Below are positions 1 to 64,000 of a stretch of DNA of 64,000 nucleotides, one piece after another. Position numbers and translations under genes: made by a program. Origin of the DNA: Paracoccaceae bacterium (GTDB taxonomy: Bacteria; Pseudomonadota; Alphaproteobacteria; Rhodobacterales; Rhodobacteraceae). Under the pieces are notes generated by a model. That model did no database searches and was not told where the DNA came from. It worked only from the letters and a program-made list of their open reading frames with translations. The stretch's first letter is position 1; each line of letters opens with the position of its first letter. The stretch lies in assembly GCA_014239455.1 (NCBI GenBank), contig JAAZYV010000007.1, positions 1 to 64,000 of the forward strand, in the 5' to 3' direction.

Positions 1-246
1 CCATTTAAATTTGCTAATGCTCTCTTGTCAAATGATGAAAATATAGAAAATTCTCAATTTTATTCGGCTTTAAACAATGGTGAAGAAACTCAATTAAATC
101 TCCCAAAATCTGTCCCCGTATATCTAATTTATCGTACTGTTATTATTGACGATTTTGGATCAATTAATTATCGTCCAGATATCTATGGCCGCGATGCCTT
201 GTTATATATGTCATTAATTTCTTCTGGTCTTAATATCGATGTTTGA
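1..246 (+). CDS. L,D-transpeptidase (YcbB/LdtD-type), C-terminal fragment, truncated by left edge
   Basis: Frame 1 is open from base 1 (PFKFANALLSNDEN...VPVYLIYRTVIIDDFGSINYRPDIYGRDALL). The 'PVYLxYxT...DDxGxxxxRPDIYGRD' tail is typical of YcbB-family enzymes. Confidence 0.75.
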   Translation, partial: PFKFANALLSNDENIENSQFYSALNNGEETQLNLPKSVPVYLIYRTVIIDDFGSINYRPDIYGRDALLYMSLISSGLNIDV

Positions 247-283
247 AATTGTTGTCTGAAAAAACACAAAATGTGAGGTAAAT

Positions 284-1378
284 ATGATTTCTTTAGCTAA
301 GATAGCTGAAGCATTAGATTGCAAATTTCATGGTAATGGCGATCTCATATGCTCATCCCCATCTGAACCAGAAACTGCAAAAGCCGATCAATTAGCTCTC
401 GCAATTGACAATAAATATATGGAGCAACTTTTTAACACCAAAGCAAAGGTTGCTATTATTGGTAAGAATATAGACTGGCATTCCAGGGGACTTGAAGGAG
501 TAATCATAGCTGAAAATTCAAAACTTGTTCTGGCAAGAATTAATGACCTATTCAACAATCTTGAGAAGAAAAATCGAGTTATTAACACTGATTCCATTAT
601 TTCAGACGATGCTTTAATAGGATTAAATCCTTCTATCGGTTCCTATGTCACCATTGCTGAAAACGTAAAAATTGGGGACAATGCAACTATTGAAAATAGT
701 GTCTCCATAGGATCAAATGTAACGATCGGAAACAATTGTTTTATAAGATCTGGAAGCATAATCGAGAAAAATGTTTGGATAGGGAATAGTTTTATCTGCC
801 ATCAAAATGTCGTACTGGGATCAGATGGCTTCTCATTCGCACCCCATGGCGGAGAAAGTATCTTTGACCGTCTTAATAAAAATCACAAAAAAAATTTAAT
901 TAACAAAGGGTTCCAAAGGGTGGCTTCGGTCGGTGGTGTTCTAATAGGAAATGACGTAGAGATTGGGGCAAATACATGTGTCGATAAAGGAACCCTCAAA
1001 AATACAGTAATAGGCTCTGGATCCAAACTTGATAACTTGGTTCACATCGCTCATAACGTAATTGTAGGCAAAAATTGCTTGATCTGTGGACAAGTAGGAA
1101 TAGCTGGAAGCACCATAGTAGGTGACGATGTTATCATGGGAGGGCAGGTTGGAGTAGCCGACAATTTAGTTATAGGACACAGTAGCATCTTAGCTGGAAA
1201 AACCGGGGTGTCAGTTAACGTTTCACCCAATAAGTTTATGATGGGAAATCCCGCCATGGAAATGGCTAAAAATGTGCAATCCTATAAGGCATTACGGCGT
1301 CTTCCTAGGTTGCAAAAAAAAGTAACCAATCTGACCGAATTAGTTAACAAAATCTTATTACAATTGAGAAGTAAATGA
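284..1378 (+). CDS. lpxD: UDP-3-O-(3-hydroxyacyl)glucosamine N-acyltransferase LpxD
   Basis: Left-handed beta-helix hexapeptide repeats; catalytic '[12 protein letters not shown]' and 'GSDGFSFAP' motifs; LpxD N-terminal domain. Confidence 0.93.
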
Positions 1379-1414
1379 ACTAGCAAATACTATGGGACTA
1401 GGTTAATAAAACTC

Positions 1415-1693
1415 ATGGCAAGAAATGTAAAAGAAATGATCATAAAGATTCTGGCAGAGCAGGCGCTTCTTACTCCTAAAGATGTTTCTGAGAATTCAAG
1501 CCTAGAGTCTATGGGGATTGACTCGTTAGGACTTGTAGAAATTATCTTTTCCATAGAGGAGGCTTTTAATATCACAATTCCATTCAATGCTAATGACCCT
1601 AACAATACTTCCTTCGATATTAGTAGCGTCGAATCTATCGTAAAAGCAGTCGAGCATATAATTGATGAATCAGCTAAAAGAAATAACGCATGA
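1415..1693 (+). CDS. acyl carrier protein (specialised ACP)
   Basis: Phosphopantetheine site 'MGIDSLGLVEIIFSIEEAFNI'; 92 aa; 4-bp overlap with the following ketosynthase. Confidence 0.85.
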   Translation: MARNVKEMIIKILAEQALLTPKDVSENSSLESMGIDSLGLVEIIFSIEEAFNITIPFNANDPNNTSFDISSVESIVKAVEHIIDESAKRNNA

Positions 1694-2901
1694 ACCGCGT
1701 CGTCATCACGGGGCTTGGGGCAATAAGCTCTCTCGGACTAAACATTGAAGAAATTTTTGACTCTTTGAAAGAAGGTCGATGCGGTATAGGGCCACTAAAA
1801 TTTCTTAATTCTGAAAGACTTTCTGTTCAGATAGGTGGGCAAATACATAACTACAAACCAGAGAAATACTTTTCCAAACAAGAAACTGCCCTATATGACA
1901 AGTTTACTCAATTTGCTTTAATTGCCGCTCAACAGGCAATTTCTTCTTGCGGGATCGAAATAACTGAAAAGAATACTAGCGATGTGGGTGTAATCCTTGG
2001 GACTGCAGGTGGTGGTCTTCAAACACAAGATGAAAATTATCGCGAAGTTTATGAATCAGGTAAAAATCGAGTCCATCCTTTGATCGTACCCAAATTGATG
2101 AATAATGCCGCTGCTAGTCATGTATCTATTAAATATAACGCCCAAGGCCCATGCTTCACCATCGCTTCAGCTTGTTCTTCCTCAAATCATGCCATGGGCC
2201 AAGCACTGAACTTAATTAGAAAAGGTGATATAAAAACTGCCATAACCGGTGGTTCAGAGAGCATGTTATGTTTTGGTGGAATAAAAGCATGGGAAGGTCT
2301 CAGAATTATGTCCAAAGAATCTTGCCGCCCATTTTGTGCCACTAGAGATGGCATGGTACAAGGGGAAGGAGCCGCAATTTTTATTTTTGAAGAATACGAG
2401 CATGCAAAGAGTCGTGGTGCTACTATTTTTGCAGAAGTAATAGGTTTTTCTATGTCTTCCGATGCAATGGATATCGTTAACCCTAGCAAGGAAGGTGCAG
2501 CACGCGCCATAGCAGGTGCTTTAACTGATGCTAAGTTAAACCCTGAAGATATAGACTATATAAATGCACATGGCACCGGCACCATCGCTAATGATAAAAC
2601 AGAATGTGCTGCCATACGACATGCTTTTAAAGCTCATGCTAAAAACGTCATGATATCTTCAACAAAATCCATGCACGGTCATTTGATTGGAGGTACGGGC
2701 GCTTTAGAGTTAGTATCTTGCATACTTGCTATAAATGAAAGTATTATTCCACCAACAATCAACTATAAACAAAGAGATCCAGATTGTGATCTAGATGTAG
2801 TTCCTAATATTGCTCGAGATCATTCAGTTGACTTAACTCTATCAAATTCTTTTGCTTTTGGTGGACTAAATGCGGTGTTAGCACTTAAAAAGTTAACTTG
2901 A
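1690..2901 (+). CDS. beta-ketoacyl-ACP synthase (KAS II/FabF-like)
   Basis: Catalytic Cys 'TIASACSSSNHAMG', His 'NAHGTGTIANDKTE', Lys/His 'STKSMHGHLIGGTGALE'. Confidence 0.92.
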   Translation: MNRVVITGLGAISSLGLNIEEIFDSLKEGRCGIGPLKFLNSERLSVQIGGQIHNYKPEKYFSKQETALYDKFTQFALIAAQQAISSCGIEITEKNTSDVGVILGTAGGGLQTQDENYREVYESGKNRVHPLIVPKLMNNAAASHVSIKYNAQGPCFTIASACSSSNHAMGQALNLIRKGDIKTAITGGSESMLCFGGIKAWEGLRIMSKESCRPFCATRDGMVQGEGAAIFIFEEYEHAKSRGATIFAEVIGFSMSSDAMDIVNPSKEGAARAIAGALTDAKLNPEDIDYINAHGTGTIANDKTECAAIRHAFKAHAKNVMISSTKSMHGHLIGGTGALELVSCILAINESIIPPTINYKQRDPDCDLDVVPNIARDHSVDLTLSNSFAFGGLNAVLALKKLT

Positions 2902-3465
2902 ACCCTTTGGCTTTAATTCTTCATAGATCCGAACAAACTGATCTAGATCTAAATCGACAATATATATTGAATTTGGCTCCCTTATGTCAATGATTTGTAT
3001 AGTAAGATTAGCTCCCTGTTTCAGCAAGTCTATACCTTTATCAGTCATTCCAAATTGAGAAGTGCATCCTAGTTGATCACAATATAAAAACTGTTCTGTA
3101 AACGGTTCATTAGAATCGACTGCAAAAGATAACCCACCAAGTAGAAGTGGAACACTTGATTCAAAAGGTATAAAAAAGGTAATTAATGAATCTGCAGGAT
3201 TTTCAGCAGTATTTATGAGCCGTTCTAAGATAAATCTTGCTGCTTTCCTTCCTTGAACATCTAGAGCAAATTGGACGGCAACGCAGTGATCAACATCTTT
3301 CTTACAAACCTGCAACCAATTACCAAACTCTTTTCTAATTTCTTCATTTGAATTTGTGGATAAGTCTTGCAGTTGTTCCTGGGCGGTGGCCAAAGGAAGG
3401 TTAAGAATTAATGAATTTATCAGAAGAAAAAAAAAGATCCCAAACCTATGCCAGATATTATTCAT
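2893..3465 (-). CDS. invasion-associated locus B (IalB) family protein, signal peptide
   Basis: 'FGNWLQVCKK...CVAVQFALDVQGRKAARFILER' IalB-like; hydrophobic N-terminus; convergent 9-bp 3' overlap with the ketosynthase. Confidence 0.8.
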   Translation of the reverse strand: MNNIWHRFGIFFFLLINSLILNLPLATAQEQLQDLSTNSNEEIRKEFGNWLQVCKKDVDHCVAVQFALDVQGRKAARFILERLINTAENPADSLITFFIPFESSVPLLLGGLSFAVDSNEPFTEQFLYCDQLGCTSQFGMTDKGIDLLKQGANLTIQIIDIREPNSIYIVDLDLDQFVRIYEELKPKGSS

Positions 3466-3514
3466 ATTAATATCACCTCAATTAATCTAATGGTTAGCTG
3501 TATATATAAACTTT

Positions 3515-4822
3515 TCAGTCAAGTTGGACTAGTTTTATCTTAACAATTTTATTTTTCTCTTTTTCTAATATTTCGAATCTGAAACCATAGAAATTGAATA
3601 CTTGCCCCACTACAGGTATTAATTGTGCTTCATGTATTACTAAACCAGCGATGGTATTTGCTTCATTATCAGGAAGGGACCAATCATAAGCTCTATTTAA
3701 ATCTCGTATACTCATTCCACCATCAACAATGACATTTCCATCTGAGGTTCCAACCATTTGGTCTATATCCACATCATGTTCATCTGTAATCTCGCCAATG
3801 ATCTCCTCAATTATGTCTTCTAATGTTATTAGGCCACGCAAATCACCGTATTCATCAACCACAAGAGCAAAATGAGCTTTTCGTTTTAGAAATTGCCTCA
3901 TTTGAAGATCTAGCGTGGTGGTTTCTGGAATGAAATAAGGTTTCATAGCCACTTTCATTATGTCAAATGTATCAATATCAAGCTTCTTTCGGCCAGTAGA
4001 AGAAATAGTGCTAGTTTTACGAAGTAAATCTTTTGCATGTAGGACTCCAACTACATTTTCTTGATTATTTTTAAATATTGGAATTCTTGTGTATGGGGAT
4101 TTCAAACATTTCTGCAAAATTTTCTTTGGGTTATCATCCGCATCAACCATTTCAATTTGACTTCTATGAAGCATAATTTCTTCCACGGCCCGATCAGGAA
4201 GGTCCAAAACTCCTAGTAACCTGTCACGAGCGTCCTTTTTCACAGCTCCTTCAGAATGGTGAAGAGCTATGGCTCCGGCAATTTCTTCTAGAGCTAACAC
4301 CTGCTTGTTTGGATCAATCTTCAGGCCTGTTAAACTTAAAATTATTTGTACTATTTTCCTTACAAAATGTATGACCGGCGAAAAGAAATAAATAAAAAAA
4401 GCAATTAATGGCGCTACTCTCCTGGCAGCTGACTCAGGGTTATTGATAGCATAGGTTTTAGGCAAAAGCTCTGCAAAAATTAATATTAACATAGTCATTA
4501 TTATGGTAGCATATGCTATTCCTTTTTCACCAAAAATTGAAACAAATATTGTCGTTGCCAAAGAGGTTGCAAATATGTTTACAACATTATTTCCAAGTAA
4601 GATTGTACCAATTAAGCTTTCATTATCCGTTGTAATTTCTAAGGCTTTTTTTGCACCCTTAGATCCCCTATCGGTCATATTTCTTAATCTTGCTCTGCTA
4701 GAAGCAGTAAGTGCAGTTTCTGATCCTGAAAAGAAAGCAGATAAAATTAGAAGAAAAAATATTCCAATTAACCCACCCCAGCCAGAAAAAATGTAATTTG
4801 TTTCCCAATTTGCAATAAGCAT
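3515..4822 (-). CDS. hemolysin C/CorC-family (CNNM/DUF21 + CBS + CorC_HlyC) membrane protein
   Basis: N-terminal 'FFLLILSAFFSGSETALTASSRARL', CBS pair, 'FALVVDEYGDLRGLITLEDIIEEIIGEI'. Confidence 0.9.
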   Translation of the reverse strand: MLIANWETNYIFSGWGGLIGIFFLLILSAFFSGSETALTASSRARLRNMTDRGSKGAKKALEITTDNESLIGTILLGNNVVNIFATSLATTIFVSIFGEKGIAYATIIMTMLILIFAELLPKTYAINNPESAARRVAPLIAFFIYFFSPVIHFVRKIVQIILSLTGLKIDPNKQVLALEEIAGAIALHHSEGAVKKDARDRLLGVLDLPDRAVEEIMLHRSQIEMVDADDNPKKILQKCLKSPYTRIPIFKNNQENVVGVLHAKDLLRKTSTISSTGRKKLDIDTFDIMKVAMKPYFIPETTTLDLQMRQFLKRKAHFALVVDEYGDLRGLITLEDIIEEIIGEITDEHDVDIDQMVGTSDGNVIVDGGMSIRDLNRAYDWSLPDNEANTIAGLVIHEAQLIPVVGQVFNFYGFRFEILEKEKNKIVKIKLVQLD

Positions 4823-4832
4823 TTTTTTTCCT

Positions 4833-4856
4833 TAAAATTAAAATTAAAATTAAAAT
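4833..4856. repeat. tandem hexanucleotide repeat (TAAAAT)x4 in the xerD/corC intergenic gap
   Basis: Read directly: taaaattaaaattaaaattaaaat, abutting the xerD stop codon. Confidence 0.95.
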
Positions 4857-5777
4857 TTAGATCTTATTTTCATTCTTTGCTAGAGGATGATTATTCATTA
4901 CCAATGCCTTTTTTTGATCTTCTAAAACATGCGTGTAAATTTGTGTACTTGAAATATCAGAATGGCCTAAAAGGCTTTGAATAACCCTAAGGTCAGCACC
5001 ATTGGCCAGCAAATGGGTAGCAAATGCATGTCTTATGACATGGGGAGATACCTTCACATTATCAAGTCCTGCATGTTTGGCTATACGTTTTATGATACAA
5101 AAAAATTGTTCTCTATTTAAGAATCCTTTTCTCGTCTTTGCGGGAAATAAGAAATTTTTTGAATTATTAGATATTTTCATTTCTTTCCTAAATGACAACC
5201 AATTCTTGACTGCTACTTTTGCCGAATTAGACAATGGTACAAGTCTTTCTTTTCTCCCTTTACCCTTAACGAAAATTAAATCAGAATTACCCGTCACAGC
5301 ATTCAATGGTAAGGACACTAACTCAGTTACACGTATACCAGTCGCATATAGGAGCTCAATTAATGCCGTATTTCTAACATTCTTAGCTAAAGAATTTTCT
5401 GCTTTCTTAGCTGATTCAATCAAACAATTAACTTGTTCAATGGATAATGTCTCAGGTAAATTTTGAACAAACTTTGGTTGTTTGATTTTAGAACTTGGAT
5501 TTTTAGAAATCCAATTCTCACGGAAAGCAAACCGGAAAAGATGTTTGAGGCTAGACAACTTTCTTGCCACCGATCTATTTGACATCTTAGATTCACTTAA
5601 AACTTGCATATAATCCTGAAAATGTTCTTCGTGAATGTCTTCCATTTTATCAACACTCATGAACTCAAAAAAATTGATCAGGTCATGCTTATACGCCACC
5701 AATGTATTTGGAGTAAGGTTTCTTTCTGCCAAAAGTGCCTCGAGAAAAATCGATATTTGCTTATTTATAAGCATCAA
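4857..5777 (-). CDS. xerD: site-specific tyrosine recombinase XerD
   Basis: 'ELLYATGIRVTELVSL' and 'VSPHVIRHAFATHLLANGADLRVIQSLLGHSDISSTQIYTHV' (R..HxxR..Y). Confidence 0.92.
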   Translation of the reverse strand: MMLINKQISIFLEALLAERNLTPNTLVAYKHDLINFFEFMSVDKMEDIHEEHFQDYMQVLSESKMSNRSVARKLSSLKHLFRFAFRENWISKNPSSKIKQPKFVQNLPETLSIEQVNCLIESAKKAENSLAKNVRNTALIELLYATGIRVTELVSLPLNAVTGNSDLIFVKGKGRKERLVPLSNSAKVAVKNWLSFRKEMKISNNSKNFLFPAKTRKGFLNREQFFCIIKRIAKHAGLDNVKVSPHVIRHAFATHLLANGADLRVIQSLLGHSDISSTQIYTHVLEDQKKALVMNNHPLAKNENKI

Positions 5778-7438
5778 TAATAATGTACCGCATTACGAAA
5801 ATATTCCATTATCAATATTTCTGTCGCTATAATTCTAAAATCCTCTAACAGACCCATCCTAACCAAAAATGCCAATCCGGTTTGCAAATCTAACATATTA
5901 GACTGTTGTCCCGATGAAATAAGAGACAAAGCTTTAAACAATAAAGCACCATTTCTATGCAACGCTAATGAACTTTTCATTTGTTCAGACAAAATTCTAT
6001 CATTAGGGAATCTGCCAATACTTGCCTCTAAAACAACTCTATCTAAGAGGGTCAGTTCATATTCTTCAATGTTATCAAAATGCTGTAAAAAAAGTTTATT
6101 AGATTTTTCTTCATTTTCTTCCCAACCAATTTTTTCACTTGCTAGATAAAATGCAGTTTTAACGTTGGAGTTCTTGATAACGTCCGTTCTGACATTAAAT
6201 AAGTCCTCTCCAGATAGTAAAACTAGGGCTGCAATCATCTCCTCATACTTCCAAGAACCTCGATTTAGTTCAATATTTTGGATCTTTTTCCCATATACTT
6301 TTGCAAATTGAGCTAACAAATGAACTTGCATAAACTCTTGAACAGCAAGTGACAAATTTCTCAACAACTCCAACTGTTCCGATTCTTCCATGCTAAATTC
6401 TTGATCTAATTCTTGAACTAGCTTCACACGTGCCCATACACCACCGGAAGTAGAGGGGCGTTTAATTTTATAATTGGAAAAAAGAATAGTAGGATTTAAA
6501 GCGCCTGATTTAACAAATTCTTCTGAAGCGCTAATTCTTGTGCGTAAACTCTTGCTACGACTTAAATTAGTGTATAGGAAACCAAGCGGTAATTCATTAT
6601 CTGGGGGTCGAATCCCGGAAAAATCACAAAGATAAACTACAACCGGCAATCCCTCTAAACAAATTTCTTCACTCTTTATTTCTAATTCTGCTTCGTGATC
6701 AAGATAATTGATGAGCAAACGCTCAAGGTTCTCATCGATATCACCAATGCTCGAATAAGTTGCTAATGCCAAAGCAGCTGCATTCCAATCTCCACTTCTA
6801 GCAAGACAAATAATCTTGTGTGTTAGAAACTCTTTCTCACTAGGTCTCTCTAATATCATATTACAAAATTCATCCACCCGTTTTGTCAAAAAAGCAATAT
6901 TGGACCAGAGATCCAAAAGTTTCGTATCCGAAATAGGATTAGCACTTTCTATCAATTCTTCAGCTTCATCTAGAGCTCCCATCGTAATTAATTTCAAAAT
7001 ACGCGCCCTCAAAAATGCTTGTCCAGAAAAATCAGATTTAGTGTCAGTTATTGGCGGATCAGCTTCGACTAAGAGTACTCTTTTTAAAAGACGGTTTAAA
7101 TAAAATAGCTCTGATCTAGGTATCTGTTGTACTGCATCAGCTATCTGTGTTTCGTTCTCGCCACTCCAGATGTTGATTGACAACCCTAATCTCTCTCCTC
7201 CAAACAGTCCAATAGAGTTCTTACTAACCCCTGGCAAATGATTTAATGATATTTCAGGGTTTTTATCCTGATAATCTCCACTTTTCTCATTTGACAAAGT
7301 AAAAAATTCAGGTGGGTCATTAATTTTGTCGGCCAGCCAATCAATAGCTGTCATAGGCTCAGTATTGGAAGCACTCACGGACACAGGAAACCCTAGAATT
7401 AGTCCGAAAAAAATATAAAAAATAACATTATTGATCAT
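5774..7438 (-). CDS. hypothetical exported protein, 554 aa
   Basis: Long ORF with N-terminal signal-like segment (MINNVIFYIFFGLILGFPVSVSASN); stop overlaps the xerD start. Confidence 0.75.
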   Translation of the reverse strand: MINNVIFYIFFGLILGFPVSVSASNTEPMTAIDWLADKINDPPEFFTLSNEKSGDYQDKNPEISLNHLPGVSKNSIGLFGGERLGLSINIWSGENETQIADAVQQIPRSELFYLNRLLKRVLLVEADPPITDTKSDFSGQAFLRARILKLITMGALDEAEELIESANPISDTKLLDLWSNIAFLTKRVDEFCNMILERPSEKEFLTHKIICLARSGDWNAAALALATYSSIGDIDENLERLLINYLDHEAELEIKSEEICLEGLPVVVYLCDFSGIRPPDNELPLGFLYTNLSRSKSLRTRISASEEFVKSGALNPTILFSNYKIKRPSTSGGVWARVKLVQELDQEFSMEESEQLELLRNLSLAVQEFMQVHLLAQFAKVYGKKIQNIELNRGSWKYEEMIAALVLLSGEDLFNVRTDVIKNSNVKTAFYLASEKIGWEENEEKSNKLFLQHFDNIEEYELTLLDRVVLEASIGRFPNDRILSEQMKSSLALHRNGALLFKALSLISSGQQSNMLDLQTGLAFLVRMGLLEDFRIIATEILIMEYFRNAVHYY

Positions 7439-7565
7439 ATTCTATTGGGACTGGTATGATAGAAATTTCTGTTACCGGCTCCACCTCAAAGATGAGTGCA
7501 TGAGTTGTTAAGATAATTGCCACAATTACCAGAATTAGAGAAAAAAATTTAAATAATTTCCACAT
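7428..7565 (-). CDS. small single-pass membrane protein, 45 aa (not in ORF track)
   Basis: MWKLFKFFSLILVIVAIILTTHALIFEVEPVTEISIIPVPIEYDQ*; overlaps the start of the downstream 554-aa ORF by 11 bp. Confidence 0.55.
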   Translation of the reverse strand: MWKLFKFFSLILVIVAIILTTHALIFEVEPVTEISIIPVPIEYDQ

Positions 7566-7751
7566 TTTTAAGTTTTTATTGTTTATACTGAACTAAATTT
7601 AAGGATAACCTAAATACACATAAGTCTTTTATCGGGCAATACCCATAGAAGTAAATATGATTTTATCAGATGATTCAGATCAAAAACAACCCCTAGTTTT
7701 CGATAGGCATAAAATGTACAACTATATCAATTAAGAGTTTATAATTAACCC

Positions 7752-8285
7752 GTGTACAAAATAAAAAAAATGTTAGTGCTAGTTGGCCTCATGGGTGCAG
7801 GTAAAACTTCTATTGGAAAAAAACTTGCGGAAAGTTTAAAGGTAGGATTCCTCGATGCTGACCATGAAATAGAATTAGCAGCTGGTATGAGCATTGTTGA
7901 AATTTTTGATAAATTTGGTGAAAACTACTTCCGGAAAGGGGAATGTAAGGTAATCAAGAGATTAATTAAGTTAGAACCTCAGATCTTAGCCACAGGGGGG
8001 GGGGCATTTCTCTCTCAAGAAATACGTGATATAATAAACTTACATGGTGTATCCATTTGGTTAAAAGCGGATCTAGAAACTCTTTGGGAAAGGGTATCTG
8101 GGAATAGTAACAGGCCATTATTGAATGAATTAAACCCAAAGTTGGCGTTAGAACAGCTAATTGAGACAAGATATCCTGTCTACAATGAAGCTGACATAAC
8201 TATACAAAGCACAGAACATATTTCTCACGCTACTATGGTTAGGAAAATATTACATGAATTAAAGAAAAAACATATCATTTATTAG
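7752..8285 (+). CDS. aroK: shikimate kinase
   Basis: P-loop 'GLMGAGKTSIGKKLA', 'DADHEIE', 'ATGGGAF'. Confidence 0.95.
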   Translation: MYKIKKMLVLVGLMGAGKTSIGKKLAESLKVGFLDADHEIELAAGMSIVEIFDKFGENYFRKGECKVIKRLIKLEPQILATGGGAFLSQEIRDIINLHGVSIWLKADLETLWERVSGNSNRPLLNELNPKLALEQLIETRYPVYNEADITIQSTEHISHATMVRKILHELKKKHIIY

Positions 8286-8291
8286 AATTCA

Positions 8292-9422
8292 ATGAGAGTA
8301 AATACAAATGATGGCAAAATGAAAAATATCAAAGTCGCTACTAAAACATGCTCATATGAGATACTGATTGGAAGAAATATCTTGGAACATATATCTTTAT
8401 TTCTTAATCAGCACAATGGGATCAAATCTATAAGCATAGTTACTGAAGACCGAGTTGCTAAATACCATCTAACTAATCTTCTTAAAATCTTGAAACAAAA
8501 TAAACTCAGCCCCAATATCTTAGTAATAAGACCAGGTGAAAGTGCAAAAAGTTGGAGCAATATTAAAAAGGTTACTGAATGGCTGATAAGCAAAAAAGTT
8601 GAACGACGTGATTTTATAATTGGCTTAGGCGGTGGTGTCATTGGTGATTTAGTTGGATTCTCTGCTTCGATAGCTCTACGCGGTATAAGAGTAATCCATG
8701 TGCCCACCAGCCTTCTAGCACAAGTAGATAGCGCTATTGGGGGGAAGACCAGTATTAATTCCATTCATGGAAAAAATCTTATAGGAACATTCCATCAACC
8801 TGCCTTTGTTTTATCAGACGTCTCAATGTTAAGAACATTACGCAAGCGTGACTTTCGGTCAGGCTATGGTGAGGTGGTTAAATATGCCCTTATTAAAGAT
8901 GCGAATTTCTTTGATTGGCTTGAGAAACAAGATTTTTCAAACCTCCAAAGGAATGAAGAGAAATTGACCTATATCGTAGAAGTTTCAAGCCAAATTAAAT
9001 CAATGATAGTCGAAAAAGATGAAACAGAGCAGGGGATTAGAGCTCTTTTAAATTTTGGTCACACATTTGGACACGCCTTAGAAGCAGCAACGGGTTATTC
9101 TGATAGATTACTGCATGGGGAAGCAGTAGCACTAGGTTCCTGCCTAGCACTAAATCTCAGCAACAAACTAAATTTGATCGATCAAGAACAGATATTAAGA
9201 ATAGAAAAACATTTCGTCTCAAGTGGTTTTAAAACAAAAATAAAGCAATTGCCCGGAGAAAATATTGATTTGAATTTATTAATGAATTTAATATATCAAG
9301 ACAAAAAGGTCACGTCCAACCAATTAAATTTGGTACTACTTAACAAGATAGGAGAAGGCATTCTAGTAAAAGATGTAGATCCAGAAAATGTTAAGAATGT
9401 CTTACTAGAATCATTAAAATAA
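8292..9422 (+). CDS. aroB: 3-dehydroquinate synthase
   Basis: 'GGGVIGDLVGFSASIALRGIRVIHVPTSLLAQVDSAIGGKTSIN', 'LNFGHTFGHALE'. May start at the internal Met (8319). Confidence 0.95.
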   Translation: MRVNTNDGKMKNIKVATKTCSYEILIGRNILEHISLFLNQHNGIKSISIVTEDRVAKYHLTNLLKILKQNKLSPNILVIRPGESAKSWSNIKKVTEWLISKKVERRDFIIGLGGGVIGDLVGFSASIALRGIRVIHVPTSLLAQVDSAIGGKTSINSIHGKNLIGTFHQPAFVLSDVSMLRTLRKRDFRSGYGEVVKYALIKDANFFDWLEKQDFSNLQRNEEKLTYIVEVSSQIKSMIVEKDETEQGIRALLNFGHTFGHALEAATGYSDRLLHGEAVALGSCLALNLSNKLNLIDQEQILRIEKHFVSSGFKTKIKQLPGENIDLNLLMNLIYQDKKVTSNQLNLVLLNKIGEGILVKDVDPENVKNVLLESLK

Positions 9423-9502
9423 TCACAAGTTATTGAATCCACTGCATTTACAATTATTTATCAAAGACAAAGAAGTTGCAATATAGTAATGAAGGGGAAG
9501 AA

Positions 9503-9829
9503 ATGGTATCAGAACTAGACAAACGAAAAAAAGCAGCTGAGGCTAAATTTGCTGTTGGAGAAGAACTCTTATTCCAAGCAATTGTAAAAAGAGACAGCAT
9601 TGTGAGTAAATGGATTGCTGACAATTTTTTTTCTATGAGCGAAGAAGACACTTCTGATTTTGTTGATGCAGCAATTAAAGCTAATTTGGAAAGACCCGGC
9701 GATGATGATATTCTTGAATTTTTTGAACATGTTTTTAAAGAAAAAGGTCTCGATTTTAATCAAAATCAAATAATAGAACAACTCGCTCTTACATATGAGC
9801 AAATTTTACAAGAAGAAAGCCATAACTAA
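9503..9829 (+). CDS. DUF1476 family protein (alphaproteobacterial F1-ATPase inhibitor zeta subunit-like)
   Basis: Pattern 'xxKRKKAAEAKFAVGEELLFQAIVKRDxxxSKW', acidic C-terminus; ATG at 9503 preferred over TTG 9476. Confidence 0.75.
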   Translation: MVSELDKRKKAAEAKFAVGEELLFQAIVKRDSIVSKWIADNFFSMSEEDTSDFVDAAIKANLERPGDDDILEFFEHVFKEKGLDFNQNQIIEQLALTYEQILQEESHN

Positions 9830-9887
9830 CCAATCTCAAAATTCTATCCTGAAAGCCTAAATAGATCTTTAGTATAAGGTAAAAAAT

Positions 9888-11048
9888 ATGACATTAGTTT
9901 CTTCTACTGACGAGTTGGACAAGTTTTGCTCCGAAGTTTTGAAAATGTCTGAATATGTAACAATTGATACTGAATTCGTTCGAAAAAATACCTATTACGC
10001 CAAACTATGTCTTATTCAACTAGGATTTAAAACAGAAGGCACAAAGACTGTCATATTAATAGACCCATTAGAAACAGAACTAAACCTGACACCACTAAAA
10101 AGCTTGTTAGAGAATAAAAAAATAACAAAAATCATTCACGCGGGCAGGCAGGATCTCGAAATATTTTTACACTTGTTCGATTTCTTACCAGTTCCATTAT
10201 TCGATACTCAAGTAGCTGCAATGGTTTGTGGGATGGGAGAACAAGAAAGTTATGAGAGTCTTGTTAAGAAGCTGCTGGGTAAACAATTAGATAAGCAGTA
10301 TCAATTCACCAACTGGAGTAAAAGACCTCTGTCTGCTGAACAATTAAAGTATGCTTCAGAGGATGTATCATTTTTGTGCGATATTTTTGAAATCTTGAAG
10401 AATAAATTGTCAGACCTTGGGCGCAGTGACTGGGTAACTGAAGAAATAGAAAAGCTTACAAATCGAGATAGTTATACATCTAAAGAAACTTCTTCTCTAA
10501 AAAAAATAAAAAATGTTAATGGTAATATTCATTTCAAGAATTTAGTAGCGACTTTAGTAGATTTAAGAGAACTGATAGCACAAGAACTAAATTTACCTCG
10601 AAATCACGTGATTAGAGATTCCTTAATATTAAAACTAGCAAGAAATCTCCCAAAAAATATAGAAGAGTTGAAAGAGCTAAAAATTTTTTCATCCAAAATA
10701 AATGTAACTACATACTACCCTAAGATTTTGAATATATGTAACGATCAAAGATTACTTCCAAAAACCCCTATCAAACTACCAACTAGCCAGAAACCCAGTG
10801 ATTACAACATGAATGTAGTTAACTTGCTAAAAATTCTACTGAAAATAAAAAGTGGTGAATTGAGGGTTGCAACAAAGCTAATAGCGACAACTAGGGATTT
10901 AGAAACTATAGCCAGTGAAAAAGACCCCGACGTACCTGCCCTGAAGGGATGGAGAAGGCAAATATTTGGTCTGGAAGCTCTTAAATTAAAAGAAGGAAAG
11001 ATTGCTCTTTCAGTAAAAGGGCATGGCATAAAGATCGTCAATCTATAA
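9888..11048 (+). CDS. rnd: ribonuclease D
   Basis: DEDD exonuclease 'VTIDTEFVRKNTYYAKLCLIQLG', 'IIHAGRQDLEIF', 'YASEDVSFLCDIF', HRDC-like C-terminus. Confidence 0.9.
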   Translation: MTLVSSTDELDKFCSEVLKMSEYVTIDTEFVRKNTYYAKLCLIQLGFKTEGTKTVILIDPLETELNLTPLKSLLENKKITKIIHAGRQDLEIFLHLFDFLPVPLFDTQVAAMVCGMGEQESYESLVKKLLGKQLDKQYQFTNWSKRPLSAEQLKYASEDVSFLCDIFEILKNKLSDLGRSDWVTEEIEKLTNRDSYTSKETSSLKKIKNVNGNIHFKNLVATLVDLRELIAQELNLPRNHVIRDSLILKLARNLPKNIEELKELKIFSSKINVTTYYPKILNICNDQRLLPKTPIKLPTSQKPSDYNMNVVNLLKILLKIKSGELRVATKLIATTRDLETIASEKDPDVPALKGWRRQIFGLEALKLKEGKIALSVKGHGIKIVNL

Positions 11049-11078
11049 CGTAACTATAATACGAACACGGAGTGTTTT

Positions 11079-11501
11079 ATGACTCATCTTGATTATGAGA
11101 ACTTATTGGAAGACTTCAATCTTTTGGAAACTTGGGAAGACAAGTATAGATACATTATGGATCTTGGCAATGAATTAGACCCATATCCTAGCGAATTTAA
11201 AATAGAGAATTACAGAGTTTTGGGCTGTGCGAGTCAGGTGTGGTTTTACCCAATCATTTCAAAAGTAGAAGATAAAAAGATGTTTAGTTTTAAGGGTGAT
11301 TCCGATGCAGTAATTGTTCGAGGTCTTATTAAAATTCTTACGATAATATATAGTGATAACCTGGTGTCTAACCTTCAAGATACAGACCCTTTTGAAAAAA
11401 TCAAAATGCTTGGGTTACAAGATCATTTGTCTTCTCAAAGATCAAATGGTCTTAAATCAATGATCTCTAAGATTCAGGAAATTATAAAAGAGAATTCTTG
11501 A
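11079..11501 (+). CDS. sufE: SufE family Fe-S assembly protein
   Basis: 'WEDKYRYIMDLGNELDP...NYRVLGCASQVWF' with the SufE Cys loop. Confidence 0.88.
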   Translation: MTHLDYENLLEDFNLLETWEDKYRYIMDLGNELDPYPSEFKIENYRVLGCASQVWFYPIISKVEDKKMFSFKGDSDAVIVRGLIKILTIIYSDNLVSNLQDTDPFEKIKMLGLQDHLSSQRSNGLKSMISKIQEIIKENS

Positions 11502-11676
11502 TTTCAATGAAAATCACTAAATGTTTCCGCAATTAAAGTATACAGTTGCAATAAATAGTCTGAAGTTCGAATATATAAAGTCGTTTTTTCTATTAAATAG
11601 GTCGCTTATATTACAGGAAAGTCAAATTAAGATGATTAACTGTTTTTTATTACAGTGATTTTTTTTGGTGAACTGC

Positions 11677-12384
11677 ATGAGTGAAAATGATGAAACCGAT
11701 GAGATTATTCTTGACGAACTCGAGGATGAAGAACTCGTACTCCAGATGCACGATGACCTATATGATGGTTTAAAAGAAGAAATTGAAGAGGGCGTGCATA
11801 TCTTTCTTAAGAGAAATTGGACTCCTTATGATATCCTCACCAAGGTCCTTGTGGAAGGTATGAGGATAGTTGGTATAGATTTTAGGGATGGTATACTCTT
11901 TGTACCTGAAGTACTTCTTTCTGCAAATGCTATGAAAGGCGGAATGTCAATCTTAAAGCCTTTGTTAATAGAAACCGGAGCACCGAGATTAGGTAAAATG
12001 GTTATTGGTACAGTCAAAGGCGACATTCATGACATTGGGAAAAATCTGGTCTCTATGATGATGGAAGGTGCTGGATTTGAAGTAATAGATCTAGGAATAA
12101 ATAACCCAGTAGAAAATTACCTTACTGCACTTGAGAACGAAAAGCCTGATGTACTGGGAATGTCGGCACTTTTGACAACAACGATGCCGTATATGAAGGT
12201 AGTAATTGATTGTCTAGTTGAGAAGGGCATTAGGGACGAGTACATCATATTAGTAGGTGGAGCTCCTTTGAATGAAGAATTTAGTAAAGCCATAGGTGCA
12301 GACGCCTACTGTCGAGATGCTGCAATGGCTGTAGAAACAGCTAAAGAATTAATTTCAAAGAAGCATAATAAGTTAACCAGATAG
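11677..12384 (+). CDS. corrinoid (B12)-binding methyltransferase-type protein
   Basis: B12-binding motif 'GTVKGDIHDIGKNLVSMMMEGAGFEVIDLG' (DxHxxG) plus helical cap; ORF track starts at 11665, Met at 11677 plausible. Confidence 0.88.
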   Translation: MSENDETDEIILDELEDEELVLQMHDDLYDGLKEEIEEGVHIFLKRNWTPYDILTKVLVEGMRIVGIDFRDGILFVPEVLLSANAMKGGMSILKPLLIETGAPRLGKMVIGTVKGDIHDIGKNLVSMMMEGAGFEVIDLGINNPVENYLTALENEKPDVLGMSALLTTTMPYMKVVIDCLVEKGIRDEYIILVGGAPLNEEFSKAIGADAYCRDAAMAVETAKELISKKHNKLTR

Positions 12385-12429
12385 TTTTTTTAGATTTGAA
12401 ACAAAATCCTCTTACGGGTAATTAACTCT

Positions 12430-13398
12430 ATGCATGTTATAAAGAAACCAAGTTGGGGAATTAAAGAAAACTATGTCACAGATGAAAGTCTAGCAACCAA
12501 TAGGCGAAAATTCTTGAACTCCCTAGCTACCATAACAGTTGGAAGTGCAATAAATGGGAGTCTTTTGGGAAATGCCGTTTGGGCAAATCAAAACCTACAA
12601 AATTTTAATAGTGCATTTAAAAACAATAAGTTAAGCATAGATGCGAAAATTACTCCTGAAAAGTTGTCGAGTAAATATAACAATTTTTTTGAATTTGGAT
12701 CTACTAAGAACATATGGAAAGAAGCTCAGAATCTTAGCACCGAGGAATGGGCTGTCAATATTTCAGGATTAGTTGAAAAGCCTTTTAAGATAGATACCGA
12801 TAGCTTGATTTCAAAGTTCTCTTTAGAGGAAAGAATCTATAGGCATAGATGCGTAGAGGCCTGGTCGATGGTAGTGCCTTGGACGGGGTTTGAACTATCA
12901 AAGCTAGTTGCTTATGCACAACCTTTGTCCTCAGCCAAATATCTTGAGTTTAAAACATTTTTCTCACCAAAAGAAGCTACTGAACAACGTGCTAGATGGT
13001 ATCCATGGCCTTACACAGAAGGACTAACAATAGAAGAAGCTACTAATGAATTAGCATTTCTGGTTGTTGGGGCTTACGGAAAAACACTTCACAAACAGTT
13101 TGGTGCTCCAATTAGGTTACATCTTCCTTGGAAGTATGGCTTTAAATCCATTAAATCTATAGTAGAAATAAACTTTACTTCTGTGCGACCAGTAAGTTTC
13201 TGGGAGACCTTAGCAGATAATGAATATGGTTTTTGGGCTAATGTGAATCCAGAAGTGCCCCATCCGCGTTGGTCACAAAAAATAGAAAGAGTACTAGGTG
13301 GTAACAGTAGAAACACCGAGATTTATAATGGCTATGGACCACAGGTGGCAGGGTTATATAACAAGTTTCAAAATTTGGGGAATAGCTTATTTAGGTAA
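12430..13398 (+). CDS. msrP: protein-methionine-sulfoxide reductase catalytic subunit MsrP (molybdopterin enzyme)
   Basis: Tat signal 'NRRKFLNSLATITVG'; 'YRHRCVEAWSMVVPWTGFELSKL'; 'WPWPYTEGLTIEEATNELAFLVVGAYGKTLHKQFGAPIRLHLPWKYGFKSIKSIV'. Confidence 0.92.
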   Translation: MHVIKKPSWGIKENYVTDESLATNRRKFLNSLATITVGSAINGSLLGNAVWANQNLQNFNSAFKNNKLSIDAKITPEKLSSKYNNFFEFGSTKNIWKEAQNLSTEEWAVNISGLVEKPFKIDTDSLISKFSLEERIYRHRCVEAWSMVVPWTGFELSKLVAYAQPLSSAKYLEFKTFFSPKEATEQRARWYPWPYTEGLTIEEATNELAFLVVGAYGKTLHKQFGAPIRLHLPWKYGFKSIKSIVEINFTSVRPVSFWETLADNEYGFWANVNPEVPHPRWSQKIERVLGGNSRNTEIYNGYGPQVAGLYNKFQNLGNSLFR

Positions 13399-13400
13399 TA

Positions 13401-14072
13401 TCAACTAGAAGGACCTTGGCAAATGTTTTTAAACAAGAGTTCTCCATCGCAGCCACCGATCTTACTGTCAACTCTTCTTTCTGGATGAGGCATTAATCCT
13501 AAAACTCTATAGTTTTTTGAATATACTCCAGCTATATCTCCTACTGAGCCATTTGGATTTTCCTTAAGATACTTAAAAGCAATTTGATTATTGTCTAGAA
13601 GTATTTGATGAGTGCTAGGGTCTACAAGGTAATTACCATCATGGTGTGCAATTGGAAAAGAGACCTTTGCATCCTTTTTATATAAACTCGTGAACAAAGG
13701 ATCTTGATTGCAGATCATTAATTCTTGATCTTTGCAAATAAATCTTGTGGATTGATTACGTATTAGTACTCCCGGTAACAATCCACACTCACACAAAATT
13801 TGAAATCCATTACAAATTCCTAAAACAAAACCTCCTGAATTTGCAAACTCGACTATAGCTCTAATTATTGGGGATCTAGATGCTATAGCACCAGTCCGCA
13901 AGTAATCTCCAAACGAAAATCCTCCAGGTATAGCACAGACGTCTAACCCCTTTGGTAATTTGGAATCTTTGTGCCACAAAAGCTTCACCTTATTGGGTTT
14001 GAACTTTTTAAATGCCCGATAAAGATCTTGATCACAATTTGACCCTGGAAATATAACAACACCAATATTCAT
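13401..14072 (-). CDS. purQ: phosphoribosylformylglycinamidine synthase subunit PurQ
   Basis: 'IGVVIFPGSNCDQDLYRAF', 'LGICNGFQILCECGLLPG', 'GLMPHPER'. Confidence 0.94.
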   Translation of the reverse strand: MNIGVVIFPGSNCDQDLYRAFKKFKPNKVKLLWHKDSKLPKGLDVCAIPGGFSFGDYLRTGAIASRSPIIRAIVEFANSGGFVLGICNGFQILCECGLLPGVLIRNQSTRFICKDQELMICNQDPLFTSLYKKDAKVSFPIAHHDGNYLVDPSTHQILLDNNQIAFKYLKENPNGSVGDIAGVYSKNYRVLGLMPHPERRVDSKIGGCDGELLFKNICQGPSS

Positions 14073-14083
14073 TTTTATTATTT

Positions 14084-14323
14084 TTAAACTTCTTGTATGG
14101 AATAAGTTTCGATTTGAGGGTTGATCAGAAGATCTTCACATATTCTTTTAATAGTTTTTTTTGAGGTTTTACTTGATTTTTCATTTAACTCTAGATCGAT
14201 TATTTTACCTTGCCTTACATTTTCAACTTGAGAAAATCCTTGATTTTTCAGGGACATGGCTATTGCTTGTCCTTGGGGATCAAGAACAGTCTGCTTCAAA
14301 ACAATACTTACTCTTACCTTCAT
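14084..14323 (-). CDS. purS: phosphoribosylformylglycinamidine synthase subunit PurS
   Basis: 'MKVRVSIVLKQTVLDPQGQAIAMSLKNQGFSQVENVRQGKIIDLEL'; start moved to internal Met to avoid overlap with purC. Confidence 0.9.
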   Translation of the reverse strand: MKVRVSIVLKQTVLDPQGQAIAMSLKNQGFSQVENVRQGKIIDLELNEKSSKTSKKTIKRICEDLLINPQIETYSIQEV

Positions 14324-14357
14324 AAGATTCCTTCCAAACACGTTTTTAACTCGCATA

Positions 14358-15074
14358 TCATAGAATAACACCAAGCCTTTTTGCCAATTTTCGATATGAA
14401 GACACTAAGTCTCCTGTATCAAACCTAAATATATCTTTGTCAAATTTTTCTTGACTAATCGCATCACAAAGTCTGCAACTATCGGGACTGATTTCATCTG
14501 CTACCACTAAACGATTATCTACTTTTACTCGACCAAATTCTAATTTTAAATCAATTAAAGTAATTCCAACTTTAAGAAAGTACCTAGAAAGAATATTGTT
14601 CACCTCAAGTGCAAAAACCTTTACTTGTTTTAATTCCGTATGGGTAGACCACTCAAGTAAGCTAATATGGGAATCATTAACTATTGGGTCTCCAAGATTA
14701 TCGTTTTTGTAGTAAAATTCAATGAGTGGCTCTTTAAATTTCAAACCAGACTTTACTCCGAGCCTAGAACAAATTGATCCTGCAGCAATATTTCTTATGA
14801 CAACTTCTAGAGGAATTATTTTACAATCTAAAATCAGTTGTTCCCTACTATTTATTCTTTCTAAGAAATGGGTTGGAATCCCTTTTTCCTTTATTTTATT
14901 CATTATAAACTCAGAAATAAGATTATTAATTTCCCCTTTCCCATCTAATACATCAAATTTCTTTGCGTTAAAGGCTGTTGCGTCATCCTTAAAGTACTGA
15001 ATTAAAGTGCCCTGTTGTGGTCCTGTAAATATGATTTTTGCTTTCCCTTCATAGATCTTTTGTTTCACTAACAA
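14358..15074 (-). CDS. purC: phosphoribosylaminoimidazole-succinocarboxamide synthase
   Basis: 'IYEGKAKIIF', 'DDATAFNAKKFDVLDGKGEINN', 'LIDLKLEFGRV', 'DEISPDSCRLCD'. Confidence 0.95.
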   Translation of the reverse strand: MLVKQKIYEGKAKIIFTGPQQGTLIQYFKDDATAFNAKKFDVLDGKGEINNLISEFIMNKIKEKGIPTHFLERINSREQLILDCKIIPLEVVIRNIAAGSICSRLGVKSGLKFKEPLIEFYYKNDNLGDPIVNDSHISLLEWSTHTELKQVKVFALEVNNILSRYFLKVGITLIDLKLEFGRVKVDNRLVVADEISPDSCRLCDAISQEKFDKDIFRFDTGDLVSSYRKLAKRLGVIL

Positions 15075-15200
15075 ATTATCATCTCCTAGATTTTAAACGG
15101 GGTCATTGCTAATTCACTCTTTGAACAAAAGTATAAGTAAGTTGCTACCTCGATAAAGGCAGCCAGTTTAGAAATTCTATTTTTAAAGAAAATTAAAAAA

Positions 15201-16499
15201 TCAATCGAAAACTCTCTCAAAAATATAATCGATGTGGTCCAAGTGAGGTTTTTTCGAAAAAATGTCTTCAATTTCTTTATCTGAAATTACGCCAATAAGT
15301 TCACTATCAGACTTTATTTCATTAATAAATTCAGTGCCTTGTTCCCATGTTTTCATTGCATTTCTTTGTACAATCTCGTATGCTTTTTCTCTCGAAAGCC
15401 CTTTTTGGGTCAATTCAAGCAATACTGTTTGAGACTTAAATAACCCCTTAAATCTATTAAAATTTTTGGTCATATTTTCTGGGTATACTATTAACTTTTC
15501 AATTACATTAGTTAGGCGACTAATTGCAAAATCTAATGTTATAGTGGTATCGGGACCGATTGCCCGTTCCACTGAGCTGTGTGAAATATCTCTTTCATGC
15601 CATAGCGCTATATTTTCAAGTGATGGAATAACGGACATCCTAACCAACCTTGATAAACCGGACAGATTTTCTGATAAAATAGGGTTTCTTTTATGGGGCA
15701 TGGCACTGGACCCTTTCTGCCCCTCTGAAAAGAATTCTTCGACCTCCAAAACCTCAGTTCTTTGTAAATGTCTGATTTCAATAGATATCCTTTCAATTGA
15801 ACTTGCAATAATTGCTAGAGCACTGAAAAAAGCAGCATGGCGGTCTCTAGGAATTATTTGACTAGATACGGGCTCTGGAACAAGATTAAGTGCATTACAA
15901 ACGTATCGCTCTACGAAGGGATCGATGGTAGCAAAGTTTCCAACGGCTCCAGAAATTGCGCCAGTCCGTATTTCATCTTGAGCCAACAATAATCTTTTTA
16001 GGTTACGATTCATTTCTGAATATGCTTGAGCCAATTTTAAACCAAAAGTAGTAGGTTCAGCATGCACTCCATGACTTCGCCCCATGCATACAGCATATTT
16101 AAATTCATTGGCTCTTTTCTTGAGTGAAGCAAGAAGAAACTTAAGTTCACTAATTAAAATGTCTGAAGCCCGAACTAACTGGATATTAAAACAAGTATCT
16201 AAAACATCTGAAGAGGTCATCCCTTGGTGTACAAACCTTGAATTTTCACCAATATGTTGGCCAAGAAAAGTTAAAAAGGCTATGATGTCGTGCTTAGTTT
16301 TTTTCTCAATTTCATTAATTTTTTCAACATCAAAGATTACATCTTTTGCTTTCCAAATAGATTTAGAAGCTTCTTTGGGGATAATGTCAAGTTCGGCCAT
16401 AGCCTCGCATGCATATGCCTCAATTTCAAACCAAATCTTAAACTTGTTCTGTTGAGACCAAATTTCAACCATTTCAGGCCTAGAGTAACGTGGAACCAC
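15201..16499 (-). CDS. purB: adenylosuccinate lyase
   Basis: 'VPRYSRPEMVEIWS', 'GMTSSDVLDTCF', 'GSSAMPHKRNPILSENLSGLSR'. Confidence 0.95.
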   Translation of the reverse strand: MVPRYSRPEMVEIWSQQNKFKIWFEIEAYACEAMAELDIIPKEASKSIWKAKDVIFDVEKINEIEKKTKHDIIAFLTFLGQHIGENSRFVHQGMTSSDVLDTCFNIQLVRASDILISELKFLLASLKKRANEFKYAVCMGRSHGVHAEPTTFGLKLAQAYSEMNRNLKRLLLAQDEIRTGAISGAVGNFATIDPFVERYVCNALNLVPEPVSSQIIPRDRHAAFFSALAIIASSIERISIEIRHLQRTEVLEVEEFFSEGQKGSSAMPHKRNPILSENLSGLSRLVRMSVIPSLENIALWHERDISHSSVERAIGPDTTITLDFAISRLTNVIEKLIVYPENMTKNFNRFKGLFKSQTVLLELTQKGLSREKAYEIVQRNAMKTWEQGTEFINEIKSDSELIGVISDKEIEDIFSKKPHLDHIDYIFERVFD

Positions 16500-16679
16500 C
16501 TATTTTCCTCTTTTCATTTTAAAGTAGTACGATTACCCATACATCCTAATTTGATCTCAATCAACCAATTCGTATTTATTACCATTTTCAAGACGAATAC
16601 GGCATCTGTCACTAGTTATAATCTTCTGAATTCAATTAAGTTGAAACAACAAATATCTATTTATCCGACCTGTCGAAAA

Positions 16680-17612
16680 CTAAGATAAGGCATTTCTGTC
16701 AATATGTTCAACAACTTTTGTGAGGTTAAAATTTTTGGTAATTTCAAGAACCTGCCAGCTAGACATTTGATTTCTAAACCAAGTACGTTGTTTTTTCGCA
16801 TACTGTCTTGTTTTCACATTAATTGTATCAATAGCCTGTACTAGTGTCATATTACCCTCTATATATTTACTGACCTCAGAAAAACCAATCGCCTTATGAG
16901 CAGGGTGGAAAGGGTCGGAATTAAAATTAGAATTAAGTATGCGCTTTACCTCATTATCAATTCCTTGTTCAAACATTTTACGCGATCGATATAAAATATT
17001 GTCTCGTAATATTGACTGATCACATGAAATAATGAAGCTATGAAACTCATGCTTATTTAACAAAGGAATCCCTTTAGTTTGCTGCCAATAGGAAATTCCA
17101 TATCCAGTATCTATTAAAACTTCCCAGGCTCTTTGTATCCTAGCAAAGTTATGCTTATCGATATTTTCAAAGGTCACACTGTCCTTGGTTTTTAGATCAT
17201 GAAGAAAAATCTCGGGAGAGTTTTTTCTAAAGTAATCAGATTTTTTCTTTGTTTCTTTGGATATAGATGGGATAAATGCTAGCCCATTTATAAGAGCAGA
17301 AAAATAAAGACCAGTACCGCCAACTATGATAGGTATTTTTTTCTCTCTAAGGGCATCATTTATAGCAATTCTGGCATCTTCTAGCCATTTACCCACGCTA
17401 TAGTCACTGCCACATTCGATGTGTCCGTATAGTTTATTTTCTAGTTCTCCAAAATCCTCTTTAGTTGGCCGGGATGAAATAATTCTCATGCATTCATAAA
17501 CTTGGATAGAGTCAGCATTTATTATTACAGAAGGCGCTATATTAGCTAGCTTAGCTGCAATTCTAGACTTTCCACTCGCCGTACAACCAGTTATGCAAAT
17601 TGCACGTTTCAT
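16680..17612 (-). CDS. miaA: tRNA dimethylallyltransferase
   Basis: 'ITGCTASGKSRIAAKLA', 'NADSIQVYECMRIISSRPT', 'VGGTGLYFSALINGL'. Confidence 0.94.
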   Translation of the reverse strand: MKRAICITGCTASGKSRIAAKLANIAPSVIINADSIQVYECMRIISSRPTKEDFGELENKLYGHIECGSDYSVGKWLEDARIAINDALREKKIPIIVGGTGLYFSALINGLAFIPSISKETKKKSDYFRKNSPEIFLHDLKTKDSVTFENIDKHNFARIQRAWEVLIDTGYGISYWQQTKGIPLLNKHEFHSFIISCDQSILRDNILYRSRKMFEQGIDNEVKRILNSNFNSDPFHPAHKAIGFSEVSKYIEGNMTLVQAIDTINVKTRQYAKKQRTWFRNQMSSWQVLEITKNFNLTKVVEHIDRNALS

Positions 17613-18099
17613 AATAATTTATTAAGGTTTAGAAGAATGGTTACCATTTGCTCTATATAATGACTTTCATATGTAATCATTTATTTAAGAAGACTTTACT
17701 TAGAATGGGTTGTTATAGTTAAATTTAGTAAAATTGAAATCTATGTTTTTTTGTTAACTCTAATTTTCCAAAAAATAAAGAGAACTGCAAAACTACTATG
17801 CGCATTTGTAAGATCTTAAATACAGATTTAAGGCAATTGTTTTGATTAATCATTAATTTTAAACTACATTTTATCATAATCAGGTAAACTTTGTCGTATT
17901 AGGTAATGGTTCATTTTAATAAAACCAGACAAGACATTGATAAGTATGTATTAATGGCAATAATATAAAAAATAACATAATATATATTATGCGATTATTT
18001 TTTAGGAAAGTCACGTCAAACCATTGCCTGATGAAGCCCTCCTTCTATAAGAAAATTTCACCCCAAAAGCTAAGATATAAATAAGTGCGATTTTACCAA

Positions 18100-19374
18100 T
18101 TACACAGAACTTGAAAAAAAACGATTTCTTTGAATTTCAGTCCAAGACACAAGTATCTTGAATCCTCCTAAAGCTATTTCTTCCCTTATTATTAAATTAT
18201 TTTGAAATAACCAGGATCTGGATTTGTTTTCCTTGAAAGAAACAAATATTTCCTCCTGACTTTTTTCTTCTTTAAGAAACATTTCTAACAGTTCTAACAA
18301 ATTTTTAATGCCTTTACCCGTTCTTGCAGAGACAACAACCTTTTGTTTTTCATTAGTTATTGCCTCCAAATTCAAGGTCTCACATTCACAATCTCTAACT
18401 TTATCTGCTTTATTCCATACTTCAATGACGGTTTTTTTATGTTTCTCTATGCCCAAGCTTTTTAAAACAGACTCTACTGCTTGGCCTTGCTCTTCAAAGC
18501 TGAAGCTAGATATATCTCTTACATGCAAGATCAGATCTGCAGTAGTAACTTCTTCTAAAGTTGCTTTAAAAGCAGCTACCAATAAGGTTGGCAAGTCAGA
18601 AATAAATCCAACTGTATCAGAAACTATTAACTCCTGACCACAAGGCAGCTTTAAACCCTTCATTTTTGGATCCAAAGTGGCAAAAAGCATGTCCTTTACT
18701 AAGGCATTTTCTCCTGTTAGCTTATTGAAAATACTAGATTTACCCGCATTTGTATAGCCAACAAGTGCAATGGAAGGATATGGGATTTTTTTTCTTTTAC
18801 TCCTGTGTAATTCTCTGGTTTTCACAACTTTTACCAGAGCTTTTTTAATCTGATTTATTCTAGCATTTATTGCTCTCTTGTCTGCCTCAATTTGTGTCTC
18901 CCCTGGTCCTCCAAGAAATCCCATTCCACCCCTTTGCCTCTCTAGGTGGGTCCAGCTTCTAACTAACCGTGATCTTTGGTAGGTGAGATGTGCTAACTCA
19001 ACCTGCAAAACCCCTTCCCTACTCATTGCTCTTGCGCCAAAAATCTCCAAAATGAGCCCTGTCCTATCAAGGACTTTAGTTTTCCATTCTTTTTCAAGAT
19101 TTCTCTGCTGAATAGCTGATAAAATTCCATCTACAACAACTAAAATGATTTTTTTTTCGGCAATATCTTTTTTAAGTTTTTTTACATTTCCGGCCCCAAA
19201 AAATTTGCTGGCATTTGGCTTCCTTAATTTAATAATTGATCTAATTTTTACTATAACATCTGGTAGAGCTTTAGCTAATCTTACTGCTTCAAGAAGACTT
19301 TCTTCTGACTGCGTTTCTGTACTAATTGGCCTAGATTTAGAAACAATTACGGGCCTAATAACACCAGTGAGCAT
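18100..19374 (-). CDS. hflX: ribosome-associated GTPase HflX
   Basis: 'GPGETQIEADKRAI', 'LVGYTNAGKSSIFNKLTG', 'DTVGFISDLP'. Confidence 0.95.
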   Translation of the reverse strand: MLTGVIRPVIVSKSRPISTETQSEESLLEAVRLAKALPDVIVKIRSIIKLRKPNASKFFGAGNVKKLKKDIAEKKIILVVVDGILSAIQQRNLEKEWKTKVLDRTGLILEIFGARAMSREGVLQVELAHLTYQRSRLVRSWTHLERQRGGMGFLGGPGETQIEADKRAINARINQIKKALVKVVKTRELHRSKRKKIPYPSIALVGYTNAGKSSIFNKLTGENALVKDMLFATLDPKMKGLKLPCGQELIVSDTVGFISDLPTLLVAAFKATLEEVTTADLILHVRDISSFSFEEQGQAVESVLKSLGIEKHKKTVIEVWNKADKVRDCECETLNLEAITNEKQKVVVSARTGKGIKNLLELLEMFLKEEKSQEEIFVSFKENKSRSWLFQNNLIIREEIALGGFKILVSWTEIQRNRFFSSSV

Positions 19375-19391
19375 AAAATCATCTCACCAAA

Positions 19392-19628
19392 TTAAATTTC
19401 CTCATCTTCGAAAAAACTTAAGGGTTCTGCTGGCATGATAGTAGAGATGGCGTGTTTGTAAACCAATTGAGAAGCTCCATCTCTGCGTAAAAGAACAGAA
19501 AAATTATCAAACCACGTGATCACACCTTGCAATTTTACTCCATTAACCAAAAAAACTGTTACTGGGTTCTTATCTTTACGAACTCCATTCAAGAAAGAAT
19601 CTTGAAGACTTTGTTTTTCACCTGCCAT
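19392..19628 (-). CDS. hfq: RNA chaperone Hfq
   Basis: '[61 protein letters not shown]'. Confidence 0.98.
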
Positions 19629-19742
19629 ATTTACAACCCTAAATTCTAATGAAATTTCAAGTACTATTTCTTATAACCAAAAATTATTTTTTTACATAGG
19701 TAAAACTTGATTAAATGTATAATTATCTTTTGAATTTTAGTG

Positions 19743-21122
19743 TTAGAAAAAATTAATACCAACCTCTAATAATCTTTCTACTTTTTCAATGTCTTTTGTC
19801 CTATAAAAAACAGTTATTATGTCCCCTTCTAAAAAAACTGTGTCACTCCTAGGTATCAGTATTTTATTTTCCTTCATGACGGCGCCTACCAAGACTCCTT
19901 CAGGCCAGCTTATATCCTTGAGAATTTTTCCAGCTAAAGGAGAAGTTCCTAACACTTGAGCTTCAATCATTTCGGCTTCCGCATCGCCAACGGAATAAAC
20001 CGCTCTCACTCGACCGTGTCGTATATGCCTTAGTATAGAAGAAACAGTGGTTGCCCTAGGATTTATATATGCATCTATCCCCATGGGTTGGAGTAAAGAA
20101 TTTAATGATGAATCATTGACTAACGAAATAGCAAGTGGACAACCCGAGGATTTTGCCCTGGTACAAGTAAGTAAATTAGTTTTGTCATCATCTGTAACAG
20201 CCAACATAGCATCGGCTTGTTCAATATTAGCCTCCTCTAACAAACTTAGATCTAAACCATCACCATTTAAAATTACGGTTCTTTCTAAAGAATCGGCTAC
20301 TAGTTCGGCTCGCCCTCTATCCTTTTCTATTAGTTTGCAATGGACCTTATCCCTATTCTTTTGTTCTAAAGTTTTGGCCACATTTAGCCCCACGTTTCCG
20401 CCACCCACTATTACAATTCTATTTCCTCGTTTCATATCTTTGCCAAAAATTTCTAATGTCCGTTGTCTATCTGTAACTGTAGTAAATACATAGACTTGGT
20501 CACCTGCAAATAATTGATCTTCCGATTTGGGAATAAAAAGATTTCGATCCCTTCTGACACCCAACACTATAGCATTCAGATTTGAAAAAAGTTCTGATAA
20601 TTGCCTCAAAGGCGTATTAATTACCGGACAATTGTTGTCTAGACTGATACCAATTAACTGTGCCTTTCCCCCGAGAAATGTTTCTATTTCAAATGCAGAA
20701 GGAGTTTCCAACCTGCTTACTGCTGCTTCAGCTACTTCTCTCTCTGGTGAAATTATTACATCAATCGGTAAATGTTCTGCCCTATACAAATCACTATAAT
20801 TTATCTCTAAATAAGATGGGGATCTTATTCTTGCAATTTTTCTTGGAATAGAAAATACTGAATGTGAAACTTGGCAAATCACCATATTTACCTCGTCAGA
20901 TCTTGTAGTAGCAATAATCATGTCGCTATCTCTGGCTCCAGCCGCATCGAGAATATCCGGATGTGAAGCACATCCTGTTACCCCCGAAATATCAAGAGTA
21001 TTTGACAAATGAGAAATAAGATCTGGATTGTGATCAATGACAGTAATATCATTTCTTTCATACGATAGATGCCTTGCTATTTGCTCTCCCACCTGGCCAG
21101 CTCCACAAATAATGACTTTCAT
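19743..21122 (-). CDS. trkA: Trk potassium transporter NAD-binding protein TrkA
   Basis: Two RCK-N/RCK-C repeats, 'MKVIICGAGQVGEQIARHLS', 'IVIVGGGNVGLNVAKTLE'. Confidence 0.94.
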   Translation of the reverse strand: MKVIICGAGQVGEQIARHLSYERNDITVIDHNPDLISHLSNTLDISGVTGCASHPDILDAAGARDSDMIIATTRSDEVNMVICQVSHSVFSIPRKIARIRSPSYLEINYSDLYRAEHLPIDVIISPEREVAEAAVSRLETPSAFEIETFLGGKAQLIGISLDNNCPVINTPLRQLSELFSNLNAIVLGVRRDRNLFIPKSEDQLFAGDQVYVFTTVTDRQRTLEIFGKDMKRGNRIVIVGGGNVGLNVAKTLEQKNRDKVHCKLIEKDRGRAELVADSLERTVILNGDGLDLSLLEEANIEQADAMLAVTDDDKTNLLTCTRAKSSGCPLAISLVNDSSLNSLLQPMGIDAYINPRATTVSSILRHIRHGRVRAVYSVGDAEAEMIEAQVLGTSPLAGKILKDISWPEGVLVGAVMKENKILIPRSDTVFLEGDIITVFYRTKDIEKVERLLEVGINFF

Positions 21123-21166
21123 TACTTACCTCTTTTCCTCTTTTCATATCAGCTAGTTATTTAATT

Positions 21167-22549
21167 CTAATCTACTATTTTAGAAGATTTGTTTTCAGAT
21201 ACTATTGAGAGAGTTTTCATTTTTCTATGTAAAGCAGACCGTTCCATCCCAACAAAAATGGCGGTTTTTGAAATATTTCCACCAAAACGATTTATTTGAG
21301 TCATTAAATATTCTCGCTCAAATACCTCTCTAGCATCTCTTAGAGATAAATTAATTAAATTCTCTTCGAAAACATTGTTGACAGCGTTAACTTTATCTGA
21401 CTGCCTAGGTTCCGGCAATTCTAAGGCTTCAACAGGCATATTTTCTGGCCCTAATATCAAAACCTGCTCCACTGCATTTCTGAGTTGTCGAATATTACCT
21501 GGCCAAGGCATAGTTTGCATCTTAGTAAGTGCACTTTCCGAAAACAACCGATAAGGCAAACCTTCTGTTTGCCTCAATTGTTCGGTAAAATGTTTAGTCA
21601 AAATTGGAATATCTTCTCTTCTGCTTTCTAAAGATGGTACTTTAATAGGGACAACATTTAATCTATGAAATAATTCTTCTCGAAAGTCTCCCGCAGCAAT
21701 TTTGGCCACCAAGTTTTTACTAGTTGATGAAATAACCCTTAAATCCACCCTAACTAAATCATTACCACCTACCCTGCTAAAAGTCTGTTCCACCAAGACC
21801 CGGAGGATCTTAGATTGAGTCCCAAGAGGCATGTCAGCAACTTCATCAAAAAATAAGATACCCCCGTTAGATTTCTCCAAAAATCCGGGCTTAATAATTC
21901 CATCAAATTCTGTTCCAAATAAAACTTCCTCCATCTTATTTGGTTCAATACTTGCACAAGATACCGATACAAAAGGTGCTTTAGCTCTATGAGAGTTTAT
22001 GTGGATATACCTGGCTGCAATTTCCTTTCCAGAACCAGCTGGACCAGAAAGCATTACTCGACCATTTGAACGCGTGACCTTATCTAATTGAGCCTTCAAA
22101 GTCTTAAATGAGGCTGAATCGCCAACCATGTTAGAAGCAACCAATTCATTTTTGCGGAGATTGGTAATTTCACGCCTCAACCTAGATGCCTCTAAGGCTC
22201 TTCGTATAACAACTAAAAGTTGATCGCTATTGAAAGGCTTTTCAAGGAAATCGTAAGCTCCCTGCTTAACTGCTGCAACGGCAATTTCTATATTGCCATG
22301 CCCTGATATAACTACCACAGGTATATTATGATCATTACTGCGGACAGTTTTAAGAATTTCAATTCCGTCCATATGACTATCCTTAAGCCATATATCAAGA
22401 ATTATTAGATCAGGGGCATTTCCATTTATCTCACTCATTGCGGACTCAGAATTACTTGCAAGGCAAACTTTATAACCCTCATCCGATAGTATTTGCCCTA
22501 GTAATTGCCGTATATCCTTTTCATCATCTACTACTAAAATATACCCCAT
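21167..22549 (-). CDS. ntrX: NtrX response regulator (AAA+)
   Basis: REC domain, AAA+ 'LSGPAGSGKEIAARYIH', 'GGILFFDEVADMPLGTQSKILRVL', C-terminal Fis-like HTH; next to ntrY. Confidence 0.93.
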   Translation of the reverse strand: MGYILVVDDEKDIRQLLGQILSDEGYKVCLASNSESAMSEINGNAPDLIILDIWLKDSHMDGIEILKTVRSNDHNIPVVVISGHGNIEIAVAAVKQGAYDFLEKPFNSDQLLVVIRRALEASRLRREITNLRKNELVASNMVGDSASFKTLKAQLDKVTRSNGRVMLSGPAGSGKEIAARYIHINSHRAKAPFVSVSCASIEPNKMEEVLFGTEFDGIIKPGFLEKSNGGILFFDEVADMPLGTQSKILRVLVEQTFSRVGGNDLVRVDLRVISSTSKNLVAKIAAGDFREELFHRLNVVPIKVPSLESRREDIPILTKHFTEQLRQTEGLPYRLFSESALTKMQTMPWPGNIRQLRNAVEQVLILGPENMPVEALELPEPRQSDKVNAVNNVFEENLINLSLRDAREVFEREYLMTQINRFGGNISKTAIFVGMERSALHRKMKTLSIVSENKSSKIVD

Positions 22550-22588
22550 GCAGTTAGCCTCTCTTTAAATAAATTCCAACAAATGAAC

Positions 22589-24883
22589 TCAAACATTTTC
22601 AGACTCCGTCATTTTATTACCTTGATTTTTTGACCTTATTCCACTGCGCTCAATAGGAGATTTTTGATGTTCAGCAACTGGAATACTGATATGAGCTATA
22701 GCACCTTTATTGTATTCAGAGTGCACAATGGTTTCACCATTATAAAGTTCGAGGGTACCATCATGTTGTTCAATGATCTTTCTTGCAATGGCTAAACCTA
22801 AACCTGTACCAGTTTTCTTAGTGGTAACATATGGCTCAAAATAGTTATTCTTTTTTGTGTTCAGACCTAGTCCAGTATCACGTATAGTAATTACAAAACT
22901 CGCCCCAAATCCTGTTAATTCAACATCAATAATACCTATTAAGAAACTTTTACCAGATCCTTTTTCAGCAGAAATAACTGACTCCGCTGCGTTTTTTAAT
23001 AAATTTGTTAAAGCCTGGGTAATCATATCTGAGTCCGCTAATATCTCACAATGATTAACTGCACTCGTTATCCTAAATTCTATGTTGGGGAAAACCGACT
23101 TTTGCAATAAAACAGCACTTTCCACTAAATTACCTATATCCACATTTCTCTTTCGAGGTTCAGGCATTCTGGCAAATCTTGAAAACTCATCCACTATTCT
23201 CTGGAGAACCTCCGTTTGTCTAATGATCATGTCAGCATATTCTTCCAAATCGATATTCATAGCATTTGTCGAAGGCAGAAACTTTTTTTTCAACCTTTCC
23301 GCAGACAACTTAATTGGAGTAAGCGGATTCTTTATTTCATGAGCAATTCTTCTGGCAACATCACCCCAAGCTGCATCACGTTGGGCGGCTACAAGATTGG
23401 TTATATCATCAAAAGTTAGAATAAACCCCATCAAATTATTTCCACCAGACTGCCTAGCAGAAACCTTTAAAAGAATGTGCGAAGATTTGTTTCCACGAGT
23501 TAAGATAAGTTCTTCCGCAACTAAATCTTTGCGCAAATTTGTTGCTCTATTTATTGCTGGGGCAAATTCTTTAACCACCTTATCTATCTTTTTACCAGTT
23601 AAGCTTGAAGTCCTTACATTAAGGATAGTCTTTGCTCCACTATTGATTATTTCAATACGCCCTTTCATATCTATACTAATTATACCACCTGTAACCCCGC
23701 CAATAACAGCTTCGAGAAACCTGCTTTGCTCTTCTGTCTCTTTATTAATTCGCAATAGCTTATCCCGTTGCTGCTTGACTTTTCTCGTCATTTGGTTGAA
23801 AACCTTACCAAGAAATGCTATTTCATCACCGGTTTTTTCTTCAGTTACCTGAGTATCAAAATCACCTAAACCTACTCGTTTGGCAGCTTCTGCAAGCCTC
23901 CCTACGGGCTTAGAAAGCCTTTCAGCAAACCACAAAGCAATCCAAACTGCTATTAGTATCACAACTACTGAAAAGGCTACATAGAGTAGTCCAAACTTGA
24001 ACAATAGCCCATATCTTTCATTCTCTATGCTCCTATATAACAAAACGGTTTCCTGGGTTTCATCTAATAATTTAAGAACACTACCATCAACTTCGCGGGT
24101 CACATATAACAACCGATTATTAAAAGCCTCTAGAATTTTCAATGCTCGAAACTCATTATTAGGCCAATCCGTAATTATTACAGTATTTCCCCCAATAGCT
24201 GATAATAAATCATCGTCGCTAATAGGTTCAAAATCAAATAAGTAACTACGATCCCCACGTAACCTAATATCTCCAGAAAAGTCTATTATAAAGGCCTCTG
24301 AGATATTTTTTGGTTGAAATTGACTCAAAACTTCTCGAACATTTCCCTCACTCAAAAAAAAATGGGTAGATTTTTTTTCATTTAAAATTCTTGATAAATA
24401 ATTGATATCCTTAACTAAACTATTTTGATGCTCGCCCTCATAAGCTTCAGCAGCCTGCATGGAATTTTCCACTACCTGCTGAACATTAGATGAAAACCAT
24501 CCCTCCATACCAAAATTTATCGATATAGTTGCAAAAGCAGCAACAACGATCGTTGGGAACAATGCCGTCAAGGTGAATACTCTGGCCATCCTAGAATGCA
24601 ATCTGGATCCAGAGGTTCTAGATCTTCTAGAAAAAATCAACTTAGTAATCCTAATAGCAACTAATCCTGCAACTACAAGAACATAGACTAAATCTAGCAA
24701 AAGCAAGTTTCTCAACACGGTATGGCTTATAGTTCCCTGAAAAACATCAGCCGAAACTAATGTACTAACCGCCAATACCAGGCCAAGAATAACAAAAAGA
24801 ACTGTGAAAATATTTCGTAGTTCTTTTTTCTTAGCACTATTTTCAAGCACTAGATAAAATGATGTTAAAATATTATGTTGCAC
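22589..24883 (-). CDS. ntrY: NtrY sensor histidine kinase
   Basis: N-terminal TM segments, HAMP, PAS, 'DVARRIAHEIKNPLTPIKLSAERL', HATPase. Confidence 0.94.
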   Translation of the reverse strand: MQHNILTSFYLVLENSAKKKELRNIFTVLFVILGLVLAVSTLVSADVFQGTISHTVLRNLLLLDLVYVLVVAGLVAIRITKLIFSRRSRTSGSRLHSRMARVFTLTALFPTIVVAAFATISINFGMEGWFSSNVQQVVENSMQAAEAYEGEHQNSLVKDINYLSRILNEKKSTHFFLSEGNVREVLSQFQPKNISEAFIIDFSGDIRLRGDRSYLFDFEPISDDDLLSAIGGNTVIITDWPNNEFRALKILEAFNNRLLYVTREVDGSVLKLLDETQETVLLYRSIENERYGLLFKFGLLYVAFSVVVILIAVWIALWFAERLSKPVGRLAEAAKRVGLGDFDTQVTEEKTGDEIAFLGKVFNQMTRKVKQQRDKLLRINKETEEQSRFLEAVIGGVTGGIISIDMKGRIEIINSGAKTILNVRTSSLTGKKIDKVVKEFAPAINRATNLRKDLVAEELILTRGNKSSHILLKVSARQSGGNNLMGFILTFDDITNLVAAQRDAAWGDVARRIAHEIKNPLTPIKLSAERLKKKFLPSTNAMNIDLEEYADMIIRQTEVLQRIVDEFSRFARMPEPRKRNVDIGNLVESAVLLQKSVFPNIEFRITSAVNHCEILADSDMITQALTNLLKNAAESVISAEKGSGKSFLIGIIDVELTGFGASFVITIRDTGLGLNTKKNNYFEPYVTTKKTGTGLGLAIARKIIEQHDGTLELYNGETIVHSEYNKGAIAHISIPVAEHQKSPIERSGIRSKNQGNKMTESENV

Positions 24884-24925
24884 AATTATTACAAATCTAC
24901 GATAAATGCCAGATATGTTGTAACA

Positions 24926-26410
24926 TTACATCATTTTTTTTAATTGGGATACATTTATGTGAAGTTCACTCACCTTTTTCCGGAGAGTGTTTCGGTTTAT
25001 TCCTAACAGCTTTGCTGCCTTCAATTGATTTCCTTTAGCAGCATTCAGAGCTAAAGAAATTAGAGGGTACTCTATTTCCTTGAGAATTCTATTATACAAA
25101 CCATTCGGAGGAAGTAAATTTCCATGAAGTTCAAAGTATCTGATAAGATGTTTTTCAACAGACGCTGACAAGCCTTCTACTGCCTCTAATTCTTCTCCTC
25201 CCCTTTTTTCCGAAAATAAATTCAATTGCTCCTTGACCAAATCATCTGCGATAACTTCATCTGGACTTAAAACTACAAGCCGTTGCACAAAATTCCTCAA
25301 TTCTCTAACATTACCTCGCCATATCTGCTCCTTTAACAAATCCATGGATTTGGATGTTAAAGATTTTTCTGGCAACCCATCTGCTACACATTGTTGGAAA
25401 AAAAAGTTGCATAGTTCTGGGATATCTTCAGTTCGTTCGTTTAATAAAGGCAACACAACTGGGATTACATTCAACCTAAAAAAAAGATCTTCCCTAAACT
25501 TTCCACTTCCAATCGCTGTCTTTAAGTCACTTTGAGTTGATGAAATAATTCTGACATTAGAAGACATTTCTCCTTGAATTCCGCTCTTTGAATATTCTCC
25601 ATCCTGTACCTGCAGTACTCTTAGTAATCTCGTTTGGACCGAAAAAGGCATTTCTCCCACCTCGTCAAGAAATAGTGTTCCCCCTTCCGCTAATTCAAAC
25701 TTTCCTTCATAATTTTTCCCATTTTTAATATTGCGTGATCCAAATAATTCGATTTCTATTTGTTCATCCGGAATAGCTGCTAAATTAATTGAGATAAAAG
25801 CCTGTTCCTTCCTGTTACCAAAGTCGTGTAAAGCCCTAGCAACTAGCTGCTTACCAGTACCAGAAGCCCCTATTAGCATTACGGTTAAGTCAGTATTTAC
25901 GAGTCTTGCAATAACTCTATAAATTTCTTGCATGGATTGACTTCTCCCAACAAGTGGCAAACCAGAACTATTGTCACCTACTCTTTCGTTCCTAATATCA
26001 GTGCTAAGAGAATGCATTTTTTGAGCTCGCGATGAGAGTGCTTTACTTAGGACTCCTAATATATCCCTGATTTCAAATGGTTTAGGAAAATACTCATATG
26101 CTCCAGATTTGTTTGCCCTTATGGTTGTGAGCATCGTATTATTTGCAGAAATCACTATTACCGGTAACTCAGGTCTCTTTTTTCCTATTGCTGGCAACAT
26201 ATCCAAAGCGTCACCATCAGGAAGTATTACATCTAAGATTAATGCATCTCCCTCGCCGTCTTCAATCCACCGCCACAAAGTTGATAAAGCGCCAGTCGCT
26301 TTCACTCTGCATCCAGCTCGACTTACGGCCTGTGTTAAGACCGTCCTTATAGAGATATCATCGTCAGCAATTATTACCGTTCCTTCCACATCTAACTCCT
26401 TAAAAATCAC
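24926..26410 (-). CDS. ntrC: NtrC nitrogen regulator (AAA+; lacks GAFTGA)
   Basis: REC + AAA+ '[20 protein letters not shown]', '[14 protein letters not shown]', Fis HTH '[20 protein letters not shown]'; next to ntrB. Confidence 0.9.
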
Positions 26411-27575
26411 CGTCTTGACTTAGCAATCGGGAATGAATGCTGTAATCACTTAGTTCATCCTCATTCTGCTCTTCTATTGGGAGACTAATATTGAAAACTG
26501 TCTTTCCTTCTCTAGACCAACATTCTATCGATCCACCATGATCTGCAATCACCTTAGAAACTAAGGCTAGACCCAAGCCTGAACCTGCTTTCTTTGTTCC
26601 TATGAACGGTTCAAATATGCTGTCCGACATATCGGAAGGAATGCCCTTTCCGTTATCGATGATTTCTATGGTTATGGGTAGGTTTTCGGTCCTCTTATTC
26701 ATAGATAGAAGCTTAAGGCCACTCCGATACGAAGTACAAATTTTAATGTTACCGCCAGTTGCTGGGACTGCCTCAGAAGCATTTTTTAGAAGATTAAGAA
26801 AGACCTGAGTTAACTGATCAAAATTGCCATTAATGTACGGCAAAGATGGATCATAATCCTCAAAGAATCTTACGTGTAGGGCAAAACTAGCCTTTGCTAA
26901 ATCTTTGGTTTTTTCCAAAACATCGTGGATATTCAAAGAACTTCTTATTACTGGAGCAATATCTCCAAAAATTTCAAACCTGGAAACTAAATCACCGATC
27001 CTCTTGCTCTCTGATCGTATTAAATCTGTGAATTTTAAATCTTCATTGTTCGCATTTTGGGCTAGTAATTGAGCCGCACCGGAAATTCCAGCTAGTGGGT
27101 TTCTAATTTCATGCCCTAACATCGCAGCTAAACCTGAAATAGATCTTGCAGCATTCTGGTGCAATAAATTTCTGTTCATCTTGCTAACTTTTGTTGTTGG
27201 TTGAATTAATAGCAGAATGGAATCATCTGAACCTTCTAAAGGAGAGCAATAAAGATTACATATCTCAACATTCTTGCCCACCCAATATATGTCAACACTA
27301 TGAGCAGCAATAGGTGTTTGCTGTTTTTCCGTTTGTCTAATGACTTTTAGGATATATGAGCTTTCATTCAAAAAACTAGATATCATCCTACCCGATATTC
27401 TAGCCCTACTGACAGAGCAATATGTCTCTGAAGCACTGTTAGCCGTAACTATTTCAAAATTAGATTTAACTATGAAACCGGGATGAGGTAAGGAATTCCA
27501 TATTCCTAAATAAAAGTCGCCCAAATCTTTAACTAATGACATGACAAACAAATATTCTTTGCCTTTTTGACTCAC
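26400..27575 (-). CDS. ntrB: NtrB sensor histidine kinase
   Basis: PAS plus H-box 'AMLGHEIRNPLAGISGAAQLLAQN', HATPase 'IIDNGKGIP...GSGLGLALVSKVIADHGG'. Confidence 0.93.
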   Translation of the reverse strand: MSQKGKEYLFVMSLVKDLGDFYLGIWNSLPHPGFIVKSNFEIVTANSASETYCSVSRARISGRMISSFLNESSYILKVIRQTEKQQTPIAAHSVDIYWVGKNVEICNLYCSPLEGSDDSILLLIQPTTKVSKMNRNLLHQNAARSISGLAAMLGHEIRNPLAGISGAAQLLAQNANNEDLKFTDLIRSESKRIGDLVSRFEIFGDIAPVIRSSLNIHDVLEKTKDLAKASFALHVRFFEDYDPSLPYINGNFDQLTQVFLNLLKNASEAVPATGGNIKICTSYRSGLKLLSMNKRTENLPITIEIIDNGKGIPSDMSDSIFEPFIGTKKAGSGLGLALVSKVIADHGGSIECWSREGKTVFNISLPIEEQNEDELSDYSIHSRLLSQDGDF

Positions 27576-27713
27576 CCTCTATAAACATATAGGGTTTTGA
27601 GCGTATTATTGCAGCTGGAATATTCCTGAAATTCATAACATATAACAATGACCAAATAACAAACTGTACCTTTTTTGCCTAAAATTTAACATTTTTCAAC
27701 AAGAAAAGCATTT

Positions 27714-28409
27714 ATGCCTACCAAAACAGCAGTAATTATAGTTGCAGCCGGAAAAGGAATCCGATTTGGGAGTAAAACTCCCAAACAATTTCTTCTTCTA
27801 AAAAGTTTACCTATCTTAACCTATTCGCTAAAAAAATTCATAAATCATCCTGTAATACAGCTAGTCCAACCGGTAATTAATCCCGAACATATTGACCTCT
27901 ACCAGGAATCCTTGACCTCTCTAACTAAATTACAAAAATTCAAGAAGATCCTCCCACCATGCTTTGGCGGAAAAGAACGTAGTCTTTCTGTCAAGTCTGG
28001 ATTAATCGCACTATCCCATCTGAACGACAACCCAGAGCAAGTATTAATTCATGATGCAGCCAGACCATTGGTATCTAAAGAAATTATCGATGCCGTACTC
28101 AATAATCTTTCAAATTTTGAAGCTGTTTTCCCAACTTTACCAATGGTTGACACAGTTTGGAAAGTTAAGGAAAATGTATACAAACTAATCAAAGACAGAC
28201 AATCGCTAATTCGTGCACAAACTCCTCAGGGATTTAAGTTCTCCCCTATCTTTAAGGCCCATCAAGAAAATGATGAATTCTGGGCATATGACGATATATT
28301 TCTTGCAAATAAAATCGGGTTACGAATTCAGCAAGTTATGGGGTGTGAAAACAATTTAAAAATTACTACTGATGCAGATTTAATTAGAGCTGAAAGATTA
28401 ATATCATGA
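27714..28409 (+). CDS. ispD: 2-C-methyl-D-erythritol 4-phosphate cytidylyltransferase
   Basis: 'AVIIVAAGKGIRFGSKTPKQFLLL', 'VLIHDAARPLVS', 'QTPQGFKF'. Confidence 0.94.
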   Translation: MPTKTAVIIVAAGKGIRFGSKTPKQFLLLKSLPILTYSLKKFINHPVIQLVQPVINPEHIDLYQESLTSLTKLQKFKKILPPCFGGKERSLSVKSGLIALSHLNDNPEQVLIHDAARPLVSKEIIDAVLNNLSNFEAVFPTLPMVDTVWKVKENVYKLIKDRQSLIRAQTPQGFKFSPIFKAHQENDEFWAYDDIFLANKIGLRIQQVMGCENNLKITTDADLIRAERLIS

Positions 28410-28888
28410 AAGAAATGCGCATTGGAAATGGATTCGATGTGCATAGACTAATGACTGGGAATGAAATAATTTTGTGCGGGATTAAAATTAAACATAACAA
28501 ACAGTTGGTTGGACATTCTGATGCAGATGTAGGGTTACATTCTTTGACAGATGCAATTCTAGGAGCATTAGGAAAAGGCGACTTGGGACGTTGGTTTCCT
28601 CCCAGTGAACCAGTATGGAAAAATGTCAATTCAAAAATCTTTCTCGAAAAAGCTTTATGCTTTATGAGAGAAAAAGCCTTCAATATCATGAATGTAGATT
28701 TAACATTTATTTGTGAAGAACCAAAAATAGGTATTTATAATGAAAAAATCGTGAACAATATAGCCAAATTATGTGATATGTCAGTAGAACGGATCAATAT
28801 AAAAGCTACGACTTCAGAAGGTTTAGGTTTTACTGGTAGAAAAGAAGGAATTGCCGTCTTAACCTCTGTTCTTCTTATTAAAACATAA
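28406..28888 (+). CDS. ispF: 2-C-methyl-D-erythritol 2,4-cyclodiphosphate synthase
   Basis: 'RIGNGFDVHRL', 'GHSDADVGLHSLTDAILGALGKGDLGRWFP'. Confidence 0.95.
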   Translation: MKEMRIGNGFDVHRLMTGNEIILCGIKIKHNKQLVGHSDADVGLHSLTDAILGALGKGDLGRWFPPSEPVWKNVNSKIFLEKALCFMREKAFNIMNVDLTFICEEPKIGIYNEKIVNNIAKLCDMSVERINIKATTSEGLGFTGRKEGIAVLTSVLLIKT

Positions 28889-28890
28889 CA

Positions 28891-29382
28891 ATGGTGAAAA
28901 TGTACGTAACACTCCTAGGATTAGGTTTCGTTCCCTTTGCATCTGGGACATTGGGAAGCCTAGGTGGGATACTGTTATGGCTTGTTATAAGAGAAGTTTT
29001 ATCCCCTTGGACTATGCTCTTCTCTATCGTATTCCTATTTTTTTTTAGTTGGATCATGACCGAAAATTATATCAAACAAAAAAAAGGGGGAGGACATGAT
29101 CCATCTGAGGTCATTATTGATGAACTAATTGGGCAATGGATAAGTTTGATTCCTATTCTTTATTTGGATTATATTCTTTACACTGTTTCAATTACAGAAA
29201 CTATTGTCTTGATGTTTCTATCTTTTTTGTTTTTTAGGTTTTTTGACATTGTTAAGCCTTGGCCTATAAGTATTATTGATCAACAAGATAATTCTTTTAG
29301 TGTTCTTTTTGACGATGTTGTGGCTGGATTTTTTTCATCAATTTTTGTTGCAGGATATATATCGTGGCTTTATCTTTTATAG
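28891..29382 (+). CDS. pgpA: phosphatidylglycerophosphatase A
   Basis: 'GFVPFASGTLGSLGGILLW', 'IIDELIGQWISL', 'FFDIVKPWPI'. Confidence 0.92.
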   Translation: MVKMYVTLLGLGFVPFASGTLGSLGGILLWLVIREVLSPWTMLFSIVFLFFFSWIMTENYIKQKKGGGHDPSEVIIDELIGQWISLIPILYLDYILYTVSITETIVLMFLSFLFFRFFDIVKPWPISIIDQQDNSFSVLFDDVVAGFFSSIFVAGYISWLYLL

Positions 29383-29876
29383 CTAAGCAAAAAGAATTAG
29401 GAGAACTACTTGTCCGAAAAGCTCTTAAACAAAATAGAATGCTTGTCATTGGCGAAAGTTGTACTGGAGGCATAATTTCTTCTATAATCACGTCAATCCC
29501 AGGATCCTCCAAAGTTTTTGATCAAGGCTTAGTTACATACTCAAATAGAGCAAAAATTGACTTGCTAGGAGTACAGGAAAGTACACTAAAAAATCAGGGC
29601 GCTGTTAGTAAAGAAGTAGTAACAGAAATGGTGAGTGGCTTGTTTCGAATATCTCAGGCTAATATAGCTTTGTCTATATCAGGAGTTGCAGGGCCAGGGC
29701 CAGGTAATTTAAATTCCCAAAAACCAGAAGGGTTAATTTGGATAGCTTATGGGCTAAAAGGCAGGATGATAAACACTTCAATGCTAAGAATAGATCCACT
29801 TGGTAGAGATTATGTTAGACAAAAGAGTTCCGTAGAGGCGCTTAAGTTGTTGTTAAAGCTATTGGAAAATCCTTAG
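29364..29876 (+). CDS. CinA C-terminal domain protein (nicotinamide-nucleotide amidohydrolase)
   Basis: 'MLVIGESCTGGIISSIITSIPGSSKVFDQGLVTYSNRAKIDLLGV', 'ISGVAGPGPG'. Confidence 0.92.
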   Translation: MALSFIAKQKELGELLVRKALKQNRMLVIGESCTGGIISSIITSIPGSSKVFDQGLVTYSNRAKIDLLGVQESTLKNQGAVSKEVVTEMVSGLFRISQANIALSISGVAGPGPGNLNSQKPEGLIWIAYGLKGRMINTSMLRIDPLGRDYVRQKSSVEALKLLLKLLENP

Positions 29877-30320
29877 TCATTCTTTTATAGTCATCATTCT
29901 TTTCTTAAAAGCTGTTACCACTTTTTTAATTGCTTGATAAAAAACCAGTCCTATTAATTTATCTAAAATTATCGACCTAAACTCAAATCTGATTTCAAAA
30001 CTTACTCGACAACCCTCATCGATTTGAAGAAAATTCCAGTTTCCATGCAGAATTTTAAAGGGACGATCTGATGAAAATATTTCTATCGTAAAATTCCGTT
30101 CGTCAATCATAATATTGGAAGGAAATTTTTCTCTAAAAGTACCAAATGCAATAGTTAGATCTGCTTTAAGTCGTTTGCCCTCTTGGACACAAATTGTGTC
30201 TGTTATAGTTGCACCAGCACACCAAGGTAAGAATCTTGGATATGACTCTATGTCGGCAACTAAATCAAAAACCTCTTTGATTTCTGAATGAATTATGCAA
30301 CTTTCAACGTGCCTTTTCAT
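29877..30320 (-). CDS. Coq10/RatA (START-like) polyketide cyclase family protein
   Basis: 'IKEVFDLVADIESYPRFLPWCAGATI', 'FRSIILDKLIGLVFYQAIKKVVTAFKKR'. Confidence 0.9.
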   Translation of the reverse strand: MKRHVESCIIHSEIKEVFDLVADIESYPRFLPWCAGATITDTICVQEGKRLKADLTIAFGTFREKFPSNIMIDERNFTIEIFSSDRPFKILHGNWNFLQIDEGCRVSFEIRFEFRSIILDKLIGLVFYQAIKKVVTAFKKRMMTIKE

Positions 30321-30360
30321 AAAAAAACTTCATTTGAGTCTATTTTAGTCAGTTTGATTA

Positions 30361-31353
30361 TTACCTATCGGCAATTTCAGTCAATGTCTTAACTTTTTGA
30401 TTTTCAAGTAACTTTTGGTAATCTTCATCAGCATGAAAGGAAGATCTAGTAAATGGACTAGAAGAAACCATCAGGAAACCTTTGCCATAGGCTATCCTTT
30501 TTAGTTTCTCGAACTCTTCCAACGAAAAGAATCTATCGATAGGATAATGCTTTTTTGTAGGTTGGAGATATTGACCGATAGTTAAAAAATCAACATTTGC
30601 AGTTCTAAGATCGTCCATTACTTGCAAGATTTCTTTATGCTGTTCTCCAAGACCAACCATTAACCCAGATTTGGTAAATGTACCTGGCTCAAGTTCTTTA
30701 ACTCTATCCAAAAGCTTTAATGACGCATAGTAGCGCGAACCAGGTCGCACCTCTTGATATAATCTGGGTACAGTTTCCAAATTATGATTAAATACATCAG
30801 GTTTAGAATCAAGAACAACTCGTAATGCGTCGTTGTTTGCCCGTAAAAAATCTGGAGTGAGAATTTCAACGGAAGTGCCTGGACATTTCATATGAATGAG
30901 GGAAACCGTCTTTGAAAAATGGTTGGCCCCCCCATCCTCTAAATCATCTCTATCAACGGACGTGATCACAACATGCTTAAGGCCTAATCTTAGAACAGCA
31001 TTAGCTACCCGAGCAGGTTCAAACAAGTCTAACTCAACTGGTTTTCCTGTAGTCACATTGCAAAAAGCACAAGCTCGGGTACAAATTTCACCCATAATCA
31101 TAAAAGTAGCATGTTTTTTTGACCAACAAGAGCCTATATTTGGACAAGACGCCTCTTCACAAACAGTAAAGACATGATTATCTTTAATAATTTGCTTGGT
31201 TTCAAAAAAACCTGCTGAGGTTGGGGCCCTTACCTTCAGCCAACTAGGCTTTCGCAAGACCCTAGAGTCAGCATTATTTATCTTCTCCGGGTGTCTTTTC
31301 TTGTGAGCACTTAGAAAATTCATTTCGTTTTTATTGTTTGATGTTGCTTTCAT
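30361..31353 (-). CDS. lipA: lipoyl synthase (radical SAM)
   Basis: '[41 protein letters not shown]', '[14 protein letters not shown]'. Confidence 0.97.
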
Positions 31354-31400
31354 TCTTCCCCAGCTTTGTCCGACGATACAATTTCCATTTAATAATTAAC

Positions 31401-32822
31401 CTAAAGATGAATTACTTTATCTTCAGAGCTTAATACACTTTCATGTAACATCTCTGACATTGTTGGATGAGGGAATATGGTCTTAATTAATTCTTCTGAT
31501 GTCGTCTCTAGTTGCTTTCCAACCAAAAAAGTTGCAATAAGTTCTGTCACCTCAGAACCCACCATATGGGCTCCCAGCAGTTCTCCAGTATTCTTATCGA
31601 ATATGGTTTTGATAAAACCCTCATCCTCTCCCATAGCCAAAGCTTTCCCATTAGCCAAGAAAGGGAACGAACCAATCTTTATTTCGTACCCAAATTCCAA
31701 AGCCTTGTCTTCAGTTAAACCAACAGATGCAATTTGAGGATTAGAATATGTGCAACCAGGTATATGTTCTGTTTTAAGTGGCCTAACATTACCTTGACCA
31801 GCAATAATTTCAGCTACCATTACTCCTTCATGGCTGGCCTTGTGAGCCAACCAAGGCGGTGAGGTTATGTCACCTATTGCAAAAATATTCTCCACATTTG
31901 TCTTACAAAAGTCATTAGTCACAATCATACCAGCTCTGGTATTGATCCCTATCTTTTCTAAACCTAAACCCTCCCAATTTCCCACTATTCCTGCGGCAAC
32001 AAGAACAGTATGAGCAGAAATTTTTTCTTTTTTTCCCTTAGTTTCAATACTTAAACTAATCATAGATTTTTCTTGCTTAACTACTTCGAAGCAGGAATCC
32101 ACAAAAAAACTAATCCCTCTCTGCTCGAAACTTTTCCTCGCAAAGCTTGAAACATCCTTGTCTTCAGTAGGCAGAATTCTGTCCTGCATTTCTAATACAG
32201 TTACATCTGAGCCCATCGAGTTATAGAAACTGGCAAATTCGATGCCAATAGCTCCAGATCCAACAATTATTAACTTCTTAGGAATTACCTTTGGTCTTAA
32301 GGCATGTCGATAATCCCAAATAACTCTTCCATCTACTGCGAGGTTAGAAATCTCTCTAGGTTTAGCCCCAGTAGCTATAACAATATTTTGCGCACTAATT
32401 TCCTGCTTCTCTCCATTATCTTTCTGAATAATGATCTCAGTATTACTTAATAAAGACCCTGTTCCTTTGATAATTTGTACTTTGTTTTTGGCTAATAAAA
32501 ACTTTACTCCACTGGATAATTTTGCAGCCACTTTTCTTGACCGAGCCACTACATTATCAATATTTAGAGTTTGGCCGGATGTTTCAATGCCAAAGTCTTG
32601 CGATCTCTTAACTAATTCATAAACTTCTGCAGATCGTAAAAGTGCCTTGGTAGGGATGCAACCCCAATTTAAACACACGCCTCCAATTTCAGCCTTTTCT
32701 ATTACAACCACATTTAGACCTAGCTGCGACGCTCTAATGGCAGCAACGTATCCACCTGGTCCTGAGCCAATTATCGCCACATTAAAATCTTTTTCCAACA
32801 TTTGCTGCCTATCTGGGACCAA
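31401..32822 (-). CDS. lpd: dihydrolipoyl dehydrogenase
   Basis: FAD motif 'VAIIGSGPGGYVAAIRASQLG', redox 'GGVCLNWGCIPTKALLR', C-terminal 'HPTMSEMLHESV'. Confidence 0.96.
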   Translation of the reverse strand: MVPDRQQMLEKDFNVAIIGSGPGGYVAAIRASQLGLNVVVIEKAEIGGVCLNWGCIPTKALLRSAEVYELVKRSQDFGIETSGQTLNIDNVVARSRKVAAKLSSGVKFLLAKNKVQIIKGTGSLLSNTEIIIQKDNGEKQEISAQNIVIATGAKPREISNLAVDGRVIWDYRHALRPKVIPKKLIIVGSGAIGIEFASFYNSMGSDVTVLEMQDRILPTEDKDVSSFARKSFEQRGISFFVDSCFEVVKQEKSMISLSIETKGKKEKISAHTVLVAAGIVGNWEGLGLEKIGINTRAGMIVTNDFCKTNVENIFAIGDITSPPWLAHKASHEGVMVAEIIAGQGNVRPLKTEHIPGCTYSNPQIASVGLTEDKALEFGYEIKIGSFPFLANGKALAMGEDEGFIKTIFDKNTGELLGAHMVGSEVTELIATFLVGKQLETTSEELIKTIFPHPTMSEMLHESVLSSEDKVIHL

Positions 32823-32978
32823 CCCTCTAGTTAAAGAACTAATTATTAACTTCTTAAGAAGTAACTAATGGGTATCTCAACTAAAAGAAAAATTCCAGAT
32901 AATCTTTTCCTACTATATTACCTTTGCCTCCACAGCGCTAACATTCACTACCATTAATTTTCAGCGTGGATTAAGGAA

Positions 32979-34025
32979 TTAAGGGATTAATAAGGAAGCA
33001 TCACCATAGGAATAAAACCTATATTTATTTTTAATGGCATGAGTATAAAGTTGCTTTGCTGCCTCTAAGCCAATAAAAGAAGAAATCAAAATGAAAAGAG
33101 AAGATTTGGGTAAATGAAAATTTGTTATCAGTGCTGAAGTCACCCTAAAATTGAATCCAGGCGTAATGTAAATATCCGTAAAACCTTTATAATTCGCTAT
33201 CTGACCACTTTTTGAGGCAGATGACTCAAGTATTCTTAAGCTTGTTGTTCCAACTGGGATTACCCTTCTTCCTGAAGTTAATGCATCATTGATAATTTCA
33301 GTGGTAGCTAGATCAATTTCGCCAAACTCTTCATGCATTTTATGGTCAGAAATGTGTTCAGTTCGAATTGGTAAAAATGTACCAATGCCGACATGCAATG
33401 TAACAAAACATGTCTTAATACCCTTTGCTTCAATTTTTTGCATCATATTACTATCAAAATGTAATGAAGCAGTGGGTGATGCAATGGACCCTATTGTAGT
33501 TGAAAAAATAGTTTGATAGTCATCTTTATCCTGTGAATCTGCCGGCCGAAATTTTCTGATATACGGTGGCAAAGGCATTTGCCCAGTCTTTGCAAGCAGT
33601 AAAAAAAAATCTCCAAAGTATTTAAACTTTACAACCACCCCATCCTTGCACCTATCAACTGCCTTACCAGTCAAGTCATTTGAAAATATGATATGTTTAT
33701 GTAGTTTAAGTTTCTTGATTGGCTTACATAAACAAAGCCAGTGATCCACTGCCAATCTTTTAGTTAATAAAAACTCTAATCGATTCCATTTTTCTTTAGG
33801 TTTATCAGTTTCTTCAATAACCCCGTAGAGAAGTGCAGGAATGACCTTGGTATTATTAAAAACCAATAGATCACCAGCTTTTAATTGTTCTGGTAAATCA
33901 AAAAAAGAAAGGTCCCTTAGGGTATTTTGATTGTAATAAAGCAACCTAGAACTGGACCTTGGAACCTTTGGTCTTGTAGCAATTAGCTCTTTTGGTAAGG
34001 AAAAATCAAATTTTGTTAATCGCAT
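32979..34025 (-). CDS. queA: S-adenosylmethionine:tRNA ribosyltransferase-isomerase QueA
   Basis: 'MRLTKFDFSLPKELIATRPKVPRSSSRLL', 'VGIGTFLPIRTE', 'LHFDSNMM', 'NFHLPKSSLFILISSFIG'. Confidence 0.95.
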   Translation of the reverse strand: MRLTKFDFSLPKELIATRPKVPRSSSRLLYYNQNTLRDLSFFDLPEQLKAGDLLVFNNTKVIPALLYGVIEETDKPKEKWNRLEFLLTKRLAVDHWLCLCKPIKKLKLHKHIIFSNDLTGKAVDRCKDGVVVKFKYFGDFFLLLAKTGQMPLPPYIRKFRPADSQDKDDYQTIFSTTIGSIASPTASLHFDSNMMQKIEAKGIKTCFVTLHVGIGTFLPIRTEHISDHKMHEEFGEIDLATTEIINDALTSGRRVIPVGTTSLRILESSASKSGQIANYKGFTDIYITPGFNFRVTSALITNFHLPKSSLFILISSFIGLEAAKQLYTHAIKNKYRFYSYGDASLLIP

Positions 34026-34128
34026 CTGTGTAATTTCACAATTATTGTTAAAGTTATTGAGCAAGTAAAATTGCCATGATAATTCATTCTTTTAGGTATA
34101 TTAGGGATTTACCCTGTTCAGAGATACA

Positions 34129-34617
34129 ATGTCAAAAAAGTTAGTTGTCGGCAAACAGTTTCCAAAATTTAATTTGGTAGTTGATAGAGATAAAAGAATT
34201 AGTGAAAAATCATTTTTAAAACGGAAAACAATTATTTTTATCTATCCGAAAAATAATACTGGTGGTTGTACGAAGGAATGTGTTGATTTCTCAAGACTTA
34301 TTAAAGATTTTGAGACACTAAATATCTCCATATATGGTCTGTCCAAAGACACTATACTGAGTCATAAAAAATTTATCAAAAAGTATAGCCTTAAAATAAA
34401 ACTCATTTCAGATCCTTCTGCTGAACTGATTACCCAGGTAGGTGCCTGGGTTCAAAAAACTATGTATGGCAAGAAATGTATGGGTTCTGAACGAACAACT
34501 TTTATTTTAAACGAAAATAATCAGATCACCCATATATGGACGAAAGTTCGTGTAACTGGCCACGCTGAAGAGGTATTGAAAGCTTGCAAAAACCTAATTA
34601 AAGAGGATAATAAGTGA
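34129..34617 (+). CDS. peroxiredoxin (BCP/PrxQ family)
   Basis: 'FIYPKNNTGGCTKECVDFSRL', 'ISDPSAELITQVGAWVQKTMYGKKCMGSERTTFI'. Confidence 0.88.
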   Translation: MSKKLVVGKQFPKFNLVVDRDKRISEKSFLKRKTIIFIYPKNNTGGCTKECVDFSRLIKDFETLNISIYGLSKDTILSHKKFIKKYSLKIKLISDPSAELITQVGAWVQKTMYGKKCMGSERTTFILNENNQITHIWTKVRVTGHAEEVLKACKNLIKEDNK

Positions 34618-34710
34618 GTAAGAATGAAATCTTAGGATTTTCTAAGTAAAATGAAGTTTGAGACGTAAATAAATTAATAACTCTTACTGATGACAAGCGG
34701 GGAATAATTA

Positions 34711-35208
34711 ATGTTTGCTAAACAAAAACAATCAGTTGAAAAACAAAACTCTAGTCAATCTGAAAAGATTCCGTCCAATGAACCTAAGCTCAATACTATT
34801 CTTGAGAAAACAAAGGGTTCAAATGATGAAATCATGATGCCACCTCGAGTAAAATCTCCGCCTTCACTTCTTTCTACTGACCTATTTATAAAAGGTAATT
34901 TAAATACAGCAGGTGACATACAAATAGAGGGAACTGTAGAAGGGAACATTAAAGCTAATCTACTGACAGTTGGACAAAATGCAGTAATCAAGGGCGAGAT
35001 AATGGCTGAGGAAGTAGTTGTTAACGGGTCAATCTCTGGCACCATCAAAGGAAATAGGGTGCACTTAACAGCATCAGCAAAGGTAGATGGTGATATCATC
35101 CATAATAGCATAGCAATTGAAAGTGGCGCACATTTTGAAGGCTCTATCGAAAAATCAGAAGATCCTTTAACTAAACCAAATTCAAAAGGTGCTGACGCTG
35201 TAAGTTAG
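34711..35208 (+). CDS. bactofilin (polymer-forming cytoskeletal protein)
   Basis: Repetitive 'LFIKGNLNTAGDIQIEGTVEGNIKANLLTVGQNAVIKGEIMAEEVVVNGSISGTIKGNRVHL'. Confidence 0.9.
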   Translation: MFAKQKQSVEKQNSSQSEKIPSNEPKLNTILEKTKGSNDEIMMPPRVKSPPSLLSTDLFIKGNLNTAGDIQIEGTVEGNIKANLLTVGQNAVIKGEIMAEEVVVNGSISGTIKGNRVHLTASAKVDGDIIHNSIAIESGAHFEGSIEKSEDPLTKPNSKGADAVS

Positions 35209-35251
35209 TCCTTACCAAACATAGAACAGCCAGTCAAAAAAAGAATGTTTT

Positions 35252-36349
35252 CTATGCATTGATATTTTTAGCTAGAGCTCCTAGCAAGAAATCGTCTAAT
35301 TTCCCATCGAGCACACCCTGAGAATCAGAGGTTTCAACTTCAGTTCTAAGATCTTTGACCAATTGATATGGTTGCAATACGTACGACCGTATTTGATTGC
35401 CCCATCCAGCTTCACCCTTTGAATCATGTGCGTCTTGGATATCCTTGTTAATCTTTTTAATTTCCAAATCATATAACCTTGATTTAAGTGCTGCCATGCA
35501 ATTCGCCCTATTTTGGTGCTGAGACTTCTCCGAACTGGTTACAACAATTCCTGTTGGCAAATGGGTTATCCTCACAGCAGAATCTGTAGTATTTACATGT
35601 TGACCACCTGCCCCTGAGGATCGAAATGTATCAACTCTCATTTCTGACGGGTTTAAATCCACAGCAAAGTTATCGTCAATTACGGGATAAACCCAAACAG
35701 AACAAAAAGAGGTATGCCTACGAGCGGAACTATCAAAAGGAGAAATCCTGACTAATCTATGGACGCCGCTTTCCACCTTCAACCATCCATAAGCATTTGT
35801 CCCTTTGATTTTGTAGGAAATTGATTTGAACCCAGCCTCATCTCCAGGGTTTTGTGAGATTATTTCGATCTGAAACCCTTTCCTTTCTGCCCATCTAACA
35901 TACATTCTAGCTATCATCATTGCCCAATCACAACTTTCTGTACCTCCAGCTCCAGCATTTATTTCTAAAAATGTGTCATTTGAGTCTGTTTCCCCATCCA
36001 TTAAGGCTGACCTTTCAACATTAAAAACATCTTGCCTTAATTGGAACAGATCATTTTCAGCATCAACCACAACTTCTTGCTCTTTTTCCTGAATCCCAAG
36101 TTGAATTAACGTAACACTTTCATCTAATTTTTTTTCAATTTCGGAGTATTGTTCTAAAAAATCTTCTAACCCCTGCCTCTCTTTCATTAACGCACGGGCA
36201 CTTTTAGGGTCTTCCCAAAAGCTGTTATCACTTGTAATAGCATGAAGTTCATCAAGCCTTTCTATAGAACGAACCAGGTTTCGCCTTTTCGCCAGGATAT
36301 CTAAAGATTTTCTTATTTCTTCAATTGTTTCCAGAACTTCTGCTCTCAA
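35252..36349 (-). CDS. prfB: peptide chain release factor 2 (no programmed frameshift)
   Basis: 'EINAGAGGTESCDWAMMIARMY', 'RSSGAGGQHVNTTDSAVRITHLPTGI'; TTG at 36349 gives MRAEVLETIEEIRKSL; single continuous frame. Confidence 0.95.
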   Translation of the reverse strand: MRAEVLETIEEIRKSLDILAKRRNLVRSIERLDELHAITSDNSFWEDPKSARALMKERQGLEDFLEQYSEIEKKLDESVTLIQLGIQEKEQEVVVDAENDLFQLRQDVFNVERSALMDGETDSNDTFLEINAGAGGTESCDWAMMIARMYVRWAERKGFQIEIISQNPGDEAGFKSISYKIKGTNAYGWLKVESGVHRLVRISPFDSSARRHTSFCSVWVYPVIDDNFAVDLNPSEMRVDTFRSSGAGGQHVNTTDSAVRITHLPTGIVVTSSEKSQHQNRANCMAALKSRLYDLEIKKINKDIQDAHDSKGEAGWGNQIRSYVLQPYQLVKDLRTEVETSDSQGVLDGKLDDFLLGALAKNINA

Positions 36350-36476
36350 AATGGTACTCCAGATTTTGATAAATAAACTTATAACAATATTTCTTAGTAT
36401 ACTCTCGTATAGGCTTTTGTTATCCAAAAATAGTTTCTCTAAAGGATTTAATCAAACCATAATCCTCCCACAGCAC

Positions 36477-38573
36477 TTATTTAAATCTTGATTCATGCCT
36501 GTCTTGACTCACAATTCGTTGAATTAGAGAAAGGCATGAACCAGAAAATATATCAGAATCAATCTTTAAATTTGATTTGTTTGCCTCTATATGACAGCCA
36601 AAAATCTTATCAGAAACTATTCCTATGACTGAATCGAAATTTAATTCTTTATCAGTATGATGTTTACCAATTAGTGTTATTTTGCCATTCCCATCTGATT
36701 CTGCAATTACATCAAAATACACTAGTGGAAAAAATTCGAAACCGTTTTCCTTAACTTTTCGCACGAAAAAGTGACTGCCTATTTCATTACTTATGTGATG
36801 AAGAAGTGCTTTCTTGTCTTTTTCACACTGCCTACATTTCTCTATTTTTAATTTCTTAGGAAAAACCTTTTGTTCTCCTTTAGAAATTTGGAGCAAAACG
36901 TGTCCCTGTTTTTTTAAACTTCCTATTAGCAGCATATTATAAGCTGATATTACATCAATAATAGTAGCCTGGCTATCGACTCTAAAGTGTTTTTGTGATT
37001 CTAAATTTTCCTTAATGAAGCCAAAATTCATAAGAATTTTGATGCTAGCATCATCTAATAAATCTTTCGGAATCTCTCTGTTTGAATATGCAAATATATC
37101 TTCAACATTAACTAGAACATTTAAATCAGGACCACCGCCATCAAAAAGCGTTTTAGAAGCAGCAGTTAAAAAAATAGGCATTAAGAATTCTAATCTAGGT
37201 CTTCTCACTTCAGTTACTTTGTTTACACTACTCAATTGGTAGCTATAACCGCCCTCTAGAGCTAAAATATCTCCTGTTCCTAAATCTGATATGATGACAC
37301 CTCCATCAAATAATGGCCTCTGCTTGTAAAACCAAATTGGTGTTGAATCTTTTAAATCGCTTTTATCTTGAACATATATGACACTTCCTATCTTTAAATT
37401 TGGTTTCAACCCCTCTATAAAATGTAGTTTTTCCATTTCTGGAGAACGGTCTGTCACAACTAATGAGTTTTCACCCTGAATATCCACTACCACTGCTAAA
37501 TTCCATCCATAGTTTGACTGAGGTAAATTCTCATTTTTAAGCTCTGCGAACCAGTTTAATTTCTTATTTCTGTGATCAACTTCAATATGAGTTACAGGTA
37601 ATCCATATTCTCTTACTGCTAAATTTAAGGTTTGAATTTCCAATTTCAAAGCATTTCTTGCAATTTTTTGCAAATTAGAATCGATAGAAGTTCTAATCGA
37701 TAATCCACCCTGATTAACATACCTTTCTCCTATTTCAGTATTTACCTGCGCTCTAATTTCCTCACCCAAAAAATCTCTAAATAACTCTAGTTTTATTCCA
37801 TCTAAAATCTCTCCAGTCAAAACCGTTTGCAGTTTGGATCTTTTCTCAGAATTTAATTTACCTGTAGAGAGATAACCATTTTCAACCATCTCATCTAAAA
37901 CAAAATTTCTTCTCTGAATCGCATTTTCAGGATTACTGAGTGGATTATATGCCTGAGGTGATTTAGGAAGGGCAGCCAAATAAGCTGCCTCACGTGGCAA
38001 TAAATCCTCTAAACTCTTGGCAAAATATGTTTTTGCGGCTGCGGAAACCCCATAAGCTCCCTCGCCCAAATAAACCTCATTGAGGTAAATTTCCAATATT
38101 TCACTTTTGGTTAGAACTTTTTCCAATTGCACAGCAAGGATTAGTTCTCTAATTTTTCTTTCAAAACTTCTTTCTCCTGAAAGAAGAAATCCTTTTGTTA
38201 CCTGTTGAGTGATGGTTGAAGCTCCCCTTAACTTTGCTCCTTTGGAGAAATCAATGATGGCTTTTAGAAGACCTAGAACATCATACCCAGAATGCTTATA
38301 AAAATTTTTATCTTCAGCACTTATGAATGCATGTTTCACCAATTCTGGAATTTTCTTTATTGGAACAAATTCTCTTTTCTCTGAATAAAAGAACCCCAAG
38401 ATCTGTTCATTTCGATCCAAAACTTTACTGATAGTTTTTGGCTTGTATTCTACGATCTCAGAAACGCTTGGGAGTTGATTGCTATAAAATTCAATTAAAG
38501 ATCGAGTAAACAAAAAGGCTATAAAGCCAAATAATAAGAAATATATTATGATCTTCTTCAATTTATCTATCAT
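36477..38573 (-). CDS. mrcA: penicillin-binding protein 1A-like GT51 glycosyltransferase with degenerate transpeptidase domain
   Basis: GT51 'FISAEDKNFYKHSGYDVLGLLKA', 'GASTITQQVTKGFLL', 'EIYLNEVYLGEGAYGVSAAAKTYF'. C-terminal half alignable to PBP1A but lacks the catalytic motifs. Confidence 0.88.
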   Translation of the reverse strand: MIDKLKKIIIYFLLFGFIAFLFTRSLIEFYSNQLPSVSEIVEYKPKTISKVLDRNEQILGFFYSEKREFVPIKKIPELVKHAFISAEDKNFYKHSGYDVLGLLKAIIDFSKGAKLRGASTITQQVTKGFLLSGERSFERKIRELILAVQLEKVLTKSEILEIYLNEVYLGEGAYGVSAAAKTYFAKSLEDLLPREAAYLAALPKSPQAYNPLSNPENAIQRRNFVLDEMVENGYLSTGKLNSEKRSKLQTVLTGEILDGIKLELFRDFLGEEIRAQVNTEIGERYVNQGGLSIRTSIDSNLQKIARNALKLEIQTLNLAVREYGLPVTHIEVDHRNKKLNWFAELKNENLPQSNYGWNLAVVVDIQGENSLVVTDRSPEMEKLHFIEGLKPNLKIGSVIYVQDKSDLKDSTPIWFYKQRPLFDGGVIISDLGTGDILALEGGYSYQLSSVNKVTEVRRPRLEFLMPIFLTAASKTLFDGGGPDLNVLVNVEDIFAYSNREIPKDLLDDASIKILMNFGFIKENLESQKHFRVDSQATIIDVISAYNMLLIGSLKKQGHVLLQISKGEQKVFPKKLKIEKCRQCEKDKKALLHHISNEIGSHFFVRKVKENGFEFFPLVYFDVIAESDGNGKITLIGKHHTDKELNFDSVIGIVSDKIFGCHIEANKSNLKIDSDIFSGSCLSLIQRIVSQDRHESRFK

Positions 38574-38868
38574 TTAATCAGCAATTGGTATGAGATTTAA
38601 GATTAATCGACGTACCACTTCAAACTTAAAGTCAAGTCGCTCATGATTCAACGGATCATACCCTATTTTTTTGACCACAACTTGATATGGAATTTGACAT
38701 TGCAAAATAATTTGATAATTAAGTACTGTAACTTAAATTGCAAGATACTTATTACACAAGTAAGATAAGTATAATTTTATACTAAGAAAAGGAATTCTAG
38801 CGGGAACAAGAAGTTATTTGCCGCATTTATAAAGTGATAAAGTGATATTACTTTAACCAACTCATCTC

Positions 38869-38886
38869 ATCTGGCTTAGCTCAGAT
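38869..38886 (+). other. small hairpin-forming inverted repeat in the long rne leader
   Basis: atctggcttagctcagat: five paired bases plus a possible G-U, 6-nt loop. Confidence 0.3.
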
Positions 38887-39055
38887 TTAATTGTAACAAC
38901 TTTGAGACTGAAGACGATAAATATTTAAAATTTGTCAAGAACTGCGTTTAAAAAGATTAACTTTGTGGTTCCTATCTCAGTCACAAATCAGGAAGTGAAT
39001 AGTAATGATGACAACCTCAAGGAATAAATCATGAAGCATTCACAGGTGGTATTTT

Positions 39056-41557
39056 ATGCAAAAAAAATTGCTGATAGATGCATCGCATCGAGAAGAAACA
39101 AGAATTGTTTTGCTGGATCGCGATCAAGTAGAGGAATTTGATTTTGAATCCGGACAGAAAAAGCAACAAGCTGGCAACATTTTTCTGGCTAAAGTAACAA
39201 GGGTTGAGCCCTCTCTACAAGCTGCTTTTTTAGATTATGGCGGAAACAGGCATGGATTCCTTGCGTTTTCTGAAATTCATCCAGATTATTATCAAATTCC
39301 CGTAGCTGATAAAGAAGCCCTTCTTGCTGAAGAAAGGGAGATTGAGAATCAATCTGAAGATTACTTAGAAAATGATATTGGCGATGAGGTAAACGATAAC
39401 AAATTACCATCGTATGCAGAGCTTAGAGAGGATCCAAGTGAATTTGTTACGTCAGACCCACTGGATATAGAAGAAAACAATCTAGGTTTAGACAATTTTT
39501 CTCCTGAGAAGAAAAAGGGATCAAAAAAATCCAATATTGTCCCACTCGAAAAAAACCTGGAAAATAGGGATACCTTAGCAAGAGGTGAAGAAACTGATCA
39601 ATCATTAGATTCGGATTCGAAAGAAAAAAATACTAAGCCACTCAAACCAAAAAAGAGGTTCAGAAAAAACAGATACAAGATTCAAGAAGTAATAAAGGTT
39701 AGACAGGTACTTCTAATTCAAGTGGTTAAAGACGAAAGAGGCAACAAAGGGGCAGCTCTAACGACTTATATGTCCTTAGCCGGAAGATATTGTGTGCTTA
39801 TGCCAAATACTGCTAGAGGCGGAGGGATATCACGAAAGATAACAAACATAGGCGACCGAAAAAAACTGAAAGAAACGGCCAGTGAATTCTCGATACCAGA
39901 TAAGATGGGGTTAATAATTAGAACAGCTGGAGCTAAAAGAACTAAAACTGAAATAAAAAGAGATTTTGAATACCTGCTAAGACAGTGGGAACAGATTCGT
40001 GATTTAACCTTAAAATCGATTGCGCCTTGTCCAATTTATGAGGAGGGTAGCGTCATCAAAAGATCTATACGAGATCTTTATACTAAAGAAATTAATGAAA
40101 TCATTGTGGAGGGTGAAATAGGTTTTAAAGAGGCCAAAGATTATATGAAAATGCTCATGCCATCGCATGCAAAAAAAATTAAAAACTATGAAAAAACTCA
40201 ACCAATTTTTTCTTACTATGGGATAGAAAACTACCTTTCGGCAATGTTTAATCCAACCGTTCAGCTAAAATCAGGTGGATATATTGTTATCGGAATTACA
40301 GAAGCCCTAGTGGCAATTGATATCAATTCAGGAAGATCTACAAAAGAAAGTGGCATTGAAGCTACAGCCCTGAGAACAAATTTAGAGGCTGTTGATGAAA
40401 TCGCCAGACAATTGAGAATGAGAGATCTAGCTGGTCTAATTGTAATAGATTTTATTGATATGGAAGAGAAAAAGAATAACATTTCTGTAGAACGAAAGAT
40501 GAGAGAGAGTCTAAAATTAGATCGTGCCCGCATACAAGTAGGGAGAATATCGTCTTTTGGGTTATTAGAAATGTCTCGCCAACGGCTACGCTATGGCATG
40601 GTGGAAGCTACTACGAAACCTTGTTCAAATTGCCATGGCACGGGACTCACAAGGTCAAATGAAAACCTGGCATTGGAAATCCTAAGATCTTTGGAGACTA
40701 AGAAACCACATAACGGCGCTATGGAGGCTGTTGTTAAGGCTCCAGTAGAAGTGGCTAACTACTTGTTAAATCAAAAAAGACGTAACCTTGAGATAATTGA
40801 AAAACGGTTAAGAATCAATATAACGATCAACGCGGATATCAATATCAACAATCCAAACTTTGTTTTTGAATTAAATAAATTACCTGAGATCCCTGATGAC
40901 CCACATTCAGGAAAGGTTATCACAATAGATGGAGCAAAGAATGACCCCCAAGAAGAAAATGAACCAACTAACAACACTGAATCTATTCAAGGAAATCTAA
41001 CCGAACAGGTTGGAAGAAAGCAAAAGAGACGTCGAAGACGAAATAATAAGAGCAAGCAAATCGATGCCGAGATGACCTCAATTACAGACATAAGTTTGAA
41101 TCAAAATAACTCAAAAAATCTGGAAAAAATTAGTAAAATTAAGGAACCTTTAAACGAAAATAATTCGTCAAAAAAAGAACACAAGTCAGATATCCCGGAA
41201 GTCTCAGAAGATAAGAAAACTGGCGAAGTAAAAGCAAATAAAGATCAAACCAAAGACGGTTCTACTGATACACTAATGAAACAACCCAGAAGAAGATCTA
41301 CTCCGAGAAACACGGTTAAGGAAAAGCCAAAAAAAGTACCCGATAAAAAATTGGCTACTACATCACCGTCTGTAGAAGAATCCGTTAAAACGAAGCCAAA
41401 GCAAAGAATTGCTAAACCAGTAAAAGAAGTCCTAAAAGAGAATGAATTGCAATCAGAACCAAACGGTAAAAAAAACACAAAAGAATTTCTAATTAATAAT
41501 GAAAAAGGATCCAGAACGGGTTGGTGGTCCAGACATAAATCACGAGAAGATAAGTAA
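39056..41557 (+). CDS. rne: ribonuclease E/G
   Basis: S1-like N-terminus interrupted by an acidic/basic insert, RNase E catalytic core, Zn-link 'CSNCHGTG', disordered basic C-terminus. Confidence 0.95.
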   Translation: MQKKLLIDASHREETRIVLLDRDQVEEFDFESGQKKQQAGNIFLAKVTRVEPSLQAAFLDYGGNRHGFLAFSEIHPDYYQIPVADKEALLAEEREIENQSEDYLENDIGDEVNDNKLPSYAELREDPSEFVTSDPLDIEENNLGLDNFSPEKKKGSKKSNIVPLEKNLENRDTLARGEETDQSLDSDSKEKNTKPLKPKKRFRKNRYKIQEVIKVRQVLLIQVVKDERGNKGAALTTYMSLAGRYCVLMPNTARGGGISRKITNIGDRKKLKETASEFSIPDKMGLIIRTAGAKRTKTEIKRDFEYLLRQWEQIRDLTLKSIAPCPIYEEGSVIKRSIRDLYTKEINEIIVEGEIGFKEAKDYMKMLMPSHAKKIKNYEKTQPIFSYYGIENYLSAMFNPTVQLKSGGYIVIGITEALVAIDINSGRSTKESGIEATALRTNLEAVDEIARQLRMRDLAGLIVIDFIDMEEKKNNISVERKMRESLKLDRARIQVGRISSFGLLEMSRQRLRYGMVEATTKPCSNCHGTGLTRSNENLALEILRSLETKKPHNGAMEAVVKAPVEVANYLLNQKRRNLEIIEKRLRINITINADININNPNFVFELNKLPEIPDDPHSGKVITIDGAKNDPQEENEPTNNTESIQGNLTEQVGRKQKRRRRRNNKSKQIDAEMTSITDISLNQNNSKNLEKISKIKEPLNENNSSKKEHKSDIPEVSEDKKTGEVKANKDQTKDGSTDTLMKQPRRRSTPRNTVKEKPKKVPDKKLATTSPSVEESVKTKPKQRIAKPVKEVLKENELQSEPNGKKNTKEFLINNEKGSRTGWWSRHKSREDK

Positions 41558-41615
41558 GTTTATTTTTTAACAAGCCAATTCAAATAACTTAATACGTGCA
41601 AACTAGGGTCAAAAA

Positions 41616-42386
41616 TTGAAATTATTTGTAGCAACTATAACTTTGATTTCTACGCTATTTGCGTGGCAAGCAAGCTTTTCTAAAGACGTTTCCGGCCAAA
41701 ATTCTTTGTTTGAAACGAAAGAACAAAAAGAATTTTTTCATATGGAGATCCAGCGTTTTATCCTTGAAAATCCTGATATAATCATAGAGGCAATCCAACT
41801 TTATCAAAAAAATAAAGAAAAGGAAGCAGCAACTAAAGAACTTCAGATTTTAAAAAATAAGAGTGCAGAGTTATTTCAAGATGACTATTCCTTTGTCGGA
41901 GGAAATAATGATGGAAAAATAAGAATAGTGGAGTTTATTGATTACAAATGTGGCTATTGCAAAAAAAATCACAAAATAGTCTGGTCTATTATAAAGGACA
42001 ATTCTGATGTTAAATACATTGTCAAAGAGTTCCCAATCTTAGGATCCCAATCTATAATGGCAGCCCAGGCTTTATTATCAGTATTGTTATATGATTCAAA
42101 TAATACCTATAAAAGTTTTTCAGACCAGCTAATTGCATACTCAGGATCCATAAATACTAAAACATTAAAAACTTTTGCAGAAAATTCCGGATCCAAAATC
42201 CTTGATTTGGAGACCACTATGAAATCTGAAAAAGTTAACCTACTAATAGCTAAAAATGCCTCCCTAGCAAAAGAATTAAGAATAGAAGGCACACCAACAT
42301 TCATTATTGAAGATCAAATAATTAGGGGTTTTCTTTCTAAGAATCAAATGCAAGAATTAATTGAATTCACACGAAAAAAGCTTTAA
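41616..42386 (+). CDS. DsbA-family thiol:disulfide oxidoreductase, exported
   Basis: Signal-like N-terminus; 'IVEFIDYKCGYCKKNHKIVWSII', 'KEFPILGSQSIMAAQALL', cis-Pro 'GTPTFIIEDQIIRGF'. Confidence 0.92.
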   Translation: MKLFVATITLISTLFAWQASFSKDVSGQNSLFETKEQKEFFHMEIQRFILENPDIIIEAIQLYQKNKEKEAATKELQILKNKSAELFQDDYSFVGGNNDGKIRIVEFIDYKCGYCKKNHKIVWSIIKDNSDVKYIVKEFPILGSQSIMAAQALLSVLLYDSNNTYKSFSDQLIAYSGSINTKTLKTFAENSGSKILDLETTMKSEKVNLLIAKNASLAKELRIEGTPTFIIEDQIIRGFLSKNQMQELIEFTRKKL

Positions 42387-42444
42387 CAAAATAGTCAAAT
42401 AAATATATTGACCATATGAAAGCAGTTATAATTCTGAGGTAAAA

Positions 42445-42939
42445 ATGAAAAATAAAAATCTTGATGAGGAGATAAAACTTGTTGAAATGCTTGCTGATGT
42501 AGCAAACAAGAATCAATTGTCCGAAATTGAATTTGAAAAAAACATTAGCGCAGATTCAGGCTATTTTATACGTATTGTTTCAGCAAAAAACAGTGGATCG
42601 AAGGCCTCTTCAACTCAAGATATTTCAACCAAAGTTAATAGAGCTATAGATATTCCACCTAACCGAATTGAAGAATTAGAGGAAGTACCTGACTTTAAAG
42701 ACCAACCTGGGATTGTATCCTCTCCTATGGTGGGCATCGTTTATTTGTCACCAGAACCTGGGACAAAACCTTTTATTGAAATAGGTCAAAGAGTTAAAAC
42801 CGGTGATACTCTTTTCATTATTGAAGCAATGAAAACTATGAACCAAATTCCATCGCCCAAGTCTGGAAAGATTTCCCGCATACTTATAGATGATGCGACT
42901 CCTGTAGAATTTGAAAGCCCCTTGGTTATAATTGAATAA
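42445..42939 (+). CDS. accB: acetyl-CoA carboxylase biotin carboxyl carrier protein
   Basis: 'SPMVGIVYLSPEPG...FIIEAMKTMNQIPSPKSGKI' biotinyl domain. Confidence 0.94.
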   Translation: MKNKNLDEEIKLVEMLADVANKNQLSEIEFEKNISADSGYFIRIVSAKNSGSKASSTQDISTKVNRAIDIPPNRIEELEEVPDFKDQPGIVSSPMVGIVYLSPEPGTKPFIEIGQRVKTGDTLFIIEAMKTMNQIPSPKSGKISRILIDDATPVEFESPLVIIE

Positions 42940-42945
42940 AACCCA

Positions 42946-44298
42946 ATGTTAAAAAAAATTCTAATAGCTAATAGAGGGGAAATTGCCCTAAGGGTCATAA
43001 GGGCTTGCCATGAATTGAATATTCCATCTGTAGCAGTACATTCTACTGCAGACTCAGATTCTATGCACGTGAAACTGGCTAACGAAAGCGTATGTATCGG
43101 ACCACCTAAGGCTAGTGAAAGTTATCTAACCATACCCAACATAATAGCTGCTTGTGAAATAGCTGGTGCAGACTCAGTACACCCTGGATATGGCTTTCTT
43201 TCTGAAAACCCTGCTTTTGCTGAAATTTTAGATGACCATAAAATTACTTTTATTGGTCCCTCTGCTAAGCATATAAGGCTGATGGGAGATAAAATTACTG
43301 CTAAAAAAACTATGACTGACTTAGGGGTTCCCTGTGTGCCTGGTTCGACTGAGGCAGTTGAGACTGTGACAAATGCAAAAGAAATTGCAAAAGAACTTGG
43401 CTATCCAGTGCTTATTAAAGCTTCTGCAGGTGGCGGAGGTAGAGGCATGAAACTAGTCACGAACTCCGATGAATTACCAGAAGCTTTCCATGCAGCAAAA
43501 AAGGAATCAGCAGCAGCATTTAATAATGATGCTATTTATATTGAAAAGTATTTACTGAATCCAAAACATATAGAAATTCAAATCTTTGGAGACGGTTTAG
43601 GTAATGCAGTGCATTTAGGAGAACGTGATTGTTCTATTCAAAGAAGACATCAGAAGATTCTAGAAGAGGCTCCATCAACAGTCCTTACCCACAAAATTCG
43701 TCAGCATATTGGAGAAATTTGTGCAAATGCAATTGCTAGTCTAAAATATTCAGGTGCTGGAACAATAGAATTTCTTTATTCAAATGGTGAATTTTATTTC
43801 ATTGAGATGAATACAAGGATTCAAGTCGAACATCCTATAACTGAACAAATTTTTGGAGTGGATCTGGTGAAGGAACAGATACGGGTTGCTTCAAAAGAAA
43901 ATCTGTCCTTCCAACAAGAAAAAATTCATTTTAGGGGCCATGCTATCGAATGTAGGATAAATGCTGAAAAGATCCCTGAATTTTCGGCTTCTCCTGGCTT
44001 AATTACTGCATACCATGCTCCAGGAGGACTTGGAGTAAGGGTAGATAGTGCAATTTATGCAGGATATAAAGTACCCCCCTACTATGATAGTCTGATTTGC
44101 AAACTTATAGTGCATGGAGAAACTAGAAAGGAAGCAATTTCAAAGTTGAGAAGAGCTCTTAAAGAGTTGATCGTTGACGGGATTGATACGACAGCAGAAA
44201 TATTTGATAAAATTCTTGTAAGTAAAGAGTTTGAAAAAGGTACTTATGATATTTCCTGGCTTGAGAATTTCTTATCTGAGCAGCAAAGAACTAAATAG
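42946..44298 (+). CDS. accC: acetyl-CoA carboxylase biotin carboxylase subunit
   Basis: 'ILIANRGEIALRVIRACHELNI', 'KASAGGGGRGMKLV', 'EMNTRIQVEHPITEQI'. Confidence 0.97.
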   Translation: MLKKILIANRGEIALRVIRACHELNIPSVAVHSTADSDSMHVKLANESVCIGPPKASESYLTIPNIIAACEIAGADSVHPGYGFLSENPAFAEILDDHKITFIGPSAKHIRLMGDKITAKKTMTDLGVPCVPGSTEAVETVTNAKEIAKELGYPVLIKASAGGGGRGMKLVTNSDELPEAFHAAKKESAAAFNNDAIYIEKYLLNPKHIEIQIFGDGLGNAVHLGERDCSIQRRHQKILEEAPSTVLTHKIRQHIGEICANAIASLKYSGAGTIEFLYSNGEFYFIEMNTRIQVEHPITEQIFGVDLVKEQIRVASKENLSFQQEKIHFRGHAIECRINAEKIPEFSASPGLITAYHAPGGLGVRVDSAIYAGYKVPPYYDSLICKLIVHGETRKEAISKLRRALKELIVDGIDTTAEIFDKILVSKEFEKGTYDISWLENFLSEQQRTK

Positions 44299-44310
44299 CC
44301 ACGCTAACAA

Positions 44311-44943
44311 ATGGATGTTTCCCTTACTCAACAAATAATTCTAGCCTATTCACAGGGATCTTTCCCAATGGGAACAAATAAAATGAGTTCCAAGATTGAA
44401 TGGGTAGCACCTATTGAAAGAGGGTTGATCCCTGTTGGAAGCATTCGTTGTTCAAAGAGTTTGCGAAAAGAAATTAATAAAAACAAATTCGTTGTCTCCT
44501 TTGATACTTCATTTGCTGAAGTAATGGCTAATTGTGCAAACCGTGAAGAAACTTGGATAAATCAAACGATTCTCGATCAATACCTAATCTTGCACTCAAA
44601 CGGCTTGGCTCACTCTGTTGAAATTAGACAAAACAATACCCTGGTTGGAGGTTTATACGGGTTGGAACTTGGTGCAGTTTTTTTTGCAGAGAGCATGTTT
44701 TCAAAAGTCTCTAATACTTCCAAGATGGCTATGATTGCAATGATGGCTAGGATTCATTATGGCGGGTTTAAGATTTTTGATACACAATTCCCATCTGCCC
44801 ATTTAACTGCCCTCGGTGGAATCACGGTAAACCAGCCGAGTTTTCTTGAAATGTTATCCTCAGCAATCAATCAACAATCTAATTTTAATCGATCTCCAGA
44901 ATTATCTACATGGGAGGATTTTCTAACCTATGGATGTGGATGA
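44311..44943 (+). CDS. aat: leucyl/phenylalanyl-tRNA--protein transferase
   Basis: 'ILAYSQGSFPMG', 'GLAHSVEIRQNNTLVGGLYGLELGAVFFAESMFS', 'FDTQFPSAHLTALGG'. Confidence 0.95.
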   Translation: MDVSLTQQIILAYSQGSFPMGTNKMSSKIEWVAPIERGLIPVGSIRCSKSLRKEINKNKFVVSFDTSFAEVMANCANREETWINQTILDQYLILHSNGLAHSVEIRQNNTLVGGLYGLELGAVFFAESMFSKVSNTSKMAMIAMMARIHYGGFKIFDTQFPSAHLTALGGITVNQPSFLEMLSSAINQQSNFNRSPELSTWEDFLTYGCG

Positions 44944-44985
44944 ATTAGCCTATAATTGGTATACATTCTTGTCTGTCAGCTATTC

Positions 44986-45426
44986 TTAATTTCCAGAAAA
45001 TTTTTGTATCAAATTATTCAAGTCTAAAGCCCCTTGTGTATAGATAAACTGGTCATTAGGTTCCAGAAAATCTTCTGATCCTCCTGGTGTAATGGAAACA
45101 AAATTTGATCCCAGAAGACCCTCTGAAGTTATTATTATTTCTGAATCCTCAGGAATTTTAACTTTATTGTCTATTGCCAGTACCATTTCTGCCATATATT
45201 TGTCAGCATCTAAAGACACAGCTACAACTTTCCCAATATTTATTCCCGCTAATCGAATATGACTTCCAATTTTGATTCCAGAAATATTAGAAAAAGATGC
45301 ATGATATGTAGTTTCATTTTGTGTGGGGAAAATATCTTCTGATTTACTTACAACCGAAAATACAAACCATCCTGCTATTATGAGAACAAAAGCACCAATT
45401 ATTGTCTCTAATACTTGCCCCTTCAT
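44986..45426 (-). CDS. mlaD: MlaD/MCE domain outer-membrane lipid asymmetry protein
   Basis: 'MKGQVLETIIGAFVLIIAGWFVF...ISGIKIGSHIRLAGINIGKV...EGLLGSNFVSITPGG'; start moved to Met at 45426. Confidence 0.9.
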   Translation of the reverse strand: MKGQVLETIIGAFVLIIAGWFVFSVVSKSEDIFPTQNETTYHASFSNISGIKIGSHIRLAGINIGKVVAVSLDADKYMAEMVLAIDNKVKIPEDSEIIITSEGLLGSNFVSITPGGSEDFLEPNDQFIYTQGALDLNNLIQKFSGN

Positions 45427-45448
45427 TTTCACCAACAATAAAAAAAAT

Positions 45449-45838
45449 TCAATTTTTAGGTTCCCAAGGAACATACTCAACATTTTTTGCAGACGAATAT
45501 TTTTTAGGATGATAGGCATCAATCGTGCCTGTCATATTCTTATGATAAAATCCATCTGACCTTGTCACTACGGCACTATTTTCTGATACAGGGAGCTCCT
45601 CTCCTTTGCCATGAATCCACCCATGCCAATTTGGAGAGATAGAAGAAGCATCGCAGTCTTTATGATAAAGAACCCAGCGTCTTTCATCTTTCTTAGATTT
45701 GAAATATTTATTTCCCCAATTGTCGGATCCAACATAAATTCCATTTCTCAAGGTAAATATGTAAGTCCCTATAGTGTAACCCCTCCACCAGATAAACAAA
45801 CTATCAAAAATCGTCCTCATTGCATAAACCAAATTCAC
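45449..45838 (-). CDS. NADH:ubiquinone oxidoreductase subunit NDUFA12 family
   Basis: 'LFIWWRGYTIGTYIFTLRNGIYVGSDNWGNKYF...RRWVLYHKDCDASSISPNWHGWIHG...YVPWEPKN'. Confidence 0.93.
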   Translation of the reverse strand: MNLVYAMRTIFDSLFIWWRGYTIGTYIFTLRNGIYVGSDNWGNKYFKSKKDERRWVLYHKDCDASSISPNWHGWIHGKGEELPVSENSAVVTRSDGFYHKNMTGTIDAYHPKKYSSAKNVEYVPWEPKN

Positions 45839-45862
45839 ATAATAAATATCGTTCGTATTTCT

Positions 45863-47116
45863 TTAAGCAGGCTTTTCCTTTAAATCTTCATAGATAAGCA
45901 AAGGGGCAGCATTGCCTAAAACCGCTTCCTCATTTACTACTATTTCAGAAACTCCTAACATAGCAGGCAAATCAAACATTGAGTCTAGGAGAATTCCTTC
46001 AAGAATTGATCGTAATCCTCTTGCACCAGTCTTTCTTTCTATCGCTTTCTGAGCTATGACTTTGAGCGCATCATTGCTAAAAGACAACTCTATGTTTTCC
46101 ATTTCAAAAAGCCTCTGGTATTGCTTAACCAGAGCATTCTTTGGCGAAGTCAATATAGAAATCAAAGATTTTACATCTAAATCTTCTAAAGTTGCAATGA
46201 CTGGCAACCGTCCTACAAATTCTGGAATTAAACCAAATTTAAGAAGATCTTCTGGTTCAACTTCTTTAAAAATTTCTCCAACTTTTCTTTCATCAAAGTC
46301 TTTCACATCTGCTCCAAAACCTACTGCAGAACCTTTTCCTCTCCTACTTATAACTTTATCCAAACCAGCAAAGGCTCCCCCACAAATAAATAGAATATTA
46401 GTTGTGTCTACCTGAAGAAATTCTTGCTGTGGATGTTTTCTTCCTCCCTGTGGTGGTACACTTGCAATGGTTCCTTCCATTATTTTTAATAAAGCTTGTT
46501 GCACCCCCTCGCCAGAGACATCTCTTGTAATAGAAGGATTATCTGATTTACGACTTATTTTGTCCACTTCATCAATATAAACAATTCCACGCTGAGCCCT
46601 TTCAACATTATAGTCTGCTGCTTGCAATAGTTTAAGAATTATGTTTTCAACATCCTCCCCAACATATCCTGCTTCTGTCAAGGTAGTAGCATCTGCCATA
46701 GTAAAAGGAACATCTAGTATTCTAGCTAAGGTTTGAGCTAGGAGTGTTTTTCCACATCCAGTGGGCCCGATTAAAAGGATATTGGACTTTTGTAACTCAA
46801 CATCCCCTGATTTAGTCGGATAGTTTAATCGCTTGTAATGATTGTGAACTGCAACAGAAAGCACCCTTTTGGCCAGTGCTTGTCCAATGACATAATCATC
46901 AAGAACATCACATATTTCTCTTGGTGGAGGCACTCCAATCTTTGATTTTACAACATTATTCTTGGTCTCTTCACGTATGATATCCATGCATAGTTCTACA
47001 CACTCATCACAAATAAAAACCGTGGGCCCAGCAATTAACTTTTTTACTTCATGCTGACTTTTCCCACAAAAAGAACAATACAGCTCCGTCTTATCGGATC
47101 CATCCGGACTTTTCAT
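45863..47116 (-). CDS. clpX: ATP-dependent Clp protease ATP-binding subunit ClpX
   Basis: Zn-finger '[20 protein letters not shown]...CDECVELC', '[15 protein letters not shown]'. Confidence 0.97.
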
Positions 47117-47225
47117 AAATGCCTCGCCTTTTATATACGATTTTTTTATTAACCACTGAGCATTGAATCATCACGTGAAAGAAAATACAAGAGTAAAACA
47201 AACCAAATTCTATTTTATTCCTGGA

Positions 47226-47879
47226 TTAACTTGGAATGTCTACCTGGTCACTAGAACCAAAGTCCTTCCTACTTTCAACAATTTCGTCAATTATTCCCCA
47301 GTTTTTTGCTCCATCTGCTGTTAGGAAATTATCTCTATCCAAAGTTGTCTCAACCTTTGAGAGTTTTTGTTTGCAGTGTTTCACATAAATAGCATTTAAT
47401 CTCTTCTTCAAATTCAATATTTCTTCAGCATGTAGAGCAATATCTGACGCTTGGCCTTGAAAACCTCCAGATGGCTGATGAAGCATTATTCGGCTATTTG
47501 GTAATGAGAACCTTTTACCTGAGTGACCCGCAGCTAACAACAAAGAACCCATTGAAGCCGCTTGCCCAATACAAAGAGTACTTATATTTGGTCTGATGTA
47601 CTGCATAGTATCGTAAATAGATAGACCTGAGGTGACAACTCCACCGGGACTGTTAATGTACATGGAAATTTCCTTTTTTGGATTTTCTGCCTCCAAAAAC
47701 AATAGTTGTGCTACCACTAATGTGGCCACTGAATCATTAATTGGACCTGAAATAAATATGATTCTCTCTTTTAGCAGCCTAGAATAGATATCATACGCCC
47801 GTTCGCCTCTGGCTGACTGTTCTACCACCATTGGTACTAACGTGTTCATATGTTGAGCCCTTTCCTTAGTGTCGTTCAC
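47226..47879 (-). CDS. clpP: ATP-dependent Clp protease proteolytic subunit
   Basis: '[14 protein letters not shown]', '[30 protein letters not shown]'. Confidence 0.97.
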
Positions 47880-47912
47880 TGAATTGAGTATTTACAGACC
47901 ATATACAATCTT

Positions 47913-47942
47913 GTTTGGTTTGGTTTAGTTTAGTTTAGTTTT
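47913..47942. repeat. tandem pentanucleotide repeat (GTTTG/A/T)x6 between tig and clpP
   Basis: Read directly: GTTTG GTTTG GTTTA GTTTA GTTTA GTTTT; in the clpP 5' leader on the minus strand. Confidence 0.9.
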
Positions 47943-47952
47943 GATATGAAAG

Positions 47953-49287
47953 TTATTTGTCAACCATAGTCTTGTCAAATTTCTTCTTAAATTCATCAAA
48001 TGAAATATCTTTTTCATTAGGGTTGATTAGCTTGATCATAAAATCGAAAACCTTTTCCTCAAATATTGGAGCACGAATTTGTTCTTTAGCACTAGGGTTT
48101 GTATCCAAAAATTTAAAGAAATCATTTTCTTTACCAGGATATTGAGATGCTTCTTGTAGCACTGCATCCTTATATTCCTTTTCAGATACTTGAATACCAT
48201 TTCGACTACCCTCTTCAGCAAAAAATAATCCAAGTGTCACTCTTCTTTTTGCCAGCTTTTTTTGACCTGGAGAAGCTTTTATCTCTTTACCTGTATTCTT
48301 CGTGCCCTTATTACTAGTAGTTTCTGATTCAGCGGTGATAATCTGTGAAATCTCTGCATCAACCAGAGATTGTGGTAACTCAAATTCAACATTTTTTTCA
48401 AGTGCGTCCATCAAATCTTTTTTCATTAAAGATCTTGAGAAGGCAGTATATTCATTGCCCAAACGCTCTTTAATATTTTTTTTCAGTTCAGAAAGGTTCT
48501 TACATGAAAATTTCTTAGCCAATTCGTCATCAATTTTGGCCGGTTTGGGGGCATTAACAGTCTTTATTTTGCATGCAAAAATAGAATCTTTTCCAGCCAA
48601 ATTTTTGTTCCCATAATCTTTGGGAAATTTTACCGTAACCGCAACTTCCTCGCTTTCTTTGCATCCAAGGAGCTGCTCTTCAAATCCTGGAATAAAACTA
48701 TTTGACCCTAGAACCAAGGGGTAATCTTGAGCGGATCCACCCTCAAATTCTTTGCCCTCGATAGAACCAACAAAATCTATGATAACTTGATCACCCTGCT
48801 CAGCCTTAGCCTTCTTGGTTTTAGGATGAAAAATGCTAGCTGAATTTGCCAGCTCATCCAATGCTTTATCCACAGATTTTTCGTCAATTTGGACTTTAAA
48901 TTTGTTTAGAGATAATTTCTTGTAATCGAATTGCGGAATTTCAGGCAACACTTCATACTTGAAGGTAAATATGAGATCATTTTCTTCGTTGATATCACCA
49001 CTTTTTAAATCGACGCTCGGACGTGAAGCTGGTTTATGATCTTTTTTTTCTAAATGAGCTCTGATGCTACTGTCGACTAATTCCTGAATGACTTCGCTCC
49101 TAGTTGAGGTACCAAACATTTTTTTCATCATTGACAGTGGGGTTCGACCTTTCCTAAAACCCTTCAGCTGAAAGCTTGTTCTAGCAATTTCCAATTTTTG
49201 ATCGACTTTTTCATTTAAATCATCTCTGGCTATGCCAAATTCGTAAGCTCTTGATAACTTTTTACTTTCGATCTCTTTAAAATTCAT
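47953..49287 (-). CDS. tig: trigger factor
   Basis: 'SRAYEFGIARDDLNEKVDQKL', 'FRKGRTPLSMMKKMFG', FKBP 'GDQVIIDFVGSIEGKEFEGGSAQDYPLVLGSNSFIPGFEEQLLG'. Confidence 0.94.
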   Translation of the reverse strand: MNFKEIESKKLSRAYEFGIARDDLNEKVDQKLEIARTSFQLKGFRKGRTPLSMMKKMFGTSTRSEVIQELVDSSIRAHLEKKDHKPASRPSVDLKSGDINEENDLIFTFKYEVLPEIPQFDYKKLSLNKFKVQIDEKSVDKALDELANSASIFHPKTKKAKAEQGDQVIIDFVGSIEGKEFEGGSAQDYPLVLGSNSFIPGFEEQLLGCKESEEVAVTVKFPKDYGNKNLAGKDSIFACKIKTVNAPKPAKIDDELAKKFSCKNLSELKKNIKERLGNEYTAFSRSLMKKDLMDALEKNVEFELPQSLVDAEISQIITAESETTSNKGTKNTGKEIKASPGQKKLAKRRVTLGLFFAEEGSRNGIQVSEKEYKDAVLQEASQYPGKENDFFKFLDTNPSAKEQIRAPIFEEKVFDFMIKLINPNEKDISFDEFKKKFDKTMVDK

Positions 49288-49314
49288 TTGTTCCTCTTAT
49301 TGATAACCCAATTA

Positions 49315-49399
49315 TGGTGCGGGTGAAGGGACTTGAACCCCCACGCCGTAAGGCGCCAGAACCTAAATCTGGTGCGTCTACCAATTTCGCCACACCCGC
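49315..49399 (-). tRNA. tRNA-Leu (anticodon UAG), CCA encoded
   Basis: Minus strand GCGGGTGTGGCGAAATTGGTAGACGCACCAGATTTAGGTTCTGGCGCCTTACGGCGTGGGGGTTCAAGTCCCTTCACCCGCACCA: 7-bp acceptor, long variable arm, loop TTTAGGT, T-loop GTTCAAGTC. Confidence 0.97.
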
Positions 49400-49407
49400 A
49401 CAGTCAT

Positions 49408-49425
49408 AATCCAGCAAGTTGGATT
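49408..49425. promoter_or_regulatory. dyad AATCCA-N6-TGGATT (upstream member of a tandem pair)
   Basis: Perfect 6-bp arms around GCAAGT; centre 32 bp from the next dyad. Lies just upstream of the tRNA-Leu 5' end. Confidence 0.45.
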
Positions 49426-49439
49426 CATCTTCAATTTAG

Positions 49440-49457
49440 TAGCCAATATATTGGCTA
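49440..49457. promoter_or_regulatory. 18-bp perfect palindrome TAGCCAATATATTGGCTA in glnB upstream region
   Basis: Read directly; complementary across all 18 positions. Confidence 0.5.
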
Positions 49458-49670
49458 AATAATGACTTAAGAAATCAAAGTAAAGAGTTAAAGTTTTTTA
49501 TTGACATCTCAATCACTAAGTCCAATCTTTTTGCATTTTCAAGTCAAAGCCGTCATCCTACTAATTTCTGCTTAATAAATAGGCATATCTCTATATGACG
49601 CTTTTTTTATCAGGTATAAGCTTGATTTCATTTGCTTCATTTATTCCTACATGCTTTTCCTTAACTATAA

Positions 49671-50048
<378 letters not shown>

Positions 50049-50140
50049 AAGACATATTTAAAGAACCTGTCATAACACTGAGAAACCATTAATTTATATG
50101 AATATTCTCTCGACCCTACAAAAAATAAAGAGGAAATAAG

Positions 50141-51547
50141 ATGAATTCAAGTAAAATTATCGAAAAGTTAAAGGCCGAAGAAATTGATTATGTCGATCTA
50201 AGATTTACTGATCCAAGGGGAAAACTTCAGCACGTTTCGATCTTAGGTGATACGATTGACCAAGAACTGCTGGATGATGGCTGGATGTTTGACGGGTCAT
50301 CTATAGCAGGTTGGAAATCAATTGATCAATCAGACATGAAACTAGTACCAGATTGTTCATCAGCCTATATCGATCCTTTTTATGCTGAAAAGACACTCTG
50401 CCTGCACTGTAATGTAGCTGAACCTGACACTGGTGAACTTTACGACCGGGACCCAAGGTCAACTGCAGTTAAAGCTGAATCATATCTTAAATCATCTGGT
50501 ATTGGGGAAACCTCCTTTTTTGGCCCCGAGGCAGAGTTTTTCCTTTTTGACGACGTAAGATATTCAACTACCATGAACAAGGTATCCTACGAGGTTGACG
50601 CAATCGATTCATCATGGAATACGGATACTGAGTTCGAAATGGGTAACATGGGACATCGACCAGGTGTGAAAGGGGGTTATTTCCCGGTAAATCCAGTTGA
50701 TTCAGGTCAAGACATTCGCTCCGAAATGTTATCAACAATGAAACGTATGGGAATGAAAGTAGATAAACATCACCATGAAGTTGCATCTAGCCAACACGAA
50801 TTGGGATTAATTTTCGATTCATTAACTAGACAAGGCGATGAGCTACAAAAATATAAATATGTCATACACAATGTTGCTCACGCATATGGTAAAACTGCCA
50901 CTTTTATGCCTAAACCAATTGCTGGAGATAATGGTACAGGTATGCACGTTAACATATCCATCTGGCAAAATGGAAAACCTCTATTTGCAGGAAATAGGTA
51001 TGCTGACTTGTCTGATGAAGCTCTTTACTTTATTGGTGGAATTTTAGATCATGCCAAGGCATTAAACGCGATCACGAATCCGGCAACAAATTCCTACAAA
51101 AGATTAATCCCTGGTTTTGAAGCTCCCGTACTAAGGGCATATTCAGCAAGAAATCGCTCTGGCTGTGTACGAATCCCCTGGACAGAAAGCCCAAATGGTA
51201 AGAGAGTAGAAGCACGCTTTCCCGACCCATCTGCCAACCCATATTTGGCATTCTCGGCTTTATTGATGGCTGGTCTGGACGGGATACAGAAAAAAACTGA
51301 TCCTGGCGAGCCCTCGGACAAGGACCTGTATGACTTACCGGCAGAGGAATTAGTATCCATTCCAACTGTTTGCGGAAGCTTGCGTGAAGCTTTGAAATCA
51401 CTAGAATCGGATCATGACTTTCTTCTATCTGGTGATGTTTTTACAAAAGGTCAGTTAGAAGGATATATGGAACTGAAATGGGAAGAAATACACGAATATG
51501 AGCATACACCGCACCCTGTTGAATACAAACTTTATTACTCTTGCTAA
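50141..51547 (+). CDS. glnA: type I glutamine synthetase
   Basis: 'WMFDGSSIAGWKSIDQSDMKLVPD', 'FGPEAEFFLFDDV', 'GDNGTGMHVNISIWQNGKPLF', 'KDLYDLPAEE' adenylylation-type site. Confidence 0.97.
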   Translation: MNSSKIIEKLKAEEIDYVDLRFTDPRGKLQHVSILGDTIDQELLDDGWMFDGSSIAGWKSIDQSDMKLVPDCSSAYIDPFYAEKTLCLHCNVAEPDTGELYDRDPRSTAVKAESYLKSSGIGETSFFGPEAEFFLFDDVRYSTTMNKVSYEVDAIDSSWNTDTEFEMGNMGHRPGVKGGYFPVNPVDSGQDIRSEMLSTMKRMGMKVDKHHHEVASSQHELGLIFDSLTRQGDELQKYKYVIHNVAHAYGKTATFMPKPIAGDNGTGMHVNISIWQNGKPLFAGNRYADLSDEALYFIGGILDHAKALNAITNPATNSYKRLIPGFEAPVLRAYSARNRSGCVRIPWTESPNGKRVEARFPDPSANPYLAFSALLMAGLDGIQKKTDPGEPSDKDLYDLPAEELVSIPTVCGSLREALKSLESDHDFLLSGDVFTKGQLEGYMELKWEEIHEYEHTPHPVEYKLYYSC

Positions 51548-51575
51548 AATAAAAAGTGGTATCCTTATTTAGGCT

Positions 51576-52373
51576 CTATGATTCAACTTTCTTAAGTGAG
51601 TCGATTTGAGCTTTTGTTAATGCAGACCTGCCAACGACAAAAGTATGAATGCCAAATACTATGGCATCAGATTTGGGCAACCTAAAGAGGCTCTGTTTTT
51701 CGACCCTCACCCAAAAGTCACCTTCAAAAAATGACTTACGAGTTGGCTGAGACAGCTCTTCTTTTTGAGGAGAGAACAATTCGGGGTTATCATATAAATA
51801 CCAATTGGCTCGCCATATTGGAGTCTCAACCTTCAAATTATTGAACATTCTTTGCACAAGATTAGAAATTTTATCCGTATAATGTGGCACAGGTTTGTGA
51901 ATCCTACTCATGGGTTTGCTCATTTTCTCTCCCAATGTCCACAAAGCCGGAAAGCATAAGATTCCACCATTGAGTATGTGTTCTTTCATTTCTGCATTCC
52001 ACTGCAAAATCAGTAAATCTTCTTGCACCAATCTACCAGCGATGACTAATGGGTTATCACACTCTAATAAAATTTTTTTTCCATCAGGCCGAGTTACTTT
52101 TGAACCTGTTACATCATAATTGCGGTCACGGTTCAATTTAACTAAAACCAAATTCAACAATTCTTTGGCAGCATCTTTAGCTTCTTCATTCAACTGAAAA
52201 ACTTTTTCTCTATTTTTCAAAATTAATTCATCACGATATTCCATTTGCCTATCGAAAGCATCATCTTGCAGGAATAATTCATCTGTTCTTAGTGGTTGAA
52301 CACCTGGTAACCTAGCTGTGACTACTCTATCCCAAGGTGACAGAGGTAAACTCTTCTGGCAAATTAATCTCAT
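51576..52373 (-). CDS. DUF3445 / heme-dependent oxidative N-demethylase-like protein
   Basis: 'LLECDNPLVIAGRLVQEDLLILQ', 'LNGGILCFPALWTLGEKMSKPMSRIHKPVPHYTDKI', 'FWVRVEKQSLFRLPKSDAIVFGIHTFV'. Confidence 0.75.
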   Translation of the reverse strand: MRLICQKSLPLSPWDRVVTARLPGVQPLRTDELFLQDDAFDRQMEYRDELILKNREKVFQLNEEAKDAAKELLNLVLVKLNRDRNYDVTGSKVTRPDGKKILLECDNPLVIAGRLVQEDLLILQWNAEMKEHILNGGILCFPALWTLGEKMSKPMSRIHKPVPHYTDKISNLVQRMFNNLKVETPIWRANWYLYDNPELFSPQKEELSQPTRKSFFEGDFWVRVEKQSLFRLPKSDAIVFGIHTFVVGRSALTKAQIDSLKKVES

Positions 52374-52693
52374 CAGATTGCCCAACTTTAATTAAATTAA
52401 CACACTACACCCAAATATTCATGCCGTTAAAAGCAACCATGGGTCGTAAATAGTACACTTTACATGGGATTTAAAATAATTCTACCGAGATTTGATGTTT
52501 ACCCTCAGTTACATCGAAGTCTAATCTTAGTATTGGCTATATGAATTGAAATTCAAGTTGTCACAATGATATCAAATGTTATGATGATTTTCTGGTACTC
52601 AACTAACTAATTGCAGTTAAGAGCCTGATCAAAAAAGGGACAATTTACTTTTCCATATATTGTTTTTTTAGAGATTTAGGTTACAACATATAG

Positions 52694-54694
<2,001 letters not shown>

Positions 54695-54819
54695 AAAAAC
54701 TTGCATCCCAAAAAAATACGATCAAAACACCAGAATAAGTATGTTACCATCTCGTCTATTTTGACTTGAATAGTCTTGTTAATAATGTATTAACTCCTGG
54801 GGCCTAATGTATTTGAAAG

Positions 54820-56700
54820 TTGGCTTTGGTAACCGAAATGAAGTCTAAAATAAATAAATTCTTTGCTTGGTTAGTGGTTTTTTTATTGGTCATAGGCCTG
54901 GCCGGATTTGGTTTGCAGGATGTTATATCTAGATGGGGAACCTCACGAGTAGCCAGTGTTGGTGGGACAACAATATCTACTGAAGATTTTAGGAGAGGAT
55001 TTATTCAGGAATTGAATTACGTTTCAAAGATTCTGGGCAAACAAATCACAATTGAAGAATCAAAATCAATGGGACTTCATCTTAGAGCACTTGAGAGACT
55101 TCTAAATAAATCACTGTTAGATCAAATTCTTAATGACATGCATTTATCAACAGGGGATACAGTCTTAATCAAAAAGCTTAAACGTGATCAAAATTTCCAA
55201 AATCCTTCTGGAAAATTTAGTAGACAAAATTATAAGCTTTATCTAGACCGAGTAAATCTTTCCGAAAATGACTTTGAAAATATTCTAAGGAAAGATATGA
55301 CCCGAGATTTTATTTTGCAGATAATTGGTGGGAAATTTCCTGCAAATACTAATATAAGTAAATTGATAGTAGACCATGCTGGAGAAGAACGAATGGTCTC
55401 TATATATAAGGCCAATGACGCGTTAGTTCATGTCGAAAGAAATTCAAATCATAAGGATCAGGAAGAATTTTTTAACCTTAATAAGGAAGTTTACCGATCA
55501 GCCAATATTAAGAAGGTATCCTTTTTAAGATTGGATCCCATAAAAATGGCTGAGCAAATAGAAATTCCTGATGGAGAGTTGATGGAAGCTTTCAAATTAC
55601 GAAAAGAAGATTATCTAAAACCTGCCAGAAAGACACTGAATAGAATTGTTTTTTCCAATAAGAAAAACGCTGAATTTGTATTTAGACAAATAGCGAATGG
55701 TAATCAAACATTTGATGAGATTGCAAATACTAGAGGTCTGAGTCCTGAAGAAGTAATATATGGAACTTTTTCAAAAAACCAATTACCAAAAACTGCCAGT
55801 GACTTAATTTTTTCAAATGATTTTCAACTCGGTGATGTGGTTGGGCCTATCTTAGGTGAATTAGGTTATGAAATTTTTGAAATTACTGACGTCCTTCCGT
55901 CTGAAGAATTAAATTTTACAGAGATAAGACATTTGCTCCACACAGAATTAGCCCAAATTAAAGCACGGGATACCTTATCAGCTACAGCTCCAGAAATAGA
56001 AGACATGATAGCTGCGGGTGAAAGTCTGGAAACAATTTCAAAGCAGTTTTCCATACAAATTGAAACTTTTGTTTGGTCAGCAGGAACTAAGGCACCGGAA
56101 CCATTTACTAGTAAAGAATTTGGTAGGTTAGTAAATACAGTCACAACAGAAACCTCTGATCTAATAGAATTGGAATCCGGCATTCTTGTAACTATGCGAT
56201 TAGATGAAGAAATCCCTCCCCAAATACCAAAATTAGAAGATATTTTAGACCAAGTGTCTACTGATCTATACAAAACGAAAAGAATAGAGGCTTTAACAGA
56301 AAAGGTAACTTTTGTTTTGACCAATAATGACCCTGCTGCTCCTTTAGAAACAAAATATTTTGATCTTCTTCTAGAGGAAAAACTAACTAGACAAAGTAGT
56401 TTAGAGTATATGGAACCAGATACCTTGAAAGAAATTTTTCAAGCAAAAACTGGGGATTTGATTGTGAAACCAGTAAGCAAAGGATCAATTCCTTACATGC
56501 TCTTAATTAAGATAGAAAAAATAATCCCTGCATCACAAAATGCTGGACAATACAGCAAATTTAAAATAGCGGTTCAAGATCAAATGACTGAAGAGGTAAA
56601 CAATGATTTAATATTTTCTATGATAAACAGTCTTAAAGAGACATATAAACCCACAGTTAATGTCAAAATGCTCGATAAAATTATCTCAAACCTACAGTGA
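54820..56700 (+). CDS. ppiD: PpiD/SurA-N type peptidylprolyl isomerase
   Basis: N-terminal TM anchor, 'VGGTTISTEDFRRGFIQEL' SurA_N, parvulin-like 'FVFRQIANGNQTFDEIANTRGLS'. Confidence 0.88.
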   Translation: MALVTEMKSKINKFFAWLVVFLLVIGLAGFGLQDVISRWGTSRVASVGGTTISTEDFRRGFIQELNYVSKILGKQITIEESKSMGLHLRALERLLNKSLLDQILNDMHLSTGDTVLIKKLKRDQNFQNPSGKFSRQNYKLYLDRVNLSENDFENILRKDMTRDFILQIIGGKFPANTNISKLIVDHAGEERMVSIYKANDALVHVERNSNHKDQEEFFNLNKEVYRSANIKKVSFLRLDPIKMAEQIEIPDGELMEAFKLRKEDYLKPARKTLNRIVFSNKKNAEFVFRQIANGNQTFDEIANTRGLSPEEVIYGTFSKNQLPKTASDLIFSNDFQLGDVVGPILGELGYEIFEITDVLPSEELNFTEIRHLLHTELAQIKARDTLSATAPEIEDMIAAGESLETISKQFSIQIETFVWSAGTKAPEPFTSKEFGRLVNTVTTETSDLIELESGILVTMRLDEEIPPQIPKLEDILDQVSTDLYKTKRIEALTEKVTFVLTNNDPAAPLETKYFDLLLEEKLTRQSSLEYMEPDTLKEIFQAKTGDLIVKPVSKGSIPYMLLIKIEKIIPASQNAGQYSKFKIAVQDQMTEEVNNDLIFSMINSLKETYKPTVNVKMLDKIISNLQ

Positions 56701-58229
56701 CGACCATGGAGTTTTTTCCTCCTTTCAAAAGATTTGAAGAAAATATTAACCTAAAGAAAAATCAAATCATTCACACCAAATTCTCTGCTGATCTTGATAC
56801 CCCCGTATCTCTGATGATTAAGTTAGATAGCCAGCAGAGCAATTCCTTTCTTCTTGAATCTGTCACTGGTGGAAAAATAAAGGGACGTTTTTCAATCATA
56901 GGAATTAAACCAGATCTAATATGGAGATATTCTGGAGATTTTCCTGAAATCAACCGACAAGCACTTCACAAGGAAAATTCATTTAGAAAAGCCGGTACTT
57001 CAGTACTTTCTTCGTTGCGGGAGATAATAAAGGAAAGTACTATCGACATACCAGATAATCTTCCCACCATGTGTGCAGGGTTATTTGGGTATCTAGGATA
57101 TGAAATGATACAGTTGACCGAGAAAATCCCTGCGGCCCAAGCTAATCCCTTAAATTTACCGGAGTCAATTTTTTTTAGACCCTCAATAATCATTATAATG
57201 GACAATGTTAAAGGAGAAGTTACAGTCGTTACACCAATATGGTGTGAATCCTATGCTGTTACTTCTTGCTCACCAAGGGAATGTTATGACAATGCTACTA
57301 ATTCTCTTAGCTCGATCTTAAGAATTATTTCTTCGCATTCCAGTCCTTATAAATTCCCAACAAAGTCAGATAAACCAAATACACTCTATAGAAAACCACA
57401 AAGTAATGTAACAAAAAGTGAATTCTTAAAGAAAGTTAAAAAAGCCATTAACTATGTTAAGTCAGGTGACATACTACAAGTGGTTCTGAGTCAGAGGTGG
57501 AAAATGAAATTTGACATTGATCCATTTTCCTTTTACCGAGCTTTGAGAAAGACAAATCCTTCTCCATATATGTTTTTTTTCAATTTTGAAAATTTTCAAG
57601 TTATTGGGGCAAGTCCTGAAATTTTAGTAAAAGTTGCAGAAGGTAAAGTAACCATAAGACCAATAGCAGGAACTAGGCCGCGAGGTAAAGATTTGGCCGA
57701 AGATTTGTTTTTGGAAAAAGATTTGCTGGCGGATCCCAAAGAGCAAGCTGAACATCTAATGTTGTTGGATCTAGGTAGAAATGACGTTGGTAAAGTTAGT
57801 GAGATAGGAACTGTAAAACCAACCGAAAAGTTCGTGGTCGAAAAATACAGCCATGTTATGCATATTGTTTCTAATGTAGAAGGTATCTTAAGATCTGACA
57901 AAGACAATGTCTCAGCCTTGTTTTCTGGATTACCTGCTGGAACTGTATCAGGTGCACCAAAAATTCGAGCTATGGAAATTATAAGCGAACTTGAGAAAGA
58001 AAAAAGAGGTGTCTATGCAGGCGGGGTCGGTTATTTTGGAGCTTCTGGGGAAATGGACATCTGTATTGCACTAAGAACTGCAGTAATCAAAGAGAAGCAC
58101 ATATATATTCAGGCAGGGGCCGGTATCGTTTATGACAGTATTCCAGAAAATGAATATATGGAAACGATCAATAAAGCTAAGGCCCTTTTTGCAGCTGTGG
58201 AAATTGCAGAGAATCAGTTTAGGAATTGA
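56697..58229 (+). CDS. trpE: anthranilate synthase component I
   Basis: 'GDILQVVLSQRW', 'IRPIAGTRPRGKDLAED', 'EHLMLLDLGRNDVGKVSEIGTV', 'PAGTVSGAPKIRAMEII'. Confidence 0.95.
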   Translation: MTTMEFFPPFKRFEENINLKKNQIIHTKFSADLDTPVSLMIKLDSQQSNSFLLESVTGGKIKGRFSIIGIKPDLIWRYSGDFPEINRQALHKENSFRKAGTSVLSSLREIIKESTIDIPDNLPTMCAGLFGYLGYEMIQLTEKIPAAQANPLNLPESIFFRPSIIIIMDNVKGEVTVVTPIWCESYAVTSCSPRECYDNATNSLSSILRIISSHSSPYKFPTKSDKPNTLYRKPQSNVTKSEFLKKVKKAINYVKSGDILQVVLSQRWKMKFDIDPFSFYRALRKTNPSPYMFFFNFENFQVIGASPEILVKVAEGKVTIRPIAGTRPRGKDLAEDLFLEKDLLADPKEQAEHLMLLDLGRNDVGKVSEIGTVKPTEKFVVEKYSHVMHIVSNVEGILRSDKDNVSALFSGLPAGTVSGAPKIRAMEIISELEKEKRGVYAGGVGYFGASGEMDICIALRTAVIKEKHIYIQAGAGIVYDSIPENEYMETINKAKALFAAVEIAENQFRN

Positions 58230-58256
58230 CTGCCAACGTAAACAAAGTTTCGATAT

Positions 58257-58394
58257 TTAGTTTTCCACAAAGATACGGAGAGAATTCAAATTTAAATCCA
58301 TAAAAATAATTATTATCAATAAAAAAACCCAAAAAATTACCCCAAAAAAGATACCTTTAGCTACACTTCCATCTGGTTTATTTATGTTTTTCAT
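58257..58394 (-). CDS. small single-pass membrane protein, 45 aa (not in ORF track)
   Basis: MKNINKPDGSVAKGIFFGVIFWVFLLIIIIFMDLNLNSLRIFVEN*; antisense in the trpE-trpG gap. Confidence 0.5.
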   Translation of the reverse strand: MKNINKPDGSVAKGIFFGVIFWVFLLIIIIFMDLNLNSLRIFVEN

Positions 58395-58472
58395 CTCAAT
58401 CTTTCTAAATATCTATTTTACTCTTAAGTATTTTTTTATAGCATTGATGCATACAATGAGAACTAGTTAAAA

Positions 58473-59057
58473 ATGTTAATATTACTAGATAATTATGATA
58501 GTTTCACATTTAATTTAGTTCACTATTTTGGCGAACTGGGATCTCCCGTAAAAGTATACAGAAATGACGAAAAAGACCCAGAGAGTATTTTGGCTGAAAA
58601 TCCTTCGGGAATTATTATTTCACCTGGACCGTGTAATCCCATAAAGGCTGGTATATCATTAGATCTCACAAAAAAGGCAGCACAGTATCAGTTGCCTCTT
58701 TTGGGAGTGTGTCTTGGACATCAAACTATTGGACAAGCCTTCGGAGGAGAAGTATCGTCAGCTAAAGAAGTACTGCATGGGAAAACGGATAAAATTTATC
58801 ATGATAAAATTGACTTATTTGATGGAATCCCCTCTCCATTTCGAGCAACCAGATATCACTCACTTTCTGTTATGAGAAAAAACTTTCCCTTGAAATTGAA
58901 AATTACCGCTGAGGCGAAATGTGGCGAAATAATGGCTTTAAAGCATAGAAATTTACCCATCTATGGAGTGCAATTTCATCCGGAGTCTATATCAAGTGAA
59001 TTTGGGCATAAGATTTTGAAAAACTTTATAAATGTCGTGAAGAATGCAAATGGATGA
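58473..59057 (+). CDS. trpG: anthranilate synthase component II (glutamine amidotransferase)
   Basis: 'LILLDNYDSFTFNLVHYFGELG', 'LLGVCLGHQTIGQAFGG', 'VQFHPESI'. Confidence 0.95.
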   Translation: MLILLDNYDSFTFNLVHYFGELGSPVKVYRNDEKDPESILAENPSGIIISPGPCNPIKAGISLDLTKKAAQYQLPLLGVCLGHQTIGQAFGGEVSSAKEVLHGKTDKIYHDKIDLFDGIPSPFRATRYHSLSVMRKNFPLKLKITAEAKCGEIMALKHRNLPIYGVQFHPESISSEFGHKILKNFINVVKNANG

Positions 59058-60072
59058 AAATTTGAGAAGTATACTAAAGGATTCACTTACGAGGAATCTG
59101 ACCAAAGAAGAATCTGAAATTCTCTTCAATAAAATAATGGATGGATCTTTTTCTGACATCCATCTTAGTGCAATTCTGGCTTCAATGAGTTCAAGAGGGG
59201 AAACAATTGAGGAGCTCATTGGTGCAACTAAAGCTATGAGAGAACACAGCACAAAAATTGTTGGAGGGAAGGATGTTATTGACATTGTAGGGACCGGTGG
59301 CGACGGGAAAGGAACTCTAAATATATCAACAGCAAGCGCAATTGTGGTCTCTGGGTCTGGTGTAAGGGTGGCAAAGCATGGAAACAGAAATATATCTTCC
59401 CGTTCAGGAGCTGCTAATATTTTAGAATCCCTAGGTATTGATGTCATGATGAAACCTGAGGTGGCCCAAAGATGTCTTGATGAGATTGGAATATGCTTCA
59501 TGATGGCACCTGTTTTCCATCCAGCTATGAAGAATGTGATGCCAGTACGTAATGAATTAGGAATTAGAACTATTTTTAATGTCTTAGGGCCAATGACAAA
59601 TCCTGCTGAAGTAAAAAAGCAACTCACTGGAGCCTTCAGTAAAGAGCTCTTGGAACCAATGGCACGTACATTATTAGCCCTTGAAACTGAAACTGCTTGG
59701 CTCGTGCACGGCAATGACGGGACAGATGAGATTGCGATATCTGACTTAACCAATGTGGTAGAGCTCAAAGATCGTGCAATTAGAAAATTCACTCTTAATC
59801 CTGTGGATTATGGATTCAAGTTACATTGCTTTGAAGGATTAATTGGAGGTAGTCCAGATTATAATGCTACGCAATTAAAGACTTTGCTAGAAGGGAAAAC
59901 AGGAGTCTATAGGGATTCAGTTTTACTAAACTCGGCAGCAGCTCTTTACATAGCAGGTGTGGTGAAAGATCTGAATGAAGGAATTTTCTTAGCTACAAAA
60001 TCAATCGATGAAGGAAAGGCCTTAAACAAATTGACTGAACTAAGGAAGATGTCTTCTTCCAAAGGAAGATGA
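59044..60072 (+). CDS. trpD: anthranilate phosphoribosyltransferase
   Basis: 'DIVGTGGDGKGTLNISTASAIVVSGSGVRVAKHGNRNISSRSGAANILESLG'. Confidence 0.96.
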   Translation: MQMDENLRSILKDSLTRNLTKEESEILFNKIMDGSFSDIHLSAILASMSSRGETIEELIGATKAMREHSTKIVGGKDVIDIVGTGGDGKGTLNISTASAIVVSGSGVRVAKHGNRNISSRSGAANILESLGIDVMMKPEVAQRCLDEIGICFMMAPVFHPAMKNVMPVRNELGIRTIFNVLGPMTNPAEVKKQLTGAFSKELLEPMARTLLALETETAWLVHGNDGTDEIAISDLTNVVELKDRAIRKFTLNPVDYGFKLHCFEGLIGGSPDYNATQLKTLLEGKTGVYRDSVLLNSAAALYIAGVVKDLNEGIFLATKSIDEGKALNKLTELRKMSSSKGR

Positions 60073-60863
60073 TGTCACCCTCCATTCTTGAGCAAATTAA
60101 ACATTATAAATTAGAAGAGATTGATACTCTTAAAAAGAACATTGGTTTAGGGTTATTGGAAAAAAATGCGTTAACTGCAATACCTCCTAGAGGGTTTTTA
60201 GATAAGCTAACTAAGGTAACAATTCCCAAAGTGAACATCATAGCCGAAATCAAAAAAGCCTCCCCTTCTAAAGGCATCATTAAAAAGAACTTTGATCCAG
60301 CAGTCATAGCTCAGATTTATCAAGAATCTGGAGCCTCATGCATCTCCGTACTAACAGATTCTCCTAGTTTTCACGGAAAAGCAGAAGATCTAGAAATTGC
60401 CAAAGAAAACTCAAACATCCCTATTTTGCGTAAGGATTTTATTTTTGATGAAGTGCAAGTGTTTGAAAGCCGATCGATGGGTGCTGATTGCATTTTAATT
60501 ATTATGGCTGCATTATCTAATTCAGAAGCTAAAAGAATAGAAACGCTAGCTTTTGATTTGAAAATGAACGTGATCTTAGAAGTGCACAACAAGAAAGAGC
60601 TTGATAGAGCTCTAGATCTCAAATCAAAATTGATAGGCATAAACAACCGGAATCTAAATACCTTTGAAACAGATTTGGATACTACTATCAATTTGAGTGA
60701 ATTCATACCTGATGGATACCACGTAATTTCTGAAAGTGGCCTGTCAAGTAGGGAAGATATTAAAAAAATGTGTAAAAATGGTATCAATTCATTTTTGATA
60801 GGAGAAATGTTTATGAGATCTAATAATATAAATGATGAATTCAAAAGACTATTGGGACGATGA
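60069..60863 (+). CDS. trpC: indole-3-glycerol phosphate synthase
   Basis: 'IIAEIKKASPSKGIIKKNFDP', 'SVLTDSPSFHGKAEDL', 'IGINNRNLNTFETDL'. Confidence 0.95.
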   Translation: MMSPSILEQIKHYKLEEIDTLKKNIGLGLLEKNALTAIPPRGFLDKLTKVTIPKVNIIAEIKKASPSKGIIKKNFDPAVIAQIYQESGASCISVLTDSPSFHGKAEDLEIAKENSNIPILRKDFIFDEVQVFESRSMGADCILIIMAALSNSEAKRIETLAFDLKMNVILEVHNKKELDRALDLKSKLIGINNRNLNTFETDLDTTINLSEFIPDGYHVISESGLSSREDIKKMCKNGINSFLIGEMFMRSNNINDEFKRLLGR

Positions 60864-60869
60864 CATCAG

Positions 60870-61376
60870 ATGTCTAAACAAAAAAATCTAAGTCACCTTG
60901 ATGAAACTGGTAGTGCAACCATGGTAGACGTTACCAAAAAGCACGCCACTTCCCGAAGGGCAGAAGCAAGTTGCACAATACTATTGAATGCTACTTCGTA
61001 TGACATAGTCCAAAATAATAAAGCCAAAAAAGGTAATGTTCTAGAAGTTGCACGAATAGCTGGAATAATGGCCGCGAAAAAAACTGCTGAATTAATACCG
61101 CTTTGTCATCAAATCAATCTTTCGAATGTAGCCATAGATTTCAAACTTTCTAAGAGCGACCAATCCATAGTTGTTAGCGCGAGCACTGCAACCACTGATA
61201 AAACTGGGGTAGAAATGGAGTCTTTAGTGGCGACTTCTATAGCTAGTTTAACAGTTTATGACATGCTAAAGGCAGTTGATAAGAATATCAGAATCACAGA
61301 CATAGTATTGAATTTCAAAGATGGAGGTAGATCTGGGACATTCATCAGGGAAAAATCATCATCTCATAAGCTATAA
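60870..61376 (+). CDS. moaC: cyclic pyranopterin monophosphate synthase MoaC
   Basis: 'MVDVTKKHATSRRAEASC', 'AAKKTAELIPLCHQINLSNV', 'TGVEMESLVATSIASLTVYDMLKA'. Confidence 0.95.
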   Translation: MSKQKNLSHLDETGSATMVDVTKKHATSRRAEASCTILLNATSYDIVQNNKAKKGNVLEVARIAGIMAAKKTAELIPLCHQINLSNVAIDFKLSKSDQSIVVSASTATTDKTGVEMESLVATSIASLTVYDMLKAVDKNIRITDIVLNFKDGGRSGTFIREKSSSHKL

Positions 61377-62568
61377 TAACGCGCTGGAACTACTTTTTGG
61401 TTTACACAAATTTGTAACTCTTAATGATGAAACTATAACTTTGGAAAACAGTTTAGGTAGAGTTCTCCGCGGTGAAGTTAAAGCTTTAATAGACAATCCA
61501 CCTGCCGATATCTCATCAATGGACGGCTATGCAATAAATTCATTTGATGACAAATTAAATGGAATTTTAAGAGTGGTAGATGTATCTGCTGCAGGAACCC
61601 CTGCAAGAGCACAAGTTAGTCCTGGGAGCGCTGTAAGGATTTTTACTGGTGCTAAATTGCCACAAGGATCAAATTCAGTAATTGTTCAAGAAGAAGTGAC
61701 ATTAATAAAAAAAAGTGAAATTTCTATTAATAACCCAGAAAAGGTTTCACCAAATGAAAATGTCAGAAGAAAGGGTACAGATTTCATCGAAGGCACTACA
61801 GTAAAACCAGGTAAAATCATAACCCCTAAAGAAATTATGCTTTTTGCTGCAATGGGCCACGAGAAATTACTTGTGAAACAAAAACCGCTGATTTCTATTA
61901 TTTCGATAGGTAATGAATTAACTAAACCAGGTAACCTCCACAAAAAAAACCAAATCTATTCATCCAATGCTTATGGAATTAGTTCTCTATTAAGGAAATT
62001 ATCTTGTGAACCTGTAATTTTCCCAATAGCCCGAGATAACTTGGAATCAATAAAAAAAAGCTTGGACAAAGCTAGCCAAAATTCCGACATAATTGTAACT
62101 ACTGGGGGAGCTTCGGTTGGAACCTATGACTTGGTTAAGACAGCAGCCAAACAATTAGGTTTGCACCTTTGTTTCGAAAAGGTGAATATAAGGCCAGGAA
62201 AACCAACATTCGCTGGATATTTGAGGAACGTACCATTAATAGGTCTTCCTGGAAACCCGGTATCTTCCTATGTATGCGCCCAGTTATTTTTACTCCCATT
62301 AATAATGAAAATAATTGGATGCAAAATTGATTGCCCAATCATATCTAGTGCAAAATTGAATGCTAAAATGAACCCTAATGGCTCTAGACAAAATTTTGTG
62401 AGAGCTAATATAGTAAATGATGGCGGGATACGAATTGTATCACCAAAAGATAAACAAGACAGTTCTCTAGTTAAAACACTCCAAGAATCAAATTGTCTTA
62501 TTGTTCGTCCTCCAAATGACAACATTAAAAATATAGACGATTTAGTTGATATTATCGAATTAATCTAA
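61321..62568 (+). CDS. moeA: molybdopterin molybdenumtransferase MoeA
   Basis: 'PADISSMDGYAI', 'GAKLPQGSNSVIVQEE', 'TTGGASVGTYDLVK', 'LIGLPGNPVSSYV'. Confidence 0.94.
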   Translation: MEVDLGHSSGKNHHLISYNNALELLFGLHKFVTLNDETITLENSLGRVLRGEVKALIDNPPADISSMDGYAINSFDDKLNGILRVVDVSAAGTPARAQVSPGSAVRIFTGAKLPQGSNSVIVQEEVTLIKKSEISINNPEKVSPNENVRRKGTDFIEGTTVKPGKIITPKEIMLFAAMGHEKLLVKQKPLISIISIGNELTKPGNLHKKNQIYSSNAYGISSLLRKLSCEPVIFPIARDNLESIKKSLDKASQNSDIIVTTGGASVGTYDLVKTAAKQLGLHLCFEKVNIRPGKPTFAGYLRNVPLIGLPGNPVSSYVCAQLFLLPLIMKIIGCKIDCPIISSAKLNAKMNPNGSRQNFVRANIVNDGGIRIVSPKDKQDSSLVKTLQESNCLIVRPPNDNIKNIDDLVDIIELI

Positions 62569-62599
62569 CTGTGAATTGAAAATCATTGACAAGAAACCA

Positions 62600-62614
62600 G
62601 AACAATAGTAGAAC
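62600..62614. promoter_or_regulatory. LexA/SOS box GAAC-N7-GAAC upstream of lexA
   Basis: gaac aatagta gaac; matches the alphaproteobacterial LexA direct-repeat motif GTTC-N7-GTTC (reverse strand), 17 bp upstream of the lexA ATG. Confidence 0.85.
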
Positions 62615-62630
62615 AAATTCGGGCGATTTC

Positions 62631-63305
62631 ATGTTAACAAAAAAACAATTAGAACTTCTAAAATTTTTAGAAAAAAAAATTAGCTCAACTGGAGTGTCTC
62701 CATCCTTTGAGGAAATGAAATTTGCCTTAGGTTTAAGATCAAAGTCTGGAATCCACCGACTAATCTGTGCACTTGAAGAAAGAGGCTTTTTAAGAAAATT
62801 GGCTCATAGGGCTAGGTCGATTGAAATACTAAGATCGCCCTCTTCACTTATTGGATTCAAACCCAAAGAAAAAGGATCCTTACCAACTGAAAATCAATTT
62901 CCTGACCTAAGATCTAACGAGATTCGATCGATACCAATGATAGGACAGATAGCCGCTGGATCACCAATTGAAGCAGTGAAGGAATCGTCTGAAATGATTT
63001 CTGTTCCAGAAACACTTTTAGGTCTTGGTAACTATTTTGCTCTAAATGTTGTTGGTGATTCCATGACCGAAGTTGGGATTAATGAAGGCGATATTGCCAT
63101 TGTTGAACAGAAAGATGATGCAAAAAATGGTGATCTTGTGGTTGCACTGATTAATGAAACTGAAGCAACCCTCAAAAGATTAAAAAAGGTCAAAGGAAAA
63201 ATTATCTTAGAACCAGAAAATAGAAATTATTCTCCTCAAGTTTACGAAAAGGGTACACAAGTAAGGATTCAAGGCATTTTATCCGGAATAATGAGGAAAT
63301 ATTAA
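62631..63305 (+). CDS. lexA: SOS repressor LexA
   Basis: 'MLTKKQLELLKFLEKKISSTGVSPSFEEMKFALGLRSKSGIHRLICALEERGFLRKL', cleavage site 'IAAGSP', 'VVGDSMTEVGI'; ATG 62631 preferred to TTG 62586. Confidence 0.96.
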   Translation: MLTKKQLELLKFLEKKISSTGVSPSFEEMKFALGLRSKSGIHRLICALEERGFLRKLAHRARSIEILRSPSSLIGFKPKEKGSLPTENQFPDLRSNEIRSIPMIGQIAAGSPIEAVKESSEMISVPETLLGLGNYFALNVVGDSMTEVGINEGDIAIVEQKDDAKNGDLVVALINETEATLKRLKKVKGKIILEPENRNYSPQVYEKGTQVRIQGILSGIMRKY

Positions 63306-63388
63306 TAATTTATTTATTTGTTCTTGTGCCACCACTCCTAATTAAGCTATCAAAGCAACTTCAGTTGTTATGATTGCTAATCAACACG

Positions 63389-64000
63389 ATGAATAATAAG
63401 CCTGATCGAAATGTTGTAACCAGATTTGCTCCCTCTCCTACAGGATATCTACATCTTGGTGGAGCTAGGACAGCACTATTTAATTGGATGTATGCAAGAA
63501 AAAATTCTGGTAAGTTCTTACTTAGAATTGAAAATACTGACCAAACCCGATCTAACCCCAAAGCAGAATTAGCTATTTTTAAGGGTTTAAAATGGCTAAG
63601 ATTGACCTGGGACGATGATATAATTTATCAATTTGATAGAAAAGAAAGACATTTAGAAATTGCAAAACTTTTACTCCAAAAAAACTTTGCCTACAAATGT
63701 TACTCCACTAAAAATGAAATTACTGTTTTTAAAGAAAAAGCATTAAAATTAGGGAAATCGACCAAATTTATTTCTCCTTGGAGAAATCAACAGCCTGCCT
63801 GCTCCCCCTCAAAGGAATATGTGGTACGTTTGCGGGTCCCAGAATCTGGTAAGACAACAATCATAGACCGTGTGCAAGGAGAAATCGTCTGGAATAATGA
63901 GAACCTGGATGATTTAATCCTTGTACGCTCAGATGGAACAGTAACATATAATCTAGCGGTAGTAGTAGATGATTTTGACACTAATGTTACCGATATCATT
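63389..64000 (+). CDS. gltX: glutamyl-tRNA synthetase, N-terminal part, truncated by right edge (missing from ORF track)
   Basis: Open from ATG 63389 to the window end: MNNKPDRNVVTRFAPSPTGYLHLGGARTALFNWMYARKNSGKFLLRIENTDQTRS...; class I 'HIGH'-type motif. Confidence 0.95.
   Translation, partial: MNNKPDRNVVTRFAPSPTGYLHLGGARTALFNWMYARKNSGKFLLRIENTDQTRSNPKAELAIFKGLKWLRLTWDDDIIYQFDRKERHLEIAKLLLQKNFAYKCYSTKNEITVFKEKALKLGKSTKFISPWRNQQPACSPSKEYVVRLRVPESGKTTIIDRVQGEIVWNNENLDDLILVRSDGTVTYNLAVVVDDFDTNVTDII

Follow-up and report, generated by a model that had tools for sequence, protein, structure and literature searches.

Class A penicillin-binding proteins (PBPs) are bifunctional enzymes, and the need for both of their activities in one molecule has been tested mostly with engineered mutants. 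Departures from the bifunctional state are already known in the form of monofunctional glycosyltransferases (GTs), engineered PBPs with a dead transpeptidase (TP) and class A PBP loss in intracellular bacteria. MtgA carries a GT51 domain without transpeptidation. In E. coli, a PBP1b S510A mutant still supplies glycan for crosslinking by YcbB, a situation in which the GT activity is needed and the TP activity is not (PMC5089857), and obligate intracellular bacteria lacking class A PBPs crosslink their peptidoglycan without a PBP1A transpeptidase (PMC5814848). The canonical alphaproteobacterial PBP1A (MrcA; represented here by the loci L038 and L054 and by Agrobacterium PBP1a, PMC8546619) is encoded next to prfB and is composed of an N-terminal transmembrane helix, a GT51 domain, a middle domain and a TP fold.

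The PBP1A homologue described here shares this neighbour and this organization, with about 40% identity over the first 470 residues, but it lacks the SxxK, SxN and KTG motifs and is about 150 residues shorter, without the C-terminal tail and with only part of the TP domain. It also differs from MtgA, which belongs to another lineage, has about 36% identity to it in the GT domain only and contains nothing comparable to its TP-like domain of about 275 residues; a separate MtgA gene (a 246-aa frame) is present in the same genome. Like PBP1b S510A, it would be a class A PBP whose TP is dead but whose GT works and provides strands to an L,D-transpeptidase, the GT activity being predicted here and the pairing with a YcbB-type enzyme proposed by analogy; S510A, however, was engineered as a single substitution and acts under drug selection, while the present protein is natural, found genus-wide and devoid of all the motifs. 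In intracellular bacteria the class A gene is missing, while in the genus studied here, which we take to be marine (from the records and general knowledge), a GT half persists beside a TP half that has become a pseudo-domain. PBP1C (PbpC), another class A PBP of the genus, differs in that its SxxK and KTG motifs are intact. In a limited search of the open-access literature, we found no report of a natural, lineage-fixed PBP1A with a dead TP.

The locus and its glycosyltransferase half

The window (the whole stretch of 64,000 nucleotides analysed, on contig C7) has a GC content of 36% and comes from a draft assembly (G000) of 0.997 Mb in 29 contigs, estimated to be 73% complete, with named Rhodobacteraceae/Paracoccaceae assemblies and one of single-cell style as its near relatives. 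The features relevant to this work are the following:

36477..38573, minus strand: PBP1A homologue with a non-catalytic transpeptidase-like half, 698 aa (continuous open reading frame; orthologues in five congeners)
37887..38399, minus strand: GT51 (Transgly) domain, residues 59-229, catalytic motifs intact
36480..37304, minus strand: transpeptidase-like domain, residues 424-698, catalytic motifs all lost
37176..37199, minus strand: former SxxK site, residues 459-466, PRLEFLMP (Ser to Glu462, Lys to Met465), from the alignment with intact relatives
36657..36668, minus strand: former KTG site, residues 636-639, GKHH, from the same alignment
35252..36427, minus strand: prfB (release factor 2), downstream neighbour, in synteny conserved at L038 and L054, where PBP1A is intact
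39056..41557, plus strand: rne (ribonuclease E/G, named from its sequence), divergent upstream neighbour, common to the members of the dead-PBP1A group
1..246, plus strand: C-terminal end of a YcbB-type L,D-transpeptidase truncated at the contig edge, with 95-96% identity to the enzymes of G003 (537 aa) and G006 (533 aa)

The open reading frame, strand, length and quoted strings that an earlier note on this DNA had given for the protein all match the sequence. Orthology with PBP1A is indicated by the adjoining prfB and by the closest relatives in trees and searches, which are Rhodobacterales PBP1A proteins.

As the earlier note had claimed, the GT51 half is intact. Transgly (PF00912) was the sole match in a Pfam scan (206.8 bits for a cut-off of 27, E-value of 2.3e-61), the EDxxFxxH, GxSTITQQ and ILExYLN motifs are present, and the motif residues are invariant among the homologues. 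The best NCBIfam family is PBP_1a_fam, yet its curated cut-off is missed (295.5 vs 508.75 bits), the match spanning only positions 1-294 of the 535 in the profile (the first half of the protein), and PBP1A structures were matched by phmmer against the PDB up to about residue 470. The cut-off of the MtgA family (mono_pep_trsgly) is missed as well (143.8 vs 182.65 bits). This homologue and MtgA are the GT51 proteins of the assembly, and judging from its motifs the former has presumably kept its GT activity.

Loss of the transpeptidase motifs in a retained fold

No match to the transpeptidase family PF00905 was found in the 698-aa protein, even at E<=10. The SxxK position is fixed by the conserved P466, which aligns RQPGSSFKP of intact relatives, whose first serine is the catalytic one, with P459-R-L-E462-F-L-M465-P466. 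The replacement of SxxK that had been proposed is thus real, although its placement (GSSFKP to RLEFLM) needed correction, the catalytic Ser becoming Glu462 and the catalytic Lys Met465. At the Ser position Glu462 occurs in four homologues and Lys in those of G001 and G002, and at the Lys position the other homologues have Asn, Glu, Tyr or Phe. The KTG site reads GKHH, GKHK or GWN across the six genus homologues; in the window protein (G636-K637-H638-H639) the Lys is kept and the Thr and Gly are lost, so the reported absence of KTG stands, while the stretch quoted for it stops just short of the true site. Lys637 is present in four of the six proteins, and G001 and G002 have neither Glu462 nor Lys637. 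The SxN block is also gone, as had been suggested, with no SxN aligned at the site in any of the six when compared with intact relatives.

Displaced motifs were considered as well. S449-V-N-K aligns with the FNRATQ segment and is absent in G003 (SNINQ), no other SxxK string falls at a TP motif position, and Y-S-N at 496-498 is unconserved in G005, G001 and G002; no conserved SxxK or KTG was found elsewhere in the protein. A CxxC pair (C580 and C583, at about 36825-36836, minus strand), found in the TP domain of most aligned alphaproteobacterial PBP1A proteins, is kept in four of the dead proteins and lost in G001 and G002.

An AlphaFold2 model built with 32 homologues (mean pLDDT of 76, pTM of 0.67) had PBP1A, PBP2 and PBP1b as top Foldseek matches in the PDB, with TM-scores of about 0.4-0.56; since these scores are modest, we claim no atomic detail of the cleft. 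When residues 412-698 were modelled in isolation (pLDDT of 63, pTM of 0.70), all 34 matches at E<=1e-3 were class A PBPs, with OXA-48 following at 1.8e-3. The core strands (422-440 and 631-664), the C-terminal helix and a helix at 461-478 that begins close to the former serine position are retained in the model, in which region 574-629 has low confidence and is unreliable. These predictions suggest that the TP-like half is still folded like the TP domain of a class A PBP.

Spread, history and selective constraint

The homologue is present in six of the 12 genomes of the genus (G000, G001, G002, G003, G005 and G006), with identities of 36-82% and GC contents of 25-36%, and all six proteins lack SxxK, SxN and KTG, which are present in the aligned intact relatives. 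The same dead state is common to all the homologues found in the genus, and no second PBP1A, intact or otherwise, was found in any of the six carriers. The GC content of 25% at the PBP1A locus of G001 and G002 (L009 and L010) is very low for Rhodobacterales, 10 points under that of the congeners.

PBP1A was not found in the assemblies of G004 and G007-G011. In G009 and G010 the contig stops immediately upstream of prfB, a gene that is absent from the remaining four assemblies; because these assemblies break at or miss the locus, we do not claim a loss. Incompleteness alone would produce the six absences with a probability of about 7e-4 if they were independent, which is doubtful, given that the breaks in G009 and G010 coincide.

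The six dead proteins lie on one side of a single branch with 100/100 support in the whole-protein tree, and they form the same single clade (100/100) in a tree of residues 1-330 only, with no TP part, both trees carrying long-branch warnings. The simplest history is a single inactivation that preceded the divergence of the G001/G002 lineage from that of G000, G003, G005 and G006.

In a family survey of 397 genomes (395 outside the genus and two genus members), full-length matches to a profile of the TP-like half came from the two genus members only (422-428 bits), the next best match reaching 50 bits in an 838-aa protein. The 395 other genomes gave no full-length equivalent, only weak matches, which among those listed were mostly in intact-length proteins and in a few shorter frames, the latter read in part. 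Seventeen family genomes had no C-terminal match; among those read, L198 is intact, L195, L196, L197 and L199 have only a truncated PBP1A piece, mostly at contig ends, and L200, L201 and L203 have PBP1C instead. These last three (G207, G068 and G416, respectively) have low GC contents (35-38%), PBP1C-like proteins and no PBP1A match in genomes that are 91% (two) and 74% (one) complete, which suggests that PBP1A has been dispensed with repeatedly in reduced Rhodobacterales genomes. A record (L045, CP059262.1) titled Exiguobacterium profundum, a Firmicute, contains a PBP1A of Rhodobacterales type, grouped with that of Rhodobacter; this record is probably mislabelled.

Selective constraint was estimated as dN/dS (Nei-Gojobori, with bootstrap) in four close pairs of dead proteins, values which are approximate on AT-rich genes: 0.06-0.11 for the GT domain, 0.29-0.36 for the middle domain and 0.33-0.40 for the TP-like domain, the latter with upper 95% limits of 0.48-0.62. 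In eleven control pairs of intact PBP1A, some of them near saturation, the corresponding ranges were 0.01-0.16, 0.08-0.18 and 0.02-0.15. The GT half is thus as constrained as in bifunctional PBP1A, and the TP-like half, above the controls and below 1, is relaxed about fourfold, not neutral. The frame is continuous, as the earlier note had observed, and stays open across saturated divergence; for 265-275 neutral codons at these GC contents, the equilibrium probability of an open frame is about 1e-9 to 1e-11, although selection against truncation alone could also account for it. Of the gradual loss of catalysis that had been envisaged, the loss itself holds, but the picture of a protein still decaying does not, since the dead state is common to the six homologues and the domain remains under constraint. 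The TP-like half is an ancient, fixed and still constrained non-catalytic domain.

Probable crosslinking partners and competing explanations

Inventories of class A and class B PBPs and of L,D-transpeptidases, which the earlier note had called for, revealed no other PBP1A in the window's own assembly; two class B PBPs (PF00905 proteins, both with intact SxxK and KTG) and L,D-transpeptidases are present. The tail recognized earlier at the left edge of the window is indeed that of an L,D-transpeptidase, with 96% identity to the last 81 residues of the 533-aa YcbB-type enzyme of G006. The genus as a whole has class B PBPs as well, together with SEDS proteins and DD-carboxypeptidases, each in all 12 assemblies. 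YkuD L,D-transpeptidases occur in eight of the 12 (none was seen in G005, which is only 67% complete), and a PBP1C whose SxxK and KTG are both intact occurs in G001, G002, G006 and G009. Amidase_3 (AmiC) was found neither in these 12 genomes, an absence with a probability of about 8e-9 from incompleteness alone, nor in the intergenic region of the window (38574-39055), and in L054 it is encoded directly upstream of PBP1A (named from its translation). AmiC thus appears to be lacking from the genus, where cell separation must rely on other hydrolases. The loss of AmiC need not be tied to that of the TP motifs, because L038 has lost AmiC at this locus and has an intact PBP1A.

Based on these results, we consider it likely that the protein is, as the earlier note had inferred, a GT-only PBP1A whose glycan other enzymes crosslink in trans, and that its pseudo-TP has been retained for scaffolding or regulation; six species have lost the TP motifs, the GT51 motifs are invariant and no second PBP1A was found in any of them. 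In this mechanism, the GT51 domain would polymerise lipid II, and the protein, having lost Ser, Lys, SxN and KTG, would neither transpeptidate nor be acylated by beta-lactams (covalent penicillin binding is accordingly predicted to be negative). The pseudo-TP, whose role is probably structural or regulatory, would serve in folding, in dimer or partner contacts, or in strand guidance, and the nascent glycan would be crosslinked by PBP2, FtsI, PBP1C where present, and L,D-transpeptidases, including those of the YcbB type.

That the motif loss is an error of sequencing, assembly or frame in 36500-37250 has a negligible probability: the assembly is an incomplete draft, but the independent assemblies G003, G005 and G006 share the loss in open frames, and purifying selection is visible at the codon level. 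It is very improbable that a rearranged active site still makes the protein a transpeptidase, a reading for which Lys637 and Glu462 (in place of Ser), each kept in four of the six proteins, might be invoked; no nucleophile is common to all six, both residues are missing in G001 and G002, and the SxN block is gone.

The other two alternatives concern what the pseudo-TP does, since it may have a specific role or may merely be tolerated. It could be a useless, decaying tail, with selection acting on the GT alone, as the relaxed dN/dS, the roughly 150 residues already gone and the apparent disorder of region 574-629 would allow; we regard this as unlikely, given a dN/dS clearly below 1 in all four pairs and the persistence of the domain, with conserved core residues and a TP-like fold, in six species across saturated divergence. 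Conversely, it could be a neofunctionalised pseudo-transpeptidase, binding peptidoglycan or a partner for instance, instead of a passive scaffold. The residual constraint and conserved stretches such as FDSLIG.VSDK.FGCHIE, along with the Cys pair kept in four species, point in this direction, but in the alignment with intact relatives these stretches fall on ordinary TP core strands (WFIGF...GCYIG), and so may be fold residues only, and Pfam detects no new domain, which leaves this reading decidedly doubtful.

A GT-only PBP1A with a retained scaffold or regulatory surface accordingly remains our preferred explanation. More speculatively, and with rather low confidence, the dead domain might now be a regulatory or scaffold module in a naturally evolved rewiring of the sacculus, in which polymerisation has been split from crosslinking and the strands go largely to L,D-transpeptidases, alongside the loss of AmiC. 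The genus provides a natural experiment, its PBP1A, predicted to be insensitive to beta-lactams, having a TP half that is dead and yet kept folded across deep divergence, so that the TP domain can be tested directly for a non-catalytic role.
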